From: Nocardioides caldifontis
GTDB taxonomy: Bacteria > Actinomycetota > Actinomycetes > Propionibacteriales > Nocardioidaceae
DNA: 64,000 bases
Assembly: GCF_008087345.1 (NCBI RefSeq)
Contig: NZ_ML701735.1
Span: 557,010-621,009 of the forward strand
Direction of reading: 5' to 3'
Positions within the stretch are counted from its first letter, which is position 1; each line of letters starts with the position of its first letter. The notes under the pieces were generated by a model. That model was not told where the DNA came from. It did no database searches and saw only the letters and a list, made by a program, of their open reading frames with translations. Below are positions 1 to 64,000 of this stretch, one piece after another. The position numbers and the translations under genes are program-made.

Positions 1-324
1 GCGGTCCGCGAGCTCGCGGCGGCCGGCGTCGACGCCGTCGGCGCCAACTGCGGCCGCGGCCCGGAGGAGATGGCCAGCATCGCCGCGGAGCTCGTCGAGG
101 CCCGCGTCGACGGAGTGCTCGTCGTCGCGCAGTCCAACGCCGGGCTCCCGCAGGTCGTCGGCGACCACTTCGAGTACGACGCCACACCCGCGGACATGGC
201 CTCGCACGCCCGGCTGCTCGCCGACCTCGGGATCGACCTCGTCGGCGCGTGCTGCGGCTCCACCCCCGCCCACCTCGAGGCGATGCGCGACGCCCTGGGG
301 ACCGCGGTGGGCCGGTCCGGCTGA
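1..324 (+). CDS. Homocysteine S-methyltransferase family protein, C-terminal part (5' truncated by window)
   Basis: The reading frame is open from base 1 and stops at 324, giving the last 107 residues. The fragment has the zinc-site pattern of the Hcy-binding TIM barrel used by MetH and stand-alone homocysteine S-methyltransferases: a Cys in GANCGRG near the start and the Cys pair in GACCGST about 65 residues later. These three Cys residues bind the Zn that activates the homocysteine thiol in the family. The end just after the GACCGST strand and one helix matches a stand-alone enzyme or a protein ending with this domain. It does not match full MetH, which continues into pterin, B12 and reactivation domains. 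The substrate (methyl donor) cannot be judged from this fragment. Confidence 0.85.
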   Translation, partial: AVRELAAAGVDAVGANCGRGPEEMASIAAELVEARVDGVLVVAQSNAGLPQVVGDHFEYDATPADMASHARLLADLGIDLVGACCGSTPAHLEAMRDALGTAVGRSG

Positions 325-485
325 CCCGGCAGGTCCGGCCGGTCCGGCGGCTGCGCTGCTCAGTGCCGCCGCGGGCGGCGGGCCTCGCCCGGGAAGCCGG
401 ACCGGGTGTGCACACCAGGGCGTCCGGGCAGCGGCGGTGCCTCCGGCGAGACTGGCTCCACGTCCGGTCCGGCCATGCGGCGCGC

Positions 486-1418
486 CTAGGCGGGCCGTCC
501 GCTGCGGGCCTCCCGCTTCGCGGCAGCCTCCTCGCGCCGCTCCACGAACCTGCGCGCCTGCTCGTCCAGCTCCGCGATCGCCGCGGCCAGCTCCTCCCGT
601 GCGCGTTCGCCGTCCTCGTCGAGCCCCTCGAGCTCGAGCAACCGCCACTGCCGCACCAACGGCATCACGACGTCGTCGTGGTGGATCCGGAGGTCGTAGA
701 TGCCCGCCTTGGCCATCTGCACCGCCTTCCGGGTGAAGCCCGGGATGATCGCGCCCGGCATCTGGAACCCCATGACCTCGTCGGTGACCGCCCGCATCGT
801 CTCCCCTGGCGCCAGCTGCAGCGCCGCCTCGACGATGTTGCGGTAGAAGATCATGTGCAGGTTCTCGTCCTTCGACACGCGGGTGAGCAACCGCTCCGCC
901 ACCGGGTCCTCGGTGACCTTGCCGGTGTTGCGGTGGGAGACCCGGGTGGCGAGCTCCTGGAAGGACACGTAGGCGCAGACGTTGAGCAGCGGCTTGTCAC
1001 CGGAGTCGAACCCTGACTCCATCGTCTGCATCCGGGCCCGCTCCAGCTCGTCGGGGTCGACGCCGCGGGTCACCAGCAGGTAGTCCCGGATGCAGAACGC
1101 GTGGCGCCCCTCCTCGGCGGTCCACCGGTTCACCCACTCGCCCCACGCGCTCTCCCGGCCGAACGCCCGCTCGACCTCCCGGTGGTAGCTGGGGAGGTTG
1201 TCCTCGGTGAGGAGGTTCACCTCGAGCGCGGTGCGCGCGATCGGCGAGAGCGAGGACTGCTCCAGCGACCACGGCTCGCCCCCGAGCATCGAGAAGCTGC
1301 GCCCCTCGCTCCAGGGGACGTACTCGTGGGGCATCCAGTCCTGCGCGACCCGGAGGTGACGGTCGAGGTTCGCCTCGACGGTGGGTTCGAGCTCCTTCAG
1401 GAGCGCCGCGGTGTCCAT
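486..1418 (-). CDS. Acyl-[acyl-carrier-protein] desaturase (DesA type)
   Basis: A 310-residue soluble diiron desaturase that introduces a double bond into acyl-ACP chains. The six ferritin-like metal ligands are visible: E72, the EEGRH motif (E103xxH106), E155 in SFQELATRVSHRNTG, and the DENLH motif (E185xxH188). This is the plant stearoyl-ACP desaturase/mycobacterial DesA pattern, with no membrane segments. The frame is open 18 codons further upstream (to 1472). I chose ATG at 1418 because MDTAALLKELEP starts like the family and the upstream residues are Arg/Gly-rich read-through. It is transcribed divergently from the lipoprotein gene at 1531 across about 110 bp and is convergent with the gene to its left. 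The C-terminus (about residues 245-310) is highly charged and probably helical. Chain length and position specificity are not predictable from sequence. Confidence 0.9.
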   Translation of the reverse strand: MDTAALLKELEPTVEANLDRHLRVAQDWMPHEYVPWSEGRSFSMLGGEPWSLEQSSLSPIARTALEVNLLTEDNLPSYHREVERAFGRESAWGEWVNRWTAEEGRHAFCIRDYLLVTRGVDPDELERARMQTMESGFDSGDKPLLNVCAYVSFQELATRVSHRNTGKVTEDPVAERLLTRVSKDENLHMIFYRNIVEAALQLAPGETMRAVTDEVMGFQMPGAIIPGFTRKAVQMAKAGIYDLRIHHDDVVMPLVRQWRLLELEGLDEDGERAREELAAAIAELDEQARRFVERREEAAAKREARSGRPA

Positions 1419-1530
1419 ACCCCGGCCTACCACTTCGACGGCGCCGGCGGTAGGGCGGCGGCCGACCCTCATCCGCCACCGGTGGGACGGCTACCGTGGG
1501 ACCGGCCCACACCGGAGACTGGAGTCGCCG

Positions 1531-2625
1531 ATGCCCTCTCGCTGGCGGACCCTGGCGGCGTCGTGCTGCGCTGCCGTGCTGCTCGCCGGGTGCAGCGGCG
1601 GCTCCGACGAAGCGGATGCCTCGCCGGAGACCCCCAGCGCCTCGTCCGCAACGCCGGGCGACGAGCCGTCCGGCTCGCCGGAGCCTCACACCGGGGGCGA
1701 GACCCCCTCCGCCTCTCCCACGCCTCCCCCACCGGCGGTCTCCGTGCTCGGCCTCGCGGAGCAGGAGCACCGGGGCGACCGGCTGCGGCTGGGCGCGGTC
1801 CGGGAGCAGACGGCGGCGTACACGTCGTACGACGTCACCTACCGCAGCCGCTCGACGACGCGGCGGGGCGAGGAGTCCTACCGGATCAGCGGGGTCCTCA
1901 ACGTGCCGACGGGGCGCGGCCCCTTCCCCGCGGTGGTGCTCGCGCACGGCTACATCGACCCGGCCTACTACGAGCGCGGCCAGGGGATGACGCGGGAGCG
2001 CGGCTACCTCGCCGAGCGCGGCTACATCGCCTTCCACGTCGACTACCGCAACCACGCGGAGTCCGACGACGACCCACGGTTCCAGACCCGGATGCGGCTC
2101 GGCTACACCGCCGACGTGATCAACGCCGTGAAGGCGCTGCGGCTCTCGCGCGACGTGCCGGTCGCCGACGATCGGATCGCCCTGTTCGGCCGGTCGATGG
2201 GCGGTGGGGTGATCCTCAAGGCGCTCGTCGCCGAGCCGGGGCTGGTCCAGGCCGCCGCACCGTGGGCGTCGGTGTCGTCGATGGAGGCCGACAACTACCG
2301 CCAGTTCATCGCCCCCGACCCCGGCGACTCCGGGCTGCGCGACCAGCTCGCGAGGCTCCACGGCACGCCGGCCGAGAACCCCCGTTTCTGGCGGCAGAAC
2401 TCCTCGCGTCCCTACTTCGACCGGATCACCGAGCCGGTGCTGATGGTCCACGGTCGCGACGACGACACCTGCCCGCCCCCCTGGGCCACCGCGACCCAGC
2501 GTGCGCTGGTGGCGGCCGGCGTCGACTCGCGGCTGGTCTGGTACGACGACGGCCACGCCTTCGGACCGGCGTTCCTGGCCGCGATGGACCGGACGGTGCG
2601 GTTCTTCGACCGGCACCTGGGCTGA
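1531..2625 (+). CDS. Secreted alpha/beta-hydrolase lipoprotein (S9/dienelactone-hydrolase-like)
   Basis: A 364-residue exported lipoprotein. The signal sequence ends in a lipobox (LLAGC) and is followed by a Ser/Pro/Thr-rich linker of about 50 residues, then an alpha/beta-hydrolase domain. The catalytic triad can be placed: S222 in GRSMGGG, D310 in HGRDDD, H342 in DDGHAFG. The arrangement resembles prolyl-oligopeptidase-family (S9) peptidases and cell-surface acyl hydrolases, and sequence alone does not separate them. The start is ATG 1531, preceded by GGAGACTGGAG, because it places the positive n-region (MPSRWR) directly before the hydrophobic stretch. The frame itself is open to 1381. A TACCGT hexamer at 1492-1497 could be its -10. 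Substrate unknown. Confidence 0.85.
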   Translation: MPSRWRTLAASCCAAVLLAGCSGGSDEADASPETPSASSATPGDEPSGSPEPHTGGETPSASPTPPPPAVSVLGLAEQEHRGDRLRLGAVREQTAAYTSYDVTYRSRSTTRRGEESYRISGVLNVPTGRGPFPAVVLAHGYIDPAYYERGQGMTRERGYLAERGYIAFHVDYRNHAESDDDPRFQTRMRLGYTADVINAVKALRLSRDVPVADDRIALFGRSMGGGVILKALVAEPGLVQAAAPWASVSSMEADNYRQFIAPDPGDSGLRDQLARLHGTPAENPRFWRQNSSRPYFDRITEPVLMVHGRDDDTCPPPWATATQRALVAAGVDSRLVWYDDGHAFGPAFLAAMDRTVRFFDRHLG

Positions 2626-2655
2626 GCGGGCTGCTCGCCCGTCGGCCGGCGCCGC

Positions 2656-2661
2656 TACCGT
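2656..2661 (+). promoter_or_regulatory. Probable leaderless -10 (TACCGT) of the ynfA-like gene
   Basis: TACCGT fits the actinobacterial TANNNT -10 hexamer and ends 6 nt before the GTG start at 2668. That spacing would place the transcription start on or beside the start codon. No Shine-Dalgarno is present, consistent with a leaderless mRNA. Confidence 0.5.
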
Positions 2662-2667
2662 GCGGGC

Positions 2668-3003
2668 GTGGACGTCGCCCGCAGCATCGCCCTGTTCGTC
2701 CTGGCCGCGCTCGCCGAGATCGGCGGCGCCTGGCTCGTCTGGCAAGGGGTCCGGGAGCACCGCGGCTGGGTGTGGATCGGGCTCGGTGTGCTCGCCCTCG
2801 GCGCCTACGGCTTCGTCGCGACGCTCCAGCCGGACGCCCACTTCGGCCGCATCCTCGCGGCGTACGGCGGCGTCTTCGTCGCCGGCTCGCTGGCGTGGGG
2901 GATGGTCGTCGACGGCTTCCGTCCGGACCGGTACGACGTGCTCGGCGCCCTGGTCTGCCTCGCCGGCGTCGCCGTGATCATGTACGCCCCGCGCGGCGCC
3001 TGA
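2668..3003 (+). CDS. YnfA family (UPF0060) small membrane protein
   Basis: A 111-residue protein with four predicted membrane helices (about residues 5-25, 33-52, 62-82, 88-106). Early in helix 1 it has the family signature [12 protein letters not shown], and near the end the conserved D[19 protein letters not shown] stretch. YnfA proteins are SMR-like four-helix membrane proteins and some are linked to multidrug efflux. No substrate can be assigned here. The GTG at 2668 is chosen because it gives a normal-length family member and lies 6 nt after a TACCGT -10. It stands alone between the hydrolase (42 bp upstream) and the amidase. Its stop codon is part of a palindrome. Confidence 0.85.
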
Positions 3004-3025
3004 GGGATCCCTCACGCCCGGGCGT
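3001..3025. repeat. Two abutting perfect palindromes after the ynfA-like gene
   Basis: TGAGGGATCCCTCA (3001-3014) includes the stop codon and is a perfect 14-bp palindrome. It shares its last base with ACGCCCGGGCGT (3014-3025), a perfect 12-bp palindrome. Together they can form one or two hairpins between the ynfA-like gene and the amidase gene. There is no U-tract, so they may be an actinobacterial hairpin terminator or a protein-binding site for the amidase promoter just downstream. Confidence 0.4.
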
Positions 3026-3086
3026 GGGAGGTCGCGCTGGGACGGATGTGTTACGCATGATGCTGGAGGTACGAAGGGGGACAGCC

Positions 3087-4289
3087 ATGCCCAACCCGAA
3101 TCAACGGCCCGTCCGCCGGCGCCCGCTGCTGCTCGCGCTGGTGGGCAGCGGCGCCGCCCTGACCGGTGTCGGCGTCGCCGCGCGCACCGGGCTACTGCCC
3201 GAGGGCGACGGGGACGACCGTGCGGACGGGGTGCTGCGGCTCGCCGGCAGCGACCCGACGATGCCCGCCCTCGACCTGCCGCTGACCGACGACCTCCTGC
3301 AACCGCAGGGGACGCGGCAGTGGACGACCGGCCGGCTGGACACGACGACGTTCACGATGGTCGGCGCCACGTGGCGGCACGGCGAGGTCGAGCCGGTGGT
3401 GGAGGTGAGCACCCGGGTCGACGGCGCCTGGCAGTCCTGGCAGCCGCTGCCGCACGTCCACCTGCCCGTCGACGGCGCCGAGGCCGCGTCGGGGGCGGCC
3501 AGGGACGGCACCGACGTGGCCTGGACCGGTCCGGCGGACGGCGTGCGGGTGCGGGTGCGCGGCCAACGCCCCGCCGACCTCCAGCTGGTGCTGCTCCACC
3601 CCGAGCCCCTCCCCGCCGACACCGCGGTCGGAGCCGCCGGCACCTCCCGCGTCACCGCCGGCTCACGATCCCGCACGGACCCGCTCCGGCCCGAGTTCCT
3701 CGGCCGGCGCCACTGGGGCGCCAAGGAGCGGTGGCGCAACGGCGGGCCGTCGTACAACGCCACCATCAAGCAGGTGCACGTCCACCACACGGCGAACAGC
3801 AACAGCTACTCCCGCAAGGACGTCCCCGCGATGATCCGGGGGATGTACCGGTACCACACCAAGAGCCTCGGTTGGTCCGACATCGGGTACAACTTCCTCG
3901 TCGACAAGTTCGGCCGGATCTGGGTCGGCCGCGCGGGCGGGCCGCGGAAGGCCGTGCGCGGCGCCCACACCCTCGGGTTCAACGGGAAGTCGACCGGCGT
4001 CGCGGTGATCGGCAACTTCGAGACCGCCGTGCCGAGCAACCAGGTGCTCAACGCGCTCGCGCGGATCGCGGCGTGGAAGCTGCACATGTACGGACGGAAC
4101 CCGCGCGGCCGCGTCCGGGTGGTCTCCGAGGGCAGCGACCGGTTCCGCGACGGCAGGCGCGTCGAGCTGCCCGTCATCGACGGGCACCGGGACACCAACC
4201 AGACGGCGTGCCCGGGAAAGCACCTCTACCACGCGCTGCCGAAGGTCCGGCGCCGCGCGAAGCGCCGGATCGCCCGGCTGGCGACGTAG
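3087..4289 (+). CDS. Secreted N-acetylmuramoyl-L-alanine amidase (Amidase_2/PGRP type)
   Basis: A 400-residue exported protein. The N-terminus RPVRRRPLLLALVGSGAAL looks like an Arg-rich (possibly Tat-type) signal. Residues of about 60-190 form a beta-rich region of unknown role. The Amidase_2/peptidoglycan-recognition domain covers about 205-400. Probable Zn ligands are H233 or H234 in HVHHTA, H367 in GHRDTNQ and C375 in TACPG, as in family members that cut the amide between MurNAc and L-Ala. The tail is strongly basic (KVRRRAKRRIARL). The start at ATG 3087 follows GAAGGGGGA, although the frame is open for 660 codons upstream. It converges with the SARP regulator gene, with 22 bp between the stops. 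It probably acts in cell-wall turnover. Confidence 0.88.
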   Translation: MPNPNQRPVRRRPLLLALVGSGAALTGVGVAARTGLLPEGDGDDRADGVLRLAGSDPTMPALDLPLTDDLLQPQGTRQWTTGRLDTTTFTMVGATWRHGEVEPVVEVSTRVDGAWQSWQPLPHVHLPVDGAEAASGAARDGTDVAWTGPADGVRVRVRGQRPADLQLVLLHPEPLPADTAVGAAGTSRVTAGSRSRTDPLRPEFLGRRHWGAKERWRNGGPSYNATIKQVHVHHTANSNSYSRKDVPAMIRGMYRYHTKSLGWSDIGYNFLVDKFGRIWVGRAGGPRKAVRGAHTLGFNGKSTGVAVIGNFETAVPSNQVLNALARIAAWKLHMYGRNPRGRVRVVSEGSDRFRDGRRVELPVIDGHRDTNQTACPGKHLYHALPKVRRRAKRRIARLAT

Positions 4290-4311
4290 CACCGACCGGG
4301 TGGCCGGCGCG

Positions 4312-7300
4312 TCAGCCGTGGCCCGTCTCCACCACGTCGAGGCTCCTGGTGGCGGTGGCCCGGCAGCGCTCGGCGTCGTGGACGTGGCCGGCCTCCCCGA
4401 AGAGCCGGCCCGCCTGCGCCAGCAGCTCCCGGGCCTCGTCGTCCCTGCCCTCGCCACGCGCCACGTGGGCGGCCGCCTCGAGCACGGCGCCGGTCCAGGC
4501 CGTGCCGTCCCAGTGGGCCGCCGACGATTCGGCGAGCGCGAGGTAGCGGCGCGCCCGGGGCAGGTCCCCTGCGTCCGCGCACGCCCGGGCGGCGGGCACC
4601 GCCAGCATCACGTCGCAGAACTGGCAGTGGTCCTGGTCCCCGATCGTCGCCTCGGCCCGGTCGAGCGCCGCGAGCGCCGTCGACGGGTGGGGGGCGGCGT
4701 CGATCAGCGAGCCGTAGATGCGCTGCAGCAGGTGCATGCTGATCACCGTCCACCGCGCCAGCGGGATCGCCTCCTCCAGCAGCTCTCGCGCCTCGACTGG
4801 CCGGCCCTGGCGCAGCCGCACCTCGGCCAGCCGCTGCAGGCTGTGCGCGTGCCCGGCCGGGGCGTCGATCTCGCGGTGCAGCGCCACCGCCTCGGCGAGC
4901 TCCCGCTCCGCGGTCGTCAGGTCGCCGTGGAGCAGCGCAGCCTCGCCGATCAACGCGGTCGCGAAGGCGATCCCTCGCAGCGCACCGGTCCGGCCGGCAC
5001 GCCGCCGGAGCTCCTCCGCCTCGTCGATCACCTGCTCGTAGGGCATCGGCCCGTAGAGGAGGTACTCCGCGACGCAGAGGTGCGCGTCGAAGACGGTCAC
5101 GGCGAGCCGCTCCCGCCCGTGCGTGCGGTGCATCTCCTGGCGGAACCGCTCGAACCACTCGCCCCGCTGGTGGGCCACCAGCCCCTGCAGCGCCACCAGG
5201 TCGACGAGCTGCCAGTTCTCCTCGGCGACGTCCAGCACGTCGAGCAGGTCGCGGGCGCTGCTGCTGATGTCCCAGGCGCCGTCGGTGTCCCCGCTGAACT
5301 GCGCCACGTAGCCGCGGGCCAGCATGATCGCGGCGTCCGCACGGTCACCCTCGGAGCCGAGCCCGGCGAGCGCCGACCGGGCCGTGTCGAGGTCGCCGGT
5401 GATGCAGGCGACGCGCGCCAGCCGCGCCCGCACCAGCCTGCGCGTGGTCCCTTCGGTGTGCGGCAGCGCCTGCTGGTACGCCGCCAGCGCGCCCGGGTCT
5501 CCCAGCGCCATCAGCAGGTCGCCCCGCCTCGCGAGCAAGTGGCCACGGTCCCCCGGACCCGCGTGGTCCACCACCGCGTCGACCAGGGCGAGCGCATCCC
5601 GGTAGGCCCCGAGCGCACCCGCGGTCTCCACCGCGCGGAGCACGAACGGCACCGCCTTGGCAGGGGTGCCCGCCAGCACGAGGTGGTGGGCGACCCGGAC
5701 CGGCTCCGCCCCGGCGGCAGCCAGCCGCTCGGCGACCACGCGGCTCGCCGCCACGCGCTCGTGGGCGGCGAGCGAGTCCAGGACCGCCTCGCGCACCAGC
5801 GGGTGGCGGAACCGGTGCCCGCACTCCGTCGGCTCCACGACGAGGGACGCGGTGCTGATCTCCAGGTGGCGGTAGGCCTCCTCGTCCCCGCCGTCGGCGA
5901 GGAGCAGGAGCTCGTCGGTGGTGAACTCCGTCCCGAGCACGGCGAGCCTCGCCAACGTGGTCATCACCGCTGCGGGGAGGGACGGCAGCACCGCCTCCCG
6001 CCGCCCTTCGGCGCGGACCCGCGCGGCCTCCAGGGCGGCGAACGGGATCCCGCCGCTGACCCGCCACACCTCGTCCACGACCTCCTCGTCCAACCCCGGG
6101 AAGCCGGCCCCCACCAGCCGCCGGGTCGCCGCCTCGTCGAGAGGCTCGACGTCGAGGGTGCCGTCACGGCTCCGCCCCAGGTCGGCGAGGCTGACGCGCA
6201 GCTCGGGCCTGAGCGCGGGCCGGTGGGCCACCAGGACGAGCGCCCGCTCCTGTTCTGCACAACGTGACAAGAAATGGAGCAACCGGGCCGACGCGTCGTC
6301 GGCGTCGTGCACGTCGTCGACGACCAGCAGCAGGCCCCGCCCGGCCGCCGCCAGCCGGACGAGCTCCGCGGCAGCGACGAAGAGCCGCTGGTGGGCAGAC
6401 TCGCCGTTCCAGCTCAGCTCCTTGCCGACGAGGGCCCGGTCCAGCTCCTCGCGGTAGGCGTCGTCGAGCCCGTCGAGGAGCGCCGGGTGCGCCCGACAGA
6501 GGTTGCGCAACGCGTCGAGCACGGGCGCGTAGGGCCACGACCACTCGACCGCGGACGCGTTGCCGCGGCAGGTCCGCCACCCCAGCCGGCGGGCGGCCGC
6601 CTCGGCGAGCCCGAGCAACGCACTCTTCCCCACGCCGGCCGGCCCGCGGAGCACGAGCGCGCCGCCCTGGCCGCGGTCGGCGGCGGCGAGCCTGGCGCGG
6701 ATGCGGTCCCCGTCGCGACGGCGCCCCACCAGCCGCGTGCCTTCCTTCGCCCGCGCGCCCGCAGGAGCCTGGCTCGCCACCTGCGACGCGGTGCCGGTTG
6801 GAGGTGCGGGGTCGGGCACGGCCAGGGCGCGGAGCAGCCGCTGCCGCAGGGCCTCGACCTGCTGGCCGGGACCGGCCCCGAGCTCGCGGCTCATCGCCCG
6901 CTCCAGCCGCTCGAGCTGGCGGAGCGCGGCTCGCGGGTCGCCGCGGTCGATGTGACGCCGGGCGACCGCGAGCTGCGCCTCCTCGTCGGCCGGGTCGAGC
7001 TCGACGAGCTCCTCCCACCGCTCGGCGACCCGGAGCAGCTCCCGGTGCACCGTCTCCACCTGCGCCCGGGGCTCCTCGGTCCACGGTTCGTAGGGGTCCT
7101 CGGGGAGCAGCGGACCGCCGTACAGCTCGAGGGCCTGCGCCGCCAGCGCCGGGTCGTGGCCGGCCAGTGCCCTGCGGCCCGCGGAGAGGAACGTCCCGAC
7201 GTCGACCTCGACGTCACGGTCGGGCAGCAGCCGCACCTGGTCCTGACGGAGGGTCACCGCGTCGTTCGCGCCGATGGCGCGGCGCGCGTAGTGGGCGGCC

Positions 7301-7506
7301 TTGTGCAGCCGGGGCACCGTCGACTCGACGGGCAGCCTCGGCCAGAGCGCCTCGAGGACCTGCTCGCGGTGGAGCCGGTGACCCGGCGCGAGGGCGAGGA
7401 GCTTGACCAGCGCCGTGGCCGGCCGCCGGACCCATGCCGACTCGGGGACACCCGTCTCCCCGACCGTGACCTGGAAGCCCCCGAGCAGCCGGATGCGAAC
7501 GCTCAC
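4312..7506 (-). CDS. Large SARP-type transcriptional regulator (wHTH + BTAD + AAA/NTPase + TPR-like)
   Basis: A 1064-residue regulator. Domain order: OmpR-like winged helix (about 4-98), bacterial transcriptional activation domain BTAD (about 100-230), linker, P-loop NTPase with Walker A GPAGVGKS (288-295) and Walker B LLLVVDDVHDADD (about 392-404), then a long helical repeat region rich in Ala/Leu/Arg to the end. This is the architecture of large SARP/AfsR-like activators. Unlike LAL regulators it has no C-terminal LuxR helix-turn-helix, so the N-terminal wHTH should bind DNA. SARPs typically bind direct repeats spaced 11 or 22 bp. Such repeats occur at 9869-9898 ahead of the operon in which this is the last gene. 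GTG 7506 is preceded by CCGGAGGG. Ligand or signal unknown. Confidence 0.88.
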   Translation of the reverse strand: MSVRIRLLGGFQVTVGETGVPESAWVRRPATALVKLLALAPGHRLHREQVLEALWPRLPVESTVPRLHKAAHYARRAIGANDAVTLRQDQVRLLPDRDVEVDVGTFLSAGRRALAGHDPALAAQALELYGGPLLPEDPYEPWTEEPRAQVETVHRELLRVAERWEELVELDPADEEAQLAVARRHIDRGDPRAALRQLERLERAMSRELGAGPGQQVEALRQRLLRALAVPDPAPPTGTASQVASQAPAGARAKEGTRLVGRRRDGDRIRARLAAADRGQGGALVLRGPAGVGKSALLGLAEAAARRLGWRTCRGNASAVEWSWPYAPVLDALRNLCRAHPALLDGLDDAYREELDRALVGKELSWNGESAHQRLFVAAAELVRLAAAGRGLLLVVDDVHDADDASARLLHFLSRCAEQERALVLVAHRPALRPELRVSLADLGRSRDGTLDVEPLDEAATRRLVGAGFPGLDEEVVDEVWRVSGGIPFAALEAARVRAEGRREAVLPSLPAAVMTTLARLAVLGTEFTTDELLLLADGGDEEAYRHLEISTASLVVEPTECGHRFRHPLVREAVLDSLAAHERVAASRVVAERLAAAGAEPVRVAHHLVLAGTPAKAVPFVLRAVETAGALGAYRDALALVDAVVDHAGPGDRGHLLARRGDLLMALGDPGALAAYQQALPHTEGTTRRLVRARLARVACITGDLDTARSALAGLGSEGDRADAAIMLARGYVAQFSGDTDGAWDISSSARDLLDVLDVAEENWQLVDLVALQGLVAHQRGEWFERFRQEMHRTHGRERLAVTVFDAHLCVAEYLLYGPMPYEQVIDEAEELRRRAGRTGALRGIAFATALIGEAALLHGDLTTAERELAEAVALHREIDAPAGHAHSLQRLAEVRLRQGRPVEARELLEEAIPLARWTVISMHLLQRIYGSLIDAAPHPSTALAALDRAEATIGDQDHCQFCDVMLAVPAARACADAGDLPRARRYLALAESSAAHWDGTAWTGAVLEAAAHVARGEGRDDEARELLAQAGRLFGEAGHVHDAERCRATATRSLDVVETGHG

Positions 7507-7556
7507 CGTCGTCGTCTCCCTCCGGGGAGCGACGTTACCGACCGCTCGCCCGGTTG

Positions 7557-8753
7557 TCAGGGGGCGAGGACGCCGACCGGGGTGGGCGGCGTGGACCGGT
7601 GCGGCAGCCCGTCCAGCCCGGCCAGGTGGTTCACCTCGTCGCTCATCGCGGAGCTGACCCAGCGCAGCAGCGCCTCGATCCGGGGCTGGTCCCAGTCGTA
7701 GCCGGCGATCGCCTCGGTGGCGGCGAAGAGCTGGGCGGAGAGCGCGAGCCGGGTGCCCTCGTAGGCCGCGCCCGCCGCGCGGGCCGATCCGCCGCCGAGG
7801 ACGTCCAGGAGCGACGAGGCCAGCAGCTCGGCGTCCCGGAGCGCGTCGGTGATCCCGTGGGCGGTGATCGCGTCCTTGAAGTAGCCGGCGTCGCCGACCA
7901 GTGCCCATCCCGGCCCCCAGGACCGGCGCAGGAACCCCGGCTCCCCGCGCCACCCGTGCAGCCGCCCGTGCGGCCGTCCCGCGAGGACGTTCTCGGCCAG
8001 CCCCGGCGCGACGCGGCGGAGCAGCGTGGTGAACGCCGCCTCGGAGCCGGCGCGCCGCAGCCCCCGGAGCCGTTCGGCGGTGGTGGAGACGAAGACGCAC
8101 GCGAGCCCGTCGCCGGTCGGGATGACGCCCGCGGCGGCGCGGTCGCCGTACGCCCACTCGTAGCCGTCCGCGGCCACCCCCTCGACGTAGCGGTAGAGCG
8201 TCGCGCCTCCGCGGACACCGCGTCGGAGGACGGCGGCACCTGCCCGGGCCGCGACCGTGGAGCGGAGCCCGTCGGCGCCGACGGTCAGCGCCGCCGGCAG
8301 CACGAGGCGACCCGACGGGCCCTGCGTCACGACCCCGCCGACGCGGCCGTGGCGGTCGCGGAGCAGGTCGAGGACCGTCACGCGGTGCAGCACGTGTGCG
8401 CCCGCGTCGGCGGCCGCGTCCACGAGCACCCGGTCCAGCAGGGCGCGCCGGGGCGCGTAGAGCGCGTCGACGCCGGCGGAGGGTCGGATCGTGACCGGCA
8501 CGGTGCGGCCGTCGGCGTAGTGGAAGGTGGTGCGCCGCACCGCCGGCGTGCCGGCCGCGACCACGGCGGGCAGGAGGCCCCACCGCGACAGCTGCAGCAC
8601 GCCGGCGCGCATCAGCGCGTGGGTGGAGGGCGTGTCGCTGCCGTACGCCGAGCGGTCGACCACTGCCACACGTGCCCCGGCACGGGCCAGCAGCATCGCG
8701 GTCGAGGCGCCGGCCACCCGGCCTCCGACCACCACCACGTCGTAGTGGCTCAT
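7557..8753 (-). CDS. NAD(P)/FAD-dependent oxidoreductase (geranylgeranyl-reductase/PHBH-like)
   Basis: A 398-residue flavoprotein. The N-terminal dinucleotide-binding motif is VVVVGGRVAGASTAMLLARAG (G at 10, 11, 15), followed by an acidic/basic ribose-binding turn VVDRSAYGSDTPSTH. The second FAD motif is around VGADGLRS (GD/DG-type), and the third is GWALVGDAGYFKDAITAHGITDAL, where GD binds the ribityl/pyrophosphate. The substrate is not predictable. Of the two possible starts (GTG 8756, ATG 8753) the ATG is chosen for its 5-nt spacing to the GGAGG at 8759-8763. It is third in the MaoC-OsmC-FAD-SARP run, with 35 bp to the OsmC gene and 50 bp to the regulator, so it is probably a catabolic or tailoring enzyme controlled by that regulator. 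Confidence 0.85.
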   Translation of the reverse strand: MSHYDVVVVGGRVAGASTAMLLARAGARVAVVDRSAYGSDTPSTHALMRAGVLQLSRWGLLPAVVAAGTPAVRRTTFHYADGRTVPVTIRPSAGVDALYAPRRALLDRVLVDAAADAGAHVLHRVTVLDLLRDRHGRVGGVVTQGPSGRLVLPAALTVGADGLRSTVAARAGAAVLRRGVRGGATLYRYVEGVAADGYEWAYGDRAAAGVIPTGDGLACVFVSTTAERLRGLRRAGSEAAFTTLLRRVAPGLAENVLAGRPHGRLHGWRGEPGFLRRSWGPGWALVGDAGYFKDAITAHGITDALRDAELLASSLLDVLGGGSARAAGAAYEGTRLALSAQLFAATEAIAGYDWDQPRIEALLRWVSSAMSDEVNHLAGLDGLPHRSTPPTPVGVLAP

Positions 8754-8788
8754 CACGCCCTCCGTTCCCGAGGTGTCCGTCGTCCTGG

Positions 8789-9370
8789 TCAGTCGGTGAC
8801 CACGTCGATGGCCACCGGCGTGGGGTTGGTGAGTGCGTCGTACACCGCGGAACGGCGGCGGGACTGCTCCACGAGGCGGCGCAGCGTCTCGGCATCGGCG
8901 TCGCCACGGACGTGCATGGTCACGCGGAGCTGCTCGTAGCCGTTGCGGACCCGGTCCTCGCCGAGCCCGAGGATGCCGAGCAGGTCGATGTCACCGGTGA
9001 CGGTCGAGCGGACCTCGGTGAGCCGCACGCCGCGGGCCGCAGCGATGTTCACCAGCCCCGCGGTGAGGCAGGCGGCGATCGCGTGCAGCAGGTACTCCAC
9101 CGGCGTCGGCCCCTCGTCCTGCCCCACCAGCACGGCGGGGTGGTCGGAGTCGACGGTCGTCACCTGCTTGTGCTGCTGCTCCTGCAGGGCGCCGTGGAAG
9201 CCGTGGACGGTCGTGCGGCTGTGCGTCCCGGAGACCCACCGGTTCTCGGCGCGGAACTGGAACTTCGCGATCTCCGGCTGCCCCTTGACGGCGTCGAGGG
9301 TGGCGAAGAGAGTCGCGACGTCGACGCCGTTGCGGGCCTCGTCGGAGCGGGTCGTGGTGGTTGCGGTCAC
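8789..9370 (-). CDS. OsmC family protein
   Basis: A 193-residue member of the OsmC/Ohr fold. The family hallmark, the Cys in AIAACLTAGL at the start of the central helix, is present after GPTPVEYLLHAI. An acidic residue upstream (Glu in DEGPTPVE) may help catalysis. OsmC/Ohr enzymes reduce organic peroxides with two Cys; here only the helix Cys is obvious. This puts it in the large OsmC-like group of uncertain activity. The start is GTG 9370, sharing four bases (GTGA) with the stop of the MaoC gene, so the pair is translationally coupled. It lies inside the SARP-linked operon, and a role in detoxifying or processing the pathway substrate is an inference. Confidence 0.85.
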   Translation of the reverse strand: MTATTTTRSDEARNGVDVATLFATLDAVKGQPEIAKFQFRAENRWVSGTHSRTTVHGFHGALQEQQHKQVTTVDSDHPAVLVGQDEGPTPVEYLLHAIAACLTAGLVNIAAARGVRLTEVRSTVTGDIDLLGILGLGEDRVRNGYEQLRVTMHVRGDADAETLRRLVEQSRRRSAVYDALTNPTPVAIDVVTD

Positions 9371-9825
9371 GGGTGGATCCCTTCTGTGGTGGTGCCGCCG
9401 GCCGTTCCGGCGAGCTCGGTGAGGACGGGGTCGCGCCAGACGACGGCGGTGCCGTCGAGGACGGTGCGGCCCTCCTGGTCGGACACGCGAGTGGCGAGCG
9501 TGGTGACGGGCTTGTCGGTCCGCACACCGGTCACCTCGGCCCGCGCCGTGATGCGGTCGCCGGGCCGGACGGGTGCGAGGAACCGCCAGCGGACCTCGAG
9601 GAAGACGCTCCCCGGGCCGGGCAGCTGCTCGGCGACGAGCGCGTTGAGCAGGCCGGAGGTCACCCCGCCCTGAACGACGATGCCGCCGAACCGGCTGGCT
9701 GCCGCGAGCTCGCGGTCGTGGTGGAGCGGGTTGCGGTCGCCGGTGATCTCGGTGAACAGCACGATGTCCCGCTCGGTGACGTCCTTGCTCCGTTCGGCGA
9801 CGTCGCCGATCCGTGGTGTGTCCAT
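9367..9825 (-). CDS. MaoC-like hot-dog hydratase/dehydratase
   Basis: A 152-residue single hot-dog domain. The hydratase-2 active-site motif is seen as D-R-N-P-L-H-H-D in TEITGDRNPLHHD (Asp and His about five residues apart), then FGGIVVQGGVTSGLL, the usual substrate-tunnel segment. R-specific enoyl-CoA hydratases and (3R)-hydroxyacyl dehydratases have this pattern. It starts at ATG 9825 and is the first gene of the minus-strand operon, sharing GTGA with OsmC. The promoter region carries phased direct repeats that could bind the SARP regulator encoded by the last gene. The acyl substrate is unknown. Confidence 0.85.
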   Translation of the reverse strand: MDTPRIGDVAERSKDVTERDIVLFTEITGDRNPLHHDRELAAASRFGGIVVQGGVTSGLLNALVAEQLPGPGSVFLEVRWRFLAPVRPGDRITARAEVTGVRTDKPVTTLATRVSDQEGRTVLDGTAVVWRDPVLTELAGTAGGTTTEGIHP

Positions 9826-9868
9826 GGCCAGCACCCTGCAGCGGCACCCTTCCCCGGCACTTCCGCGC

Positions 9869-9898
9869 GGTGAAAGGGAGGTGGAAGCCGGGTGGAAG
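9869..9898. promoter_or_regulatory. Three 11-bp-phased direct repeats (candidate SARP operator)
   Basis: GGTGAAAG (9869-9876), GGTGGAAG (9880-9887) and GGTGGAAG (9891-9898) repeat with an exact period of 11 bp. They lie in the 138-bp divergent region between the MaoC-first operon (start 9825) and the AzlC-like gene (start 9964). SARP/BTAD activators are known to bind heptamer-type direct repeats at 11-bp spacing, and the operon on the left ends with a SARP-type regulator. The assignment to that regulator is an inference. Confidence 0.5.
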
Positions 9899-9963
9899 AG
9901 GTGCCCCGCACGGTGGGCCCACCGGCCGCCGTGCCCTGCGGCGGCCCCGCCACGGAGGTCCTC

Positions 9964-10833
9964 ATGTCGGTCACCACGTCGACCGCCCCGGCCGGTGCCC
10001 TGCGCCCCGACCTGCGGGCCGGTGCCCTCGCGATGGCCCAGCTGCTGCCGGCCTTCGTGCCGTTCGGGCTCCTCGTCGGCGCCTCGGTCGCGGCGAGCGC
10101 GGACCCGCTGTCGGCCTGGCTGGGCACGTGGGCGATCTACGGCGGCGCGGCGCACGTGGCCGTGCTCGAGGTGCTCCGCCAGGGATCCGGGTGGGTCGCG
10201 GCCGCGGTCGTCGGCCTCCTGGTGAACCTGCGGCTCGGTGCCTACGCGGTCTCGATGGTGCCGCAGTGGCGGGACGCGCCGCTGCGCCGGCGGCTCGCGG
10301 CTGCCGTCATGCTCACCGACGCCCCCTGGGCGCTCGCGCGCGGGCGGGCGGTCGGCGACGAGGGGTCCGGGCCACGGGGCACCCAGGGGTACTACCTCGG
10401 TGCGGCGGTGACCCTCTTCGTCGCCTGGCCGGTCCTGGTGACGACCGGGATGCTCGTGGGCGACCTGGTCAGCTCCCTGCCGGTGGCGACGCTCCTGGTG
10501 CCGCTGACCCTCGGCGGCGTCGTCGCCCCGCAGCTCGCCGACCGGCCGACGGCGGCTGCCGCCACGGCGGCTGCGCTCGTCGCCGCGGGCACGACGGGCT
10601 GGGACCCGGGGCTGGCGGCGGTGCTGTGCGCCGTCGTCGGGGTCGCGGTGCTCGCCGCGTTCACCGTCCGGGCCGTGCTCGCCCACCGGGACCCGGAGGT
10701 CGCCGCGCCGGCGCTGCTGGCCGTGGCCTGCCTGGGGCTGACGCTGCTCGTCGCGGTCCGCGGCCACCCGGTGGTCGCGGCGGTCGCCGCCGGGGCCGGG
10801 CTGTACGTCGTGGTGGCGCCCCCCTGGTTCTAG
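9964..10833 (+). CDS. AzlC family branched-chain amino acid exporter-like membrane protein
   Basis: A 289-residue membrane protein that starts like AzlC: PDLRAGALAMAQLLPAFVPFGLLVGA, then IYGGAAHVAVLEVL and LLVNLRLGAYAVSM, corresponding to the family segments that normally read like G-A-S-Q and N-L-R. About 8-9 hydrophobic segments are visible. AzlC normally works with a small partner AzlD (about 100 residues, four helices). No azlD gene follows, but this protein is about 50-60 residues longer than typical AzlC and has extra hydrophobic helices at the C-terminus. They could be a degenerate AzlD-like part. The start is ATG 9964, with GGAGG 5 nt upstream. It converges with the hemolysin III gene (22 bp between stops). 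Export of branched-chain amino acids is the family expectation only. Confidence 0.7.
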   Translation: MSVTTSTAPAGALRPDLRAGALAMAQLLPAFVPFGLLVGASVAASADPLSAWLGTWAIYGGAAHVAVLEVLRQGSGWVAAAVVGLLVNLRLGAYAVSMVPQWRDAPLRRRLAAAVMLTDAPWALARGRAVGDEGSGPRGTQGYYLGAAVTLFVAWPVLVTTGMLVGDLVSSLPVATLLVPLTLGGVVAPQLADRPTAAAATAAALVAAGTTGWDPGLAAVLCAVVGVAVLAAFTVRAVLAHRDPEVAAPALLAVACLGLTLLVAVRGHPVVAAVAAGAGLYVVVAPPWF

Positions 10834-10855
10834 GCCCCCGATCCGCCCCGGCCCC

Positions 10856-11602
10856 TCAGCGCAGCGACGAAGCGACCACCGACACCGCAGTGAAGTGCGT
10901 GGCGAACGCGACCACGGTCAGCAGGTGGAAGACCTCGTGGAAGCCGAACCACGTGGGGAACGGGTCGGGGCGGCGGAACCCGTAGACCACCCCGCCGACC
11001 GTGTACAGCAGCCCACCGACCACGATCAGTGCCAGCACGGTGGCGCCGCCGCCGGCGTGGAAGTCGTCGACGAAGAACACCGAGGCCCAGCCGAGGGCGA
11101 TGTAGAGCGGCGTGTAGAGCCACCGCGGGGCGTCGGTCCACAGCACGCGGAACGCCGCACCGAGCAGCGCACCTCCCCACGCCACGCCCAGCATCACCGC
11201 CTGCTGCCGCCCCTCGAGGAGCAGCAGCGTGAACGGCGTGTAGGTGCCGGCGATGAGCAGGAAGATGCTGGCGTGGTCGAGCCGGCGCAGCAGCAGCCCG
11301 GTGCCGACCGACCAGCGCCCCCGGTGCAGGGCGGCGGAGACGCTGAACAGCAGCAAGGCAGTGGCGGCGAAGACCGCGGAGCCGACCCGCGCCGCGCCCG
11401 GGGGCGAGACCACCACGAGTGCCAGCCCGGCGGCGAGGGTGACCGGGGCGACGGCGGCGTGCAGCCAGCCGCGCAGCCGGGGCTTGACCTCCTCGACGAC
11501 CTGCTGGGCGCGCTCCGAGACCTGGTGCGCCTTGCCGGCGATCTGCCCCGCGAGCTGCTCGGCGGCGGTGGTCGCGGTGGTGCCGGGGGTGCGTTCGGTC
11601 AT
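10856..11602 (-). CDS. Hemolysin III / PAQR (YqfA-like) membrane protein
   Basis: A 248-residue protein with a soluble N-terminal helix (about 1-50) and seven membrane helices. The PAQR/hemolysin III signatures are present: SAALHRGRW (first His motif), LDHASIFLLIAGTYTPF (the D-H-x3 motif) and the C-terminal GFHEVFHLLTVVAFATHF with the H-x3-H pair that would complete a metal site. Bacterial members are suspected membrane hydrolases (ceramidase-like in the wider superfamily); real haemolysis is doubtful. The charged N-terminal extension (TAAEQLAGQIAGKAHQV) is unusual for the family. ATG 11602 is used. Confidence 0.85.
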   Translation of the reverse strand: MTERTPGTTATTAAEQLAGQIAGKAHQVSERAQQVVEEVKPRLRGWLHAAVAPVTLAAGLALVVVSPPGAARVGSAVFAATALLLFSVSAALHRGRWSVGTGLLLRRLDHASIFLLIAGTYTPFTLLLLEGRQQAVMLGVAWGGALLGAAFRVLWTDAPRWLYTPLYIALGWASVFFVDDFHAGGGATVLALIVVGGLLYTVGGVVYGFRRPDPFPTWFGFHEVFHLLTVVAFATHFTAVSVVASSLR

Positions 11603-11752
11603 CGGGGTCCTTCGGGCCGTGGTGGGGCCCGTCCGGACCCAGCGGTCGACGGGCTCCTCCACGGGGCGGGTCGACGGGTGCAGTGTGCCCACCGGAGGAC
11701 GCCCGAACCGTCGAGGCCGGCCCGTTTCCGGAGGCCGCCAGTGTCGAGCGAC

Positions 11753-11771
11753 GAAGGTTAGCCTTACCATG
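11753..11771. promoter_or_regulatory. DtxR/IdeR-type iron box over the -10 of the iron transporter
   Basis: The 19-mer GAAGGTTAGCCTTACCATG matches 13 of 19 positions of the classical iron-box palindrome, with a nearly intact core AGGTTAGCCTTACC (11755-11768). A TANNNT -10 candidate (TACCAT, 11765-11770) lies inside the box, so a bound repressor would block the promoter. The Fe(III) transporter gene starts at 11811. A DtxR-family repressor is encoded at 48467-49174. Confidence 0.7.
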
Positions 11772-11810
11772 CGGCACAGCCAATGCCACCGAACCCGTCG
11801 AGGAGCGCCC

Positions 11811-12833
11811 ATGCGCCGCCGTCTGCTCGCCCCGCTCGTGCTCACCGGGTCGATGGCCCTCGCCACGGCGGGTTGCGGCGTCTTCGGCGCCGAGGCAGAC
11901 GCCGACATCCACGTGTACTCCGCACGCCACTACGACCTGGAGGAGGCCTTCGAGGACTTCACCGACGAGACCGGGCTCGAGGTCGAGTTCCTGTACGGTG
12001 ACGACGCCGAGCTGCTCGAGCGGTTGAAGTCGGAGGGCGAGGACACTCCGGCGGACGTCTTCATGACCGTCGACGCCGGGATGCTGTGGAACGCGGCCGA
12101 GCAGGGCGTGCTCGCGCCCATGGACTCGACCGTGCTCGACGAGGCCGTGCCGGAGGACCTGCGCGACCCCGACGGCCGGTGGGTGGGGCTGGCCATGCGG
12201 GCCCGGACCGTGATGTACGACCCCGAGGCGGTCGACCCCTCGGAGTTCGACCCGGTCGACACCTACGCCGGCCTGGGGGACCCGAAGTGGAAGGGGCGGC
12301 TCTGCATGCGCGACGAGACCGCGTCCTACACCCAGTCCCTCGTCGCCAGCCTCATCGACCTGCACGGCCGGGACCGTGCGCTGAGGATCGTGCGGAGCTG
12401 GGTGGCGAACGACGTGCAGGTCCTGAGCAACGACATCGAGCTGCTGGAGACCATCGACGCCGGCGGCTGCGAGGTCGGCATCACCAACCACTACTACCTG
12501 GCCCGGATGCTCGAGGAGGACCCCGACCTCGGAGTCGCGCCCTACTGGGCGAGCCAGGACGGCGAGGGGACCCACGTCAACATCTCCGGCGCCGGTGTGG
12601 TCGAGGGCTCTGACGCGGCAGAGGACGCGCAGGAGCTCATCGAGTGGCTCGCGACCGACGGGCAGAGCGACTTCGTCGACGGCAACCACGAGTTCCCGGT
12701 CAACCCCGACGTCGAGCCCGACGAGCTGATCGCGGGGTTCGGCACCTTCAAGAGGATGTCGGTCGACGCCGCGGCGTACGGCTCCCTCAACGCCGAGGCC
12801 GTCGCGGTCCTCGACGAAGCCGGCTACCGGTGA
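11811..12833 (+). CDS. Iron(III) ABC transporter substrate-binding lipoprotein (FbpA/FutA-like)
   Basis: A 340-residue lipoprotein with the lipobox ATAGC (C22), followed by a periplasmic-binding-protein fold starting DIHVYSARHYDLEEAFEDF. This is the classic Fe(III)-binding opening, where Y and H near the N-terminus contribute. The adjacent Tyr pair Y228-Y229 in GITNHYYLARM is the ferric-ion ligand pair of FbpA-like proteins. Together with the permease 15 bp downstream and the ATPase it forms a complete importer. Its start, ATG 11811, has AGGAG at a good distance. Transcription is probably repressed by iron through the box at 11753-11771. Whether it takes free Fe(III) or a chelate is not known. 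Confidence 0.9.
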   Translation: MRRRLLAPLVLTGSMALATAGCGVFGAEADADIHVYSARHYDLEEAFEDFTDETGLEVEFLYGDDAELLERLKSEGEDTPADVFMTVDAGMLWNAAEQGVLAPMDSTVLDEAVPEDLRDPDGRWVGLAMRARTVMYDPEAVDPSEFDPVDTYAGLGDPKWKGRLCMRDETASYTQSLVASLIDLHGRDRALRIVRSWVANDVQVLSNDIELLETIDAGGCEVGITNHYYLARMLEEDPDLGVAPYWASQDGEGTHVNISGAGVVEGSDAAEDAQELIEWLATDGQSDFVDGNHEFPVNPDVEPDELIAGFGTFKRMSVDAAAYGSLNAEAVAVLDEAGYR

Positions 12834-12848
12834 GCGCGCCCGGCTCCC

Positions 12849-14537
12849 ATGGCTGAGCTCCTCACGGAGCCGGTCCCGGCACCGCGGCGCAAGGCTCCGG
12901 GGTCGGGCCGCCGTGGCTGGTCCCTGGTGGTCCTGGCGGTCGGCGCCTTCGTGGCCAGCCCGGTCCTCGCGGTGACCGTCCGCGCGCTGAGCCAGGGCGG
13001 GCTGGACCTCCCCGGCGGCATCGGCCGCATGGTGCTGACGACCTTCGGGCTCCTGCTCGGCGTCGCGGTGGGCACGGGCGCGCTCGGCACCGGGCTGGCC
13101 TGGCTCGTCACCGCCTACGAGTTCCCAGGACGGAGGCTCCTCGAGGTGCTGCTGGTCCTGCCGATGGCGATGCCCGCCTACATCCTCGGGTTCGTCTTCC
13201 TCTCGACCTTCGACTTCGCCGGGCCGGTGCAGACGGCGCTGCGGGCCCAGCTGGGCGACGGGTTCGGCCCCCTGCCGGTGCGCTCCCTGGCTGGGGCGGT
13301 CGCCGTCATGACGCTCACCCTCTACCCGTACGTCTACCTGACCGTGCGGGCCGCGTTCTCCGAGCTCGCCCCGTCGGCGTACGACGCGGCACGCACGCTC
13401 GGCGCCTCCCGCCGGCGGGCGTTCCGCACCGTGCTGCTGCCGCTCGCGCGACCGTCGCTGGCCGCCGGCCTGGCCCTGGTGATGATGGAGACGCTCACCG
13501 ACTTCGCCACCGTGCAGTACTTCAACGTCCGGACGGTGTCCGTCGGGGTCTACCTGGCCTGGAAGGGAAGCTTCGACATCGGGTCGGCGATCTCGGTCTC
13601 CGTCCTCGTGCTGCTTTTCGCGATCGGCGTGCTGGCCCTGGAGCGGACGTTCCGCGGCCGCGCCCGCTACGCCCAGCGCGGCGGTGCGGGGCGTGGCCTG
13701 GGAAGACGACGGCTGGCGGGGAGCCGGGGGTGGAGCGCCACCGCGGCGGCGGGAGCCGTGGTCGCCGCGGCCTTCGTGCTTCCGGTCGCCAGGCTGGCGA
13801 CGTGGGCGGTCGAGGCCGCCCGGGAGGACGGGGTGCTGACCGACGAGCGGTTCGGTGAGCACCTGTCCAACAGCGCCGCCGTCGCCGCCGTCGCGGCGGC
13901 CGCGTGCGTGGTGGTCGCCCTGACGATGGCGCACGCCGAACGGCTCGGCGGCGGCCGTCTGGTCTCCGGGGCGGCCCAGCTGACGATGGTGGGCTATGCC
14001 GTGCCGGGGGCGGTGATCGGCATCGGGGTGCTCGCCGCCTTCCAGGGGCTGGACCGGCTGCTGGAGCTCCTGGGGGTCGACGGCGGCACGGGGCTCCTCG
14101 CGACCGGGTCGGTGCTGGGCATCCTCGTCGCCTACGTCGTGCGGTTCACCGGCCCGGCGTACCAGGCCGTCGATGCCAGCTTCTCCCGCGTGCCGCTCTC
14201 GGTGACCTCGTCAGCGCTCACGCTCGGCGCCGGACCGCTCCGGGTCCTGACCCGGGTGCACCTCCCCCTCGTGCGGTCGGGCGCGGCCGTGGCTGCCACG
14301 CTGGTCCTCGTGGATGCGGTCAAGGAGCTCCCCCTCGTGCTGCTGCTCCGCCCGTTCGGGTTCACGACGCTGTCGGTCTGGGTGTTCGAGCTGGCGTCCG
14401 AGAACTACTGGACCCGCGCGGCGCTGCCCGCCCTGCTCATCGTGGCGCTGGCCGTGGTGCCGGTGGCGCTGCTCACCACCGGCCGTCGGCCCCCCGGGGC
14501 CGCCGACGTCGATCGATCGGGCGGGGTGGTCCGGTGA
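12849..14537 (+). CDS. Iron(III) ABC transporter permease (fused double permease, FbpB-like)
   Basis: A 562-residue membrane protein made of two tandem binding-protein-dependent permease domains, each with its own EAA loop: SAYDAARTLGASRRRAFRTVLLP in the first half, and the degenerate SSALTLGAGPLRVLTRVHLP in the second. About 12 helices are visible. The fused arrangement is normal for the FbpB/ThiP class. The start is ATG 12849, only 15 bp after the binding protein. Its stop overlaps the GTG of the ATPase gene (GTGA at 14534-14537), so the subunits are co-translated. Late residues (KELPLVLLLRPFGFTTLSVWVFELASE) match the conserved end segment of iron and thiamine permeases. Confidence 0.9.
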   Translation: MAELLTEPVPAPRRKAPGSGRRGWSLVVLAVGAFVASPVLAVTVRALSQGGLDLPGGIGRMVLTTFGLLLGVAVGTGALGTGLAWLVTAYEFPGRRLLEVLLVLPMAMPAYILGFVFLSTFDFAGPVQTALRAQLGDGFGPLPVRSLAGAVAVMTLTLYPYVYLTVRAAFSELAPSAYDAARTLGASRRRAFRTVLLPLARPSLAAGLALVMMETLTDFATVQYFNVRTVSVGVYLAWKGSFDIGSAISVSVLVLLFAIGVLALERTFRGRARYAQRGGAGRGLGRRRLAGSRGWSATAAAGAVVAAAFVLPVARLATWAVEAAREDGVLTDERFGEHLSNSAAVAAVAAAACVVVALTMAHAERLGGGRLVSGAAQLTMVGYAVPGAVIGIGVLAAFQGLDRLLELLGVDGGTGLLATGSVLGILVAYVVRFTGPAYQAVDASFSRVPLSVTSSALTLGAGPLRVLTRVHLPLVRSGAAVAATLVLVDAVKELPLVLLLRPFGFTTLSVWVFELASENYWTRAALPALLIVALAVVPVALLTTGRRPPGAADVDRSGGVVR

Positions 14538-15616
14538 CCGCACTCGCGCTGCGTGGCGTCGACAAGCGCTACGGCCCGGTGCACGCCGTGCGCTCGCTCC
14601 ACCTCGAGGTGGGCGCCGGCGAGGTGGTCACCGTCGTCGGACCGTCCGGGTGCGGCAAGTCGACCCTGCTGCGGCTGGTGGCCGGGCTGGAGCACACCGA
14701 CGCGGGGATCGTGGAGATCGACGGCCAGGTGGTCGACGACGGCCGCAGGCACCGGCCCCCCGAGCGGCGCAGGGTGGGGATGGTGTTCCAGGACCACGCG
14801 CTCTTCCCGCACCTCGATGTCGCCCGCAACGTGGCGTTCGGGCTCGGAGGAGCCTCGCGCGCCCAGCGGGCAGCACGCGTCGCCGAGCTGCTGGGGGTGG
14901 TCGGCCTGGCCGGGCTCGAGGGGCGGCTCCCCCACGAGCTCTCGGGCGGTGAGCAGCAGCGGGTGGCCCTCGCGCGCGCTCTGGCGCCGCGGCCCGCGGT
15001 CGTGCTCCTCGACGAGCCGTTCTCGAGCCTCGACGAGAACTTGCGTGCCCAGGTGCGTGCCGACACGCTCGCTGCTCTCCGCCGGACCGGGAGCGCCGCG
15101 CTGCTGGTCACCCACGACCAGACCGAGGCGCTCTCCCTGGGCGACCGGATCGCGGTGGTGCGGGCCGGCGAGGTGCTGCAGGTGGGGCCCCCGGACGACG
15201 TCTACGAGCGTCCCACCAGTCGGTTCGTCGCGACCTTCATGGGGGATGCGGACTTCCTGCCGGCGACGGTGACGGCCGCCGGGATCGAGTGCGAGGTCGG
15301 CACCGTCCCGGTGACCGGCCGGCCGCTGGCCGACGGGACCACGCTGGAGGTGATGCTCCGGCCGCACGAGGTCGCCGTCGCCGCCGACCCGGTGTCAGCT
15401 GCGCGCGTCGAGCGGGTGGAGTACCACGGCGCCTTCATCCTGCACCTGGTGCGGCTCCCGTCGGGGCGCACGGTCCGGGCCTGGACCCAGCACCGCGTGC
15501 ACCACCCCGCGGGGACCCCGGTCAGGATCGGCCTGGTCCCCGGGGCGGCGCCGGTGCTCGTCGCCGGCGACACGGTGGTGACGGCCCTGGCGTCCCACGC
15601 ACCCGCGGAGCCCTGA
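14534..15616 (+). CDS. Iron(III) ABC transporter ATP-binding protein (FbpC-like)
   Basis: A 360-residue ABC ATPase: Walker A GPSGCGKST (about 35-43), Q-loop VFQDHALFP, signature LSGGEQQRVALARAL, Walker B VVLLDEPFSSLD, switch His in LVTHDQTEALSLGD. The C-terminal third (about 245-360) is a TOBE/OB-like regulatory domain, as in FbpC/PotA-type importers. The start is GTG 14534, overlapping the permease stop. The last 222 bp overlap, in antisense, the open reading frame of the adenylation-acyltransferase gene on the other strand. The TOBE domain needs that stretch, so it is genuine coding sequence for this gene. Confidence 0.92.
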   Translation: MTALALRGVDKRYGPVHAVRSLHLEVGAGEVVTVVGPSGCGKSTLLRLVAGLEHTDAGIVEIDGQVVDDGRRHRPPERRRVGMVFQDHALFPHLDVARNVAFGLGGASRAQRAARVAELLGVVGLAGLEGRLPHELSGGEQQRVALARALAPRPAVVLLDEPFSSLDENLRAQVRADTLAALRRTGSAALLVTHDQTEALSLGDRIAVVRAGEVLQVGPPDDVYERPTSRFVATFMGDADFLPATVTAAGIECEVGTVPVTGRPLADGTTLEVMLRPHEVAVAADPVSAARVERVEYHGAFILHLVRLPSGRTVRAWTQHRVHHPAGTPVRIGLVPGAAPVLVAGDTVVTALASHAPAEP

Positions 15617-18061
15617 CCATCCACGCTCGACGACCTGCCAGAGGGCGACACCGGCGGCCAGCGACAGCAGCACACCGAGCAGCGGCCGACCGTGCTCGAA
15701 GTGCGGGTAGACCTGCCAGTGCGACAGGTAGACGTAGAGCGAGGCACCAGCCAGGAGCCCGCACGCCCGGACCAGCGTGCGCGGCAGCCGGAGCTGCGGC
15801 ACCCACACGAGCAGCAGCATTCCGGCGAGGACCAGCGACTCGCGAGCGGTGTCCTCGAGGAACCCGGGTGTCGCGACGCACAGCAGCCCGGTGAGCACGC
15901 CACGGTGGACGGCGGTGGTCGCGCGGGACGCCGCCCATCCGACCGCGAAGAGCCAGAACACGACGTGCGCGCGGTGGATCTCGTCACCACCCCGCAGCGA
16001 GACGACGTCGTAGCGGGCCAGCAGCCCCAGGCCGGCCAGCGCGACCGGCAGCCAGTAGCCCCACCGCTGCTCGATGCGGTGCACCGCGGGCACGGCCAGG
16101 AAGGCCGCGGTCAGCAGCAGCAGCGCGACCAGCGCCTCGAGGAACCACAGGTGCCAGGCGGGTTCGGACCACGCCTCCGGCCCCAGGACGCCGTTGAGCA
16201 GCAGCGCCGTCTGCCAGGGGTAGGCCGACGCGAGCAGCGCGAACCCACCGACCCACAACACCGAGGGCACGACGATCCGCGCCACGCTCGACAGCACCCG
16301 GGTCAGCCGATCACGCCGGGACGGAGACGCGAGCTGGAAGCGGCCCAGGTTGAACCCCGCGATGCCGAGGAGCAGGTGGGCGCCGCCGGTGAGCACGAAC
16401 AGGTTCCCGTGGGTGCCGACGATGGCCACGATGGCCAGCGCCCGGAGCACCACGTTGGTCTCGACGGCGGCGCCTCTGCGGCGCCGGCGTGCGGCCTGGA
16501 GCCGACCGATCGGCGTGGTGTGCCAACCCGGCGGCAGGTGTCCCAGGGCCTCCTCGAGCCGCAGCGACATCTCGACGTAGGACAGGGAGTCGCCGCCCAG
16601 CGAGACGAACGTGTCGTCGCGTCCGACCTGGTCGCGTCCGAGCACCTGCGCGAAGAGCGCGGCGAGGTCGTCCCCGCCACCGTCGACGGCCGACCCGACG
16701 GCGCCTCGCGGCAAGGCCAGGACGGAGCGGTGGTCGGGCTTCCCGGAGGGCAGCCGCGGCAGGCTGTCGACCACACGCACGTCGAGCGCGTGCTCGGGGA
16801 CGCCTGTCACCGCGGCCAGCGCCGCCCGTGCCTGCTCGGCCTGCGGCTGTCCGCCGACCACCGCCACCACCAGCCGGTCGCCCTCGGCGGCGCAGAGGGC
16901 CTGGTGGCCGGCGTCGGCGAGCAGCTTCTCGAGCCGGTCGAGGTCCAGCCGGAGGCCGTAGAGCTTCACGAAGCGCGAGGCGCGGCCGACCACCTCGAGC
17001 AGTCCGTCGGCGGTCCGGCGCGCGAGGTCTCCGGTCCGCAGCTCGGAGACCACTCGTCCCAGCGCCAGGTCCGCGGGGCGCTCGGCGTATCCGAGCATCA
17101 CGTTCGGTCCCGAGTAGACGAGCTCGCCGACCTCAGCGCCCGCCGGCTCGATGCGCAGCTTGCCGCCAGGGATCGGGACGCCCACGGCTTCCGGACTCTT
17201 CGCCGCCAGCTCAGGTGGCAGGTAAGCCATCCGGGCGGTGGCCTCGGTCTGGCCGTACATCACGAAGAGGTCGAACCCGCGACGCCGCCCGAGCTCGGCG
17301 AAGCGGCGCACGCGCTCGGCGGGCATCTTGCCGCCGGCCTGGGTGAGGTAGCGCAGCGTCGGCAGCTCCTGGCCCGTGAATCCCACGCGGTCGAGCAGCT
17401 CGAAGGTGTAGGGGACGCCGGCCAGTGACGTGACGCCGTGGCTCCGGCACAGCTCCCAGAAGCACCGGTCGACCACGGACAGGGAGGTCAGGAGGACAGC
17501 GGCGCCGCGGAGCAGGTGGCTGTGGAGGACCGAGAGCCCGTAGCAGTAGTGCAGCGGGAGGGTCGTGGCCGCCACGTCGTCCGCACGGATCTCCAGGTAC
17601 TCCGCGATCGACTCGGCGTTGGCCTGCACGTTGCCGGCGCTGAGCCGGACGAGGCGGGGCGAGCCCGTGCTGCCCGAGGTCGACAGCAGGAGCGCCAGGT
17701 CCGGGTGCAGCTCGTGGACCGTCCCGACCCGACGCTCGGTGACGGCTCCACCCTCCACGAGGACGTCAGGGTCGTAGGCGGCCACCAGCTGCGCGAGGTC
17801 GCTCGTCGGGTCCGCGACGAGGACGGGGTGGCCTCCGGCCAGCGCTCCGAGGTACCAGATGACGGTCTCGACGTCGTTCCCCCCCGCCAGAAGGACCAGT
17901 CGGCGGGTCGTGCCGAGGCGCGCCCTCGCGGCCTCCACCCGGTCCGCCAGCTCGCCGTACGACAGCGAGAACCCGGCACCGAGGAGCGCCGGGCGTCGTC
18001 CGTGGTCCGCCAGCCGGTGGGCCAGCAGGACGCCCCGGAGCTCCGGGACGGTGGCAGTCAT
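15395..18061 (-). CDS. Adenylation - carrier (PCP) - acyltransferase-3 fusion membrane protein
   Basis: An 888-residue three-part enzyme. Residues 1-450 are an AMP-forming adenylation domain (LLSTSGSTGSPRLV at about 126-138, MYGQTEATARM about 268-278, LRTGDLARR about 341-349, A10 Lys K441 in LPSGKPD). Residues of about 460-525 are a carrier domain with phosphopantetheine Ser492 in LGGDSLS. Residues 536-815 are an acyltransferase-3 (AT3) domain with about ten helices and the family R-x10-H pair (R540, H551). This unites in one chain what the Dlt D-alanylation pathway does with DltA, DltC and a membrane acyltransferase. The acyl or aminoacyl group and the acceptor are unknown. ATG 18061 follows a leaderless -10 and an iron box. 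The last about 70 residues are encoded opposite the FbpC-like gene and are probably non-domain read-through. Confidence 0.8.
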   Translation of the reverse strand: MTATVPELRGVLLAHRLADHGRRPALLGAGFSLSYGELADRVEAARARLGTTRRLVLLAGGNDVETVIWYLGALAGGHPVLVADPTSDLAQLVAAYDPDVLVEGGAVTERRVGTVHELHPDLALLLSTSGSTGSPRLVRLSAGNVQANAESIAEYLEIRADDVAATTLPLHYCYGLSVLHSHLLRGAAVLLTSLSVVDRCFWELCRSHGVTSLAGVPYTFELLDRVGFTGQELPTLRYLTQAGGKMPAERVRRFAELGRRRGFDLFVMYGQTEATARMAYLPPELAAKSPEAVGVPIPGGKLRIEPAGAEVGELVYSGPNVMLGYAERPADLALGRVVSELRTGDLARRTADGLLEVVGRASRFVKLYGLRLDLDRLEKLLADAGHQALCAAEGDRLVVAVVGGQPQAEQARAALAAVTGVPEHALDVRVVDSLPRLPSGKPDHRSVLALPRGAVGSAVDGGGDDLAALFAQVLGRDQVGRDDTFVSLGGDSLSYVEMSLRLEEALGHLPPGWHTTPIGRLQAARRRRRGAAVETNVVLRALAIVAIVGTHGNLFVLTGGAHLLLGIAGFNLGRFQLASPSRRDRLTRVLSSVARIVVPSVLWVGGFALLASAYPWQTALLLNGVLGPEAWSEPAWHLWFLEALVALLLLTAAFLAVPAVHRIEQRWGYWLPVALAGLGLLARYDVVSLRGGDEIHRAHVVFWLFAVGWAASRATTAVHRGVLTGLLCVATPGFLEDTARESLVLAGMLLLVWVPQLRLPRTLVRACGLLAGASLYVYLSHWQVYPHFEHGRPLLGVLLSLAAGVALWQVVERGWSGLRGCVGRQGRHHRVAGDEHRRRPGDQADPDRGPRGVVHAVLGPGPDRAPRREPHQVQDEGAVVLHPLDARS

Positions 18062-18067
18062 GGCGAA

Positions 18068-18090
18068 AGGGTAAGGCAAGCCTCACTTCA
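18068..18090 (-). promoter_or_regulatory. Leaderless -10 (TACCCT) overlapped by an iron box
   Basis: On the minus strand TACCCT (18073 down to 18068) lies 6 nt before the ATG at 18061, giving a leaderless promoter. The 19-mer at 18072-18090 (minus strand TGAAGTGAGGCTTGCCTTA) agrees at 13 of 19 positions with the actinobacterial iron-box consensus and covers the upstream edge of the -10. The layout matches that of the iron transporter promoter 6 kb away. Confidence 0.55.
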
Positions 18091-18324
18091 CGCGAAGGGC
18101 GTGGTGCGAGGCGACCGTGCCAGGCGGCGCGAGCCGCCCACGCGGCTCCCGACCGCTTCCTCCGCCACGGTCGTACGTCCCCCGAGCGGTGACCTCCGGG
18201 CCCTGTCCAGTCCAGGACCCGCTGCTCAGACTGGCCTGAGGGACGGTCTCCACCCCGGTGGCGCCGCGGCTCGGCCCGGCACGACCCCGCACCAGGCCCA
18301 CCAGGCCGTCCGCAGGAGGTTCCC

Positions 18325-18789
18325 GTGATCGAGACCGCTGCACTCGCCACCTCCGTCGTCACCGCGTTCCTGGTGCCCCTGGTCAAGAAGGGCGCGGAGA
18401 AGCTCACCGACGAGCTCAGCGAGAAGGCCGGCTCCGCGGCCGCCGACGGCCTCGTCGGCGTGGCCCGCAAGCTCTGGGAACGGATCCGCGGCAAGACCCG
18501 CGGCACGCCCGACGCCGAGGTCGTCGACCTGTTCGAGAAGCAGCCCGACCGGCTCGCCGATCCGCTCCGGGCGGTCGTCGAGGAGCTCCTCACCGAGGAC
18601 GCGGAGCTCCGTGACGAGGTGACCGCGCTCCTGGAGGCCGAGGAGGGTGGCCGCACCCGCTGGCAGCTCATGGGCGAGTACGTCGGAGCGGTGGACGCCC
18701 GCGGCGCCACGATCACCGGCGGGCAGGTCGCCGGCGTGATCGTCGGCAGCGCCGACCCGCCGTCACCCTCAGGCCCCGGCACCCCATGA
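18325..18789 (+). CDS. Small helical protein, first gene of STAND-like operon (candidate effector/adaptor)
   Basis: A 154-residue protein I cannot assign to a named family. Residues 1-20 are hydrophobic (ETAALATSVVTAFLVPLV) and could be a membrane or buried helix. Residues 20-110 are amphipathic, charged helices (KKGAEKLTDELSEKAG, VVEELLTEDAELRDEV). Residues 119-143 are a Gly/Val/Ile-rich beta-like segment (GAVDARGATITG, then AGVIVG), and the tail is Pro/Ser-rich. A very similar segment occurs inside the second NTPase of the same operon. Helical domain plus short C-terminal beta motif is the layout of proteins that signal to NLR-like partners by homotypic (amyloid-type) motifs; this reading is an inference. 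The start is GTG 18325 after GCAGGAGG. Its stop overlaps the next gene (ATGA). Confidence 0.75.
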   Translation: MIETAALATSVVTAFLVPLVKKGAEKLTDELSEKAGSAAADGLVGVARKLWERIRGKTRGTPDAEVVDLFEKQPDRLADPLRAVVEELLTEDAELRDEVTALLEAEEGGRTRWQLMGEYVGAVDARGATITGGQVAGVIVGSADPPSPSGPGTP

Positions 18790-19538
18790 CCGTCCTCTCC
18801 TCGCCCGTGCCGGTCGGCCGGTCGCGGGAGCTGAGCACCCTGCTCGAGCCGGTCCGGCCCGACCGGCCCGCCGTGCTGGTCGTGGCCGGACGTCCGGGCT
18901 CCGGCCGCAGCTACCTCGTCGCGCAGCTCCGCGACCGCGTGGTCGGCCTCGGCTACCGCTGCATCGGCGTCGAGGAGGAGCTCGTGGTCGAGCGGACCAC
19001 GACGCTGCGCGACGTGTGGCGCGTCCTCGAGGCGGTCCCCCACCTCGACGAGCCGGCGTCGGGTCCCCGGCACGACGGGGAGGGCGGGCTCCGTGCGCGG
19101 GCCGCGCTGGCGTTCGAGCGGATCGTCGAGACCGCGCGCTACGAGCAACGCGTGCTCGAGGCGTTCCGCAAGGCCGCCCCGCTCATGGTGGCCGTGGAGG
19201 GCTACACCCCCGGTCCGGCGCTGGGCGCGTGGGTGGTCTCACGGCTGATCCCCCAGCTGCGCAAGGACTCCGTACCGATCGTGCTGGTCCTCTCCGGGGT
19301 CGAGGAGCACCTCGCCGCGGTCAGCGCCGTCGCCGACGCCAGCGTCACGCTCGGGGAGCTCGACCGGGAGGAGGTGGCGGCCTTCCTCCGGTCACGCGGG
19401 GAGGGGCTGGAGCCGCCTCTGGACGAGCCGGAGCTCGCGGCGTACGTCGACGCGGTCTCGCGCGAGCCCACGTTGATGGACGCGTTCGTGCGGGTGCTGG
19501 AGGCGATGCGGGAGGAGGCGTCCCGTGGGCAGCCCTGA
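18786..19538 (+). CDS. STAND-like P-loop ATPase with atypical Walker A (operon gene 2)
   Basis: A 250-residue protein that opens PVGRSRELSTLL (residues 9-20), like the VGRExEL box before the P-loop in STAND/AAA-type NTPases. Its Walker A is GRPGSGRS (35-42), with Arg where Lys is expected. A Walker-B-like strand PLMVAVEGY (132-140) has Glu but no Asp. IVLVLSGVEEH (165-175) could be the sensor strand. It ends after about 60 residues of helix, without repeats. The Lys-to-Arg change may cripple ATP hydrolysis and suggests a regulatory subunit paired with the NTPase encoded next. ATG 18786 overlaps the stop of gene 1 (ATGA), and the end overlaps the start of gene 3 by 14 bp. No specific family recognised. 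Confidence 0.75.
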   Translation: MTVLSSPVPVGRSRELSTLLEPVRPDRPAVLVVAGRPGSGRSYLVAQLRDRVVGLGYRCIGVEEELVVERTTTLRDVWRVLEAVPHLDEPASGPRHDGEGGLRARAALAFERIVETARYEQRVLEAFRKAAPLMVAVEGYTPGPALGAWVVSRLIPQLRKDSVPIVLVLSGVEEHLAAVSAVADASVTLGELDREEVAAFLRSRGEGLEPPLDEPELAAYVDAVSREPTLMDAFVRVLEAMREEASRGQP

Positions 19539-20442
19539 GCCGTCCCAGATCGTCGACCGGGAGTCCGAGGTCGAGGTCTTCTCCTCGATGCTCCGCTTCG
19601 AGTCGAGCCGGCGCGTCATGGTCGTCTGCGACCGCCAGGGGCGCGGGAAGACCGCGCTGCTGCGCAAGCTGCGCTACCAGTGCGAGTACGTCGTCGACCC
19701 GCCGGTCCCGGTGGCGCTCTTCGACTTCGACACCGAGCCGGTCACCGACGAGATCGACGTCGTCACCCGGTTGGCCGAGGACCTGGGCGAGGCCGACGAC
19801 CCCGTCCCGCTGCCCACGTTCGAGAAGCTCAACCACGCCCGGACGATCCGCGACACCGGTCAGTTCGTCCAGGCGTGGCAGTCGGTGCAAGGAGCCGTCG
19901 ACCTCAGCGGCGCCTCCGTCAGCGGCGAGGCCCAGGCCGCCGGCGTGATCCAGAACATCCACGTCCAGCACGTCGAGACGCTGTCCTTCCCCGAGTGGAC
20001 CGAGCCCCTCGACCGGCACGTGCGCAAGCTGTGCAAGGAGGCGTTCTTCTCCGACCTCCTGCGCGCCGCCCAGGGGCGGCCGGTCGTGCTGCTCCTCGAC
20101 ACCGTGGACGCGGCCGACCAGGACATGCGCCGATGGCTGTTGCGCGACCTGCTGCGCCGGCGGCTGCTCAGCGACTGGGAGCACCACCGCCTGCTGCTGC
20201 TGATCGCCGGCACCGACGTGGACCAGCTGCTCGAGCCGCTGACCCCCGAGCAACAGGAGTGCCTCGAACCGGTGGCAACGCTGAAGAGCTGGGGACCGGA
20301 CCACGTCCGCGCGTTCCTCCAGGTGCACGGCTACGACGGGTTCAGCGACGAGGAGATCGACGTCGTGCAGAAGGCGATCGAGGCCGGGAAGTCGCTGGTG
20401 AAGGCGATGCAGGTCGCCGAGATCATGAAGGACACCGGCTGA
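19525..20442 (+). CDS. STAND-like P-loop NTPase (operon gene 3)
   Basis: A 305-residue protein. IVDRESEVEVFSSML (9-23) is the pre-P-loop box. The Walker A is the tail form DRQGRGKTALL (36-46) with intact GKT, and the Walker B is PVVLLLDTVDAAD (186-198). LLLLIAGTDVDQ (about 227-238) is a sensor-like strand. Between Walker A and B lies an insert (about 110-150) containing GAVDLSGASVSG and AGVIQNI, closely resembling the C-terminal motif of gene 1. The protein ends just after a helical lid, where STAND proteins normally continue into winged-helix and repeat domains. Those are supplied by the next gene, whose ATG overlaps this stop by one base (TGATG). GTG 19525 has GGAGGAGG upstream. Function inferred only: signal-transduction NTPase. 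Confidence 0.78.
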   Translation: MGSPEPSQIVDRESEVEVFSSMLRFESSRRVMVVCDRQGRGKTALLRKLRYQCEYVVDPPVPVALFDFDTEPVTDEIDVVTRLAEDLGEADDPVPLPTFEKLNHARTIRDTGQFVQAWQSVQGAVDLSGASVSGEAQAAGVIQNIHVQHVETLSFPEWTEPLDRHVRKLCKEAFFSDLLRAAQGRPVVLLLDTVDAADQDMRRWLLRDLLRRRLLSDWEHHRLLLLIAGTDVDQLLEPLTPEQQECLEPVATLKSWGPDHVRAFLQVHGYDGFSDEEIDVVQKAIEAGKSLVKAMQVAEIMKDTG

Positions 20443-22691
20443 TGGCCGAGCGTGCCTCAGCGAGCGAGCTCGTCGAGCTGCGTGACGTCGAGCTCGCGGG
20501 TCGGCTCCTCGACTCCTGGGCACGCCGGGACGACCTGCTCCGCCGGCTGCTGATGCTCGCGGTGGTCCCGCGGATCGTGGACCGAGAGCTGCTGGCCGCG
20601 CTCACGGGCACCACGGCCGAGGACGACCGGTTCGCCGGGGGCTACGCGCGGCTCGTCGGGTCGCCGTTCGTGAAGGAGGGCGCCGGCTCCAGCTTCACGC
20701 TCCACGACGAGCTCCGCCGCCCCCTCCTCGAGCTGTGGGAGGAGCAGGGGTTCGAGGGCCGCTCGCTCGCCGACCTGCGCAGGACGGTGTGGGAGCTGTG
20801 GGAGGGCCGCTACCGCGACGGCTGCCGCGACGAGGGGGCGCTGGACCTGGTCGCCCCGGTCCTGCGCCGGGCGAACCCGCGCCGGTTCCGGGCGGCGGAC
20901 CGGGCGATCCGGAAGGACGTCGACCACGCGCTCCTCGAGACCGTCGCCGCCGCGGTCGCCTACGACCCCGCGGTGGCGCTCGACCGGCTCGACGGCTGGT
21001 TGGCCGACCGCGCCGCCCGCCAGGAGTACCGCCGGTGCGACCTCGTGGCCCGCTCCTTCGCCGACGCCCTCGTCGCCCTCCCCGGCGAGCGACGCACCGC
21101 GGTGCTCGAGGGGTGGGCGGCGTACTACCGCGCGCGGGCAGCCGGGCTGATGGAGGACTGGGAGACGGCCGACGACTGGCTCGACGACGCCGACGGGCAC
21201 GCCGCCGCGGACGCGCGGCTGGCGTTCTGGGTGGCCAGCCTGCGCGTCGACCACCTCGTGCGGCGCGACCGGCTGGTCGAGGCCCAGGAGACCGCGGAGG
21301 CCCTCGTCGCACGCCACGCCGGCAACCCGCCGGACCCGTGGAACGAGAACGTCGTCCACGGCCAGCTGGCGACCGTCCACGAGAACCGCTGGCAGCCGGA
21401 CGAGGCCGTTGCCTCCTACCGGGCGGCGACCGCCAGCGCGACCGCGGCCGGCAACACCGCCGCCGCAGTGCAGGCCCGGCTCTCCCTCACCCGCGTGGTG
21501 CAGGACGCCGTGACCGCCGCCGAGGAGGTGCTCCGCGCGGTCGCGACGAGCCGGCTGGAGTGCCCCGACCGAGGCATCAACCAGAGGGCGAGCCGCCGCG
21601 CCCTGGTCGTCCTGGGGTGGGAGTCGCCCCGCCTGGCGGCGGCGCTGGTGCGCGAGGTCCGGCAGCTCACCCGGGGCGACGGGCCGCAGGCCGTCGTCGA
21701 CCTGGCCGTCGACCGCGCCTCGACCTTCGAGGCGGCCGGGCTCGCGCACCGGGCCGTCGAGGTCCTCGACAAGGCGATCACCGACGCCGCGGAGCTCGCC
21801 CCGGAACGGGTGCCGGACCTGAAGGCCTCCCGCGCGGCCCTCGGCGACCGCGTGGGCAGGGCGGAGGACGCCGTCGCGCTGAACCTGTCGGTCATCGCCG
21901 ACCCGCTGGTGCCCGCCGGAGCATGGCAACGGGCCCGCTGCCTGACCAATGCCGCCCTGAGCCTGCTCGAGACCTCGCAGGCCGGGCGGGCGCTCGAGCT
22001 CGCCCTGCAGGCCCAGCCGCTCTTCGCGGAGATCGGGAACGAGCGCGCGGCTGCCTACCTCTGGACAGTCCGGAGCGAGGCCCACCGGCTGCTCGGCGAC
22101 CTCGAGGAGGCACGGCGCTGCCTCGACCGGATCACGATGCCGCTGCCGGCTTGGTGGGAGTCCGACGCCCGGTTCGCCCGCTCCCGGCTCGCGGCGGCGC
22201 AGGGCGACCGCGACGGCGCCGCGGTGCTGGCGCGCGAGGGCTACGAACTGGTGCGCGACCGCGACGACCGCCACCTCCGCCTCACCGCCTGCTCCGAGGC
22301 CCTCCATCGGGCGGCCCGCGCCGGCCGTCACGCCGACGTCGCGGCCTTGGGGACGGAGGTCTCCGCACTGGCGGCCGCGGCCACGGCGTACGAGACATGG
22401 CAGCCCACCGAGACCACCCTGCGGGCCGACGAGCACCTGGCCGAGGCGGTGCGGATCTGGAAGGCCGGGATCGGGACCGACCGGATGCGGCTGAGGTCGG
22501 CGCACGAGCACTGCGCGGAGTCCCTCGGCCTCGACGGCGCAAGCGCCTGGGCGCACGTGGAGGCGGCGCTCATCGACCTCGCCCGCGGCGAGCGGCCGGC
22601 GGCGACGCACCAGCTCGAGGCAGCGCTCGACCTCGGTGAGCCGGTGTTCAGCGCGGCGCTGCGGACCGTGGCCGCGGAGCTGACGGCCTGA
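20442..22691 (+). CDS. Winged-helix + TPR-like repeat protein (operon gene 4, candidate sensor)
   Basis: A 749-residue protein. Residues of about 15-110 look like the winged-helix segment that follows the NTPase in STAND proteins (LLRRLLMLAVVPRIVDRELLAAL, then a short beta-turn and FTLHDELRRPLLELWEEQG). From about 150 to the end are helical repeats rich in Ala/Arg with TPR-like spacing (for example GWAAYYRARAAGLMEDWETADDWL and SAHEHCAESLGLDG). There is no signal peptide or catalytic motif. With the NTPase before it, it would make one conventional STAND architecture split over two genes with a one-base stop/start overlap. The frame upstream of the ATG is open to 19680, so a frameshift origin of the split is conceivable. 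TPR regions in such systems usually bind the trigger; none can be named. Confidence 0.75.
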   Translation: MAERASASELVELRDVELAGRLLDSWARRDDLLRRLLMLAVVPRIVDRELLAALTGTTAEDDRFAGGYARLVGSPFVKEGAGSSFTLHDELRRPLLELWEEQGFEGRSLADLRRTVWELWEGRYRDGCRDEGALDLVAPVLRRANPRRFRAADRAIRKDVDHALLETVAAAVAYDPAVALDRLDGWLADRAARQEYRRCDLVARSFADALVALPGERRTAVLEGWAAYYRARAAGLMEDWETADDWLDDADGHAAADARLAFWVASLRVDHLVRRDRLVEAQETAEALVARHAGNPPDPWNENVVHGQLATVHENRWQPDEAVASYRAATASATAAGNTAAAVQARLSLTRVVQDAVTAAEEVLRAVATSRLECPDRGINQRASRRALVVLGWESPRLAAALVREVRQLTRGDGPQAVVDLAVDRASTFEAAGLAHRAVEVLDKAITDAAELAPERVPDLKASRAALGDRVGRAEDAVALNLSVIADPLVPAGAWQRARCLTNAALSLLETSQAGRALELALQAQPLFAEIGNERAAAYLWTVRSEAHRLLGDLEEARRCLDRITMPLPAWWESDARFARSRLAAAQGDRDGAAVLAREGYELVRDRDDRHLRLTACSEALHRAARAGRHADVAALGTEVSALAAAATAYETWQPTETTLRADEHLAEAVRIWKAGIGTDRMRLRSAHEHCAESLGLDGASAWAHVEAALIDLARGERPAATHQLEAALDLGEPVFSAALRTVAAELTA

Positions 22692-22720
22692 ACGAGGGAC
22701 TGCCAGGCGGAGGAGAACCG

Positions 22721-22795
<75 letters not shown>

Positions 22796-22860
22796 AGGTG
22801 GCCGGCGGACCGACCGACAGCGAAGATATCACCCGCTTCGCACGGGTCCGAATCGCCCCG

Positions 22861-23748
22861 TCAGCTTCCCACCGCGCGCTGGTCCTCGGGGCCCTGGGTG
22901 GCGGTCGCCGCCTCCGCGACGAGGGCGCTGTCGGCGGCGTTGCGCCCCGAGCTCGCGACGCCGGGAGCGTTGAGGTCGATGGTGCGGACCGAGCGGGTGG
23001 CCCGCGGCTTGGTGACGTACGTCGGGAGGGTGACCGGGACCGGGTCCCAGAGCTCCTGCTTCGCCGGGATCGGGTCGGCGAGCAGTCCGACCGGGAACGA
23101 CGCGGTGTCGTCGAGACCGGAGACCACGGCGAACCCCTGCTCGTTGCGCTCCTCGACGACCTCGATGACTGCCTCGGGGTGCTCCACCGGGTCGACCTCG
23201 GTGACGGTGGTCTCGACGACCTCGGCCACCGGCTCGACGGCCCGGGCGGTCCGCAGGTCGGCGAGCGTCCGCTCCCAGCGAGCGTGCTCGCAGCGCACCA
23301 GCACCCGGGCGAGCACGAGGAACCCGAGGACGAGCGCCCCTGGGATCGCAGCCGCCCACGGCTGCAGGGTGCCGGTGTACGAACCCGCGCCGACGGCAAG
23401 CGTCGCGAGCAGCAGCACCGCGAGCACCCGGCGGCGGCGCTTGGCCGCTGCTGCGGCGGCAGCGCGGTGGGCCGCCGCGAGCCGCTTGCGGTCGACGGGA
23501 CGACGGGGCGCGGGGACGCTCGGCATCGCCGGCGACTCCGTCCGCGGTGCGGGGATCCTCGGCTTCTGGACCACGAGGCGCGGACCGTCGTCGGCCACCT
23601 CGCGGCGGGCGAGGACGCGGGCGTCCTCGGAGACCGTGTCGAGGGCCCGCGTGCGGGCGGCCTCGTCGTGGTGACGGAGGGCCTTGGGGATGAGGACGAC
23701 AGCCCAGACCACAGCGAGTGCGACGAAGATCAGCCCGGACAGTTCCAC
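22861..23748 (-). CDS. sepX: Divisome protein SepX/GlpR-like
   Basis: A 295-residue membrane protein. One N-terminal helix MELSGLIFVALAVVWAVVLIPKALRHHDE is the characteristic start of actinobacterial SepX (Streptomyces) / GlpR (Corynebacterium). Next come a charged linker, two more helices at about 105-145, and an acidic cytoplasmic tail. GlpR is the membrane receptor of the MoeA-like protein Glp, which binds FtsZ and links to Wag31; SepX acts at Streptomyces division septa. The moeA-like gene lies four genes upstream in the same run, as in those species. GTG 23748 is used, with no good Shine-Dalgarno. It is the last gene of the galU/moeA run, about 100 bp after the GNAT gene. Confidence 0.8.
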   Translation of the reverse strand: MELSGLIFVALAVVWAVVLIPKALRHHDEAARTRALDTVSEDARVLARREVADDGPRLVVQKPRIPAPRTESPAMPSVPAPRRPVDRKRLAAAHRAAAAAAAKRRRRVLAVLLLATLAVGAGSYTGTLQPWAAAIPGALVLGFLVLARVLVRCEHARWERTLADLRTARAVEPVAEVVETTVTEVDPVEHPEAVIEVVEERNEQGFAVVSGLDDTASFPVGLLADPIPAKQELWDPVPVTLPTYVTKPRATRSVRTIDLNAPGVASSGRNAADSALVAEAATATQGPEDQRAVGS

Positions 23749-23848
23749 GAGGAAGAGCGTACGAGCGGCTGAGGCCGATGTGACGCATGGTGTCCGGTGT
23801 GTCGGTTGTGGCCAGCCAACTCGCCGTCACATCCCGTTGTCCGAGCGT

Positions 23849-24457
23849 TCAGCGTCCGACGAGCCGGCGGAGCAACCCGCCGGGCACCTCCTCGACGGTG
23901 ACCGCGAAGAGCCGGTGGTCGCGCCACGCGCCGTCGATGTGCAGGTAGCGCGGGGCGTACCCGATCTCCTGCAGCCCGAGCTTCTCCACGACCCGCAACG
24001 ACGCGGCGTTCTCCGGACGGATCGCGATCTCCACGCGGTGCAGCCCCATCCCGCGGAAGCAGTGGTCGATCGTCAGCGCGACCGCGACCGGCATGTGCCC
24101 CTGCCCGGCGTGCTTCCGGTCGATCCAGTAGCCGACGCTGGCGAACCGTGCCGACCCGCCGACGACGTTGCTGACCGTGACCTGCCCGGCGAACTCGCCG
24201 TCGACGGTCAGCGCCAACGGCAACGCCCTGCCCTGCCTGGCCTGGCGCCGCAGGTCGCGCACCATCCCGCCGAACGACAGCGGCGCCAGCGGGTCACCGG
24301 GCGGCCGCGTCGCCTCCCAGGGAGCGAGCCACGCGGCGTTGCGACGCCGGGTCTCCTGCCACGCACGGCGGTCGCGGCGGACCAGGGGGCGCAGCACCAC
24401 CGCGCCGTGGCGCAGCCGCAGGTCCTGCCACCGCACCGCCCCCGTGGTCAGGCTCAA
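23849..24457 (-). CDS. GNAT acetyltransferase, RimJ-like
   Basis: A 202-residue GNAT enzyme. The acetyl-CoA loop is DRKHAGQGHMPVAVALTIDHCF, the Q/R-x-x-G-x-G/A motif in a relaxed form. It is followed by VEIAIRPENAASLRVVEKLGLQEIG, the strongly conserved helix and N-x-x-S segment of RimJ/RimL-type protein N-acetyltransferases. Its place between mog and sepX matches the rimJ position in mycobacteria. I chose the TTG start at 24457 because it overlaps the stop of the mog-type gene (TTGA) and has GGGGAG 6 nt upstream. Upstream codons are Arg-rich read-through. The acceptor protein is not known. Confidence 0.85.
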   Translation of the reverse strand: MSLTTGAVRWQDLRLRHGAVVLRPLVRRDRRAWQETRRRNAAWLAPWEATRPPGDPLAPLSFGGMVRDLRRQARQGRALPLALTVDGEFAGQVTVSNVVGGSARFASVGYWIDRKHAGQGHMPVAVALTIDHCFRGMGLHRVEIAIRPENAASLRVVEKLGLQEIGYAPRYLHIDGAWRDHRLFAVTVEEVPGGLLRRLVGR

Positions 24458-24929
24458 TGGTCGCTCCCCACGATCTGCTCGACCGCGTGCCGCAGCAGGG
24501 GTACGACGACCTCGAGCCCGTCCTTCACGCCGCCCCGCGACCCCGGCAGGTTGACCACGAACGCCGTGTCGCACACGCCGGCGACCCCGCGGGACAGCGC
24601 GGCGGTCGGCACCCCCTTGGCGACGCCGTGGGCACGGATCGCCTCCGCGACGCCCGGGACCTCCCGGTCGAGCAACGCCTTGGTGACCTCCGGCGTCCGG
24701 TCGGTCGGGGTGAGCCCCGTGCCACCGGTGGTGAGCACGGCGCGGGCACCCGCGAGCACGGCTGCCCGGATCGCCTCCCCCACCGGCTCGCCGTCCGGGA
24801 CCACGACGGGGTCGTCGACCGCGAACCCGGCCTCGCGCAGCGCGGCGACGATCACCGGGCCGGTGGTGTCCTCGTAGACACCGGCGGCGGCGCGGTTCGA
24901 CGCCACCACGACGGCGGCCGGGTAGTCGC

Positions 24930-24933
<4 letters not shown>
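24454..24933 (-). CDS. MogA/MoaB family molybdenum cofactor biosynthesis protein
   Basis: A 159-residue single-domain protein with the MPT-binding motif [17 protein letters not shown] (molybdopterin adenylyltransferase signature) and [23 protein letters not shown] near the end. The domain adenylates molybdopterin so that a MoeA partner can insert molybdate. Its length is normal. GTG 24933 overlaps the moaC stop (GTGA), and the stop overlaps the GNAT TTG. With MoaC and MoeA next to it the run encodes both early and late Moco steps, but not MoaA, MoaD or MoaE. Confidence 0.92.
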
Positions 24934-25417
<484 letters not shown>

Positions 25418-25418
<1 letters not shown>

Positions 25419-26668
25419 CAGAACTCCTGGTCCAGCAGCAGCACGTCGACCTGCTGGCCGTCGCGCACGAGGTCGACGTCAGGCGGCACCACGACGAGGG
25501 CGTTGGCCTCGGCCAGGTCGCCGAGGAGGTGTGAGCCGTGGCCGCCGACCGGCGTGACCGTGGGGCCGGCCGCCGAGGGCGCCCACCGCGCGCGCACGTA
25601 CTGCTGCTTGCCGTAGGCGGAGCGGAAGGTCGCCGCCGACCGGGCCAGCGACACCGGTCGCTGGTACGGCGTGCGGCCCATCAGCCTGCGGAGCGCGGGG
25701 AGCACGAACAGCTCGAAGGAGACGTACGACGACACCGGGTTGCCGGGCAGCGCGAACATCGGCGTCCGGTCCTCCCCCACGTGGCCGAACCCCTGCGGCT
25801 TGCCCGGCTGCATCCGGACCTCCCCGAACCACATGCTGCCGAGCGAGCCGAGGACCTCCTTGACCACGTCGTGCTCGCCCTTGCTGACGCCGCCGCTGGT
25901 GATGACGAGGTCGGCCCGCACCAGCTGGTCGGAGAGCGCGTCGGAGAACTCGGCGGGGTCGTCGGAGACGATCCCGACCCGGTAGGCGAGCGCGCCGGCG
26001 CGCCGGACCGCGGAGGCCAGCATGAACGAGTTCGCGTCGTAGATCGCGTCGCTCGCGAGCTTCGCCCCGGGCTCGCGGAGCTCCGCGCCCGTCGACATGA
26101 TCACCACCCGCGGCCGGGGGCGGGAGCGCACCTGCGCGCGGCCGACGCTGGCGAGCAGCCCGACGTGGCGGGAGCCGAGGACGGTCCCCTCCTCGACGAG
26201 CAGGTCGCCGGTGACGACGTCCTCGCCCTTGCGGCGCACGTGCTGCCCGGGCCGCGGCGGCTGCATGACGCGCACCGAGGCAGCGCCCCCGTCGGTCCAC
26301 TCGACCGGCACGACCGCGTCGGCACCAGCCGGGACGGGCGCGCCGGTCATGATCTTCACCGCGGTGCCCGGCGACATCGCGAAGAGCTTGGTCTGCCCGG
26401 CCGCCACCTCGCCCACGACCGGGAGCTGCACCGGGTGCTGTTCGGAGGCACCGGCGACGTCGGCGGTCACGACGGCGTAGCCGTCCATCGCGGAGTTGTC
26501 GAAGGCCGGCAGGTCCATCGGCGCGGTCACCTGCTCGGTGATCGGCAGCCCCACCGCCTCGAGCAGCGGCTGCTCGAACGGCGGCAGCGGCTCCACCGCC
26601 TCCAGGACGCGCGCCACGTGCTGCTCGACGGTGACGGACTCCTCGCCGGAGACGGGGGTGAAAGCCAT
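25418..26668 (-). CDS. moeA: Molybdopterin molybdenumtransferase MoeA / gephyrin-like Glp
   Basis: A 416-residue MoeA. Domain order is as in gephyrin E: opening [17 protein letters not shown], the [13 protein letters not shown] motif (about 54-66), [19 protein letters not shown], the MPT-binding domain with [14 protein letters not shown] and [31 protein letters not shown], and a C-terminal beta domain. All motifs expected for Mo insertion are intact. In Corynebacterium a MoeA homologue (Glp) instead serves as an FtsZ-binding division protein with receptor GlpR. A GlpR/SepX homologue is encoded four genes downstream, so this copy may have either role or both. ATG 26668; 32 bp after the uridylyltransferase gene. 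Confidence 0.9.
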
Positions 26669-26700
26669 GTCGGGACCCTAACGGCCGCCCGTCGGGGGCG

Positions 26701-28077
26701 TCAGGCGCCCAGGACGGTGCCGGGCTCGACCCGGCCGGACGAGCCTTCCTCGCCCACGACCGCCTCGCCGACGACGGTGACGTCGCCGCCGAAGGTCCAG
26801 TCGCCGTGCACGACCAGCGACCGCGCTCGCCGGAGGCTCGGGACGCCCTCGGGGAACCGCTCGTCGAAGCCGGCGACCAGCTTGTAGGGCTTGTCGAGGT
26901 CGACGAACGGCACCTCGTCGGGCTGCTGGTGGAGCACCGCGTCGTCGTCGAGCCGGTAGCAGTCGCTGCGCAGCACCAGGAGGTCGTTGGTGGTCTTCAC
27001 CGGCACGAACCGGTCGCGGCCGACCTCGATCGTCCTCGACCCCTCGAACACCTCGATCGCGGCACCCATCGCTGTCTCGATCTGGATCACCTCGGGCGAG
27101 GACGAGTCGGCCGGGTCGACGGTCTTGACGTTGCGGATCATCGGGAGGCCGAGGATCCCGTCGCGGCGGTCGAGCTCGTCCTTCATCGCGCGCAGGTCGA
27201 ACCAGAGGTTGTTGGTCGAGCAGTACTGGTGGCGGCTCAGGTCCCGCAGCGCCTCCTGGTCCTCGGGCAGCGTCTGCGCGGTCTCGCGGAGGACGATCCG
27301 CCCGTCGCTCTTGCGCCGCGCGAAGTGGCCGCCCTTGCGGTCGCTCGGCGTCCGGCGCACCGCCTCGATGGCGAACGGCGCCCCGCTGGAGGCGAACCAG
27401 CCGGCGACCCGCGGGTCGGGCACCGCGCCGAGGTTGTCGGAGTTGGAGACGAACACCTGGGTGAAGCCCGCGTCCAGCATCGCGTCGAGCAGCCCGGTGC
27501 CGCGCAGCGCCGTGTAGAGGTCGCCGTGGCCCGGCGGGCACCACTCGAGCGTCGGGTCCTTCTCCCAGGTGACCGGGGTGAGGTCGTCGCTGCGGAGCTT
27601 GGGCTCCTTGTTCTGCAAGAAGTCCAGCGGGAGGTCGGCGTCGGCGAGGTCGTCGTACGGCGCGAGCGCGGCGAGGGTGTCCTCGCGGGTCCGGAACGAG
27701 TCCATCAGCACCAGCGGCAGCCGGACGTCGTACTTCTTCCGGATCGCCAGCACCTGCCGCGCGATCACGTCGAGGAAGCTCAGCCCCTCGCGCGCCTCGA
27801 GCAGCGACTTCGCCCGGTCGAGCCCCATCGAGGTGCCGAGCCCGCCGTTGAGCTTGACCACCACGGTCCTGCCGATGGCGTCCGCCGCCACCTCGTCGGG
27901 CACGTCGGCGTCGGCGAGCGCGGGCATGTCCAACGGGTCGATCGTCGACTCGGGGACCATCCCGGTCTCGCCGCTCTCGACCAGGCGGTAGTAGTGGGTG
28001 AAGACCTCGATGGCCACCGGGTCCACACCCTCGGCGGCCATCTTGTCCCGTGCCTGCTGCAGCCCCGACTCGCTCAT
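26701..28077 (-). CDS. UTP-glucose-1-phosphate uridylyltransferase, UGP (eukaryote-like) type
   Basis: A 458-residue enzyme of the UDPGP family, not the short bacterial GalU family. It has the N-terminal nucleotide loop VVVKLNGGLGTSMG (about 72-85), the LPLVLMDSFRTREDT segment, WCPPGHGDLYTAL, VFVSNSDNLGAVPD (UTP/metal site), KNKEPK-like QNKEPKLR, and a beta-helical end (VVHGDWTFGGDVTVVGEAVV). It makes UDP-glucose for cell-envelope glycans and, together with glgA/glgC elsewhere in the window, storage sugar metabolism. It heads the minus-strand run leading into moeA. ATG 28077. It is divergent from the 5-formyl-THF cyclo-ligase gene over 72 bp. Confidence 0.9.
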   Translation of the reverse strand: MSESGLQQARDKMAAEGVDPVAIEVFTHYYRLVESGETGMVPESTIDPLDMPALADADVPDEVAADAIGRTVVVKLNGGLGTSMGLDRAKSLLEAREGLSFLDVIARQVLAIRKKYDVRLPLVLMDSFRTREDTLAALAPYDDLADADLPLDFLQNKEPKLRSDDLTPVTWEKDPTLEWCPPGHGDLYTALRGTGLLDAMLDAGFTQVFVSNSDNLGAVPDPRVAGWFASSGAPFAIEAVRRTPSDRKGGHFARRKSDGRIVLRETAQTLPEDQEALRDLSRHQYCSTNNLWFDLRAMKDELDRRDGILGLPMIRNVKTVDPADSSSPEVIQIETAMGAAIEVFEGSRTIEVGRDRFVPVKTTNDLLVLRSDCYRLDDDAVLHQQPDEVPFVDLDKPYKLVAGFDERFPEGVPSLRRARSLVVHGDWTFGGDVTVVGEAVVGEEGSSGRVEPGTVLGA

Positions 28078-28137
28078 GGGGCGATCGTATTGACCGGTGG
28101 TGCACGGCGACGCGGCTCCCCTCACCGGGTGACTCAG

Positions 28138-28143
28138 TAGCGT
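28138..28143 (+). promoter_or_regulatory. Probable leaderless -10 (TAGCGT) of the 5-formyl-THF cyclo-ligase gene
   Basis: TAGCGT fits TANNNT and ends 6 nt before GTG 28150. No Shine-Dalgarno precedes the start. Confidence 0.5.
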
Positions 28144-28149
28144 GACCGG

Positions 28150-28746
28150 GTGGACGAGCTCACGCCGGCGCTGGCACAGAAGATCGCGATGCGGGACCGG
28201 CTGCTGACCGCCCGCCGACGGCTCTCGCTCCTCGACCTCCAGGAGGCGGCGCAGGCGATCGCCGGCCACCTCCTCGCCACCCCGGAGGTACGCCGGGCCG
28301 CCACCGTCGCGGCGTACGTCTCGGTCGGCACCGAACCCGGGACGGGGCCGCTCCTCGAGGCGCTCCTCGACGCGGGCCGCCGGGTGCTCCTCCCGGTCGT
28401 GCTGCCCGACCTCGACCTCGACTGGGCCGTGCACACCGGGACGCTCCGGTCCGCCGGGCGTGGCCTGCTCGAGCCCGTCGGACCGACCCTCGGGCCGGAG
28501 GCGGTGGCGACCGCCGACGTCGTGCTCACTCCCGGGCTGGCCGTCGACCGCTCCGGGATGCGGCTGGGACGGGGCGGCGGCTCCTACGACCGGGCGCTGG
28601 GTCGGGTGCCGGTCGGCACCTTCACCTGCACCCTGCTGCACGAGGGCGAGCTGGTCGACTTCGTGCCGGCCGAGCCGCACGACCGGCCGGTGGCCGCCGC
28701 GGTCACCCCGTCGGGGGTCACTCCCTTCGCGTCGTCGCCAGGGTGA
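28150..28746 (+). CDS. 5-formyltetrahydrofolate cyclo-ligase
   Basis: A 198-residue enzyme that converts 5-formyl-THF to 5,10-methenyl-THF with ATP. It has the typical opening KIAMRDRLLTARRRLS (the basic helix usually R-x-x-x-R-x-x-L), AAYVSVGTEPGTGPLLEALL, and the diagnostic GMRLGRGGGSYDRAL (ATP/folate loop), ending with VPAEPHDRPVAAAVTPSG. Length is normal. GTG 28150 follows a leaderless -10. Its last 29 bp overlap the end of the penicillin-acylase gene on the other strand. The gene order around it (uridylyltransferase, cyclo-ligase, FmdB zinc ribbon) matches mycobacterial Rv0991c-Rv0993. Confidence 0.93.
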   Translation: MDELTPALAQKIAMRDRLLTARRRLSLLDLQEAAQAIAGHLLATPEVRRAATVAAYVSVGTEPGTGPLLEALLDAGRRVLLPVVLPDLDLDWAVHTGTLRSAGRGLLEPVGPTLGPEAVATADVVLTPGLAVDRSGMRLGRGGGSYDRALGRVPVGTFTCTLLHEGELVDFVPAEPHDRPVAAAVTPSGVTPFASSPG

Positions 28747-31360
28747 GGACGTCCTCGCCGGCCTCCTCGACCGCCTCGCGGCTGAACGGCCACGGCCGGG
28801 TCCGCCCCTCGGCCCAGAGGTCGGTCTGGTCGGTGTAGTGCGGGTGGAAGGCGTGGCCGCTCGCACCGGTCAGGTTGATCCACGTCGAGTCGTCGAGGTC
28901 GGCCATCGAGACCACCATCCGCATCGACGGGACCCAGGTGACCTCGTAGCCCTCCTCGGCGTTCCACCCCGTCGCGTCGACGATCGACGAGCCGCCGCCG
29001 AGCTCCCAGTCGCCACGGTTGACCAGCCGCGCGACCAGCCCGACGTCGGACTGCCCGACGGTCTGGTTCTCCAGGGTCAGCCTGTGCTGGTGGCCCCAGG
29101 TCCAGCGGTCGGCCCGGCGGGACTGGAGCCGCACCAGCTCGTCCCGCGCGGCGCGCACCGCCTCGACGAGGACGTCGTCGCGCCGCTCGACCACGTCGTC
29201 GGTGTCGACGTCGTCCCACCACGGGTCCGACGGCTCCTCGAGCAGCCCGCGGACCACCTCGAACCACCGCGAGTTGCCGTCGACCTCCACCGACGCCGGC
29301 AGCTCGTCGTCGAAGGTCAGCTCGAGGAGGTTGCGCCAGACCGCGTTGTAGTAGGCCGCGGCGGCCGAGTCCGGCGGCTGGGTGAAGTCCCAGCGCCGCA
29401 GCAGCCGCTGCCCCGCGCGGTAGTAGTGGCTGCCGGGGTCGACGTCGAGGAGGTAGGGCACCAGCGTCGGCGCGAGCCCGTTGCGGGTGTCGAGCTGGAG
29501 CCGGGCCATGTCGTCCGGTGAGAACTTCTCCTGCGACTCGATCAGCTCGAAGAGCCGCTGGCTCCGGTAGCCGAGGTCCCACGCCTCGCCGAGCCGGTGC
29601 GGGTAGTCGGGGCCGACCGGCGCCTGGTTGGCCGTCACGACGTAGCCCTCGGGCGGGTTGAGCACCGACGGCAGCGCGTCGAAGGGGACGTGGTCGCCGG
29701 TCCAGTCGTAGGCCGGGTCCCACCCGGGCGCCGGCCAGTTGCCGTCGTGGGCGCGCCCGCGGACCGGGATCAGCCCGGGCGCCTGGTAACCGATGTTGCC
29801 TTCGCGGTCGGCGTAGACCATGTTCTGGCTCGGCGCCGCGAACTTCGCCGCCGCGGCGCGGAACTCGTCCCACCCCGACGCTCGGGCCATGTCGAAGATC
29901 GCCTCGGCGGTGCGGGTCGTGGACAGCGCCGTCCAGGAGAGCGCCACGGCGTAGCCCTCCCCGCGCTCCGGGCTGCCTTCGGGCGCCGGCGCGTTGGCGC
30001 CGACCGAGGCGAAGTCGGGTGCGACGTCGGAGATCAGCGGGCCGTGCACCGACGTGCGGACGGTGAAGGTGAACGGCTCCTCCCCCGCGATCTCGATCGT
30101 CTCGGTGCGCCGGCGGAACGGCCGCCACTCCTTGCCGCGCAGGTAGCGCTCGCCGTCGACGGCCTCGAGGTAGAGGTCGGTGACGTCCGGCCCGAGGTTG
30201 GTGAACCCCCAGGCGATGTCGCGGTTGTGGCCGATGACCACCCCCGGCAGCCCCGCGAAGGTGAACCCGGCGACGTCGAACGGGCACTCGTCGTCGACCA
30301 CGTTGCAGTGCAGCCCCATCTGGTACCAGACCCCGGGCAGGGTCGGCGCGAGGTGCGGGTCGTTGGCGAGGATCGGCATCCCGGTCGTCGAGTGGTCGCC
30401 GTCGACGACCCAGGCGTTGCTGCCGACGCCCTCGCCGGTGCCCACCATCGTCGGCACCGCGTCGAGGGCCCGGTCGGTGGCCTCGAGCGCGCGCACCGCC
30501 GCCTTCTCGGGGTGCCTGCCGTACGACGGGACGGTGCCGGTCCGGGCAGCGGACCGGCTGCCGGTCACGATCGGCCGGTGCCGGGCGTAGGGGTACGCCG
30601 GGTAGAGCTCCTCCACCCGCTCGGGATCGACCCGGCTCGAGGCCATCGCCCGGTCGACCTCGTCCTGCATGTTGCCGCGCAGGTCCCAGGCGATCGCCTT
30701 GAGCCAGGCCACGGAGTCCGCCGGCGTCCACGCCTCCACGGCGTAGTCGTCGAGCCCGCCGAGGGAGAGCAGGGTGTACTCCAGCGACAGCTCGCCGGGC
30801 GACCGGTCGGCGACGTAGGCGTTGACCCCGGCGCTGAACGCCTCGAGGTAGTTCACGGTCGTCGGGTCGAGCCGGGCGACCTCCTCCTCGGCGACGCGGC
30901 GCCACCCCATCGCCCGCACGACCTTGTCGGTCTCGAGGGTCTCCTCGCCGAAGAGCTCCGAGAGCCGGCCGGCGGTGATGTGCCGGCGCACGTCCATCTC
31001 GAAGAACCGGTCCTGCGCCTGGACGAACCCCTGGGCGAAGAACAGGTCCTCGGGGGTGTCCGCCCAGATCTGCGGCACCCCGGCGTCGTCCCGGACGACC
31101 CGCACGTCGGCGGAGAGGCCAGGGACGTCGATCGTGCCCTCGGTCTGCGGGAACGAGCTCCGGACGGTCGTGACCGCCAGCACGCTCGTCGCCACCAGGG
31201 CGAGGACGAGCCCCACTGCGGCGTACACCGTCCCGCGCAGCCACGGGCTGCGCTCCCGCCACCGGGTGCGGGGCTCGACCCCCTCAGCGCCGGGGACTGC
31301 GCCGGGCGTCGCGCCGTCGTCGGTCGGTGGAGGCGTGACGGGTGCGGGCACGCGCGTCAT
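28718..31360 (-). CDS. Penicillin acylase family N-terminal-nucleophile amidohydrolase
   Basis: An 880-residue membrane-anchored enzyme. It has a Pro-rich cytoplasmic start, one membrane helix at about 45-65 (YAAVGLVLALVATSVLAV), then the alpha chain (75-313) and the beta chain starting at S314 in GVGSNAWVVDG. That Ser becomes the N-terminal nucleophile after autocleavage in this Ntn family. ILANDPHLAPTLPGVWYQM and the later VVTANQAP (catalytic Asn region) are conserved beta-chain elements. Family members cleave penicillins, acyl-homoserine lactones or other amides, and the substrate here is open. ATG 31360 is preferred over upstream GTG/ATG-like codons because it begins just before the Pro-rich stretch. 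The 3' end overlaps the cyclo-ligase gene by 29 bp. Confidence 0.9.
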   Translation of the reverse strand: MTRVPAPVTPPPTDDGATPGAVPGAEGVEPRTRWRERSPWLRGTVYAAVGLVLALVATSVLAVTTVRSSFPQTEGTIDVPGLSADVRVVRDDAGVPQIWADTPEDLFFAQGFVQAQDRFFEMDVRRHITAGRLSELFGEETLETDKVVRAMGWRRVAEEEVARLDPTTVNYLEAFSAGVNAYVADRSPGELSLEYTLLSLGGLDDYAVEAWTPADSVAWLKAIAWDLRGNMQDEVDRAMASSRVDPERVEELYPAYPYARHRPIVTGSRSAARTGTVPSYGRHPEKAAVRALEATDRALDAVPTMVGTGEGVGSNAWVVDGDHSTTGMPILANDPHLAPTLPGVWYQMGLHCNVVDDECPFDVAGFTFAGLPGVVIGHNRDIAWGFTNLGPDVTDLYLEAVDGERYLRGKEWRPFRRRTETIEIAGEEPFTFTVRTSVHGPLISDVAPDFASVGANAPAPEGSPERGEGYAVALSWTALSTTRTAEAIFDMARASGWDEFRAAAAKFAAPSQNMVYADREGNIGYQAPGLIPVRGRAHDGNWPAPGWDPAYDWTGDHVPFDALPSVLNPPEGYVVTANQAPVGPDYPHRLGEAWDLGYRSQRLFELIESQEKFSPDDMARLQLDTRNGLAPTLVPYLLDVDPGSHYYRAGQRLLRRWDFTQPPDSAAAAYYNAVWRNLLELTFDDELPASVEVDGNSRWFEVVRGLLEEPSDPWWDDVDTDDVVERRDDVLVEAVRAARDELVRLQSRRADRWTWGHQHRLTLENQTVGQSDVGLVARLVNRGDWELGGGSSIVDATGWNAEEGYEVTWVPSMRMVVSMADLDDSTWINLTGASGHAFHPHYTDQTDLWAEGRTRPWPFSREAVEEAGEDVLTLATTRRE

Positions 31361-31429
31361 TGTGCCGGGTCGCCCCGACACGGCGGCCCACACCCGGCGG
31401 GTCCCCGGGGAGCCGCGACGGCGGGACCG

Positions 31430-31741
31430 TCAGGCGGCGCTGCCGCTCGTCGCGGTCGAGCTCGAGGAGGACGACGGGGTGGAGGAGGAGCTGTCGCTCG
31501 ACGGCGTGGAGGACGCCGCCGGCTTCGAGCTGCTGCCGTTGCTGGTGTTGGTGCTCCCGCTGTCGCTGCGGCTGTCCGTGCGGTAGAAGCCGGACCCCTT
31601 GAAGACGACCCCCACGGCGTTGAACACCTTGCGCAGCCGGCCCTGGCACTCCGGGCAGACCGTGAGCGACTCCTCGGAGAAGCTCTGGAACTGCTCGAAG
31701 AAGTGTCCGCACTCGGTGCACGAGTACTGGTAGGTCGGCAA
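31430..31741 (-). CDS. FmdB family zinc-ribbon protein (Ruc/Rv0991c-like)
   Basis: A 103-residue protein. Residues 1-45 are the FmdB zinc ribbon, MPTYQYSCTECGHFF...CPECQGRLRKVF, with two CxxC knuckles. Residues 50-103 are Ser/Thr/Gly-rich and surely disordered. This is the architecture of mycobacterial Ruc (Rv0991c), a redox-regulated chaperone under HrcA control. Here too a CIRCE-like element lies about 50 bp upstream, and neighbours match (cyclo-ligase, uridylyltransferase, mscL). The start is TTG 31741 with GGAGGAGG upstream. Function as a stress chaperone is by homology and context. Confidence 0.85.
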   Translation of the reverse strand: MPTYQYSCTECGHFFEQFQSFSEESLTVCPECQGRLRKVFNAVGVVFKGSGFYRTDSRSDSGSTNTSNGSSSKPAASSTPSSDSSSSTPSSSSSSTATSGSAA

Positions 31742-31792
31742 GGCGGCCTCCTCCTGGTCCTGGTCCCCGGCTCCGCTGGTCGGCGCCGCCGG

Positions 31793-31819
31793 TTGGCACT
31801 CTCGACTCTCGACTGCTAA
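31793..31819. promoter_or_regulatory. CIRCE-like HrcA operator
   Basis: TTGGCACTC (31793-31801), nine bases, then GACTGCTAA (31811-31819). Each half differs by one base from the CIRCE consensus TTAGCACTC-N9-GAGTGCTAA, and the 9-bp spacer is exact. It lies 52 bp upstream of the FmdB-type gene (minus strand) and 106 bp upstream of the CpaB-like gene on the plus strand. HrcA is the known CIRCE repressor; hrcA is not in this window. Confidence 0.75.
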
Positions 31820-31939
31820 TCATCGCAAACAACCGGCCGTCGCGTAAACATTCCGTCGGTCACGTCGCGTCCGGGACCGCCCGACGAGGCTGTGGAGAGC
31901 GCGAGCACGGGGGCCGAACTCTCCCTACGCTGCGTCGGC

Positions 31940-32596
31940 ATGCCGCCCCTCCCGCTCCCGCCCGGCCTGCGCCGCCTCCGCCGCCGGGTCCTGCTCCACC
32001 GGCGGGGACTGGCCGCGCTCCTCGCCGCGCTCGCGGTGCTGCTGGCCGTACGTGCGGCCTCCGCGCCGCCCCCGGCGACCGAGCCGCTCCTGGTGGCCGC
32101 CGCCGATCTCCCCGGCGGGAGCGTGCTCACCGAGCAGGACGTCCGCGTCACCAGGGCGGCCGCTGCCTCGGTGCCGGAGGGCGCGGCGAGGGAACCCCAC
32201 GACGCGGTGGGCCGGGTGCTGGCCGCCCCGCTGCGCGCCGGAGAGCCGGTGACCGACGTTCGCGTCGTCGGCCCGGGGCTGCTCGACGGCTACCCGGGGG
32301 CGGTGCTCGCGCCGGTGCGGGTCGCGGATGCCGGCGCGGTCGGGCTGCTCGAGGTCGGCGACGTGGTCGACGTCGTCGCGACCTCACCGGAGAGTGGCGA
32401 GGCGGAGGTGGTCGCCCGGCGGGCGCCGGTCGCCGCGCTACCCCAGGCGGCGAGCGGTCCGGCTGGCCCCGAGCTCCAGGGCGGCCGGCTCGTGGTGCTC
32501 GCCGTCGACGAGCACACCGCACTGGCGCTCGCGGCGGGTGCAGTTGCGTCCGTGCTCAGCGTGGTGCTGACTGGGCAGCACACACCCTCTCCCTGA
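31940..32596 (+). CDS. SAF-domain protein, CpaB/RcpC-like
   Basis: A 218-residue protein. The basic N-terminus is followed by one membrane helix (about 22-42: GLAALLAALAVLLAVRAA), then a SAF domain (LVAAADLPGGSVLTEQDVRVTRAA, about 50-115) and a RcpC-like region (GLLEVGDVVDVVATSP, LVVLAVDEHTALALAA). CpaB proteins help assemble Flp/Tad pili in the outer envelope of diderms. In actinobacteria single genes of this type occur beside mscL without a pilus locus, as here. A TACGCT hexamer at 31926-31931 lies 8 nt before ATG 31940. The next gene (mscL) follows after 11 bp and is likely co-transcribed. Confidence 0.75.
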   Translation: MPPLPLPPGLRRLRRRVLLHRRGLAALLAALAVLLAVRAASAPPPATEPLLVAAADLPGGSVLTEQDVRVTRAAAASVPEGAAREPHDAVGRVLAAPLRAGEPVTDVRVVGPGLLDGYPGAVLAPVRVADAGAVGLLEVGDVVDVVATSPESGEAEVVARRAPVAALPQAASGPAGPELQGGRLVVLAVDEHTALALAAGAVASVLSVVLTGQHTPSP

Positions 32597-32607
32597 AAGG
32601 ACACACG

Positions 32608-33015
32608 ATGAGTGGCTTCAAGGCCTTCGTCCTCCGCGGCAACCTCGTGGAGCTGGCGGTCGCGTTCATCATGGGCGCGGCGTTCGCGACCGTGGTGACC
32701 ACCTTCACCGACGTGATCATGGGCTTCGTCTCGAAGGTCTTCGGCGGGAGCCCGAACTTCGACAACGTCGAGCTCTTCAAGGAGGACGGCGTCGCCGGGA
32801 CCGGCATCCCGATCGGCACCTTCCTGACCGCCCTCATCGCGTTCCTGATCCTCGCCGCCGTCCTCTACTTCTTCGTCGTGATGCCCTACACGAAGGCCAA
32901 GGAGCGGTTCTTCCCGAGCCCCGAGCCGGAGGGCACCCCGGAGGACATCGCCCTGCTCACCGAGATCCGCGACGCCCTGGTCGCCCGCGGCGGCAGCACC
33001 CCGCCCACCACCTGA
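32608..33015 (+). CDS. mscL: Large-conductance mechanosensitive channel MscL
   Basis: A 135-residue protein with the MscL hallmarks: N-terminal amphipathic helix MSGFKAFVLRGNLVELAVAFIMGAAF with the gate-lining Gly/Ala pattern, TM2 FLTALIAFLILAAVLYFFVVMPY, and a charged C-terminal helix (DIALLTEIRDALV). It forms the homopentameric emergency valve opened by membrane tension. ATG 32608 has GAAAGGA upstream, and the gene lies 11 bp after the SAF-domain gene. Confidence 0.96.
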   Translation: MSGFKAFVLRGNLVELAVAFIMGAAFATVVTTFTDVIMGFVSKVFGGSPNFDNVELFKEDGVAGTGIPIGTFLTALIAFLILAAVLYFFVVMPYTKAKERFFPSPEPEGTPEDIALLTEIRDALVARGGSTPPTT

Positions 33016-33038
33016 CCCGACGCGCGTCCCTCTCGCTC

Positions 33039-33251
33039 TCAGCCGTGGTGAGGAGGAACGTTGCGCCTGAGCCACTCGTCCGACGAGCCCTCGCCAGGAC
33101 GGCCGGCGGGGTCGCGGTCGTCGGTCGTGGACTCCGGCAGCACCTCGCCGAACACCTCCGCCCGGCGCCGTCTGCGGGCGGCCTCCTCGCGGGCCGGCTC
33201 CCGCTCCCCCGCGCCCTCGTCGGCGGCGGGACGCTCCTGCTCGTCGCTCAC
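33039..33251 (-). CDS. Small charged protein of unknown function
   Basis: A 70-residue hydrophilic protein rich in Glu, Arg and Ala with no hydrophobic segment. The centre is EEAARRRRRAEVFGEVLPEST, and the end DEWLRRNVPPHHG looks like a deliberate C-terminal motif. The start is GTG 33251, which overlaps the stop of the epimerase gene (GTGA). It is therefore coupled to that gene and likely real. I do not recognise the family. Length and composition are compatible with a small regulatory or nucleic-acid-associated protein, but nothing shows this. Confidence 0.65.
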   Translation of the reverse strand: MSDEQERPAADEGAGEREPAREEAARRRRRAEVFGEVLPESTTDDRDPAGRPGEGSSDEWLRRNVPPHHG

Positions 33252-34120
33252 GGGACCACCAGCTCGGGCAGCCCCGCCGCCTCGAACCAGCCGGCGTCGA
33301 GCCGCTCGCGCCGGGGGCTCCACCCGGTGACGTCGGAGAACCGTGCCGAGCTCACGCGCAGCGAGCGGCGTAGCGGCTCGAGCCGCTCGCGCCCCAGCCG
33401 TGTCGCCCAGGACCCCAGGAACCCGCCGCCTTCGCGGCCCACCGCCGCGGCGCACCGGTCGGCGAGGTCCGCCCGCCGCACCGGCTCGGCACCAAGGTTG
33501 TAGATCCCGCTCGGGGCGTCGAGCGCCGCGGCGACGGCCGGCCCCACGTCGTCGCTGTGGATCAGGTGGGCGTAGCCGTCCGGGTCGCCGAACCCGACCG
33601 GCCGTCCGGCCGCAGCCGCGCGGAGCGACCACCGGGTCAGCGGCGAGTCGCCGACGACCAGCCCCATCCGGAGCACGACACCGGTCCGACAGGTCCCGGC
33701 GTGCCGCTGCACGGCGAGCTCACCGACCGACGCCGGCTCGGTGGCGGTGGTGACGCAGACCGGGGACTCCTCGGTGATCCAGTCGTCGGCCGCGTCGGCG
33801 TACACGAAGGAGACGCTCTGGAGCACGACGCGGCGCACCCCGGCCCGCCGTGCGGCGTCGGTGAGCGTGCGGACGCCCTCGGAGCGCAACAGGTCGTGGG
33901 CGCGCCAGGAGCGGGCGCGCAAGGCGCGGCGGCCGGTGGGGATCTGCGCCGGCAGCGCGACCAGCGCGTCGCACCCCGCCATGGCACCGGCTGCGGCGTC
34001 GAGGTCGGGGAGCGCGTCGGGAGGGGTGTCCAGGGCGACCACCTCGTGGCCGGCCGCGCGGAGCCCCGGAAGGGCGCAGCGGCCCACGACCGTGTCCGCT
34101 CCCGCTACCGCCACCCGCAT
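33248..34120 (-). CDS. NAD(P)-dependent epimerase/dehydratase family (extended/atypical SDR)
   Basis: A 290-residue Rossmann protein that starts MRVAVAGADTVVGRCALPGL. Its coenzyme motif is a relaxed form (G-A-D-x-x-V-G) of GxxGxxG. Other extended-SDR elements are VVLQSVSFVYADAAD (Ser before the region where YxxxK usually lies) and GVVLRMGLVVGDSPLTR. The canonical YxxxK pair is not clearly present, so catalysis may be altered. NLGAEPVRRADLADRCAA is the usual substrate-domain segment. ATG 34120. It sits next to glgA (38 bp) and is coupled to the 70-residue ORF. Substrate unknown. Confidence 0.75.
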   Translation of the reverse strand: MRVAVAGADTVVGRCALPGLRAAGHEVVALDTPPDALPDLDAAAGAMAGCDALVALPAQIPTGRRALRARSWRAHDLLRSEGVRTLTDAARRAGVRRVVLQSVSFVYADAADDWITEESPVCVTTATEPASVGELAVQRHAGTCRTGVVLRMGLVVGDSPLTRWSLRAAAAGRPVGFGDPDGYAHLIHSDDVGPAVAAALDAPSGIYNLGAEPVRRADLADRCAAAVGREGGGFLGSWATRLGRERLEPLRRSLRVSSARFSDVTGWSPRRERLDAGWFEAAGLPELVVP

Positions 34121-34158
34121 GAGCGTGGACCCCTTCCCACGAGAACCCGGGCACGAGT

Positions 34159-35328
34159 CTAGGTTCTGCGGCCGCTCCGGCAAGCCTCGTAGACCGCGAC
34201 GGTGCGTTCGGCCACCGCGTCCCACCCGAACCGCTCGACCGCCCTCGCCCGTCCGGCGGACCCCATCCGGGCGGCGCGCTCCGGGTCGCGGACGAGCTCG
34301 TCGACGGCGGCGGCGAGCCGGCGCTCGAAGTCCTCGGGGTCGGCCGGGTCGAGGTCGACCAGGAGCCCGGTCTCGCCGTCCACCACCACCTCGGGGATGC
34401 CGCCCACGCGGCTGGCGACGACCGCCGTCTCGCAGGCCATCGCCTCGAGGTTCACGATCCCGAGCGGCTCGTAGACCGACGGGCAGCAGAAGACGGTCGC
34501 GTGGGTGAGCACCTGGCGGACGTCCTCGCGGGGCAGCATCTCCGAGACCACGAAGACGCCGTCGCGGCTCTCCCGAAGCTGCGCGACCGCTGCGTCGGTC
34601 TCGGCCTTCAGCTCGGGCGTGTCGGCGGCCCCGGCGAGCAGCACCAGCTGGAGCTCGGGGTCCATGAGCAGTCCGGCGCGGAGCAGGTGCGGCACCCCCT
34701 TCTGCCGGGTGATGCGCCCGACGAAGGTGAGGTACGGCCGGCCGGGGTCGACGCCGAGCCGCTCGAGCACGTCGCGACGGGGGTCGGGGCGGTAGAACTC
34801 GGTGTCGATGCCGTTGTGCACCACGTGCACGCGGTCGGGGTCGACCGCGGGGTAGACGTCGAGCACGTCGGCCCGCATCCCCTCGCTGACCGCGATCACC
34901 GCGTCCGCGGCCTCGTAGGCGGTCCGCTCGACCCACGACGAGACCCGGTAGCCGCCGCCGAGCTGCTCGGCCTTCCAGGGCCGCTGCGGCTCGAGCGAGT
35001 GGGCGGTCAGGACGTGCGGCACGTCGTGGAGCAGCGACGCGAGGTGGCCGGCCAGGTTGGCGTACCAGGTGTGCGAGTGGACCAGGTCCGCACCCGCCAC
35101 CCCGGCCACCATCGACAGGTCGGCCGACAGGATCCGCAGCGCCGGGTTGGCGTCGACCAGCCGGGGGTCGTCCTCGGCGTGCGCGGTGGCCCCTTCCCGG
35201 GGCGCGCCCATGCAGTGGACGTCGACTTCGACGAGCCGGCGGAGCTCGCGGACCAGGAAGTCGACGTGCACCCCCGCTCCGCCGTACACGTCCGGTGGGA
35301 ACTCCCGGGTCAGGATCGCGGCTCGCAC
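34159..35328 (-). CDS. glgA: Glycogen synthase / GT4-type glycosyltransferase (actinobacterial GlgA)
   Basis: A 389-residue GT-B glycosyltransferase. The N-terminal motif TREFPPDVYGGAGVHVDFLVREL is the donor/acceptor loop seen in actinobacterial GlgA/GlgM. HSHTWYANLAG, HVVHNGIDTEFY, FVGRITRQKGVPHLL and FCCPSVYEPLGIVNLEAMACETAVV (E-x7-E retaining motif) follow. In mycobacteria the equivalent enzyme makes maltose-1-phosphate from ADP-glucose and glucose-1-phosphate (GlgM), so either product is possible. GTG 35328 lies 7 nt after a minus-strand TACCTT -10. It is divergent from glgC over only 36 bp. Confidence 0.9.
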   Translation of the reverse strand: MRAAILTREFPPDVYGGAGVHVDFLVRELRRLVEVDVHCMGAPREGATAHAEDDPRLVDANPALRILSADLSMVAGVAGADLVHSHTWYANLAGHLASLLHDVPHVLTAHSLEPQRPWKAEQLGGGYRVSSWVERTAYEAADAVIAVSEGMRADVLDVYPAVDPDRVHVVHNGIDTEFYRPDPRRDVLERLGVDPGRPYLTFVGRITRQKGVPHLLRAGLLMDPELQLVLLAGAADTPELKAETDAAVAQLRESRDGVFVVSEMLPREDVRQVLTHATVFCCPSVYEPLGIVNLEAMACETAVVASRVGGIPEVVVDGETGLLVDLDPADPEDFERRLAAAVDELVRDPERAARMGSAGRARAVERFGWDAVAERTVAVYEACRSGRRT

Positions 35329-35335
35329 GGTTTCA

Positions 35336-35358
35336 AAGGTAGACCGCGCGGCTAGGGT
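35336..35358. promoter_or_regulatory. Interlocked divergent leaderless promoters of glgA and glgC
   Basis: Minus strand: TACCTT (35341 to 35336), 7 nt before the glgA GTG. Plus strand: TAGGGT (35353-35358), 6 nt before the glgC ATG. The whole intergenic region is 36 bp. Each -35 region would therefore lie over or beside the other gene's start codon, and both genes appear to be leaderless. Confidence 0.6.
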
Positions 35359-35364
35359 CAGGTC

Positions 35365-36579
35365 ATGGCCAGGGTGCTGAGCATCGTGCTCGCAGGCGGT
35401 GAGGGGAAGCGGCTGATGCCGCTGACGCTCGACAGGGCGAAGCCGGCGGTCCCCTTCGGTGGCTCCTACCGGCTCATCGACTTCGTGCTCTCGAACCTCG
35501 TCAATGCCGGGTACACCAAGATCGCGGTGCTGACGCAGTACAAGTCGCACTCGCTCGACCGGCACATCTCGCAGAGCTGGCGGTTGTCGTCGATGGTCGG
35601 GCAGTACGTCGCCCCGGTGCCGGCGCAGCAGCGACGTGGTCCCCGGTGGTACCAGGGCAGCGCCGACGCGATCTACCAGTCGATGAACCTCATCAACGAC
35701 GAGCGGCCGGACTACATCGTGGTGTTCGGCGCCGACCACGTCTACCGGATGGACGCCTCGCAGATGGTGCAGGCGCACATCGAGTCCGGCGCCGGCGTCA
35801 CGGTGGCGGGCATCCGGGTCCCACGGCGCGAGGCGTCGGCGTTCGGCGTCATCGAGACCGCGGAGGACGGCGTCACCATCCAGGACTTCCTCGAGAAGCC
35901 GGCTGACCCGCCGGGGCTCGTCGACTCCCCCCAAGAGACCTTCGCCTCGATGGGCAACTACGTGTTCACCGCCGACGTGCTCGTCGACGCCCTCGAGCGG
36001 GACGCGAAGGACCAGTCGTCACGCCACGACATGGGCGGCGACATCATCCCGATGCTCGTCGACGAGGGGAAGGCCGCGGTCTACGACTTCAAGCGCAACG
36101 TCGTGCCCGGCTCGACGCCGCGGGACCGCGACTACTGGCGCGACGTCGGGACCCTCGACAGCTACCACGAGGCCCACGTCGACCTGGTCTCGGTGCTGCC
36201 GGTGTTCAACCTCTACAACGACGCGTGGCCGATCTTCAGCTCGCACCACCAGCTCCCCGGCGCGAAGTTCGTCTCCGGGGCGTCGGTGCGCGACTCGATC
36301 GTCTGTGCCGGCTCCATCGTCTCCGGCGCGTCGGTCGACACCACGGTGATCGGCACCCACGGCTACGTCGCGGACCACGCGACCGTGCAGCGCTCCGTGC
36401 TTCTCGACAACGTCACGATCGGCCGCGGCGCCGTGGTCCGCAACGCGATCATCGACAAGAACGTCGTGGTGCCCGACGGCTGCCTGGTCGGCGTCGACCA
36501 CGAGGAGGACCGGCGTCGAGGGCTGACCGTCAGCGACGGCGGGGTCACCGTGATCGGGAAGGGACAGCGGCTGGGCTGA
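35365..36579 (+). CDS. glgC: Glucose-1-phosphate adenylyltransferase GlgC
   Basis: A 404-residue enzyme: [28 protein letters not shown] (ATP loop, residues 5-32), [12 protein letters not shown] (the catalytic Asp motif), FLEKPADPP (glucose-1-P-binding E-K-P) and a C-terminal left-handed beta-helix ([44 protein letters not shown]). It makes ADP-glucose for the adjacent GlgA. ATG 35365 follows a leaderless -10. The C-terminal segment keeps an allosteric-type helix as in other GlgC. Confidence 0.96.
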
Positions 36580-36615
36580 CCGGCTCGGCGGGCGGTCCGG
36601 CCACGGGGCGCCCAC

Positions 36616-36621
36616 TACCAT
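36616..36621 (+). promoter_or_regulatory. Probable leaderless -10 (TACCAT) of the TetR gene
   Basis: TACCAT ends 7 nt before ATG 36629. No Shine-Dalgarno is visible. Confidence 0.45.
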
Positions 36622-36628
36622 CGCGTGC

Positions 36629-37306
36629 ATGGAACAACGGGGGATGTCAGAAAGCATGCGCAGGCTCCGCAGGGTGCCGCAGCAGTCGCGCAGCAGGGAC
36701 CGGGTCGAGAAGATCCTCGACGCCGCCGCCGCGCAGGTCGTCGCGAACGGGGTCGACTCGCTCGGCACCCGCACGATCGCCGAGGCCGCGGGCGTGCCCG
36801 TCGCCTCGCTCTACCAGTACTTCGCCGACAAGGACGACATCCTGCTCGCCCTCGTCGAGCGGGACCTCGACGCGATGGACGCCCTGGTCCGGACCGACGT
36901 GCGGCAGCTCGGCGATGTCAGCATCGCCGCGATCGTGCGCACCACGATGCAGGTGTTCGCCGACGCCTACCGGGAGCGGCCCGCGTTCGTGGCCGTCTGG
37001 ATGCGCGGCCGCAGCAACCCGGCGATCCGCGAGTACACACGGCAGCACAACCGGCGGGTCGCCGCCCGGCTCTACGAGATGGGCCGCGAGGCCGGGCTCT
37101 TCCGCGAGGACCTGACACCGGAGATCGCCGAGGTGGCCGTCGAGATCGGTGACCGGCTCTTCGAGTGGGCCTTCGCCGCCGACCACAACGGGTTGCCGGC
37201 ACTCGTCGAGGAAGGCATCCGCGCGGTCACGGCGTACCTCGAGCTGTACGCCGCCCCGGGCGCCCGCAAGGAGCGCGTGGCCCAGGTGGCCGCCGCCGAG
37301 GGGTGA
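36629..37306 (+). CDS. TetR family transcriptional regulator
   Basis: A 225-residue regulator. The HTH is at about 30-70: VEKILDAAAAQVVANGVDSLGTRTIAEAAGVPVASLYQYFADKDDILLALVERDL is the full TetR pattern, with the recognition helix VASLYQYF. The ligand-binding part is helical, with FEWAFAADHNGLPALVEEGIRAVTAYLE at the end. It stands alone between glgC and the LCP gene, with no divergent partner and no clear palindrome upstream, so its targets are probably elsewhere. ATG 36629 gives a basic 20-residue arm (MRRLRRVPQQSRSRDR). An internal ATG at 36656 is also possible. Confidence 0.9.
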   Translation: MEQRGMSESMRRLRRVPQQSRSRDRVEKILDAAAAQVVANGVDSLGTRTIAEAAGVPVASLYQYFADKDDILLALVERDLDAMDALVRTDVRQLGDVSIAAIVRTTMQVFADAYRERPAFVAVWMRGRSNPAIREYTRQHNRRVAARLYEMGREAGLFREDLTPEIAEVAVEIGDRLFEWAFAADHNGLPALVEEGIRAVTAYLELYAAPGARKERVAQVAAAEG

Positions 37307-37324
37307 GCGGCCGGGAGGACGGGC

Positions 37325-38455
37325 TCAGGCGCAGAGCCCGTCGCGGGCCGCCTGGGCCTCCTGCTCGGGGTTGCGGCGCTTCTTCGGCTCCGACGGGTCG
37401 CCCTCGGACGCCTTCGTCGCGCCACTGGTGAGGTTGCGGCGGAGCGGCTCGTCATGGCGCAGCTGCTCCCAGAGCCGCTCCGCCTCCGGCGCGGGGACGA
37501 GCCGGTTGGGGTCGAGCTCGTAGGGCTCGAAAGGCACGGTGAAGAACTGCACCTTGTCGAGCCCGATGTTCCGGACGTCCTGGGCGAGGTCGAAGAGCGT
37601 GCCCATCTTGCTCAGCTCGGGGTCGGCGGTGAGCGACTGCGTGGCGGCGTTGAGGAACTTCCACAGCTTCGCCGGGTTGAACAGCGTCCCGGCGGAGACC
37701 GCGGTGTTCACCATCGAGGCGAGGAACGCCTGCTGCCGCTTCATCCGCCCGATGTCGCCGGTGTCGATGGTGCCGATCGAGTGACGGACGCGGACGTAGT
37801 CGAGCGCCTGGTTGCCGGTCACCTTGTAGGTCCCGGCCGGCAGGTAGATGTCGCCGATCGGGTCGTTGACCTCCTGCGGCACGCAGACCGGTACTCCGCC
37901 GAGCGCGTCCACCATCGTCTTGAAGCCGGCGAAGTCGACGACCACGAAGTGGTTGACCCGGAGCCCGGCCATCTCCTCGAACTGCGCGATCGTGCACGCC
38001 TCCCCGCCGAGCGCGAAGGCGTCGTTCCACTGCGCGAGCTCCTCGCCCTCGATCGGCGAGCCGTCGTCGGGGTCGGTGCACTCCGGGCGGTCGACCAGGA
38101 GGTCGCGCGGGATGCTCACGCCGTACGCCCGCTCCCGGTCGGCGGAGAGGTGGAGCAGGATCGTGGTGTCGGAGAGGCCGGCGCTGGAGCCGCTGACCTC
38201 GCGCTGCCCCTCCCGGGTGTCCGAGCCGAGGATGAGCACGTTGAGCGGCTTGCTCGGCCCCTCGACGTCGACCTCGTCGGGGCGGTCGCCGAGGATGTCG
38301 TCGAAGCCGTTCGAGACGGTGATGTTGCCCTCGAGGTGCCGGTAGGCGAGGAAGGCGGTGCCGGCGATCGCGAGCAGCACCATCGCCGTGGTCGCCGCGA
38401 CCGCCCGCAGCACGGGGTGTCGAACAGCCCGTCGGTGCTTGCCGCGGTAGCTCAC
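37325..38455 (-). CDS. LytR-CpsA-Psr (LCP) family protein
   Basis: A 376-residue type II membrane protein. It has a basic cytoplasmic start, one helix at about 15-37 and an extracellular LCP domain with NVLILGSDTREG (residues 71-82), GLSDTTILLHLSADRERAYGVSIPRDLLV (Asp and Arg ligands), VVVDFAGFKTMVDALGGVPVCVP and YVRVRHSIGTIDTGDIGRMKRQQAFL (the R-x-R-H-x...D pyrophosphate site). LCP enzymes transfer glycopolymers (teichoic acid-like, arabinogalactan) from lipid carriers to peptidoglycan. It ends with a Lys/Glu-rich tail. GTG 38455 has GAGGA upstream. It converges with the TetR gene. Confidence 0.93.
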   Translation of the reverse strand: MSYRGKHRRAVRHPVLRAVAATTAMVLLAIAGTAFLAYRHLEGNITVSNGFDDILGDRPDEVDVEGPSKPLNVLILGSDTREGQREVSGSSAGLSDTTILLHLSADRERAYGVSIPRDLLVDRPECTDPDDGSPIEGEELAQWNDAFALGGEACTIAQFEEMAGLRVNHFVVVDFAGFKTMVDALGGVPVCVPQEVNDPIGDIYLPAGTYKVTGNQALDYVRVRHSIGTIDTGDIGRMKRQQAFLASMVNTAVSAGTLFNPAKLWKFLNAATQSLTADPELSKMGTLFDLAQDVRNIGLDKVQFFTVPFEPYELDPNRLVPAPEAERLWEQLRHDEPLRRNLTSGATKASEGDPSEPKKRRNPEQEAQAARDGLCA

Positions 38456-38659
38456 TGGGCACGTGTCCTCGAGGTCGGGGAAGAACGGTTCGGCCGGGGT
38501 CCCGTCCGGTCAGCGGGTGGCCGACCCCGAAGTCTTCCCCGCCATGATGCCAAGCGGACCGAAAGTTGCCGAAATCACCGACGCGGGACCGGGGAGACCG
38601 TGGTGCACCCGGTGCGTCACGGGGTCCCCGATGACTGAGAAGATGGCTTCGCACGACCC

Positions 38660-38735
38660 GCCCCAGTAGCTCAGTGGATAGAGCAGCCGCCTCCTAAGCG
38701 AAAGGTCGTAGGTTCGACTCCTACCTGGGGCACCA
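38660..38735 (+). tRNA. tRNA-Arg (CCT)
   Basis: A 76-nt cloverleaf with encoded CCA (38733-38735). The acceptor GCCCCAG/CTGGGGC, D-stem GCTC/GAGC and T-stem GTAGG/CCTAC pair perfectly. The anticodon loop CTCCTAA gives CCT (reads AGG). The anticodon stem is weak: only C29-G41, G30-C40 and C31-G39 pair, and positions 27/43 and 28/42 are G-A and C-A. Confidence 0.88.
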
Positions 38736-38741
38736 CGGGTT

Positions 38742-39299
38742 TCACGTCGCCGTGCGCCGGGGTGAGCCGGCGAGCACCCGCTCGATGCTGCACTGCAGCT
38801 CGTTGCGGACCCGTGCCGGACCTTCGCCAGTGAGCTCGGCGAAGAGCAGTCCATCGAGCATGGCGAGCAGGTCGGCGGCGACCCGCTCGGCGTCGGCGAC
38901 GCCGTCCTCCACGAGTCGTGCGCGGACGACCTCCCGCACCTGGCGGGTTCCCGTCGCCAGGAGCTTGCGCAGCTCGGGGCGGCGGACGGCCTCCAGCGAG
39001 AGCTCGTAGCGGGCGAGCAGTCGACGCCGGTCGGTGGAGAGCAGCTCCTCGATCGTCGCGGCCAGGACCACGCCGAGGGGCCGACCCTCGAGCGGGGGCA
39101 TCGCCGTGGAGTCGAGTTCGGCGAGCCGGCCGACGGCTGCTTCGAGCAGGCTGGCTCGGGACCGGTGGTAGTAGGAGGTCGAGCCGGGCGGGAGCCCGGC
39201 CGCCTCGTCGACGGCGCGGTGGGTCAGCCCCCGGCTGCCGACCCTCGCCAGCGTCTCGATGATCGCGTCCGCGATCCGCGTACGTCGGTCCACTCCCAT
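38742..39299 (-). CDS. TetR family regulator of the adjacent esterase operon
   Basis: A 185-residue TetR protein. RRTRIADAIIETLARVGSRGLTHRAVDEAAGLPPGSTSYYHRSRASLLEAAVGRLAE is the HTH (about 6-60) with recognition helix STSYYH. The ligand domain ends LLAMLDGLLFAELTGEG. It is divergent from the esterase/DoxX/MBL operon over 69 bp that hold two copies of a palindromic operator, so autoregulation plus control of the operon is likely. ATG 39299 follows AAGGGG. It converges on tRNA-Arg, whose 3' end is 6 bp beyond its stop. Confidence 0.9.
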   Translation of the reverse strand: MGVDRRTRIADAIIETLARVGSRGLTHRAVDEAAGLPPGSTSYYHRSRASLLEAAVGRLAELDSTAMPPLEGRPLGVVLAATIEELLSTDRRRLLARYELSLEAVRRPELRKLLATGTRQVREVVRARLVEDGVADAERVAADLLAMLDGLLFAELTGEGPARVRNELQCSIERVLAGSPRRTAT

Positions 39300-39320
39300 C
39301 GGCAAACCCCTTGCGTCGAT

Positions 39321-39362
39321 CCTCTACGGCCGTAGAGTAGCGCACCTCAACGGATGTAGAGG
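39321..39362. promoter_or_regulatory. Tandem TetR operators
   Basis: Copy 1 (39321-39338) CCTCTACGGCCGTAGAGT contains a perfect 16-bp palindrome CTCTACGG/CCGTAGAG. Copy 2 (39345-39362) CCTCAACGGATGTAGAGG is an imperfect version. Centres are 24 bp apart. They fill the space between the TetR gene and the esterase gene, and the second copy runs into the ribosome site of the esterase gene. Confidence 0.75.
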
Positions 39363-39368
39363 ATGCGC

Positions 39369-40523
39369 ATGCCTGTCGGATACCTGCTCAACGTCGTCGT
39401 CGTCGGTGCGTTCACGCTGGTGGCTCTCGCCCCGCCCTCACGCCCGGTCTGGGCGGCCCGATCGGCGTACCTGCTCGGGATGGCGGTCACCGAGGTGCCC
39501 CACGTCGCCGCTGGAATCCCTCTGGCACTCGCGACCGGCTTCGCGCTGGCCGGCGGCGATCTCGCCGCCTCGGCGTCGTCGGCGCTCCTACTGGGCGCGG
39601 CCGGAGTGGTCGCATCCGCGCTGGCCGTGGTGGCCGCCCGCGGGGTCAAGGCTCGCGACGCCGTGGCCGACGGGCTGCGTCGAGCCGGTGTCGCCGTTCC
39701 ACGACCGTCGACGTGGTGGGCCTGGCGCGCGGCCTTGACACCACTGCCCGTCCGCCCCCGGCGTGTGCGTCGCGTCGCCGGTCTACGGTACGGCGACGAC
39801 CGGCGCCAGCGCCTCGACGTCTACCACCGACGCGACCTGCCGGCCGGCGGCCCGGTGCTGGTCTACTTCCACGGGGGCGGCTACAGCTCGGGCGGCAAGC
39901 ACTGGGAGGCGAGGGCGCTCCTGCACCGCCTGGCGGATCGAGGCTGGGTCTGCATCAGCGCCAATTACCGGCTCCGCCCACGGGCGGGCTTCGAGGAGCA
40001 CCTCGCTGACGCCCGGAGCGCCCTCGCCTGGGCGCACGAGCACGCCGCGGACTTCGGAGGCGACCCGACCACGATGGTGATGGCCGGGAGCTCTGCGGGG
40101 GCTCACCTGACGTCCCTCCTCGCGTCGGCCCCGGGGTCGCGACTGTCGGCGACCATCTGCCTCTACGGCTACTACGGCCGCTACTACGGGCGGACCGAGG
40201 CAGAGCCGGTCCCCTCCACACCGTTTGTGCTGTCCGCCGTCGACGCGCCGCCATGCTTCGTGGCGCACGGTGACCTGGACACCTGGACACCGGTCCAGGC
40301 GGCCCGGGACCTGGCCGTGAAGCTGCGGGCCGAGTCCTCCGGCCCGGTCGTGCTGGTGGAGCTCCCCCGCGGCCAGCACGGGTTCGACCTCTTTCGTTCG
40401 TGGCGGTTCGCCTCGGTGCTCGACGGCATCGACGCGTTCCTGGCCGACCCACGGGTCGGCGTGGCTGCGCGTTCCGTGGCCGCCGAACCCCAGCTGCAGC
40501 TCCAAGGAAAGGAAAGACACTGA
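39369..40523 (+). CDS. Membrane-anchored alpha/beta-hydrolase (HSL/esterase type)
   Basis: A 384-residue protein. The N-terminal third (1-105) has three hydrophobic segments, then a cytosolic or external hydrolase domain. It has the HSL-family oxyanion motif VYFHGGGYSSGG, nucleophile Ser in MAGSSAGAHLTS, Asp in HGDLDTWTP and His in GQHGFDLF. It is first in a three-gene run with DoxX-like and MBL proteins under TetR control. ATG 39369 is preferred over ATG 39363 because GAGG (39359-39362) is then 6 nt away. Acyl substrate unknown. Confidence 0.85.
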   Translation: MPVGYLLNVVVVGAFTLVALAPPSRPVWAARSAYLLGMAVTEVPHVAAGIPLALATGFALAGGDLAASASSALLLGAAGVVASALAVVAARGVKARDAVADGLRRAGVAVPRPSTWWAWRAALTPLPVRPRRVRRVAGLRYGDDRRQRLDVYHRRDLPAGGPVLVYFHGGGYSSGGKHWEARALLHRLADRGWVCISANYRLRPRAGFEEHLADARSALAWAHEHAADFGGDPTTMVMAGSSAGAHLTSLLASAPGSRLSATICLYGYYGRYYGRTEAEPVPSTPFVLSAVDAPPCFVAHGDLDTWTPVQAARDLAVKLRAESSGPVVLVELPRGQHGFDLFRSWRFASVLDGIDAFLADPRVGVAARSVAAEPQLQLQGKERH

Positions 40524-40870
40524 TGTCCCTCACCGCAACCGTCATCGTCCTCGTCGCGGCAGCCTGGGTCGGGTTCTCGGCCTTCGCCGTCTTCACCCAC
40601 CAGTCCTGGGTGGTCGACAACCTCGCCGACTACGGCGTCCCACGCAGCTGGTGGGCTTGGCTGGGCTCGGCGAAGGCACTGGGCGCGGCCGGTCTCCTGA
40701 TCGGCCGGTGGATGCCGGCGGTCGGCGTGGCCGCAGCGGCCGGCCTCGTCCTGTACTTCCTGGGCGCGGTGGTCACCGTGCTCCGCTCCCGGGCCTACTC
40801 CCACATCCCCTTTCCGCTGCTGTACCTGGGGCCGGTGGTGGTGGCGGGCGTCGTCACCAGCACCGCCTGA
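40523..40870 (+). CDS. DoxX family membrane protein
   Basis: A 115-residue protein with four helices (about 3-21, 42-60, 64-84, 92-112). GVPRSWWAWLGSAKALGAAGLLIGRWMPAVGVAAAAGLVLYFLGAVVTVLRSR carries the DoxX/DoxX-like pattern. DoxX-like proteins often accompany TetR-controlled stress or lipid genes, and the molecular role is unclear. ATG 40523 shares its first base with the esterase stop (TGATG). AAGGAAAGGAAA upstream serves as ribosome site. Confidence 0.82.
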   Translation: MSLTATVIVLVAAAWVGFSAFAVFTHQSWVVDNLADYGVPRSWWAWLGSAKALGAAGLLIGRWMPAVGVAAAAGLVLYFLGAVVTVLRSRAYSHIPFPLLYLGPVVVAGVVTSTA

Positions 40871-40895
40871 CCGAGGATCTCGCGAGAGGAGAGGC

Positions 40896-41591
40896 ATGGA
40901 CCTCGTCGACGTGGTGCCCGGACTCGTCATGCTCCCGCTGGGCATCAGCAACGCGTACGTGTGGCTCGAGCCGGACGGAGCCACGCTGGTCGACACGGGG
41001 CCTCCCGGCAGCGCACCCGCGGTCAGGGGTGCGCTGGAGGTGCTCGGGGTACGGCGGGAGGAGCTCCGGCAGATCGTGCTCACCCACTACCACGACGACC
41101 ACGCAGGATCGGCCGCTGACCTGGCCCTCTGGGCGCGGGCACCGGTCGCCGCCGGAGCGGGCGACGCGCCGTTCGTGCGCGGTCAGGAGCCGGTGCCCGC
41201 CCTCGAGCTCACCGCGGCCGAACAAGAGCTGCACGCCGTCGTTGCGGCGGACCTCGCACCGGCACCGCCCTGCACGGCGGTCCGTGAGGTCACCGACCAC
41301 GACGTCGTCGCGATGGCGGGTGAGGCGGTGGTTGTCGCGGTGCCCGGCCACACGCCGGGCAGCATCGCCCTGCACCTGCCCGGTCCGGGCGTGCTGGTGG
41401 CCGGGGACACGATCGCGGAGCACGGGGGTGCCGCGATCCTCGGGCCCTTCAACCACGACCGGGCGCAGGCGTGGCGCTCACTGCAGCGGCTCGCTGCGCT
41501 CGACGTGGACGTCGCCTGCTTCGGGCACGGGGAGCCCATCGTCGGCGACGCGCACCGCGCCCTGCGCGAGGCCACCGATCCTCTCGGTTGA
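40896..41591 (+). CDS. MBL-fold metallo-hydrolase
   Basis: A 231-residue glyoxalase II/beta-lactamase-fold protein: LVDTGPPGS (first Asp), VLTHYHDDHAGSA (the HxHxDH motif at about residues 64-69), VAVPGHTPGSIALH (third His), VLVAGDTIA (bridging Asp), CFGHGEPIV (last His). All metal ligands are present, so it is likely a functional hydrolase. It is third in the TetR-controlled run (25 bp after doxX). Its last 114 bp overlap the NTF2-like gene on the other strand. The ligand His in CFGHGEPI falls within that overlap, so this gene is genuine there. Confidence 0.87.
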   Translation: MDLVDVVPGLVMLPLGISNAYVWLEPDGATLVDTGPPGSAPAVRGALEVLGVRREELRQIVLTHYHDDHAGSAADLALWARAPVAAGAGDAPFVRGQEPVPALELTAAEQELHAVVAADLAPAPPCTAVREVTDHDVVAMAGEAVVVAVPGHTPGSIALHLPGPGVLVAGDTIAEHGGAAILGPFNHDRAQAWRSLQRLAALDVDVACFGHGEPIVGDAHRALREATDPLG

Positions 41592-42041
41592 CCCCTCGAG
41601 GGCGGCGAGCAGGTCGCTCGGGGCGTTGAGGAACACGTCGAGGCCGGTCAGCGTCCCGAGCTCGACGGACCAGACGTGCAGCTCGCGGACGACGCGAGGC
41701 CGCCCGTCGGTCACCGGCGTGATCTCAGCGCGTCCGATGACGACCACGCGGTCACCGCCGTCGATGATCTCGTCGGGCGAGAAAGCGGCCCTGGCGTGCT
41801 GTTCCACCAGGGCGAACATCGACCCCACACCGGCGGGTCCCACATGGCTGCCGCGCCAGGGGACGGCGTCTGACTGCCGGGACACGAACCGGTCGCTCAT
41901 GAGTGCGGTGAACCCGTCCAGGTCGCCCCGCTCGAAGGCGCGGTATGCCTGCTCCACGGCACGCACGTTCGTCGACGCGGTTCCGGCCGAGCTCTCACCG
42001 CGCCGCTCGCCGCGCTGGTCTTCGTCGATGTGGGAAGTCAT
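41478..42041 (-). CDS. SnoaL/NTF2-like protein
   Basis: A 187-residue protein whose residues 27-140 fit an NTF2/SnoaL barrel: VEQAYRAFERGDLDGFTALMSDRFVSRQS, then GPAGVGSMFALVEQ, VVIGRAEITPV and RELHVWSVELG. The final about 38 residues lie opposite the MBL gene and look like read-through of a missing stop. Catalytic Asp/His of SnoaL cyclases are not obvious, and the function is unknown. ATG 42041 is chosen over an upstream ATG at 42062 because it is closer to the domain. Confidence 0.7.
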   Translation of the reverse strand: MTSHIDEDQRGERRGESSAGTASTNVRAVEQAYRAFERGDLDGFTALMSDRFVSRQSDAVPWRGSHVGPAGVGSMFALVEQHARAAFSPDEIIDGGDRVVVIGRAEITPVTDGRPRVVRELHVWSVELGTLTGLDVFLNAPSDLLAALEGSTERIGGLAQGAVRVADDGLPVPEAGDVHVERSEPLQ

Positions 42042-42157
42042 CGCGTCACGGTAGGAGTTCAAGTCGACTCGAGGTCAACGGTTTCCCCGGCGCGGAGCGA
42101 GGCACCGACGAGGACCCGGGGGTTGCGCCGGCCCCCCCAGGACTGCACGGTCAACCC

Positions 42158-43540
42158 ATGACGGATCTCGAGCCCCTCTTCGTCCGTGCGGCCAGGGCCG
42201 CGGCCGAGCACCGGCGCGCGGTGCCGGACCGGCCGGTGGTCACCGGCGTGCCGGCCGAGGAGGTACGCGCGGCCTTCGCGGGCCCGCTCCCCGACGGGCC
42301 CACGGACCCCGACGGGGTGCTGGACCGGCTGCTCGAGGCGGCACCTCCCGGGATCACCGGCACGGTCGGTCCGCGGTTCTTCGGGTTCGTCATCGGCGGC
42401 GCCCTCCCGGCGGCGTCGGCGGCCGACATCCTGACGATCGGGTGGGACCAGCCGGCGTACAACGAGACCCTCTCCCCCGCGGCCGGGGCGGCGGAGCGGG
42501 CGGCGGGGAGCTGGGCGAAGGAGCTGCTCGGCCTCCCGGCCGGTGCGTCCGCGGCATTCGTGACCGGCGCCCAGGCCGGCAACACGGTCGGGCTGGCGAT
42601 CGGTCGCAACGAGGTCCTCGCCCGCGCCGGCTGGGACGTGGCCCGGGACGGCCTCTGGTCGGCGCCCCGGGTGCACGTCGTCGCCGGCGAGGAGCGGCAC
42701 GCGACGGTCGACCGCGCGCTGCGGCTGCTCGGCATGGGCACCGGCTCGCTCCACCCGGTCCGGGCCGACGCGAACGGCGCGATCGACGTGGAGGACCTCG
42801 CCACCACCCTCGCCGGGCTCGAGGGCCGGCCGACGATCGTCTGCCTGCAGGCCGGCAACGTGAACACCGGCGCCTGCGACGACTTCGCCGCGGCGATCCC
42901 GGTCGCCCGCGCCCACGACGCCTGGGTGCACGTCGACGGCGCCTTCGGGCTCTGGGCGGCCGCCAGCCCGCGCCACGCCCACCTGACCCGCGGGGTCGGG
43001 GACGCGGACTCGTGGGGGGCGGACGCGCACAAGTGGCTCAACGTGCCCTACGACTCCGGGCTCGCCTTCTGCCGCGACCCCGAGGCGCACGCCCGGGCGA
43101 TGTCCTACACCGCGGCGTACCTCACCGGCTCGGGCGGCACCGCCCACGTCCTGGGCGACGTGACGCCGGAGTCGTCGCGCCGGGCCCGCGGCTTCGCCGT
43201 CTGGGCCGCGCTGCTCGAGCTCGGCCGTGACGGGGTCGCGGCGCTCGTCGACCGGTCCTGCGCCCAGGCACGACGGATGGCCGAGCGGCTGGAGGCCGGC
43301 GGCGCGACGATCCGCAACGAGGTGGTCCTCAACCAGGTGCTGGTCGGGTTCGACGAGGTGGCCGACGTCGACGCGCTGGTGGAGAGTGTCCAGCAGGAAG
43401 GCACGTGCTGGGTGGGGGCGACGACCTGGCGGGGCAGCCGGCTGATCCGCGTCGCGGTCTCGAACGCCACCACGACGGACGACGACATCGACCGCTCCGC
43501 CGACGCGATCCTCGCGGCGGCGCGCAGGCTCAGCGGGTGA
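42158..43540 (+). CDS. Pyridoxal-dependent amino acid decarboxylase family protein
   Basis: A 460-residue group II PLP decarboxylase-like enzyme. Motifs: FFGFVIGGALPAASAADILTIGWDQPAYNETLSPAAG (substrate/PLP entrance), FVTGAQAGNTVGLAIGRNEVL, HVDGAFGLWAAASPRH (PLP-pyridine Asp) and the Schiff-base Lys K292 in WGADAHKWLNVPYDSG. Family members act on aromatic amino acids, Glu or diaminobutyrate. The A-D-A-H-K-W-L-N variant with no aromatic-type tail leaves the substrate open. ATG 42158; the frame upstream is open to 41945. It converges with the lytic transglycosylase gene (12 bp). Confidence 0.88.
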   Translation: MTDLEPLFVRAARAAAEHRRAVPDRPVVTGVPAEEVRAAFAGPLPDGPTDPDGVLDRLLEAAPPGITGTVGPRFFGFVIGGALPAASAADILTIGWDQPAYNETLSPAAGAAERAAGSWAKELLGLPAGASAAFVTGAQAGNTVGLAIGRNEVLARAGWDVARDGLWSAPRVHVVAGEERHATVDRALRLLGMGTGSLHPVRADANGAIDVEDLATTLAGLEGRPTIVCLQAGNVNTGACDDFAAAIPVARAHDAWVHVDGAFGLWAAASPRHAHLTRGVGDADSWGADAHKWLNVPYDSGLAFCRDPEAHARAMSYTAAYLTGSGGTAHVLGDVTPESSRRARGFAVWAALLELGRDGVAALVDRSCAQARRMAERLEAGGATIRNEVVLNQVLVGFDEVADVDALVESVQQEGTCWVGATTWRGSRLIRVAVSNATTTDDDIDRSADAILAAARRLSG

Positions 43541-43552
43541 CGTGGTCGGGGA

Positions 43553-44878
43553 TCAGCCCCAGGGCTGTCCCTGGAGCTTGACCACGAGGTTGGTGCCGCT
43601 CTTCAGCTCGACGGTGACCTCACCGGCGGCAGCGAGCCCCTCCAGCTCGACGGACAGCGGCTCGGCGGCGCCGTCCCCGTCCCAGTCGGCGCCGACCGCG
43701 TCGAGGCCGGGGCCGAAGTCGACGGCGTGGCCGCCGATGCTCCAGGAGGTGCCGCTGCCGACCAGGGTGCCGGTCAGCCTGGCCGGGGTCGAGGTGCCGT
43801 TGCCGGAGCCGCCCTTGCCGCCCTTGTCACCCTTCCCGCCCTTGTCGCCGCCCTTGTCGCCGCCGTTCTCGGGCTTGTTCTTGTGGTCGTCCCGAGGCTT
43901 CGAGGGCTCCTGCTCGGAGGGCCTGTCCTTCGACGGCTCGTCCTCGGAGGGCTTCTCGGGACGGCTCGGCCGCGACGGCCGCTCCTCGTCCTTCCGCTCC
44001 TTCTTCGCCTCGCGGCGCTCCTTGCGGACCGGCTTCTCGGCGGCCTCCTCGCCCTCCGCGGGCGGCGGGGGCGACGGGATCGTGAAGGTGCCGGTGCGGT
44101 ACCCGTTCTCGAACGCCATCACCAGCGCGACGTAGTAGTCGGAGTGGTTGTAGGAGAAGATCGCCCGCTCCATCGCGCCCTCGGCCTTGATGCTGCCGGA
44201 GGACGGGCAGAGGTAGCCGGCCGCGGCGAGGGCCGCGTCGTCGATGTCGTTGGGGTCGGCGACCCCGTCGCCGTCACCGTCGCGCCCGGAGCCGGCCCAG
44301 GTGGTCGGGATGAACTGCATCGGACCCACCGCGCGGTCCCAGACCTTGTCGCCGTCGAACCGGCCGTTGTCGGAGTCCGGGATCGCCGCGACCGGCCCGA
44401 CGCCGTCGAGCGCCACGCCGCGGATCGCGGGGCGGGGGACGCCGTCGCTGCCGAGCACCGAGCCGCCGTACCGGCCGTGGTCGGACTCGACGCGGCCGAT
44501 CGCCGCGAGCAGCGTCCAGGGCAGGTCGCACGACGGGTGCGATGCGTTGGTCGCCTCAGCGGCCGCCTTGTACGCGCGGAGCGCCGCCTCGGGCACGTCG
44601 AAGCTGCCCAGCGCGCTGATCTCGAAGAGGTCGTTCCCCTTGGCGCTCAGCCGCTGCCCGCTCTCCGCGCGGATGACGACCGGCCGCTCCACCCGCTGCA
44701 CGAGCACCACCTGCGGCTCGCTGACCGGGGTGCCGGAGACCGGCTCCGCGACGACGTCAGCCGAGGCGCCGGTGAGCACCGCCGACCCGAGCACGCCGCC
44801 GGTGACGGCGAGGGAGAGCGCGGTGGCGAGGCGCACCGTGCGGGCACGGCGACGCGGGGACGGCGGGGTGGTGACCAT
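43553..44878 (-). CDS. Secreted lytic murein transglycosylase (SLT_2/MltB-like) with low-complexity tail
   Basis: A 441-residue exported protein: signal helix at about 16-40, MltB-type transglycosylase domain at about 95-265 with the catalytic Glu in LLAAIGRVESDHGRYGG, VWDRAVGPMQFIPTTWAGSG, and an EF-hand-like loop DGDGDGVADPND. Then come a long charged linker (KPVRKERREAKKERKDEERPS) and a Gly/Lys/Asp repeat stretch (GGDKGG-type, about 345-368). The last domain is a small beta module of about 70 residues ending QGQPWG. It cleaves peptidoglycan glycan strands. ATG 44878. It is transcribed from the same side as the oxidoreductase at 44914-46122, which lies just upstream. Confidence 0.87.
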   Translation of the reverse strand: MVTTPPSPRRRARTVRLATALSLAVTGGVLGSAVLTGASADVVAEPVSGTPVSEPQVVLVQRVERPVVIRAESGQRLSAKGNDLFEISALGSFDVPEAALRAYKAAAEATNASHPSCDLPWTLLAAIGRVESDHGRYGGSVLGSDGVPRPAIRGVALDGVGPVAAIPDSDNGRFDGDKVWDRAVGPMQFIPTTWAGSGRDGDGDGVADPNDIDDAALAAAGYLCPSSGSIKAEGAMERAIFSYNHSDYYVALVMAFENGYRTGTFTIPSPPPPAEGEEAAEKPVRKERREAKKERKDEERPSRPSRPEKPSEDEPSKDRPSEQEPSKPRDDHKNKPENGGDKGGDKGGKGDKGGKGGSGNGTSTPARLTGTLVGSGTSWSIGGHAVDFGPGLDAVGADWDGDGAAEPLSVELEGLAAAGEVTVELKSGTNLVVKLQGQPWG

Positions 44879-44913
44879 CGAGCCTTCCGGAGCAGGAGAC
44901 GATGGTCATTACT

Positions 44914-46122
44914 TTATGGATCGGTTCGGACCACTGTGAACGAAATGCCCGATTTCATCAGCCGGTCCAGGAGGTTCTCGCCCATGGCCTGCGCGGTGGT
45001 CACCTGCCCGGCGGTCACCGGGTTCTCGTCGAAGGCGAGGCACAGCGCCGACTCCGCCAGCATCCGGGCGGTCTCCTCGTAACCGGGGTCCCCACCGCTG
45101 ACCCGGGTGTGCACCTTGACGCCGCCGCCTTCACCGACCACGTCGACGGTGAACCACGACCGCTCGCGCTTCTCCTTGCTCGGCCCCTCGCCCTGCGGCA
45201 GCCGGTCCTGCAGCAGCCTGCGCAGCGGCGGCAGCTGCGCCGAGGCGACCAGCCCGCCGGTGAGCACCGCCGCGCCTGCCGCGAACGGGAGCTGCTTGAA
45301 GCCGGCGTAGTGGGAGTAGGTGAACTCGGGGCCGTAGTCCTCCCGCGCGGCCGCGGACCGCTTCACGACGAACGGGTCCACCGTCGGCAGCGGGAGCACC
45401 CAGTAGCCGAGGTCCGGGTCCTTGCCGGGACGACCTGCGACCGCCCGCGCCTTGCGCCCCTCGGGGCGGGGCTCCACCTGCTTGCGGTCGAGCGCCGCCT
45501 GGCGGACCTGACGGGGGCGGCCGAACTGGCCGAGCGCCGACGCGAACGTACCGCCGGAGGCCATCCCGGCAGCCCGCACCACACCCCGGACCTTGAGCGG
45601 CACCCCGGCCGGCAGCTGCTTGACGGTGTAGAGCACGCCGAGGTCGTGCGGGATGGAGTCGAACCCGCACGCGTGGACGATCCGGGCGCCGCTGGTCAGT
45701 GCCGTCGCGTGGTGCTCGACGTACATCCGGTCGACGAACTCGGGCTCGCCGGTGAGGTCGACGTAGTCCGTGCCGGCCGCCGCGCAGGCCGCGACGAGCG
45801 GCTCACCGTGCTCGAGGTAGGGGCCGACGGTGGTGATCACCACGCGGGCCGCCCGGGCCACCGCGCGGAGCGAGTCGGCGTCGTTGACGTCGGCGACCAG
45901 CACCGGCAGGTCGGCGAGCCGGGGGTCGATCTCCGCGAGCTGCTCGCGTGCCGCGTCGAGCTTCTGGGGGTTGCGGCCGGCGAGCGCCCAGCGGCACTCC
46001 TCGGGCGCGTTGCGGGCGAGGTACTCCGCGGTCAGGGCGCCGGTGAACCCGGTCGCGCCGAACAGGACGATGTCGTACGGGCGCTCATCGTCGAACGGGC
46101 GCTCGCCGGTGGGCTCCGGCAC
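44914..46122 (-). CDS. Saccharopine dehydrogenase-like / trans-acting enoyl reductase family protein
   Basis: A 402-residue Rossmann protein: YDIVLFGATGFTGALTAEYL (coenzyme loop GxTGxxG), RWALAGRNPQKLD, VGPYLEHGEPLVAACAAAGTDYVDLTGE and MYVEHHATALTSGARIVHACGFDSIPHDLGV. The last two are the signature of the mycobacterial trans-acting enoyl reductase (Rv2953) group, which reduces double bonds during complex lipid assembly; many homologues have no known substrate. The family often has a membrane-associating hydrophobic segment, here FAAGAAVLTGGLVASAQ. GTG 46122 with AAGGAG upstream. Confidence 0.85.
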   Translation of the reverse strand: MPEPTGERPFDDERPYDIVLFGATGFTGALTAEYLARNAPEECRWALAGRNPQKLDAAREQLAEIDPRLADLPVLVADVNDADSLRAVARAARVVITTVGPYLEHGEPLVAACAAAGTDYVDLTGEPEFVDRMYVEHHATALTSGARIVHACGFDSIPHDLGVLYTVKQLPAGVPLKVRGVVRAAGMASGGTFASALGQFGRPRQVRQAALDRKQVEPRPEGRKARAVAGRPGKDPDLGYWVLPLPTVDPFVVKRSAAAREDYGPEFTYSHYAGFKQLPFAAGAAVLTGGLVASAQLPPLRRLLQDRLPQGEGPSKEKRERSWFTVDVVGEGGGVKVHTRVSGGDPGYEETARMLAESALCLAFDENPVTAGQVTTAQAMGENLLDRLMKSGISFTVVRTDP

Positions 46123-46252
46123 GGCTGCTCCTTCGCTGACCCATCGCTGGGCGTCGGGACGTGGGGTGCCGCCACTGTGGCAGACCACCGGAACCGTTCC
46201 CAGGGGCGCTGCGTCCCACCTGTGACTGCACCCACTCCGACCAGGAGCCCCC

Positions 46253-48121
46253 ATGCGCCGCACCCTGGTGCTCGGCACCGCCGCCCTCGTCACGACCGCC
46301 TCGCTCGCGGTGACGGTCACCGGCCTCGCCTCGTCGCCGCTGACCTCCGCCGTCTCCGGCTCCACCGGCGGGTTCCTGGCGCCGGCCGCAGCGGCGGCCG
46401 CCGAGCTGGAGCCGTTCGACGGCTGCGACGAGCTCCTGGACTGGTACGTCGAGCAGGCGCTGCCCGAGATCGGCCCGTGGGGGTTCGAGGGGACGTGGGG
46501 CTGGGGCTTCCGCGACCTGGTGTCCGCACAGCGCTCCTCCGGGGTCGCGGAGCTGGCCACCCCCGCCGCCGACAAGGCGGTGGGAAGCAGCGACACCGGC
46601 ACCAACGTCCAGGAGGAGGGTGTCGACGAGCCCGACCGGGCGAAGACCGCGGACGGCCTCGTGCTCCACGTCCGGGGCCGCGAGCTGGTGGTCACCGACG
46701 TGACGGGCGACCGCCCTCGCGAGGTCGGCACCCTGCTCCTCCCCCGCACGATCGGGCTCCCCGAGCTCCTCGTCGACGGGACCACGGTCCACGTCCTCGG
46801 TCAGGACGAGCGCGGCTGGGGCGGCCCGCGACCGGTGGACGCCGGGCGCCTCGTCACCGACAGCGTCATGGTGGTCGAGCAGAACACCCGGCTGCTCACG
46901 GTCTCGATCGCGGACCCGTCCCGGCCCGCTCTCGAGTCCGACCGGACCTACGGCGGCTCGCTGCTCTCCGCCCGCCTGCACGAGGGCGCCGTGCGGCTGG
47001 CGATGAGCACCGGCCACCCGACGCTCGACTTCGTGACGCCGAACCGGAACCGCAGCCGCGCCGAGGCGACCCGGGAGAACCGGCAGATCGTCCGGGACAG
47101 CACGATCGCCGACTGGCTCCCCACCGTGGCCACCGACGACGGCGACCCCGAACCGCTCCTCGACTGCACCGACGTCCGTCACCCGCAGGACGCGGCCGGG
47201 CTCGGCACGATCAGCGTCGTCACCTTCCCGTCCGGCGACCCCGACGCCGCCTCCTCGACCGGCGTGACCACCGCGGGCGACCTCGTCTACTCCTCGACCG
47301 AACGGCTCTACGTCGGCACCTCCTCCGACGACGGACGCACCACGGGGCTCCACGCCTTCGCGGTGGACGGCCCCGCCACGTCGTACGTCGGGTCCGGGAC
47401 CGTCGAGGGCTCGGTGCGCGACCGCTGGAGCATCGATGAGCACGACGGCTCGCTCCGGGTCGCCGTGGCCCACCTGAAGCGCTGGGAGACGGTGGACAAC
47501 GGCGTGACCGTGCTGCGCGAGCAGGGCGACCGGCTGGTGACCGTCGGGTCGGTCCGCGGGCTCGGCCCGGACGAGGAGATCAAGTCGGTCCGGTGGTTCG
47601 ACGACCTCGCGGTCCTGGTCACCTTCCGGGAGACCGACCCGCTCTACACGGTGGACCTGAGCGGCGCACGCCCGCGGAAGCTCGGCGAGCTGAAGATCCC
47701 CGGCTTCTCGCAGTACCTCCACCCCGTCGGCGACGACCTGCTCCTCGGTCTCGGCCAGGACGCCGACCGGGACGGCACCACCCGCGGCCCGCAGGCGTCG
47801 CTGTTCGACCTGGGCGACCTGTCCTCCCCGGAGCGCGTCGCGGTGCTCGGGCTCGGCGAGGTCGGCGAGCTCGCGGCGGCGTACGACCCCCGCACGTTCA
47901 CCTGGCTGCCGGACGCCGGCGTCGGCGTGGCCGCGCTCGACAGCTGGGAGCGCAGCGGGTCGTCGTTCGTCGAGCTGCGCGTCGGCGCCGACGGGAGCCT
48001 GGTCGAGGGGCGGCGGATCCCGCTGCGGCCGTGGACGGCCTACGCGGCCCGGGCGCTGCCCCTCGACGACGGCCGGGTGGCGGTCGTCGACCGTGGGGTG
48101 CGGCTGGTCGAGCTGGGCTGA
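46253..48121 (+). CDS. Secreted beta-propeller domain protein (PF09826-type)
   Basis: A 622-residue secreted protein. It has a signal peptide (about 1-30), an Ala-rich spacer, then TNVQEEGVDEPDRAKTADGL, the hallmark opening of the Beta_propel family. Repeated propeller blades continue to the end (for example DERGWGGPRPVD, GLHAFAVDGPATSYVGSG, VRWFDDLAVLVTFRETDPLYTVDLSGARPR). The function of the family is not established, and it is thought to be extracellular or membrane-associated. ATG 46253 has CAGGAG upstream. No partner gene is obvious. Confidence 0.85.
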   Translation: MRRTLVLGTAALVTTASLAVTVTGLASSPLTSAVSGSTGGFLAPAAAAAAELEPFDGCDELLDWYVEQALPEIGPWGFEGTWGWGFRDLVSAQRSSGVAELATPAADKAVGSSDTGTNVQEEGVDEPDRAKTADGLVLHVRGRELVVTDVTGDRPREVGTLLLPRTIGLPELLVDGTTVHVLGQDERGWGGPRPVDAGRLVTDSVMVVEQNTRLLTVSIADPSRPALESDRTYGGSLLSARLHEGAVRLAMSTGHPTLDFVTPNRNRSRAEATRENRQIVRDSTIADWLPTVATDDGDPEPLLDCTDVRHPQDAAGLGTISVVTFPSGDPDAASSTGVTTAGDLVYSSTERLYVGTSSDDGRTTGLHAFAVDGPATSYVGSGTVEGSVRDRWSIDEHDGSLRVAVAHLKRWETVDNGVTVLREQGDRLVTVGSVRGLGPDEEIKSVRWFDDLAVLVTFRETDPLYTVDLSGARPRKLGELKIPGFSQYLHPVGDDLLLGLGQDADRDGTTRGPQASLFDLGDLSSPERVAVLGLGEVGELAAAYDPRTFTWLPDAGVGVAALDSWERSGSSFVELRVGADGSLVEGRRIPLRPWTAYAARALPLDDGRVAVVDRGVRLVELG

Positions 48122-48154
48122 ACGACTGGGCTGACCAGGGGGGCTCCTGCGCCC

Positions 48155-48160
48155 TACGCT
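48155..48160 (+). promoter_or_regulatory. Probable leaderless -10 (TACGCT) of the DUF2277 gene
   Basis: TACGCT ends 6 nt before ATG 48167, with no Shine-Dalgarno. Confidence 0.5.
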
Positions 48161-48166
48161 GGCCGC

Positions 48167-48436
48167 ATGTGCCGCAACATCCGCCAGCTCCACAACTTCG
48201 AGCCGCCGGCGACGAGCGAGGAGGTCCAGGCTGCCGCGCTGCAGTACGTCCGCAAGGTCAGCGGGGCGACCCGGCCGAGCCAGGCCAACGCCGCGGCGTT
48301 CGACCGTGCGGTGCGCGAGGTGGCCGAGGCGACCCAGCGGCTGCTCGACTCGCTGGTGACCAGCGCGCCCCCGAAGGACCGCGAGGTCCAGGCGGCGAAG
48401 GCGAAGGCCCGCGCCGCGCTCCGCTACGGCACCTGA
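48167..48436 (+). CDS. DUF2277 family protein
   Basis: An 89-residue protein with the family signature MCRNIRQLHNFEPPATSEEV at the start and QYVRKVSGATRPSQANAAAFDRAVREV after it. It is a compact helical domain and the sole domain of the protein, common in actinobacteria, with no known function. The Cys at position 2 is a family constant. ATG 48167 is leaderless. It converges with the DtxR gene. Confidence 0.9.
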   Translation: MCRNIRQLHNFEPPATSEEVQAAALQYVRKVSGATRPSQANAAAFDRAVREVAEATQRLLDSLVTSAPPKDREVQAAKAKARAALRYGT

Positions 48437-48438
48437 GG

Positions 48439-48468
48439 GACCCGAGGGACGCGCGTCTCCCGCGGGTC
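48439..48468. terminator. Hairpin between convergent DUF2277 and dtxR genes
   Basis: GACCCG (48439-48444) pairs with CGGGTC (48463-48468). After an A-G mismatch, GGGA pairs with TCCC around a CG-rich 8-nt loop. The hairpin overlaps the stop of the DtxR-family gene. There is no U-tract, so it is a possible two-way actinobacterial terminator. Confidence 0.4.
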
Positions 48469-49174
48469 AGGCGGTCACCGCCTCCTGCTCCAGCTTGCGG
48501 ACGAAGATGTGGCGGGCCACGTCGAGGTCGACCTCGGCGGTCTCGCCGCCGGCACCGACGAGGACGCCGACCGGCCCCTGGGCGATGCTGACCTCGCGGT
48601 CGGGGACGGCACCCACGCGGCGCAGCGCGCTCATCAGCGTCTCGTCCTTCTGGACCTCCTCGCTGATCCGACCGATGCGCACCCGCTGCTGGCCGCCGGA
48701 GGCGACCGCCGTGTCGAGCGGGACCACGCCGTCCATGAACTCCTCGCCGCCGGTCGAGCCGAGCTCGCTGAGGCCGGGGATCGGGTTGCCGTACGGCGAC
48801 TCGGTCGGGTGGTCGAGCAGCTCGATGAGCCGGCGCTCGACGGCCTCGGACATCACGTGCTCCCATCGGCAGGCCTCCGCGTGCACGAGCTCCCACGGCA
48901 GCCCGATGACGTCGGTGAGCAGCCGCTCGGCGAGCCGGTGCTTGCGCATCACCCGGGTCGCCAGACGGCGTCCCTCGTCGGTGAGCTCGAGGTGGCGGTC
49001 GCCCTCCACGGTCAGCAGGCCGTCGCGCTCCATCCGCGCCACGGTCTGGCTCACCGTCGGGCCGCTCTGGTGCAGCCGCTCCGCGATGCGGGCCCGCAGC
49101 GGCACGATGCCCTCCTCCATCAGCTCGTAGATCGTGCGGAGGTACATCTCGGTGGTGTCGATGAGGTCGCTCAC
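48467..49174 (-). CDS. DtxR/IdeR family iron-dependent repressor
   Basis: A 235-residue repressor. The HTH domain covers 1-73 (DTTEMYLRTIYELMEEGIVPLRARIAERLHQSGPTVSQTVARMERDGLL). Metal sites follow DtxR numbering closely: M10 in TEMYL, H79 and E83 in RKHRLAE, and H-x3-C-x2-E-H in VHAEACRWEHVMSE (equivalent to H98, C102, E105, H106). The C-terminal SH3-like domain begins around 150. It is expected to repress iron-uptake genes when loaded with Fe(II). The two iron boxes seen in this window (11753-11771, 18072-18090) are natural targets. GTG 49174. Confidence 0.92.
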   Translation of the reverse strand: MSDLIDTTEMYLRTIYELMEEGIVPLRARIAERLHQSGPTVSQTVARMERDGLLTVEGDRHLELTDEGRRLATRVMRKHRLAERLLTDVIGLPWELVHAEACRWEHVMSEAVERRLIELLDHPTESPYGNPIPGLSELGSTGGEEFMDGVVPLDTAVASGGQQRVRIGRISEEVQKDETLMSALRRVGAVPDREVSIAQGPVGVLVGAGGETAEVDLDVARHIFVRKLEQEAVTA

Positions 49175-49257
49175 GGCTCCATTGTCTCATCGAGGGCCAC
49201 CCCACCGGCCGGGCGCGGTCCCGCGCCCGGGTTGCGGTGGCCTGGCACCGTGAGGAG

Positions 49258-50604
49258 GTGGCCAACACCGCGGTGATGTGGTTCCGGCGCGACCTCCGGC
49301 TCGCGGACAACCCCGCGCTCCTCGCGGCCTGCGAGGCCGACGGCGTGGTCCCGTTGTTCGTGGTCGACCCGGCCCTGTGGGGGCCTGCCGGCGCCGTCCG
49401 CCGCACCTACCTCGCCGGCTCGCTCACGGCGCTCGACGCCTCCATGGGCGGCGTGCTGGTGGTGCGCCACGGAGACCCGCGCGAGGTGGTCCCCGCGGTC
49501 GCCGCCGAGGTCGGGGCGGACCGGGTGCACGTCGCCGCCGACTTCGCGCCCTACGGTGCCCGTCGGGACGCCGAGGTGGAGGAGGCGCTCGGGCGCGCGG
49601 ACGTCGGGCTCGCGCGCCTCGGTTCGCCGTACGCCGTGGCCCCGGGGCGGGTCCGCAACGGCAGCGGTGAGGCGTACCGCGTCTACTCGCCGTTCTCCCG
49701 GGCCTGGGCCGAGCACGGTTGGCGAGGGCCGGTCGGACCGCCCCGCAGCACCCGGTGGCTCCGGGTCGACGGCGACGGCATCCCCGACGCGGCCTACCCG
49801 GACGGGACCGAGCCGCCGACGCCCGGCGAGCAGGCGGCACTGGCGGCGTGGGCGGATTTCCGCGACCACCGGCTCGACCGCTACGGCGACGAGCGGGACC
49901 AGCCCGCGTCGGGAGCGTCGAGCGAGATGTCGACCTACCTGCGCTGGGGCGAGATCCACCCCCGCACGATGCTCGCCGACCTCGCGCGCCGGCGCTCCGA
50001 CTCCGCGGCGAAGTACCGCAAGGAGCTCGCGTGGCGCGAGTTCTACGCCGACGTGCTCTGGCGCCATCCGGAGAGCGCGCGGGCCGACCTCCGCCCCGAG
50101 TACGCCGAGCTCCAGTACGACGACCCGGGCACGCTGTTCGAGGCGTGGAAGGAGGGGCGCACCGGCTTCCCCATCGTCGACGCCGGGATGCGCCAGCTGC
50201 GTGGCCAGGGGCGGATCCACAACCGGGTGCGGATGATCGTCGCGAGCTTCCTGGTCAAGGACCTGCACGTCTGGTGGCGTCATGGGGCCCGCCACTTCAT
50301 GGAGTGGCTCGCCGACGGCGACCTCGCCTCCAACCAGCACGGCTGGCAGTGGGTGGCCGGCTCCGGCACCGACCCCGCGCCGTACTTCCGGGTGTTCAAC
50401 CCGACCACGCAGGGGCGGAAGTTCGACCCCGACGGCGCGTACGTCCGGCGCTGGGTGCCCGAGCTCCGGGACGTGCCGGCGCCGGAGGTCCACGAGCCGG
50501 TCGGCGTGCCCGGCTACCCCGCCCCGATCGTCGACCACGCCGCCGAGCGCAAGGAGGCGCTGGCGAGGTACGACCGGATCAAGGCAGCAGCCGCCGGCCG
50601 GTGA
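49258..50604 (+). CDS. Deoxyribodipyrimidine photolyase (class I CPD photolyase family)
   Basis: A 448-residue photolyase. The N-terminal antenna domain begins VMWFRRDLRLADNPALLAACEADGVVPLFVVDP. FAD-binding and DNA-binding motifs are KYRKELAWREFYADVLW, TGFPIVDAGMRQLRGQGRIHNRVRMIVASFLVKDLHVWWRHGARHFMEWLADGDLASNQHGWQWVAGSGTD, the diagnostic strings of class I enzymes, and YVRRWVPEL. It uses light to split cyclobutane pyrimidine dimers. Start choice is uncertain: GTG 49258 fits the family start, but no normal-distance Shine-Dalgarno exists, and GTG 49237 is possible. The last 26 bp overlap the PNPOx-like gene. Confidence 0.93.
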   Translation: MANTAVMWFRRDLRLADNPALLAACEADGVVPLFVVDPALWGPAGAVRRTYLAGSLTALDASMGGVLVVRHGDPREVVPAVAAEVGADRVHVAADFAPYGARRDAEVEEALGRADVGLARLGSPYAVAPGRVRNGSGEAYRVYSPFSRAWAEHGWRGPVGPPRSTRWLRVDGDGIPDAAYPDGTEPPTPGEQAALAAWADFRDHRLDRYGDERDQPASGASSEMSTYLRWGEIHPRTMLADLARRRSDSAAKYRKELAWREFYADVLWRHPESARADLRPEYAELQYDDPGTLFEAWKEGRTGFPIVDAGMRQLRGQGRIHNRVRMIVASFLVKDLHVWWRHGARHFMEWLADGDLASNQHGWQWVAGSGTDPAPYFRVFNPTTQGRKFDPDGAYVRRWVPELRDVPAPEVHEPVGVPGYPAPIVDHAAERKEALARYDRIKAAAAGR

Positions 50605-50974
50605 GGGTCGGGTCGTCGATGCGCAGGTAGAGGGTCCGCTGCCCCTCCGCCCACGGCTCGGGCTCGCCCTCGCGACGCACCGCCTGCACCTGCCCGGGGT
50701 CCTCCACGCGCCGGCAGGTGCCGGTCGCGACGACGCTCCAGCCGGAGCGGGTCTCCTCGTCGAGGTCGTCGACCTCGAAGGCCACCTCGGCGTCCGGTGC
50801 GGTCATCGCGATCACGCCGTAGGGCAGCGTCCGGAAGACCACCGTGCCGTCGTGCACCACGTGGTTGACCGGCAGGATCGTCAGCCCGTCGGCGGCGGAC
50901 AGCGCCACGCGTCCCACCGTGCGCGAGCCCAGCAGCTCGAGGCACTCCGACCGGTCCAGCTCCTGCATCCGCAT
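50579..50974 (-). CDS. Pyridoxamine 5'-phosphate oxidase-like (flavin/F420-split-barrel) protein
   Basis: A 131-residue split-barrel protein. MQELDRSECLELLGSRTVGRVALSAADGLTILPVNHVVHDGTVVFRT is the usual opening of the small PNPOx-like group, followed by VAFEVDDLDEETRSGWSVVATGTCRRVEDP. Small members bind FMN or F420 and act in reduction or sensing. ATG 50974 is picked over GTG 50977 for its spacing to GGAGG. It converges with the photolyase gene, overlapping by 26 bp. Confidence 0.85.
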   Translation of the reverse strand: MRMQELDRSECLELLGSRTVGRVALSAADGLTILPVNHVVHDGTVVFRTLPYGVIAMTAPDAEVAFEVDDLDEETRSGWSVVATGTCRRVEDPGQVQAVRREGEPEPWAEGQRTLYLRIDDPTLTGRRLLP

Positions 50975-51046
50975 CACGACCTCCTGACCGCATCTTGCCC
51001 CGCGGCTCGCCGCCGTTCGAGGTCCGAGGACCCTGGTGGCCCGCTG

Positions 51047-51052
51047 TAGGTT
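51047..51052 (+). promoter_or_regulatory. Probable -10 (TAGGTT) of the MFS gene
   Basis: TAGGTT ends 8 nt before GTG 51061, with no Shine-Dalgarno. Compatible with a leaderless or very short leader mRNA. Confidence 0.4.
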
Positions 51053-51060
51053 CGACCGAC

Positions 51061-52344
51061 GTGTCGCGCCTCCGCAGCCTCGTCGCCGACACCCGGCCGT
51101 TGCGCAACGCGCACTTCCGGCGGCTGTGGCTCGCGAACATCGTGACCGTCGTGGGCGCCCAGCTCACCGTGGTCGCGGTGCCGGCGCAGATCTACGCGGT
51201 CACGGGGTCGTCCGCCTACGTGGGGCTCACCGGCGTCTTCGGCCTGGTGCCGCTCGTCGTCTTCGGCCTGTACGGCGGAGCGCTGGCCGACACCTTCGAC
51301 CGGCGCTCGATCCTGGTGGTGACGACGACCGGGCTGATCGTGACCAGCGGGCTGTTCTGGGTGCAGGCGGCCCTGGGGAACACGGACGTGTGGCTGCTGC
51401 TCTGGCTGTTCGCCGCCCAGCAGGCGTTCTTCGCGGTCAACCAGCCGACCCGGAGCGCGGTGCTGCCGCGGCTCTTCGACCCGACGTTGCTGCCGGCCGC
51501 GGTCGCCCTCAACACGACGGTGATGCAGGCCGGAGCGATCGCAGGCCCGCTGCTCGCCGGCGTGCTGATCCCGGTGCTCGGCTACGAGTGGCTCTACCTC
51601 GTCGACACGGTCACGCTCTTCGCCACCCTCGGGGCGGTCGTGAAGCTCCCGCGGCTCCCGGTGAGCGGCGCGCCCGACGGGGCGCCGGGGCTCCGCTCGG
51701 TCCTGCAGGGGCTGGGGTACCTCCGCCACCACCCGGTGCTGCTGACGTCGTTCGTGGTCGACGTGGTGGCGATGCTGTTCGGCATGCCGCGGGCGCTGTT
51801 CCCGGAGATCGCGCACGTCGACTTCGGCGGCCCCGACGAGGGCGGGCTCGTCTTCGCGCTGCTCTTCGCCGCGATCCCGGCGGGCGCGGTGGTCGGAGGG
51901 GTGCTCAGCGGCTGGGTGTCACGGGTCGACCGGCAGGGGTTGGCGGTCGTGGTCGCGATCCTGGTGTGGGGCGCGGCGATGACCGGGTTCGGCGTGGCGG
52001 TCGGGCTGGCCGAGCACGCACCGACCGCGATGCTGGTGGTCGCGCTGGCGATGCTGGTGGTCGGTGGTGCGGCCGACATGGCCTCGAGCGCCTTCCGGTC
52101 GAGCATGCTGATGACCGCCGCCACCGACGAGGTCCGCGGCCGGCTCCAGGGCGTGTTCATCGTGGTGGTCGCCGGCGGTCCGCGGCTCGCCGACGTGGCC
52201 CACGGCGCGGCCGCCGCCGCGGTCGGCACCGCAGCCGCGGCGGCGGGAGGTGGTGTCCTCGTCGTGGTGGGGACCGTCGTCGCCGCCCTCGCCGTCCCGT
52301 CGTTCGTGCGCTACCGGCTCTCCCGGGCGGTGCGGGCCGACTGA
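51061..52344 (+). CDS. MFS transporter (enterobactin-exporter/EntS-like group)
   Basis: A 427-residue membrane protein with 12 hydrophobic segments. FRRLWLANIVTVVGAQLTVVAVPAQIYAVTGSS and LYGGALADTFDRRSILVVTTTGL (the motif-A-like G-x-x-a-D-x-x-d-R-R) are typical of the MFS_3/EntS-like group. SSAFRSSMLMTAATDEVRGRLQGVFIVVVAGG in the second half is likewise diagnostic. The group contains siderophore and drug exporters; the cargo is not predictable. GTG 51061. It stands alone, followed by the structured region at 52.38-52.66 kb. Confidence 0.85.
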   Translation: MSRLRSLVADTRPLRNAHFRRLWLANIVTVVGAQLTVVAVPAQIYAVTGSSAYVGLTGVFGLVPLVVFGLYGGALADTFDRRSILVVTTTGLIVTSGLFWVQAALGNTDVWLLLWLFAAQQAFFAVNQPTRSAVLPRLFDPTLLPAAVALNTTVMQAGAIAGPLLAGVLIPVLGYEWLYLVDTVTLFATLGAVVKLPRLPVSGAPDGAPGLRSVLQGLGYLRHHPVLLTSFVVDVVAMLFGMPRALFPEIAHVDFGGPDEGGLVFALLFAAIPAGAVVGGVLSGWVSRVDRQGLAVVVAILVWGAAMTGFGVAVGLAEHAPTAMLVVALAMLVVGGAADMASSAFRSSMLMTAATDEVRGRLQGVFIVVVAGGPRLADVAHGAAAAAVGTAAAAAGGGVLVVVGTVVAALAVPSFVRYRLSRAVRAD

Positions 52345-52418
52345 CCCGGTATTTCCGTTGTGGGGCTTGGTGCGGCGGCCTACGCTCGTCGTACACGAGG
52401 AAGGAGGTGGTCCAAGGT

Positions 52419-52457
52419 ATGAGTTCTTACCGGACACGTGAGGTGGCTGCTCGCTAG
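52419..52457 (+). CDS. Possible 12-residue leader/small peptide
   Basis: ATG 52419 to TAG 52457 encodes MSSYRTREVAAR. An unusually strong Shine-Dalgarno (AAGGAGGTGG) lies about 8-13 nt upstream of the ATG. It is very basic for its size (three Arg). It would act as a leader peptide or be translated for a regulatory purpose. The only downstream sequence on this strand is the structured region and terminator, because the next gene is convergent. Confidence 0.4.
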   Translation: MSSYRTREVAAR

Positions 52458-52600
52458 AGCGCCGCACGCAACCGAGGGCGGACGTGACGGTACGCCGCCA
52501 CCCTCCCGCCCGCAGCAACACTGGGCGACCGTGTCGGCTTCGCCGCCACGGTGCCGCCTAGGGCGCGTACGTGCGCGCTGGCAATACCAAGCAGTCACCC

Positions 52601-52664
52601 GGCCCGCAGGCGCTCCGGACAAGTCCGACCGGAGGCAACACCCGCCTGCGGGCCGTCTGCTTTT
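52601..52664 (+). terminator. Strong intrinsic terminator
   Basis: GGCCCGCAGGCG (52601-52612) pairs perfectly with CGCCTGCGGGCC (52643-52654). An inner stem CTCCGG/CCGGAG lies between, and the hairpin is followed by GTCTGCTTTT. It is the best Rho-independent-type terminator in the window. It could stop transcription from the MFS/small-ORF side and perhaps also from the convergent ABC gene. Confidence 0.75.
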
Positions 52665-52682
52665 CCCTCTCCCACCCCCGCC

Positions 52683-54656
52683 TCAGGCCGCCGCGAACTG
52701 CGCGGCGTGCAGCGCGGCGTAGGCGCCGTCGGCCGCGAGCAGCTCCGCGTGGCTGCCCTGCTCCACGATCCGCCCCTCCTCCATCACCAGGATCAGGTCC
52801 GCGTCGCGGATCGTGCTGAGCCGGTGGGCGATCACGAAGGACGTGCGGTCGGCGCGCAGCGCCGCCATCGCGTGCTGCACCAGCAGCTCGGTACGGGTGT
52901 CGACCGACGAGGTCGCCTCGTCGAGGATCAGCAGCGCCGGGTCGGCGACGAACGCCCGCGCGATCGTGACCAGCTGGCGCTCGCCCGCGGACAGGTTCGA
53001 GCCGTTCTCGTCGACGACGGTGTCGTAGCCGTCGGGAAGCGAGTGGACGAACCGGTCGACGAACGTGGCCCGCGCGGCCTCGAGCACCTCCTCCTCGGTG
53101 GCCTCGGGACGGCCGTAGGCGATGTTGTCGCGGATCGTGCCCTCGAAGAGCCACGCGTCCTGCAGCACCATCCCGATCCGGGAGCGGAGCAGCCGGCGGT
53201 CCATCGTCGCGGTGTCCACGCCGTCGAGGGTGATCCGGCCCGAGTCCACGTCGTAGAACCGCATCACCAGGTTCACCAGCGTGGTCTTCCCGGCGCCGGT
53301 CGGACCGACGATCGCGACGGTCTGGCCCGGGTGCACGACCAGCGACAGCTCCTCGATCAGCGGGCGCTCGGGGTCGTAGGAGAACGAGACCCGGTCGAAG
53401 ACCACCTCGCCGCGGCCGGACGGCGCCGGCTGGGCGACCTCGCCGGCAACCGGCTCCTCCTCGGCGTCGAGGAGCTCGAAGACCCGCTCCGCCGACGCGA
53501 CTCCGGACTGGAGCAGGTTCACCATCGAGGCGAGCTGGGTGAGCGGCTGGGTGAACTGGCGCGAGTACTGGATGAACGCCTGCACCTCACCGAGGCTGAG
53601 CGAGCCACCGGCGACCCGGAGCCCGCCGATCACCGCGACCAGCACGTAGTTGAGGTTGCCGAGGAACATCATCACCGGCATCACCAGCCCGGAGACGAAC
53701 TGCGCACCGAACGACGCCGTGTAGAGCGCGTCGTTCTCCTCCGCGAACGTCCGCTCCACCTCGCCGCGACGGCCGAACACCTTGACCAGGTCGTGTCCGG
53801 TGAAGGTCTCCTCGATGTGCGCGTTGAGCCGCCCCGTCCGGCGCCACTGCTGGACGAACAGCCCCTGCGAGCGCTTCATGATCCGGCCGGTGACGACCAT
53901 CGAGAGCGGCACGGTGAGCAGGGCGATCAGTGCGAGCGTCGGGGAGATCCAGAACATCATCGACAGCACGCCGACGACGGTGAGCAGCGACGTCACCATC
54001 TGGCTCATCGTCTGCTGCAGCGACTGGCTGATGTTGTCGATGTCGTTGGTGACCCGGCTCAGCAGCTCGCCGCGCGGCTGCTTGTCGAAGTACGACAGCG
54101 GGAGCCGGTTGATCTTGTCCTCGACGTCGGAGCGCATCCGGCGCACGGTCGACTGCACGACGTCGTTGAGCAGGTAGCCCTGGACGAACCCGGCCAGCGC
54201 CGACATCAGGTAGACCAGCACCGCGACCAGCAGCACAGCCGCGACCGCCTCGAAGTCGACCCCCTGGCCGGGCACGACGTGGTCCATCGCGGCCACCATG
54301 TCCGCGAGCTGGTCGTCGCCCTCGACGCGGAGCCGGTCGACGGCCTGCTCCTGCGTGGTGCCGCTCGGGAGCTGGCGCCCCATCACCCCGCCGAAGACCA
54401 CGTCGGTGGCCTCGCCGAGGATGCGTGGGCCGACGACCGAGAGCGCCACCGACACCACGGCGAGCAGCAGGACGCCGAACGCCTTCACCTTCTCCGGCCC
54501 CATCCGCCGGACCAGCCGCCGCGACGACGGCCAGAACGCCATCGACTTCTGGCCGACCATCCCGCCGCCGAAGGGGCCGCGCCCCGGTCCCGGGCCGGCG
54601 GTGACCCGCTCGGTCTCCTTCATGGGGCTGGTCGAGCCTGTCGAGCCCCCAGTCAC
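52683..54656 (-). CDS. ABC exporter half-transporter (TmrB/LmrA-like), second of pair
   Basis: A 657-residue fused permease-ATPase: six-helix membrane domain (about 75-385) followed by the nucleotide-binding domain with GPTGAGKTT (Walker A), [19 protein letters not shown] (Q-loop), [15 protein letters not shown] (signature) and [13 protein letters not shown] (Walker B), with an intact Glu and [14 protein letters not shown] (switch His). The N-terminus has a Gly/Pro-rich arm. GTG 54656 overlaps the stop of the upstream ABC gene (GTGA) and has GGAGG 6 nt before it. ATG 54623 is the alternative. It probably forms a heterodimer with that partner. Controlled by the TetR gene at the head of the operon. 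Confidence 0.93.
54624..54649. repeat. Small GTCGAGCC repeat/hairpin inside the ABC gene start
   Basis: GTCGAGCC occurs at 54631-54638 and again at 54640-54647, flanked by GGGGCT (54624-54629) and AGCCCC (54644-54649), which pair. The element is read as Gly/Ser/Thr codons if the GTG start at 54656 is right. It resembles the short GTCGAG-type dispersed repeats common in actinobacterial intergenic regions. Confidence 0.35.
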
Positions 54657-56389
54657 GCGGCCTCCTCCTCGGTCAGCTGCGACCGGACGATCTCCTGGTA
54701 GGTCGTGCACCTCTCCAGCAGCTCGCCGTGGGTGCCCTCCCCCACGACGGCGCCGTCCTCGAGCACGACGATGCGGTCGGCGTCGAGCACGGTGCTGACC
54801 CGCTGCGCGACGACGATCACGGTCGCGTCGGCCACCACCGGGCGCAGCGCGTGGCGCAGCCGTGCGTCGGTGGCGACGTCGAGCGCGGAGAACGCGTCGT
54901 CGAAGAGGTAGACCCGGGGCCGTTTCACCAACGCCCGCGCGATCGCGAGCCGCTGGCGCTGCCCGCCGGAGACGTTGGTGCCGCCCTGGGCGACCGGCGC
55001 GGCGAGCCCCTCGGGCATCCTCTCGACGAAGTCCCGTGCCTGCGCGACCTCGAGCGCCTCCCAGAGCTCCTCGTCGGTGGCGTCCGGGTTCCCGTGGCGC
55101 AGGTTGTCCGCGATCGTGCCCGAGAACAGGAACGCGCGCTGCGGGACGAGGCCGATCGCACTCCAGAGCTCCTCGGGTGCGAGGTCACGCACGTCGGTCC
55201 CGTCGAGCCGGACAGCGCCGCCCGTCACGTCGTACAACCGCGGGACGAGCCCGACGAGCGTCGACTTGCCGGCGCCGGTCGAGCCGACGATCGCGGTGGT
55301 GGTGCCGGGCTCGGCACGGAGCGAGACCTGCCGGAGCACCGGCTCGTCGGCGCCGGGGTAGGCGAACGTCACCGCGTCGAGCTCGACCGCGCCACGGACC
55401 GACCCCAGCTGTCGCGGGTCGGCGGGCGGGACGACCGAGCTCTCGGTGGTCAGCACCTCCGTGATGCGGTCGGCGCACACCGAGGCGCGAGGCCACATCA
55501 TCAGCAGGAAGGTCGACATCATCACGGCCATCAGGATCTGCATGAGGTAGGCGATGAACGCGGTCAGCGAGCCGACCTGCATGGCGCCGTCGTCGATCCG
55601 GTGGGCGCCGAACCAGACCACGGCGGCGCTGGAGAGGTTCACCACCAGCATCACCAGCGGGAACATCGCCGCCATCCAGCGTCCGACCCGCACCGCGACG
55701 TCGGTGAGCGCGTCGTTCGCCCCGGCGAACCGCTCGGTCTCGTGGCGCTCGCGGACGAACGCGCGCACCACGCGGATGCCGGTGACCTGCTCGCGGAGGA
55801 TCCGGTTGACCGCGTCGATGCGCTCCTGCATGGCGCGGAACCCGGGCACCATCCGGCTGACCACGAACCCGACCGAGAGGAAGAGCGCCGGCACGCTGAC
55901 CGCGAGCAGCCACGAGAGCCCGAGGTCCTCGCGCATCGCCATCAGCACGCCGCCCACCATCATGATCGGCGCGGTGACCATCAGCGTCGCGGCCATCAGC
56001 ACGAGCATCTGCACCTGCTGCACGTCGTTGGTGGTGCGGGTGATCAGCGACGGCGCACCGAACCGGTCGACCTCACGCATCGAGAACGACTGGACGCGGT
56101 GGAACAGGTCGCGGCGCACGTCGCGCCCGAACGCCATCGCGGTGCGCGCCCCGACGTACACCGCGGCGACGCTGCAGACGACCTGCACCAGCGAGACCAG
56201 CAGCATCACGCCACCGGTGCGCACGATGTGGCCGGTGTCCCCGACGGCCACGCCCTGGTCGATGATGTCGGCGTTGAGCGAGGGCAGGTAGAGCGACGCC
56301 ATCGTGCCGAGGAACTGGAGCCCGACGATGAGCGCCAGCTGCTGGCGGTACGGCGCCAGCCCGCTCCTGAGCAGCCGGACCAGCGTCAT
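54653..56389 (-). CDS. ABC exporter half-transporter, first of pair
   Basis: A 578-residue fused permease-ATPase: six-helix domain (about 1-310) and nucleotide-binding domain with GSTGAGKST (Walker A), [53 protein letters not shown] (signature and Walker B; the residue after D is Asp, not Glu) and [14 protein letters not shown] (the H-loop His is replaced by Gln). The altered Walker B and H-loop mark a degenerate catalytic site, the pattern of asymmetric heterodimeric exporters whose partner (here the downstream gene) keeps the active site. ATG 56389 overlaps the TetR stop (ATGA). Confidence 0.93.
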
Positions 56390-57060
56390 CGCCCCTCCTC
56401 CAGCTCGAGCGAGGCCGCGTCCGCGAGCAGCTCGTCGACCACGTCGCGCGTGACACCGTGCAGCAGCAGCTGGGTGATCTCCACCGGCGTCAGCGTCGTC
56501 TCCGCGGGCGCTCCCGGGTGGCAGGTGCCGGCGACGAGCGCCTGGAGCGCACGCGCGGCGTGCTCGGGGGAGGTGGCCAGCTCGTCACGGTGCGGCGCGA
56601 AGACCAGCGTGCTCAACGCCGCGTGGAGCTCCGCCCCGGAGTCGCGCATGAACGGCGGCAGCGCGGGCTGGCCGTCCGGCGCGACCGGGGGTGGGCCGTC
56701 GGTCATGAAGTTCCGCCGGATCGCGGTGACCACCAGCATCAGCCGGCGGGTCCGGTCGACCATCCGCTCGGTGACCGCCAGCACCTTGGCGTGGAGGGTG
56801 GGGTGCTGGTCGAGCATCGCCGCCATCTCCTCGCGCCACCCCGCGGGCGTCACCACCTCCTGGCCGACGGCGTAGAGCAGCGCCCGCTTGTCGGGGAAGA
56901 CGCGGAAGATCGTCCCCTCGGCGATCCCCGCCGCGTCGGCGATCTGCTTGGTCGACAGCACGCCGCCGGTCGCCTCGAGCAGCGGGATCACGGCGGAGAC
57001 GATCGCGGCGCGACGCTCCTCGGGAGGCAGCGGGGTGGCACGGCGGCCGGCAGGAACCAT
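56386..57060 (-). CDS. TetR family repressor of the ABC exporter operon
   Basis: A 224-residue TetR regulator: PPEERRAAIVSAVIPLLEATGGVLSTKQIADAAGIAEGTIFRVFPDKRALLYAVGQEV is the HTH (about 12-65). The rest is a helical ligand domain. It heads the operon and lies 13 bp from a 9+9 palindrome centred at 57083, which it probably binds to repress itself and the exporter until drug binding. ATG 57060. The stop is shared with the first ABC gene (ATGA). Confidence 0.92.
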   Translation of the reverse strand: MVPAGRRATPLPPEERRAAIVSAVIPLLEATGGVLSTKQIADAAGIAEGTIFRVFPDKRALLYAVGQEVVTPAGWREEMAAMLDQHPTLHAKVLAVTERMVDRTRRLMLVVTAIRRNFMTDGPPPVAPDGQPALPPFMRDSGAELHAALSTLVFAPHRDELATSPEHAARALQALVAGTCHPGAPAETTLTPVEITQLLLHGVTRDVVDELLADAASLELEEGR

Positions 57061-57073
57061 CGGACCAGAGTAA

Positions 57074-57093
57074 GTGAGTGAGCACTCACTCAC
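57074..57093. promoter_or_regulatory. TetR operator of the ABC exporter operon
   Basis: GTGAGTGAG and CTCACTCAC are exact inverted repeats separated by CA (57083-57084). It lies 13 bp upstream of the TetR start codon. The sequence is of the well-known TGAGTGAGxxxTCACTCA type used by autoregulating TetR repressors of drug exporters. Confidence 0.8.
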
Positions 57094-57171
57094 AACAACG
57101 CTCGGCCGAGCTCGTCGGCTCCGCCGCCGCGCTGCCGGCCTCGGAGGAAGTGCCCGACCCCGCGCTGTGGC

Positions 57172-57840
57172 CTAGGGAGCGAGCCGTTCGGCCTGCCACA
57201 CGTCCCGCGTCGGCGCCCAGCGGTAGCGGAACCGGTCGTGGAGCCGCCCCTGCCTCCCCTGCCAGAACTCGAAGGTGTCCGGGGTGATCCGGAACCCGCC
57301 CCAGTACGGCGGCCGGGCGACCGGGCCGTCCCCGAACCGGGCCACCGCGTCGGCGTACCGCCGGTCGAGGACCTCCCGCGACTCGACCACCTTCGACTGC
57401 GGCGACGCCCACGCCCCGAGCTGCGACTCTCTCGGCCGCGAGGCGAAGTAGGCGTCGCTCTCCTCCTCCGGGAGCTTGTGCGCGATCCCCTCGACCCGCA
57501 CCTGCCGCTGCAGCGGGTGCCACGGGAAGACGACCGCGACGTGTGGCTGGCCGGCCAGCTCCTCCCCCTTGCGCGAGGAGTAGTTGGTGAAGAAGTCGAG
57601 CCCCTCCGCGGACAGCCCCTTGCACAGCACCATCCGCGACGACGGACGGCCGGTCGCCGACACCGTGGAGAGCACCATCGCCGTCGGGTCGTAGAGCCCG
57701 GCCCGCACGGCGTCCTCGAGCCAGCGGGTCAGCAGCACGACGGGATCGGGGTCGAGCTCGTCCTCGGAGAGCCCGCCGAGGCGGTACTCCTCGCGCAGCT
57801 CGGCCAGGCTCACCCGTCGCTCGGGCTGGGGGTCGGTCAC
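57172..57840 (-). CDS. pdxH: Pyridoxamine 5'-phosphate oxidase PdxH
   Basis: A 222-residue FMN enzyme that oxidises pyridoxine/pyridoxamine 5'-phosphate to PLP. Motifs: EYRLGGLSEDELDPDPVVLLTRWLEDAV (start), PSSRMVLCKGLSAEGLDFFTNYSSRKGEEL (FMN/substrate), FPWHPLQRQVRVEGIA, SRPRESQLGAWASPQS and the C-terminal PLP site RLHDRFRYRWAPTRDVWQAERLAP. GTG 57840 is preceded, 6 nt away, by a minus-strand TACATT -10, so it is probably leaderless. Divergent from citrate synthase. Confidence 0.95.
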   Translation of the reverse strand: MTDPQPERRVSLAELREEYRLGGLSEDELDPDPVVLLTRWLEDAVRAGLYDPTAMVLSTVSATGRPSSRMVLCKGLSAEGLDFFTNYSSRKGEELAGQPHVAVVFPWHPLQRQVRVEGIAHKLPEEESDAYFASRPRESQLGAWASPQSKVVESREVLDRRYADAVARFGDGPVARPPYWGGFRITPDTFEFWQGRQGRLHDRFRYRWAPTRDVWQAERLAP

Positions 57841-57846
57841 GGAGCA

Positions 57847-57852
57847 AATGTA
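57847..57852 (-). promoter_or_regulatory. Probable leaderless -10 (TACATT) of pdxH
   Basis: Minus-strand TACATT lies 6 nt before the GTG at 57840. It is one of the most AT-rich hexamers in the region. Confidence 0.55.
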
Positions 57853-57933
57853 AGGGCGGTCACCTCGCCGGCGACCGTGGTGCAGAATGCCGGGTGGCCG
57901 CGGAGACGTGGCCACGAGCTGAGGGGAGTCGGG

Positions 57934-59034
57934 ATGGCAGAGGTGCACCACGGGCTCGAGGGAGTCGTGGCGTTCGAGACCGAGATCGCGGAGCCGGACA
58001 AGGAGGGCTCGGCCCTGCGCTACCGGGGCGTCGACATCGAGGACCTCGCGGGGCGGGTCCCGTTCGAGAAGGTCTGGGGGCTGCTGATCGACGGGAAGTA
58101 CGAGCCCGGGCTGCCGCCCGCCGAGCCCTACAACATCCCGATCCACACCGGCGACGTCCGCGCCGACGTGCAGGCCGCCGTCGCGATGCTCGCGCCGATG
58201 CTGGGGATGCGGCAGACCTACGACATCTCCGACGAGGAGGCCCGCGAGGACCTCAGCCGCGTCGCGGTGATGGTGCTGTCGTACGCCGCGCAGGCCGCCC
58301 GTGGCCTCGGGCTCCCGATCGTCCCGCAGCGGGAGGTCGACAAGGGCAGCTCGCTCGCCGAGAAGTTCCTGATCCGCTGGAAGGGCGAGGCGGACCCCGA
58401 CCACGTCAAGGCGATCGACGCCTACTGGAGCTCCGCCGCCGAGCACGGGATGAACGCCTCGACGTTCACCGCCCGGGTGATCACCTCCACCGGTGCCGAC
58501 GTCGCCGCGGCGTTCTCCGGGGCGATCGGCGCGATGAGCGGCCCGCTGCACGGCGGCGCTCCCTCCCGGGTGCTCGGGATGATCGAGGAGGTCGAGCGGT
58601 CGGGCGACGCCCGCGCGTACGTCAAGGGGCTGCTCGACAAGGGCGAGCGGCTCATGGGGTTCGGCCACCGCGTCTACCGCGCCGAGGACCCGCGGGCGCG
58701 GGTGCTGCGGCGCACCGCCAAAGAGCTGGCCAGCCCGCGCTACGAGGTCGCCGAGGAGCTGGAGAAGGCCGCCCTGGCCGAGCTCCGCGAGCGGCGCCCC
58801 GACCGGGTGCTGGAGACCAACGTGGAGTTCTGGGCGGCGATCGTCCTCGACTTCGCCGAGGTCCCGGCGCACATGTTCACCTCGATGTTCACCTGCGCCC
58901 GCACCGGTGGCTGGTCGGCGCACATCCTGGAGCAGAAGCGCACGGGGCGGCTGATCCGCCCGTCCGCGGTGTACGTCGGCCCGGGCGAGCGGCCGGCCTC
59001 CGAGGTCGAGGGGTGGGACCCCGCCTGGGGGTGA
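57934..59034 (+). CDS. Citrate synthase family protein (citrate synthase 2-type)
   Basis: A 366-residue protein of the short, single-domain-type citrate synthases of actinobacteria. GLEGVVAFETEIAEPDKEGSALRYRGVDIEDLA starts it. Catalytic residues can be placed in HGMNASTFTARVITSTGADVAAAFSGAIGAMSGPLHGGAPSRVLGMI (His in PLHGG), GFGHRVYRAEDPRARVL (His/Arg) and the Asp region VLDFAEVPAHMFTSMFTCARTGGWSAHILEQ. It condenses acetyl-CoA (or propionyl-CoA in methylcitrate synthase) with oxaloacetate; the choice is not settled by sequence. ATG 57934 with GAGGGGAG upstream. Confidence 0.92.
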   Translation: MAEVHHGLEGVVAFETEIAEPDKEGSALRYRGVDIEDLAGRVPFEKVWGLLIDGKYEPGLPPAEPYNIPIHTGDVRADVQAAVAMLAPMLGMRQTYDISDEEAREDLSRVAVMVLSYAAQAARGLGLPIVPQREVDKGSSLAEKFLIRWKGEADPDHVKAIDAYWSSAAEHGMNASTFTARVITSTGADVAAAFSGAIGAMSGPLHGGAPSRVLGMIEEVERSGDARAYVKGLLDKGERLMGFGHRVYRAEDPRARVLRRTAKELASPRYEVAEELEKAALAELRERRPDRVLETNVEFWAAIVLDFAEVPAHMFTSMFTCARTGGWSAHILEQKRTGRLIRPSAVYVGPGERPASEVEGWDPAWG

Positions 59035-59040
59035 CCGGCG

Positions 59041-59976
59041 TCAGTGGGCCGGGACCCGGGTCAGCCAGTAGCGGGCGTTCTCCGGGTCCGGGTTGCCGAA
59101 CCTCGCGTTGACCGCCCACAGCGAGTGGCCGACCAGCGCGACGGTCGTCGGCACGTCGAAGTCGGAGCTGCTCTGCTCGGCGACCAGCCGCGCGTGGCGC
59201 AGCCGCGGCGAGAGCTCGAGCGTCGCGACCAGGTCCAGCTGGTTGCGTACGACGTGCAGCAGCCGGCCGTCGAGCTCCATCCCGTCACCGGCGGTGAGCG
59301 GGTAGCCGCCGGTGCGGACGCGGAAGGTGCGCCCGCTCGCCGGATCGATCCGGAACAGCCGGCCGGTGTTGCTCTGCACCGCCAGCAGCCGCCCCTTGGA
59401 GGCCACGATGCCGTTGAGGTTGAACCCGGGCTCGTGCTCCAGCGCCCCCGTGAGCCGGAGGATGCGGGCCGCGCGAGGAGGCGGCAGCTTCCTCCCGTGG
59501 AGCGGCACCACGGCGAGCCTCTGGTTCACCGAGTCGGTCACGAAGACGCCGGCACGGGTGACGACGAGATCGTTGAGGAACCGGTCCGCCAGCGGGCGGA
59601 ACCGGTAGGTGCGGACGACCTTCCCGGTGCGCGCGTCGTGGGCGCGGACCACCGAGGTCGCTCCCCCCGCCACCCAGACGAGGCCGCGGCGCGCGTCGTG
59701 GTCGACGCCGACGGCCACCCGGCCCCGCTTGCCCGCGGCGATCGTCTTGTGGGACCGGGTGCGGGGGTCGACCCGGCGGATCGACCCGTCGGCCAGCGAG
59801 CCGACGTAGAGCCGCCGGCCGTCGGTGGTGACCCCCTCGGGCTGGTAGCCGCGCGGCAGATTGATCCGGTCGGGCAGGTGGTCGGTCACGTCGGGCGGTG
59901 AGGCGGCCGCCGGGGCGGCGGTGGCCAGCCCGGTGGCGAGGCAGGCGAGGACGGCGGCGGCGCGGCGACGGCTCAT
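59041..59976 (-). CDS. Secreted SMP-30/NHL-like beta-propeller protein
   Basis: A 311-residue exported protein. Its Arg-rich signal MSRRRAAAVLACLATGLATAAPAAA is followed by repeated propeller strands of the type RLYVGSLADGSIRRVDPRTR and GRLLAVQSNTGRLFRIDPASG. Calcium- or metal-site residues of true gluconolactonases are not clearly recognisable, so enzymatic activity is uncertain. ATG 59976 with GGGAGG upstream. It converges with citrate synthase (6 bp between stops). Unknown role in the envelope. Confidence 0.75.
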   Translation of the reverse strand: MSRRRAAAVLACLATGLATAAPAAASPPDVTDHLPDRINLPRGYQPEGVTTDGRRLYVGSLADGSIRRVDPRTRSHKTIAAGKRGRVAVGVDHDARRGLVWVAGGATSVVRAHDARTGKVVRTYRFRPLADRFLNDLVVTRAGVFVTDSVNQRLAVVPLHGRKLPPPRAARILRLTGALEHEPGFNLNGIVASKGRLLAVQSNTGRLFRIDPASGRTFRVRTGGYPLTAGDGMELDGRLLHVVRNQLDLVATLELSPRLRHARLVAEQSSSDFDVPTTVALVGHSLWAVNARFGNPDPENARYWLTRVPAH

Positions 59977-60044
59977 GGACCCTCCCGAGAGGTGCGGTCG
60001 TCCCGCCATCCTGCGCCTCCTGCGACGCCGCGGCAACGACCGGA

Positions 60045-60230
60045 TCAGCCCTCCTCGGACACGTTCCCCCCGCCCTGACCGTCTGGCTCCGGCGCCTCGG
60101 CGGGCTCGACCGCGGTCTGCGGCCAGTCGGGGTCGACCCCCGGGATGTCGGTGCGCACCTGGTCGGGGTCGGGCGCTGCGGGGGTGTGCGGCTCGTCGTG
60201 GGGTCCGGGCTCGGCGGGGTTCGTGCTCAT
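60045..60230 (-). CDS. Small acidic Pro-rich protein of unknown function
   Basis: A 61-residue hydrophilic protein rich in Pro, Asp and Glu (MSTNPAEPGPHDEPHTPAAPDPD at the start), with no hydrophobic part and a GGGNVSEEG end. No family recognised and no motif. ATG 60230 has GTAGGG 10-15 nt upstream. It lies 9 bp after the GNAT gene's stop on the same strand, so it may be co-transcribed with it. Coding status is moderately likely only. Confidence 0.55.
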   Translation of the reverse strand: MSTNPAEPGPHDEPHTPAAPDPDQVRTDIPGVDPDWPQTAVEPAEAPEPDGQGGGNVSEEG

Positions 60231-60239
60231 GGCCGATCC

Positions 60240-61930
<1,691 letters not shown>

Positions 61931-61946
61931 CGCGGCCGGGAGCCGC

Positions 61947-63413
61947 TCAGGCGGCCGGCTTCGTCGGCTCCCGCACCCACGTCCCGAAGAAGTCGTCGAG
62001 CTCCTCGCCCGAGACGTCCTCGTAGACGTCGACGAGCTGCTCGGTGGTCGCGGTGCCGTCCGCATGGCGCCGCAGCCACAGCCGCGCCCCGGCGAAGAAG
62101 TCGTCGTCGCCGAGCCGTAGCCGCAGTGCGTGGAGCGTGGCGGCGCCCCGGTCGTACACCGCACCGGCGAACAGCCCGGTGGGGCCGGGGTCGGCGACGA
62201 CGACGCTCCAGAACGAGGAGTCAGCGGGAATCGCCATGACGTCCTCGAACTGCTCCTGCGCGGTGTCGCCCCCGTCGTGCTCGGTCCACAGCCAGGTGAG
62301 GTACGTCGCCCACCCCTCGTTGAGCCAGATGTCCCGCCAACGCCGGGGGCTCACCGAGTTGCCGAACCACTGGTGGCCGACCTCGTGGGCGACCGTGCCC
62401 TCGTTCGCGACACCGGAGTACACCGGCCGGGTCTGGGTCTCCAGCGCGTAGCCGACGCTGTCGTCGTCGACGATCGCGCCGGCTGCGACGAACGGGTAGC
62501 GGCCGAAGAGGCTCTCGAAGTAGTCGATCATCCGCGGCTGCTCCGCCAGGCTGGCGTCCGTGGTGGCGAGCGCCGCCGGCGGCAGGTCGGCGTCCACCGC
62601 GTCGATGATCGGCACCCCGCTCGCGCTGCGGTACGTCGGTCGCAGGTCGAAGTTCCCGATCGAGGCCGTGCTCAGGTAGCTCGCCTGCGGGTCGGGAGCC
62701 TTCCACCACCACGTCGTCGTCCCGCCACGGGTGACTGGCTTGCGTGCCGGGAGCCCGTTGGCGACCGCGGTCAGCCCTGCGGGCACGGTGATCTCGAAGC
62801 TGTAGGTCGCCTTGTCCGTCGGGCGGTCGTTGACCGGGTACCACGTCATCGCAGCCTCGGGCTCGTTGACGACGATCGCGCCGTCGGCGGTCGTGACCCA
62901 GCCGTAGAGCACCCCCTCGATGTCGGTCGGCCGGGTGGTCGCACCGCCGTACATGACCACGACGTGGACCGGCTTCCCCTTGTGCAGCACGCCGCGCGGA
63001 CGCACCGTCAGCTCCCAGCGTCGCTGGGCGTCGTCCTGCTCCTGGGTGAACCGCGCCGGCTTCCCTCCGACGCGGACCCAGCGGACGTCGAGCCCGCGGA
63101 GGTCGAGGTTGAACGAGGAGAGCTTCCGGGTCGGTACCAGCCGGATCGTGGCCTTGCCCTCGAGATGGCCGCTGAGCTGACCCTGCGGCACGGACGGGTC
63201 GGCGGGCGGCCGGTAGTCGAGGTCGAGGTGGTAGTGGCGGACGTCGTAGCCGCCGTTGCCGGAGTAGGGGAAGTACGGGTCGCCTCCGCCGGGTGCTCCG
63301 GCCACCGGGCGCCCGCCACCCGGAGGGGCCGACGTGGCCCAGGGCGCCGGGGCGAGGGTGAGCGCGACGGCAGCGGCGGTCGAGGCGACGGTGAGACGGG
63401 TCGGCTGAGCCAT
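61947..63413 (-). CDS. Secreted M1 family metallopeptidase
   Basis: A 488-residue exported peptidase: signal peptide (1-28), Gly/Pro-rich spacer, N-terminal saddle domain from about 55, and the catalytic domain with HEVGHQWFGNS (H343, E344, H347) and NEGWATYL (E366 third ligand). The segment before it reads SVGYALETQTRPVY, the form found in bacterial M1 enzymes in place of GAMEN, so exopeptidase specificity may differ. It lacks the long C-terminal helical domain, ending soon after the catalytic core. ATG 63413. Likely digests peptides outside the cell. Confidence 0.92.
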   Translation of the reverse strand: MAQPTRLTVASTAAAVALTLAPAPWATSAPPGGGRPVAGAPGGGDPYFPYSGNGGYDVRHYHLDLDYRPPADPSVPQGQLSGHLEGKATIRLVPTRKLSSFNLDLRGLDVRWVRVGGKPARFTQEQDDAQRRWELTVRPRGVLHKGKPVHVVVMYGGATTRPTDIEGVLYGWVTTADGAIVVNEPEAAMTWYPVNDRPTDKATYSFEITVPAGLTAVANGLPARKPVTRGGTTTWWWKAPDPQASYLSTASIGNFDLRPTYRSASGVPIIDAVDADLPPAALATTDASLAEQPRMIDYFESLFGRYPFVAAGAIVDDDSVGYALETQTRPVYSGVANEGTVAHEVGHQWFGNSVSPRRWRDIWLNEGWATYLTWLWTEHDGGDTAQEQFEDVMAIPADSSFWSVVVADPGPTGLFAGAVYDRGAATLHALRLRLGDDDFFAGARLWLRRHADGTATTEQLVDVYEDVSGEELDDFFGTWVREPTKPAA

Positions 63414-63453
63414 GGCGACCTCCCGAGTGGGTCACCCGACCGTAGGACCCGGT

Positions 63454-64000
63454 TCAGCGGGCGCGCCAGCGCCGGGACCGACCGGTCCAGCACACCAGCG
63501 CGACGACGGCCCCGGCGAGCAGCGCGGCGCCGGTCCAGGTCCGCGCCGACCAGCCGTCGTCCTCCTCGGCGGCGGGGTCGGTGGGCTCGCGGCTCGTCGT
63601 GCCTTCCTGCTCCGGGGCGGGCGGCGGCTCCATCGCCCGCAGCAGCTCGTCCGGGAACGCCACGGCGACCACCTCGGCACGCCGCCCCTCGCTGGACAGC
63701 AGCAGCGCGCGGCCGCCGTCGGTGACCGCGAGCCCCTCGCCCTGCCGCTGGTGCGGCAGCCCGAAGCGGCCGAGGCTCTCCCACGTCCGGGCGTCGAGCA
63801 CGGCGGCCGAGGAGTAGGTCCGCACCACCACGTGGCGGCCGTCGGGGAGGAACGCTCCGTCGGTCACCATCCCGTCCACCTCGCCCACGGGACGCAGCAC
63901 GGTGGTCCCGCCCTCGGCGAGCCGTTCCGGGGCGGTGTAGACCTTGCCGCCGAGGAGCCCCTTGCTCACGACGAGGAGCCTTCCGGTCCGCGGGTGGACC
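63454..64000 (-). CDS. Membrane-anchored propeller-like protein, C-terminal part (5' truncated by window)
   Basis: Open to the right edge. The visible 181 residues begin HPRTGRLLVVSKGLLGGKVYTAPERL, a beta-propeller-like strand set with the VSKG turn. Further strands follow (VTDGAFLPDGRHVVVRTYSSAAVLDARTW and LAVTDGGRALLLSSEGRRAEVVAV), then an acidic linker and one membrane helix at the end (TWTGAALLAGAVVALVCWTG) with a basic cytoplasmic tail. The type I-like topology suggests an extracellular propeller. No function assignable. It lies 40 bp upstream of the M1 peptidase gene on the same strand. Confidence 0.7.
   Translation of the reverse strand, partial: VHPRTGRLLVVSKGLLGGKVYTAPERLAEGGTTVLRPVGEVDGMVTDGAFLPDGRHVVVRTYSSAAVLDARTWESLGRFGLPHQRQGEGLAVTDGGRALLLSSEGRRAEVVAVAFPDELLRAMEPPPAPEQEGTTSREPTDPAAEEDDGWSARTWTGAALLAGAVVALVCWTGRSRRWRAR

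What the first reader, a model, noticed from the sequence alone, without database searches (positions are those of the whole stretch)
18325..22691. Four-gene STAND-like module with split NTPase/sensor and small helical partner
Four genes overlap or abut tightly (ATGA at 18786, a 14-bp overlap at 19525, TGATG at 20440-20444), so they act together. Gene 1 is a 154-residue helical protein with a hydrophobic N-terminus. Genes 2 and 3 are P-loop NTPases, each opening with a box like that before the P-loop in STAND proteins. Gene 4 has the winged helix and TPR-like repeats that normally sit in the same chain as the NTPase. STAND NTPases with TPR sensors are known in bacterial immunity (Avs-type) and in regulation. 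A split NTPase/repeat pair with a second, degenerate NTPase and a small partner is not an arrangement I can name. No neighbour explains it metabolically.
Basis: partly seen in the sequence, partly recalled or inferred. Interest (0 to 1): 0.85.

Follow-up and report, generated by a model that had tools for sequence, protein, structure and literature searches.

The report
Split immune-type switch with death-protein partner
A four-gene bacterial operon seems to encode an immune-receptor-like molecular switch broken into separate proteins, one of which carries inside its engine the same short motif as a small, probably membrane-attacking partner protein; this looks like an unusual version of a recently proposed bacterial cell-death signalling system.

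Summary
The four overlapping genes are real. Gene 1 is not an anonymous helical partner: its N-terminal ~105 residues resemble small helical "Bell-like" proteins found beside bacterial NLR genes, and its C-terminus (121-141) carries a motif repeated in gene 3 but not in g2 or g4 (0 of 5000 shuffles reach the match; best of 21 candidate partners). That is the layout of Bell/amyloid-motif-NLR signalosomes (Dyrka 2020, seen second-hand). Two things differ. The motif lies inside the g3 NTPase, between Walker A and B; in the 16 comparison receptors with a P-loop it precedes the P-loop. And the receptor is split: degenerate NTPase (g2), NTPase (g3), winged helix plus weak TPR (g4). Two distant loci repeat [quoted passage not shown], without g2; their motif sharing is weak. 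The operon abuts the 3' end of tRNA-Ala, where all four congeners differ and one carries an integrase. Best reading: an NTP-driven switch that templates a membrane-acting effector, probably for defence by cell death. Amyloid, killing and immunity are inferred. New variant of a known kind; neither Avs nor, by strict definition, a Bell/NLR family member.

The parts
18325..18789 (+). gene 1: Bell-like small helical protein, hydrophobic N-terminal stretch (residues 2-20), C-terminal signalling motif; probable effector
18685..18747 (+). g1 residues 121-141 GAVDARGATITGGQVAGVIVG: motif copy 1 (effector side)
18786..19538 (+). gene 2: degenerate STAND-like NTPase (AAA_16), Walker A lysine replaced (GRPGSGRS, residues 35-42); no motif copy found
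19525..20442 (+). gene 3: STAND-like NTPase without its own winged helix or repeats, with a long Walker A-B insert
19630..19653 (+). g3 Walker A, residues 36-43 DRQGRGKT
19891..19950 (+). g3 residues 123-142 GAVDLSGASVSGEAQAAGVI: motif copy 2, inside the NTPase between Walker A and Walker B
20083..20109 (+). g3 Walker B, residues 187-195 VVLLLDTVD
20442..22691 (+). gene 4: separately encoded winged helix (to about residue 103, ending FTLHDELRRPLLELWEEQG) plus helical, weakly TPR-like region; probable sensor
22720..22796 (-). tRNA-Ala(CGC); operon abuts its 3' end, where similarity to four congeners stops

Best explanation
A split NLR-type (STAND) signalling system controlling a small membrane-acting effector. 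Inferred working: the g4 repeats sense a trigger; through its winged helix g4 frees the g3 NTPase (nucleotide switch; g2, a degenerate NTPase, is a co-oligomer or brake). In the activated oligomer the beta-type motif carried in g3's Walker A-B insert is exposed and templates the matching C-terminal motif of g1. This clusters the hydrophobic N-terminal helices of the Bell-like domain and damages the membrane, i.e. abortive, defence-type cell death. Shown here: gene structure, shared motif and its position, Bell-like relatives beside NLRs, recurrence of the split core, variable site at a tRNA. Inferred: nucleotide switching, templating/amyloid, membrane damage, immunity, role of g2.
For: Motif: g1 C-terminus vs g3 scores 51, 0 of 5000 shuffles of g3 reach it; best of 21 candidate partners, z 5.1 vs 2.4 for the next. 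g1 family: tblastn E=1e-4 to a Calothrix plasmid protein; phmmer against the ORFs of fetched loci down to E 3.5e-8 (a small database); profile A2 matches 33 of 394 class genomes, own included, 39 places. For 16 of the 38 matches outside the own genome, and for the two plasmid loci, I accepted a motif-sharing neighbour ORF; ten of these 18 partners were scanned with Pfam: NTPase model in 8 of 10, TPR or WD40 in 9 of 10, both in 7 of 10 (E<=1e-5, some under cut-off; L036 and L101 have a P-loop by pattern only, L080 no repeat model). Single-sequence AlphaFold2 of g1: helices over residues 4-107 (block pLDDT 73-85 to residue 100), tail 109-144 below 50. Split core recurs in L154 and L159. Walker A-B spacing: 143, 109, 105 residues vs 62-74 in 11 comparison receptors. 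Variable tRNA site.
Against: No relative of g2 and no second four-gene set was found. One minus-strand ORF of the window (opposite 1-996, without coding-type codon bias, 39% Gly+Ala, diffuse 49-column alignment) ties with g3 at score 51, and the own-genome search with the g1 motif listed four other weak hits (E 0.07-1.5) but not g3: the motif alone is weak evidence. In L154 small protein and NTPase share a motif (10 of 3000 shuffles of the insert), but four other ORFs of that locus score higher; in L159 an unguided comparison does not find it (1160 of 3000). The small proteins of L154 and L159 are single-TM proteins, not Bell-like. The g1 model had no PDB match (best E 2.6) and four of its five models averaged pLDDT 54.4 or lower; the g3 model was poor (46.6). 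Five neighbouring ORFs match nothing in PADLOC; no sigma-70-like promoter or terminator was found.
Confidence: 0.55

Rival explanations
1. Same complex, no killing: g1 is a membrane anchor and the motif a simple beta-pairing that brings a split STAND complex to the membrane for stress or envelope signalling.
For: The small partners in L154 and L159 are single-TM proteins with nothing else recognisable.
Against: g1 itself has a Bell-like domain whose relatives sit beside NLR-type genes; no regulatory output domain was found in the four genes.
Confidence: 0.22
2. Split STAND transcription or metabolic regulator (MalT/AfsR-like) with an unrelated small gene in front.
For: NTPase + winged helix + TPR is also the layout of AfsR/MalT-type regulators (recalled); an AfsR/SARP-like ORF lies next to L154 (by eye).
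Against: No DNA-binding or SARP domain in Pfam or NCBIfam; g3 not found in the four congeners and operon absent from their tRNA site; shared motif with g1.
Confidence: 0.08
3. The g1/g3 motif match is chance between Gly/Ala/Val-rich stretches of GC-rich sequence; the operon is a split STAND system of unknown output.
For: A tie with a probably non-coding ORF; weak other hits in the genome.
Against: 0 of 5000 and 0 of 3000 shuffles; best of 21 partners; position at the C-terminus of a Bell-like protein, as in the 18 comparison pairs.
Confidence: 0.12
4. A decaying NLR: an ancestral single chain broken by mutation.
For: Long ORFs that look like single-chain NTPase-WH-TPR relatives exist (L155, L156, read by eye).
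Against: All four ORFs keep strong codon bias, clean starts and overlaps; the break between NTPase and winged helix recurs, again with overlapping genes, in L154 and L159.
Confidence: 0.03

Closest known systems
Bell-BASS / NLR amyloid signalosomes (Dyrka et al. 2020; not seen itself, known through passages of PMC7889193, PMC8086366, PMC12261475)
   Same: Small helical protein with hydrophobic N-terminus and C-terminal motif, encoded by a gene adjacent to or overlapping the receptor gene(s); matching motif in the receptor; NTPase plus TPR-type repeats.
   Different: Motif is inside the NTPase, not at the receptor's N-terminus; receptor split into NTPase(s) and WH/TPR chain; a degenerate NTPase gene lies between effector gene and motif-bearing NTPase gene.
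Avs/AVAST and bNACHT STAND defence proteins (recalled; titles and abstract starts seen)
   Same: STAND-like NTPase plus repeat sensor.
   Different: No single-chain receptor, no named N-terminal effector domain, no PADLOC match to Avs models.
iSTAND / MoxR-vWA ternary conflict systems (passages of PMC7159879, PMC8195603)
   Same: Inactive STAND module paired with other components; one adaptor shared between core component and effector (EAD principle).
   Different: No MoxR or vWA gene among the four; shared element is a ~20-residue motif, not a helical EAD or Death-like domain.
L154 and L159 three-gene operons (found here)
   Same: Small membrane protein, NTPase with long Walker A-B insert, separate overlapping winged-helix gene.
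   Different: No g2-like gene; small protein has one TM helix instead of a Bell-like domain; motif of another sequence type and weaker pairing statistics.

Membership tests
Bell-BASS/NLR amyloid signalosome | Small alpha-helical N-terminal domain with hydrophobic helix, as in proteins encoded beside NLRs | tested here: met
   Similarity to such proteins and AF2 helices
Bell-BASS/NLR amyloid signalosome | Match to the published Bell profile | not testable with these tools
   Profile not at hand; hence 'Bell-like'
Bell-BASS/NLR amyloid signalosome | Same motif at effector C-terminus and in receptor | tested here: met
   g1 121-141 and g3 123-142
Bell-BASS/NLR amyloid signalosome | Receptor motif at the N-terminus, before the NTPase | tested here: not met
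   Motif at 123-142, P-loop at 36-43; before the P-loop in 16 of 16 comparison receptors with a P-loop, two of them (L074, L076) by eye
Bell-BASS/NLR amyloid signalosome | Receptor is one chain with NTPase and repeats | tested here: not met
   g3 and g4 separate, clean frame switch
Bell-BASS/NLR amyloid signalosome | Motif belongs to BASS1-10 | not testable with these tools
   Profiles not held; the 2020 paper is not in the library
Bell-BASS/NLR amyloid signalosome | Motif forms amyloid and templates partner | not testable with these tools
   Needs peptides
Avs/AVAST | Single large STAND chain with N-terminal effector and C-terminal repeats; match to Avs models | tested here: not met
   Four separate chains; no Avs model among PADLOC hits up to E=1
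MoxR-vWA iSTAND ternary systems | MoxR ATPase and vWA protein in the operon | tested here: not met
   None among the four genes
STAND NTPases (broad) | P-loop NTPase followed by winged helix and repeats | tested here: inconclusive
   Met only across g3+g4 taken together; Pfam scores lie under cut-off

The most novel reading that the evidence does not exclude
A distinct class of bacterial NLR-like systems in which the signalling beta-motif is built into the NTPase core between Walker A and Walker B, so that nucleotide-driven rearrangement itself exposes the template, while the winged-helix sensor and the membrane effector are separate proteins (small TM or Bell-like), and some members add a degenerate NTPase as a brake.
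Probability: 0.4. Interest if true: 0.78.

Novelty: new variant of a known kind. Interest (0 to 1): 0.6.

Why it matters
The Bell-linked receptors compared here keep the motif in a free N-terminal tail. Putting it inside the NTPase, and splitting sensor from switch, would show how nucleotide state can gate motif exposure, and would give small separately expressible parts for testing NLR activation in bacteria. It would also mean that searches for N-terminal motifs in single-chain NLRs miss such systems.

Tried and rejected
Relatives of g2, g3, g4. Plasmids: g3 none at E<=1e-5 and six weak hits at E<=10, best E 0.1 (the later L159 plasmid not among them); g4 and g2 none at E<=0.1. Viral contigs by exact peptides: none for g3, g1, g2, or for the L154 and L159 NTPases. 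Genome contigs by exact peptides: none for g3 or g4. Phage records: none for g1 or the L154 NTPase. g3 found only itself in 197 family genomes (13) and 5 genus genomes (15); in 396 phylum genomes two E~0.004 hits, judged spurious by eye (L003 a histidine-kinase-like ORF; L004 opposite an acetolactate-synthase small-subunit-like ORF). g4: 296 phylum genomes, one weak TPR-region hit besides itself (not followed). g2 was never searched in whole genomes. Profile A1 in 197 family genomes: own locus plus four weak hits (E 9e-4 to 0.008) on the same stretch of 891-1097-codon open frames, taken as spurious without reading them. Profile A4 in 15 genomes that I picked because earlier calls had given Bell-profile or weak g3 hits there: 47 hits at E<=0.1, all in open frames of 513 codons or more, so no standalone NTPase; only two of these ORFs (L155, L156) were read. 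PDB sequence searches at E<=10: nothing for g2 and g4, only chance-level hits for g1 and g3; Foldseek, no match (80). No second copy of the tRNA 3' end in the window with up to 3 mismatches (72).

Rows dropped. Of the 38 Bell-profile matches outside the own genome, 22 were not used, because no neighbouring ORF carried a match I accepted or because the hit lay in a long or doubtful ORF; they include L087 (match with 0 of 300 shuffles, but ORF without P-loop) and L085, L098, L106. Acceptance of the 18 comparison pairs was partly by eye: shuffle support ran from 0 to 7 of 300, and for L074 and L076 the best local alignment was not the N-terminal motif, which I read by eye; cognate partner ranked first in 12 of 19 pairs, window included; the others ranked 2nd to 6th, usually behind receptors of related loci. 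Walker spacing: of 13 comparison receptors with GxxxxGK[ST], 11 had a Walker B candidate at 62-74 (in L080 the second candidate), L101 gave 38, L090 none. The ungapped 17-mer tests used registers chosen by eye and are illustration only. A rough gene caller was used; it mis-called the window's own genes after g2, which one search replaced. One search read minus-strand loci the wrong way round; one search corrected it. An earlier count said 10 of 10 partners have NTPase and repeats by Pfam; the answer does not bear that out and the counts above replace it.

Papers: passages only (find) of PMC7889193, PMC8086366, PMC8195603, PMC7159879, PMC12839542, PMC12261475, PMC7885112; Dyrka 2020 not seen. 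That the split, internal-motif arrangement is not in print rests on the listings in an open-access library, so it is a weak negative.
Full report
Observation. The four ORFs exist at the stated places, with overlaps of 4, 14 and 1 bp. Codon-position GC (GC3 0.94-0.97) and a clean switch of frame around the TGATG at 20440 support four real genes rather than one frameshifted gene. Pfam: g2 AAA_16 E=6e-7, g3 AAA_22 E=1.6e-4, g4 TPR E=0.03, all under the curated cut-offs; g1 nothing. PADLOC, NCBIfam and PHROGs name nothing convincing (best E 0.0045, g4 with an NCBIfam secretion-chaperone model far under its cut-off).

Gene 1. tblastn of g1 against plasmids gave a Calothrix plasmid protein (E=1e-4, 32% over residues 9-106) and, weakly (E=0.2), an Arthrobacter plasmid protein. 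The Arthrobacter gene overlaps a gene for a protein with a P-loop pattern and WD40 repeats, whose N-terminus repeats the motif at the small protein's C-terminus. Weak chromosomal hits (L006, L008, L010, L012) proved to be similar small proteins; three of them (L008, L010, L012) are followed by receptor-type genes that repeat their motif, and for L006 the matching ORF lies on the other strand (L077). A profile of these seven (A2) matched 39 places in 33 of 394 genomes of the class, the own one included. This is the published layout of Bell/BASS signalosomes (passages of PMC7889193, PMC8086366). Single-sequence AlphaFold2 gives helices over residues 4-107 and a low-confidence motif tail; the best of five models averages pLDDT 67, the others 41-54. 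Among the 19 Bell-like proteins compared, g1 has the highest maximum hydropathy (Kyte-Doolittle 1.83, residues 2-20).

Shared motif. BLASTP of g1 against g3 finds GAVDARGATITG-GQVAGVI / GAVDLSGASVSGEAQAAGVI within a 28-column match, E=0.002. No shuffle of g3 in 5000 reaches the score; g2 and g4 score 25-26 against 51. Among 525 six-frame ORFs of the window other than g1's own, g3 is best, tied with one minus-strand ORF opposite 1-996 that lacks coding-type codon bias. Against 21 candidate partners (18 comparison pairs from 17 loci, and g2, g3, g4) g3 ranks first (z 5.1, next 2.4). In the own genome, a search with the g1 motif alone lists four other weak hits and not g3, so the motif by itself cannot settle it.

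Position and split. In g3 Walker A is 36-43, motif 123-142, Walker B 187-195. In 16 of 16 comparison receptors with a P-loop the matching motif lies before it (13 by GxxxxGK[ST]; L036, L077 and L107 by a looser pattern; L074 and L076 motif read by eye); the other two of the 18 partners (L035, L089) show no P-loop. Walker A-B spacing is 143 in g3, 90 in g2, 62-74 in 11 comparison receptors.

Relatives of the split core. With a lax threshold, 197 class genomes gave one clear relative of g3: G595 (L154), E=8e-7; the two NTPases align at 29-30% identity. There a 111-codon gene (one strong hydrophobic helix) is followed after 8 bp by a 266-aa NTPase, overlapping by 17 bp a separate 924-aa gene with TPR repeats. 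That NTPase found a Streptomyces plasmid locus (L159; E=7e-9): 105-aa protein with a TM helix, 251-aa NTPase, and, overlapping by 13 bp, a 696-aa protein whose start resembles the L154 winged-helix region (0 of 3000 shuffles) but which matches no Pfam family. Both NTPases have long inserts (109 and 105 residues) that resemble each other (0 of 3000). The L154 small protein and NTPase share a motif (10 of 3000 shuffles of the insert; 24 of 2000 of the whole NTPase, with four other ORFs of the locus scoring higher). In L159 the sharing is seen only in a register chosen by eye. The C-termini of g1 and of the L159 small protein also resemble each other (4 of 3000). g4 matches the L154 winged-helix region (8 of 3000) but not clearly L159 (499 of 3000). 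So the split and the long insert recur; the motif pairing is firm only in the window. I saw no g2-like gene between the small protein and the NTPase in either locus. Long ORFs (861, 868 and 954 codons) at the top suggest single-chain relatives; two were read by eye as NTPase, winged helix and repeats.

Context. The operon ends 28 bases from the 3' end of tRNA-Ala(CGC). In four of four congeners the tRNA and its neighbour on the other side are conserved and blastn similarity to the window stops at the tRNA 3' end; in the nearest (G058) it resumes weakly at window 14609-15231, so the variable stretch is about 7.5 kb here and 2.7 kb there; for G050 the contig ends about 4 kb after the tRNA. One congener (G023) has an HTH_17 gene and a tyrosine integrase there. 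The operon is missing from all four fetched sites, and g3 was not found in the four genomes at E<=0.001. GC does not differ from the surroundings. Five neighbouring ORFs match nothing in PADLOC.

Mechanism. I propose that g4 senses, g3 (with g2 as degenerate partner) switches and oligomerises, the exposed internal motif templates g1 tails, and clustered g1 attacks the membrane. The first and last steps come from the model proposed for the known family, whose outcome in bacteria remains to be explored according to PMC7889193. The rivals are a membrane anchor without killing, a regulator, a chance motif, and a decaying gene.

Verdict. Two defining features of that family were tested and not met, so it works like one but is not filed as one.

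Noticed in passing
window 15395-18079 (-): One 894-aa ORF combining AMP-binding, PP-binding and Acyl_transf_3 domains, divergent from the operon.
   Followed up: no
L119 1892-3510: A congener carries an HTH_17 gene and a tyrosine integrase directly after the same tRNA-Ala, suggesting an integration hotspot.
   Followed up: partly
L085, L098, L106: Bell-profile proteins whose C-termini carry GDH[VI]D[LM][RS]G...G[VI][IV]GT, reminiscent by eye of the g1 motif, with no motif-matched receptor accepted in the fetched flanks.
   Followed up: partly
L074: Two Bell-like/NLR gene pairs in tandem, about 4 kb apart, with similar motifs.
   Followed up: no
L035 6992-8060: Calothrix plasmid Bell-like gene followed by an overlapping gene for a 207-aa motif-sharing protein without a P-loop.
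   Followed up: partly
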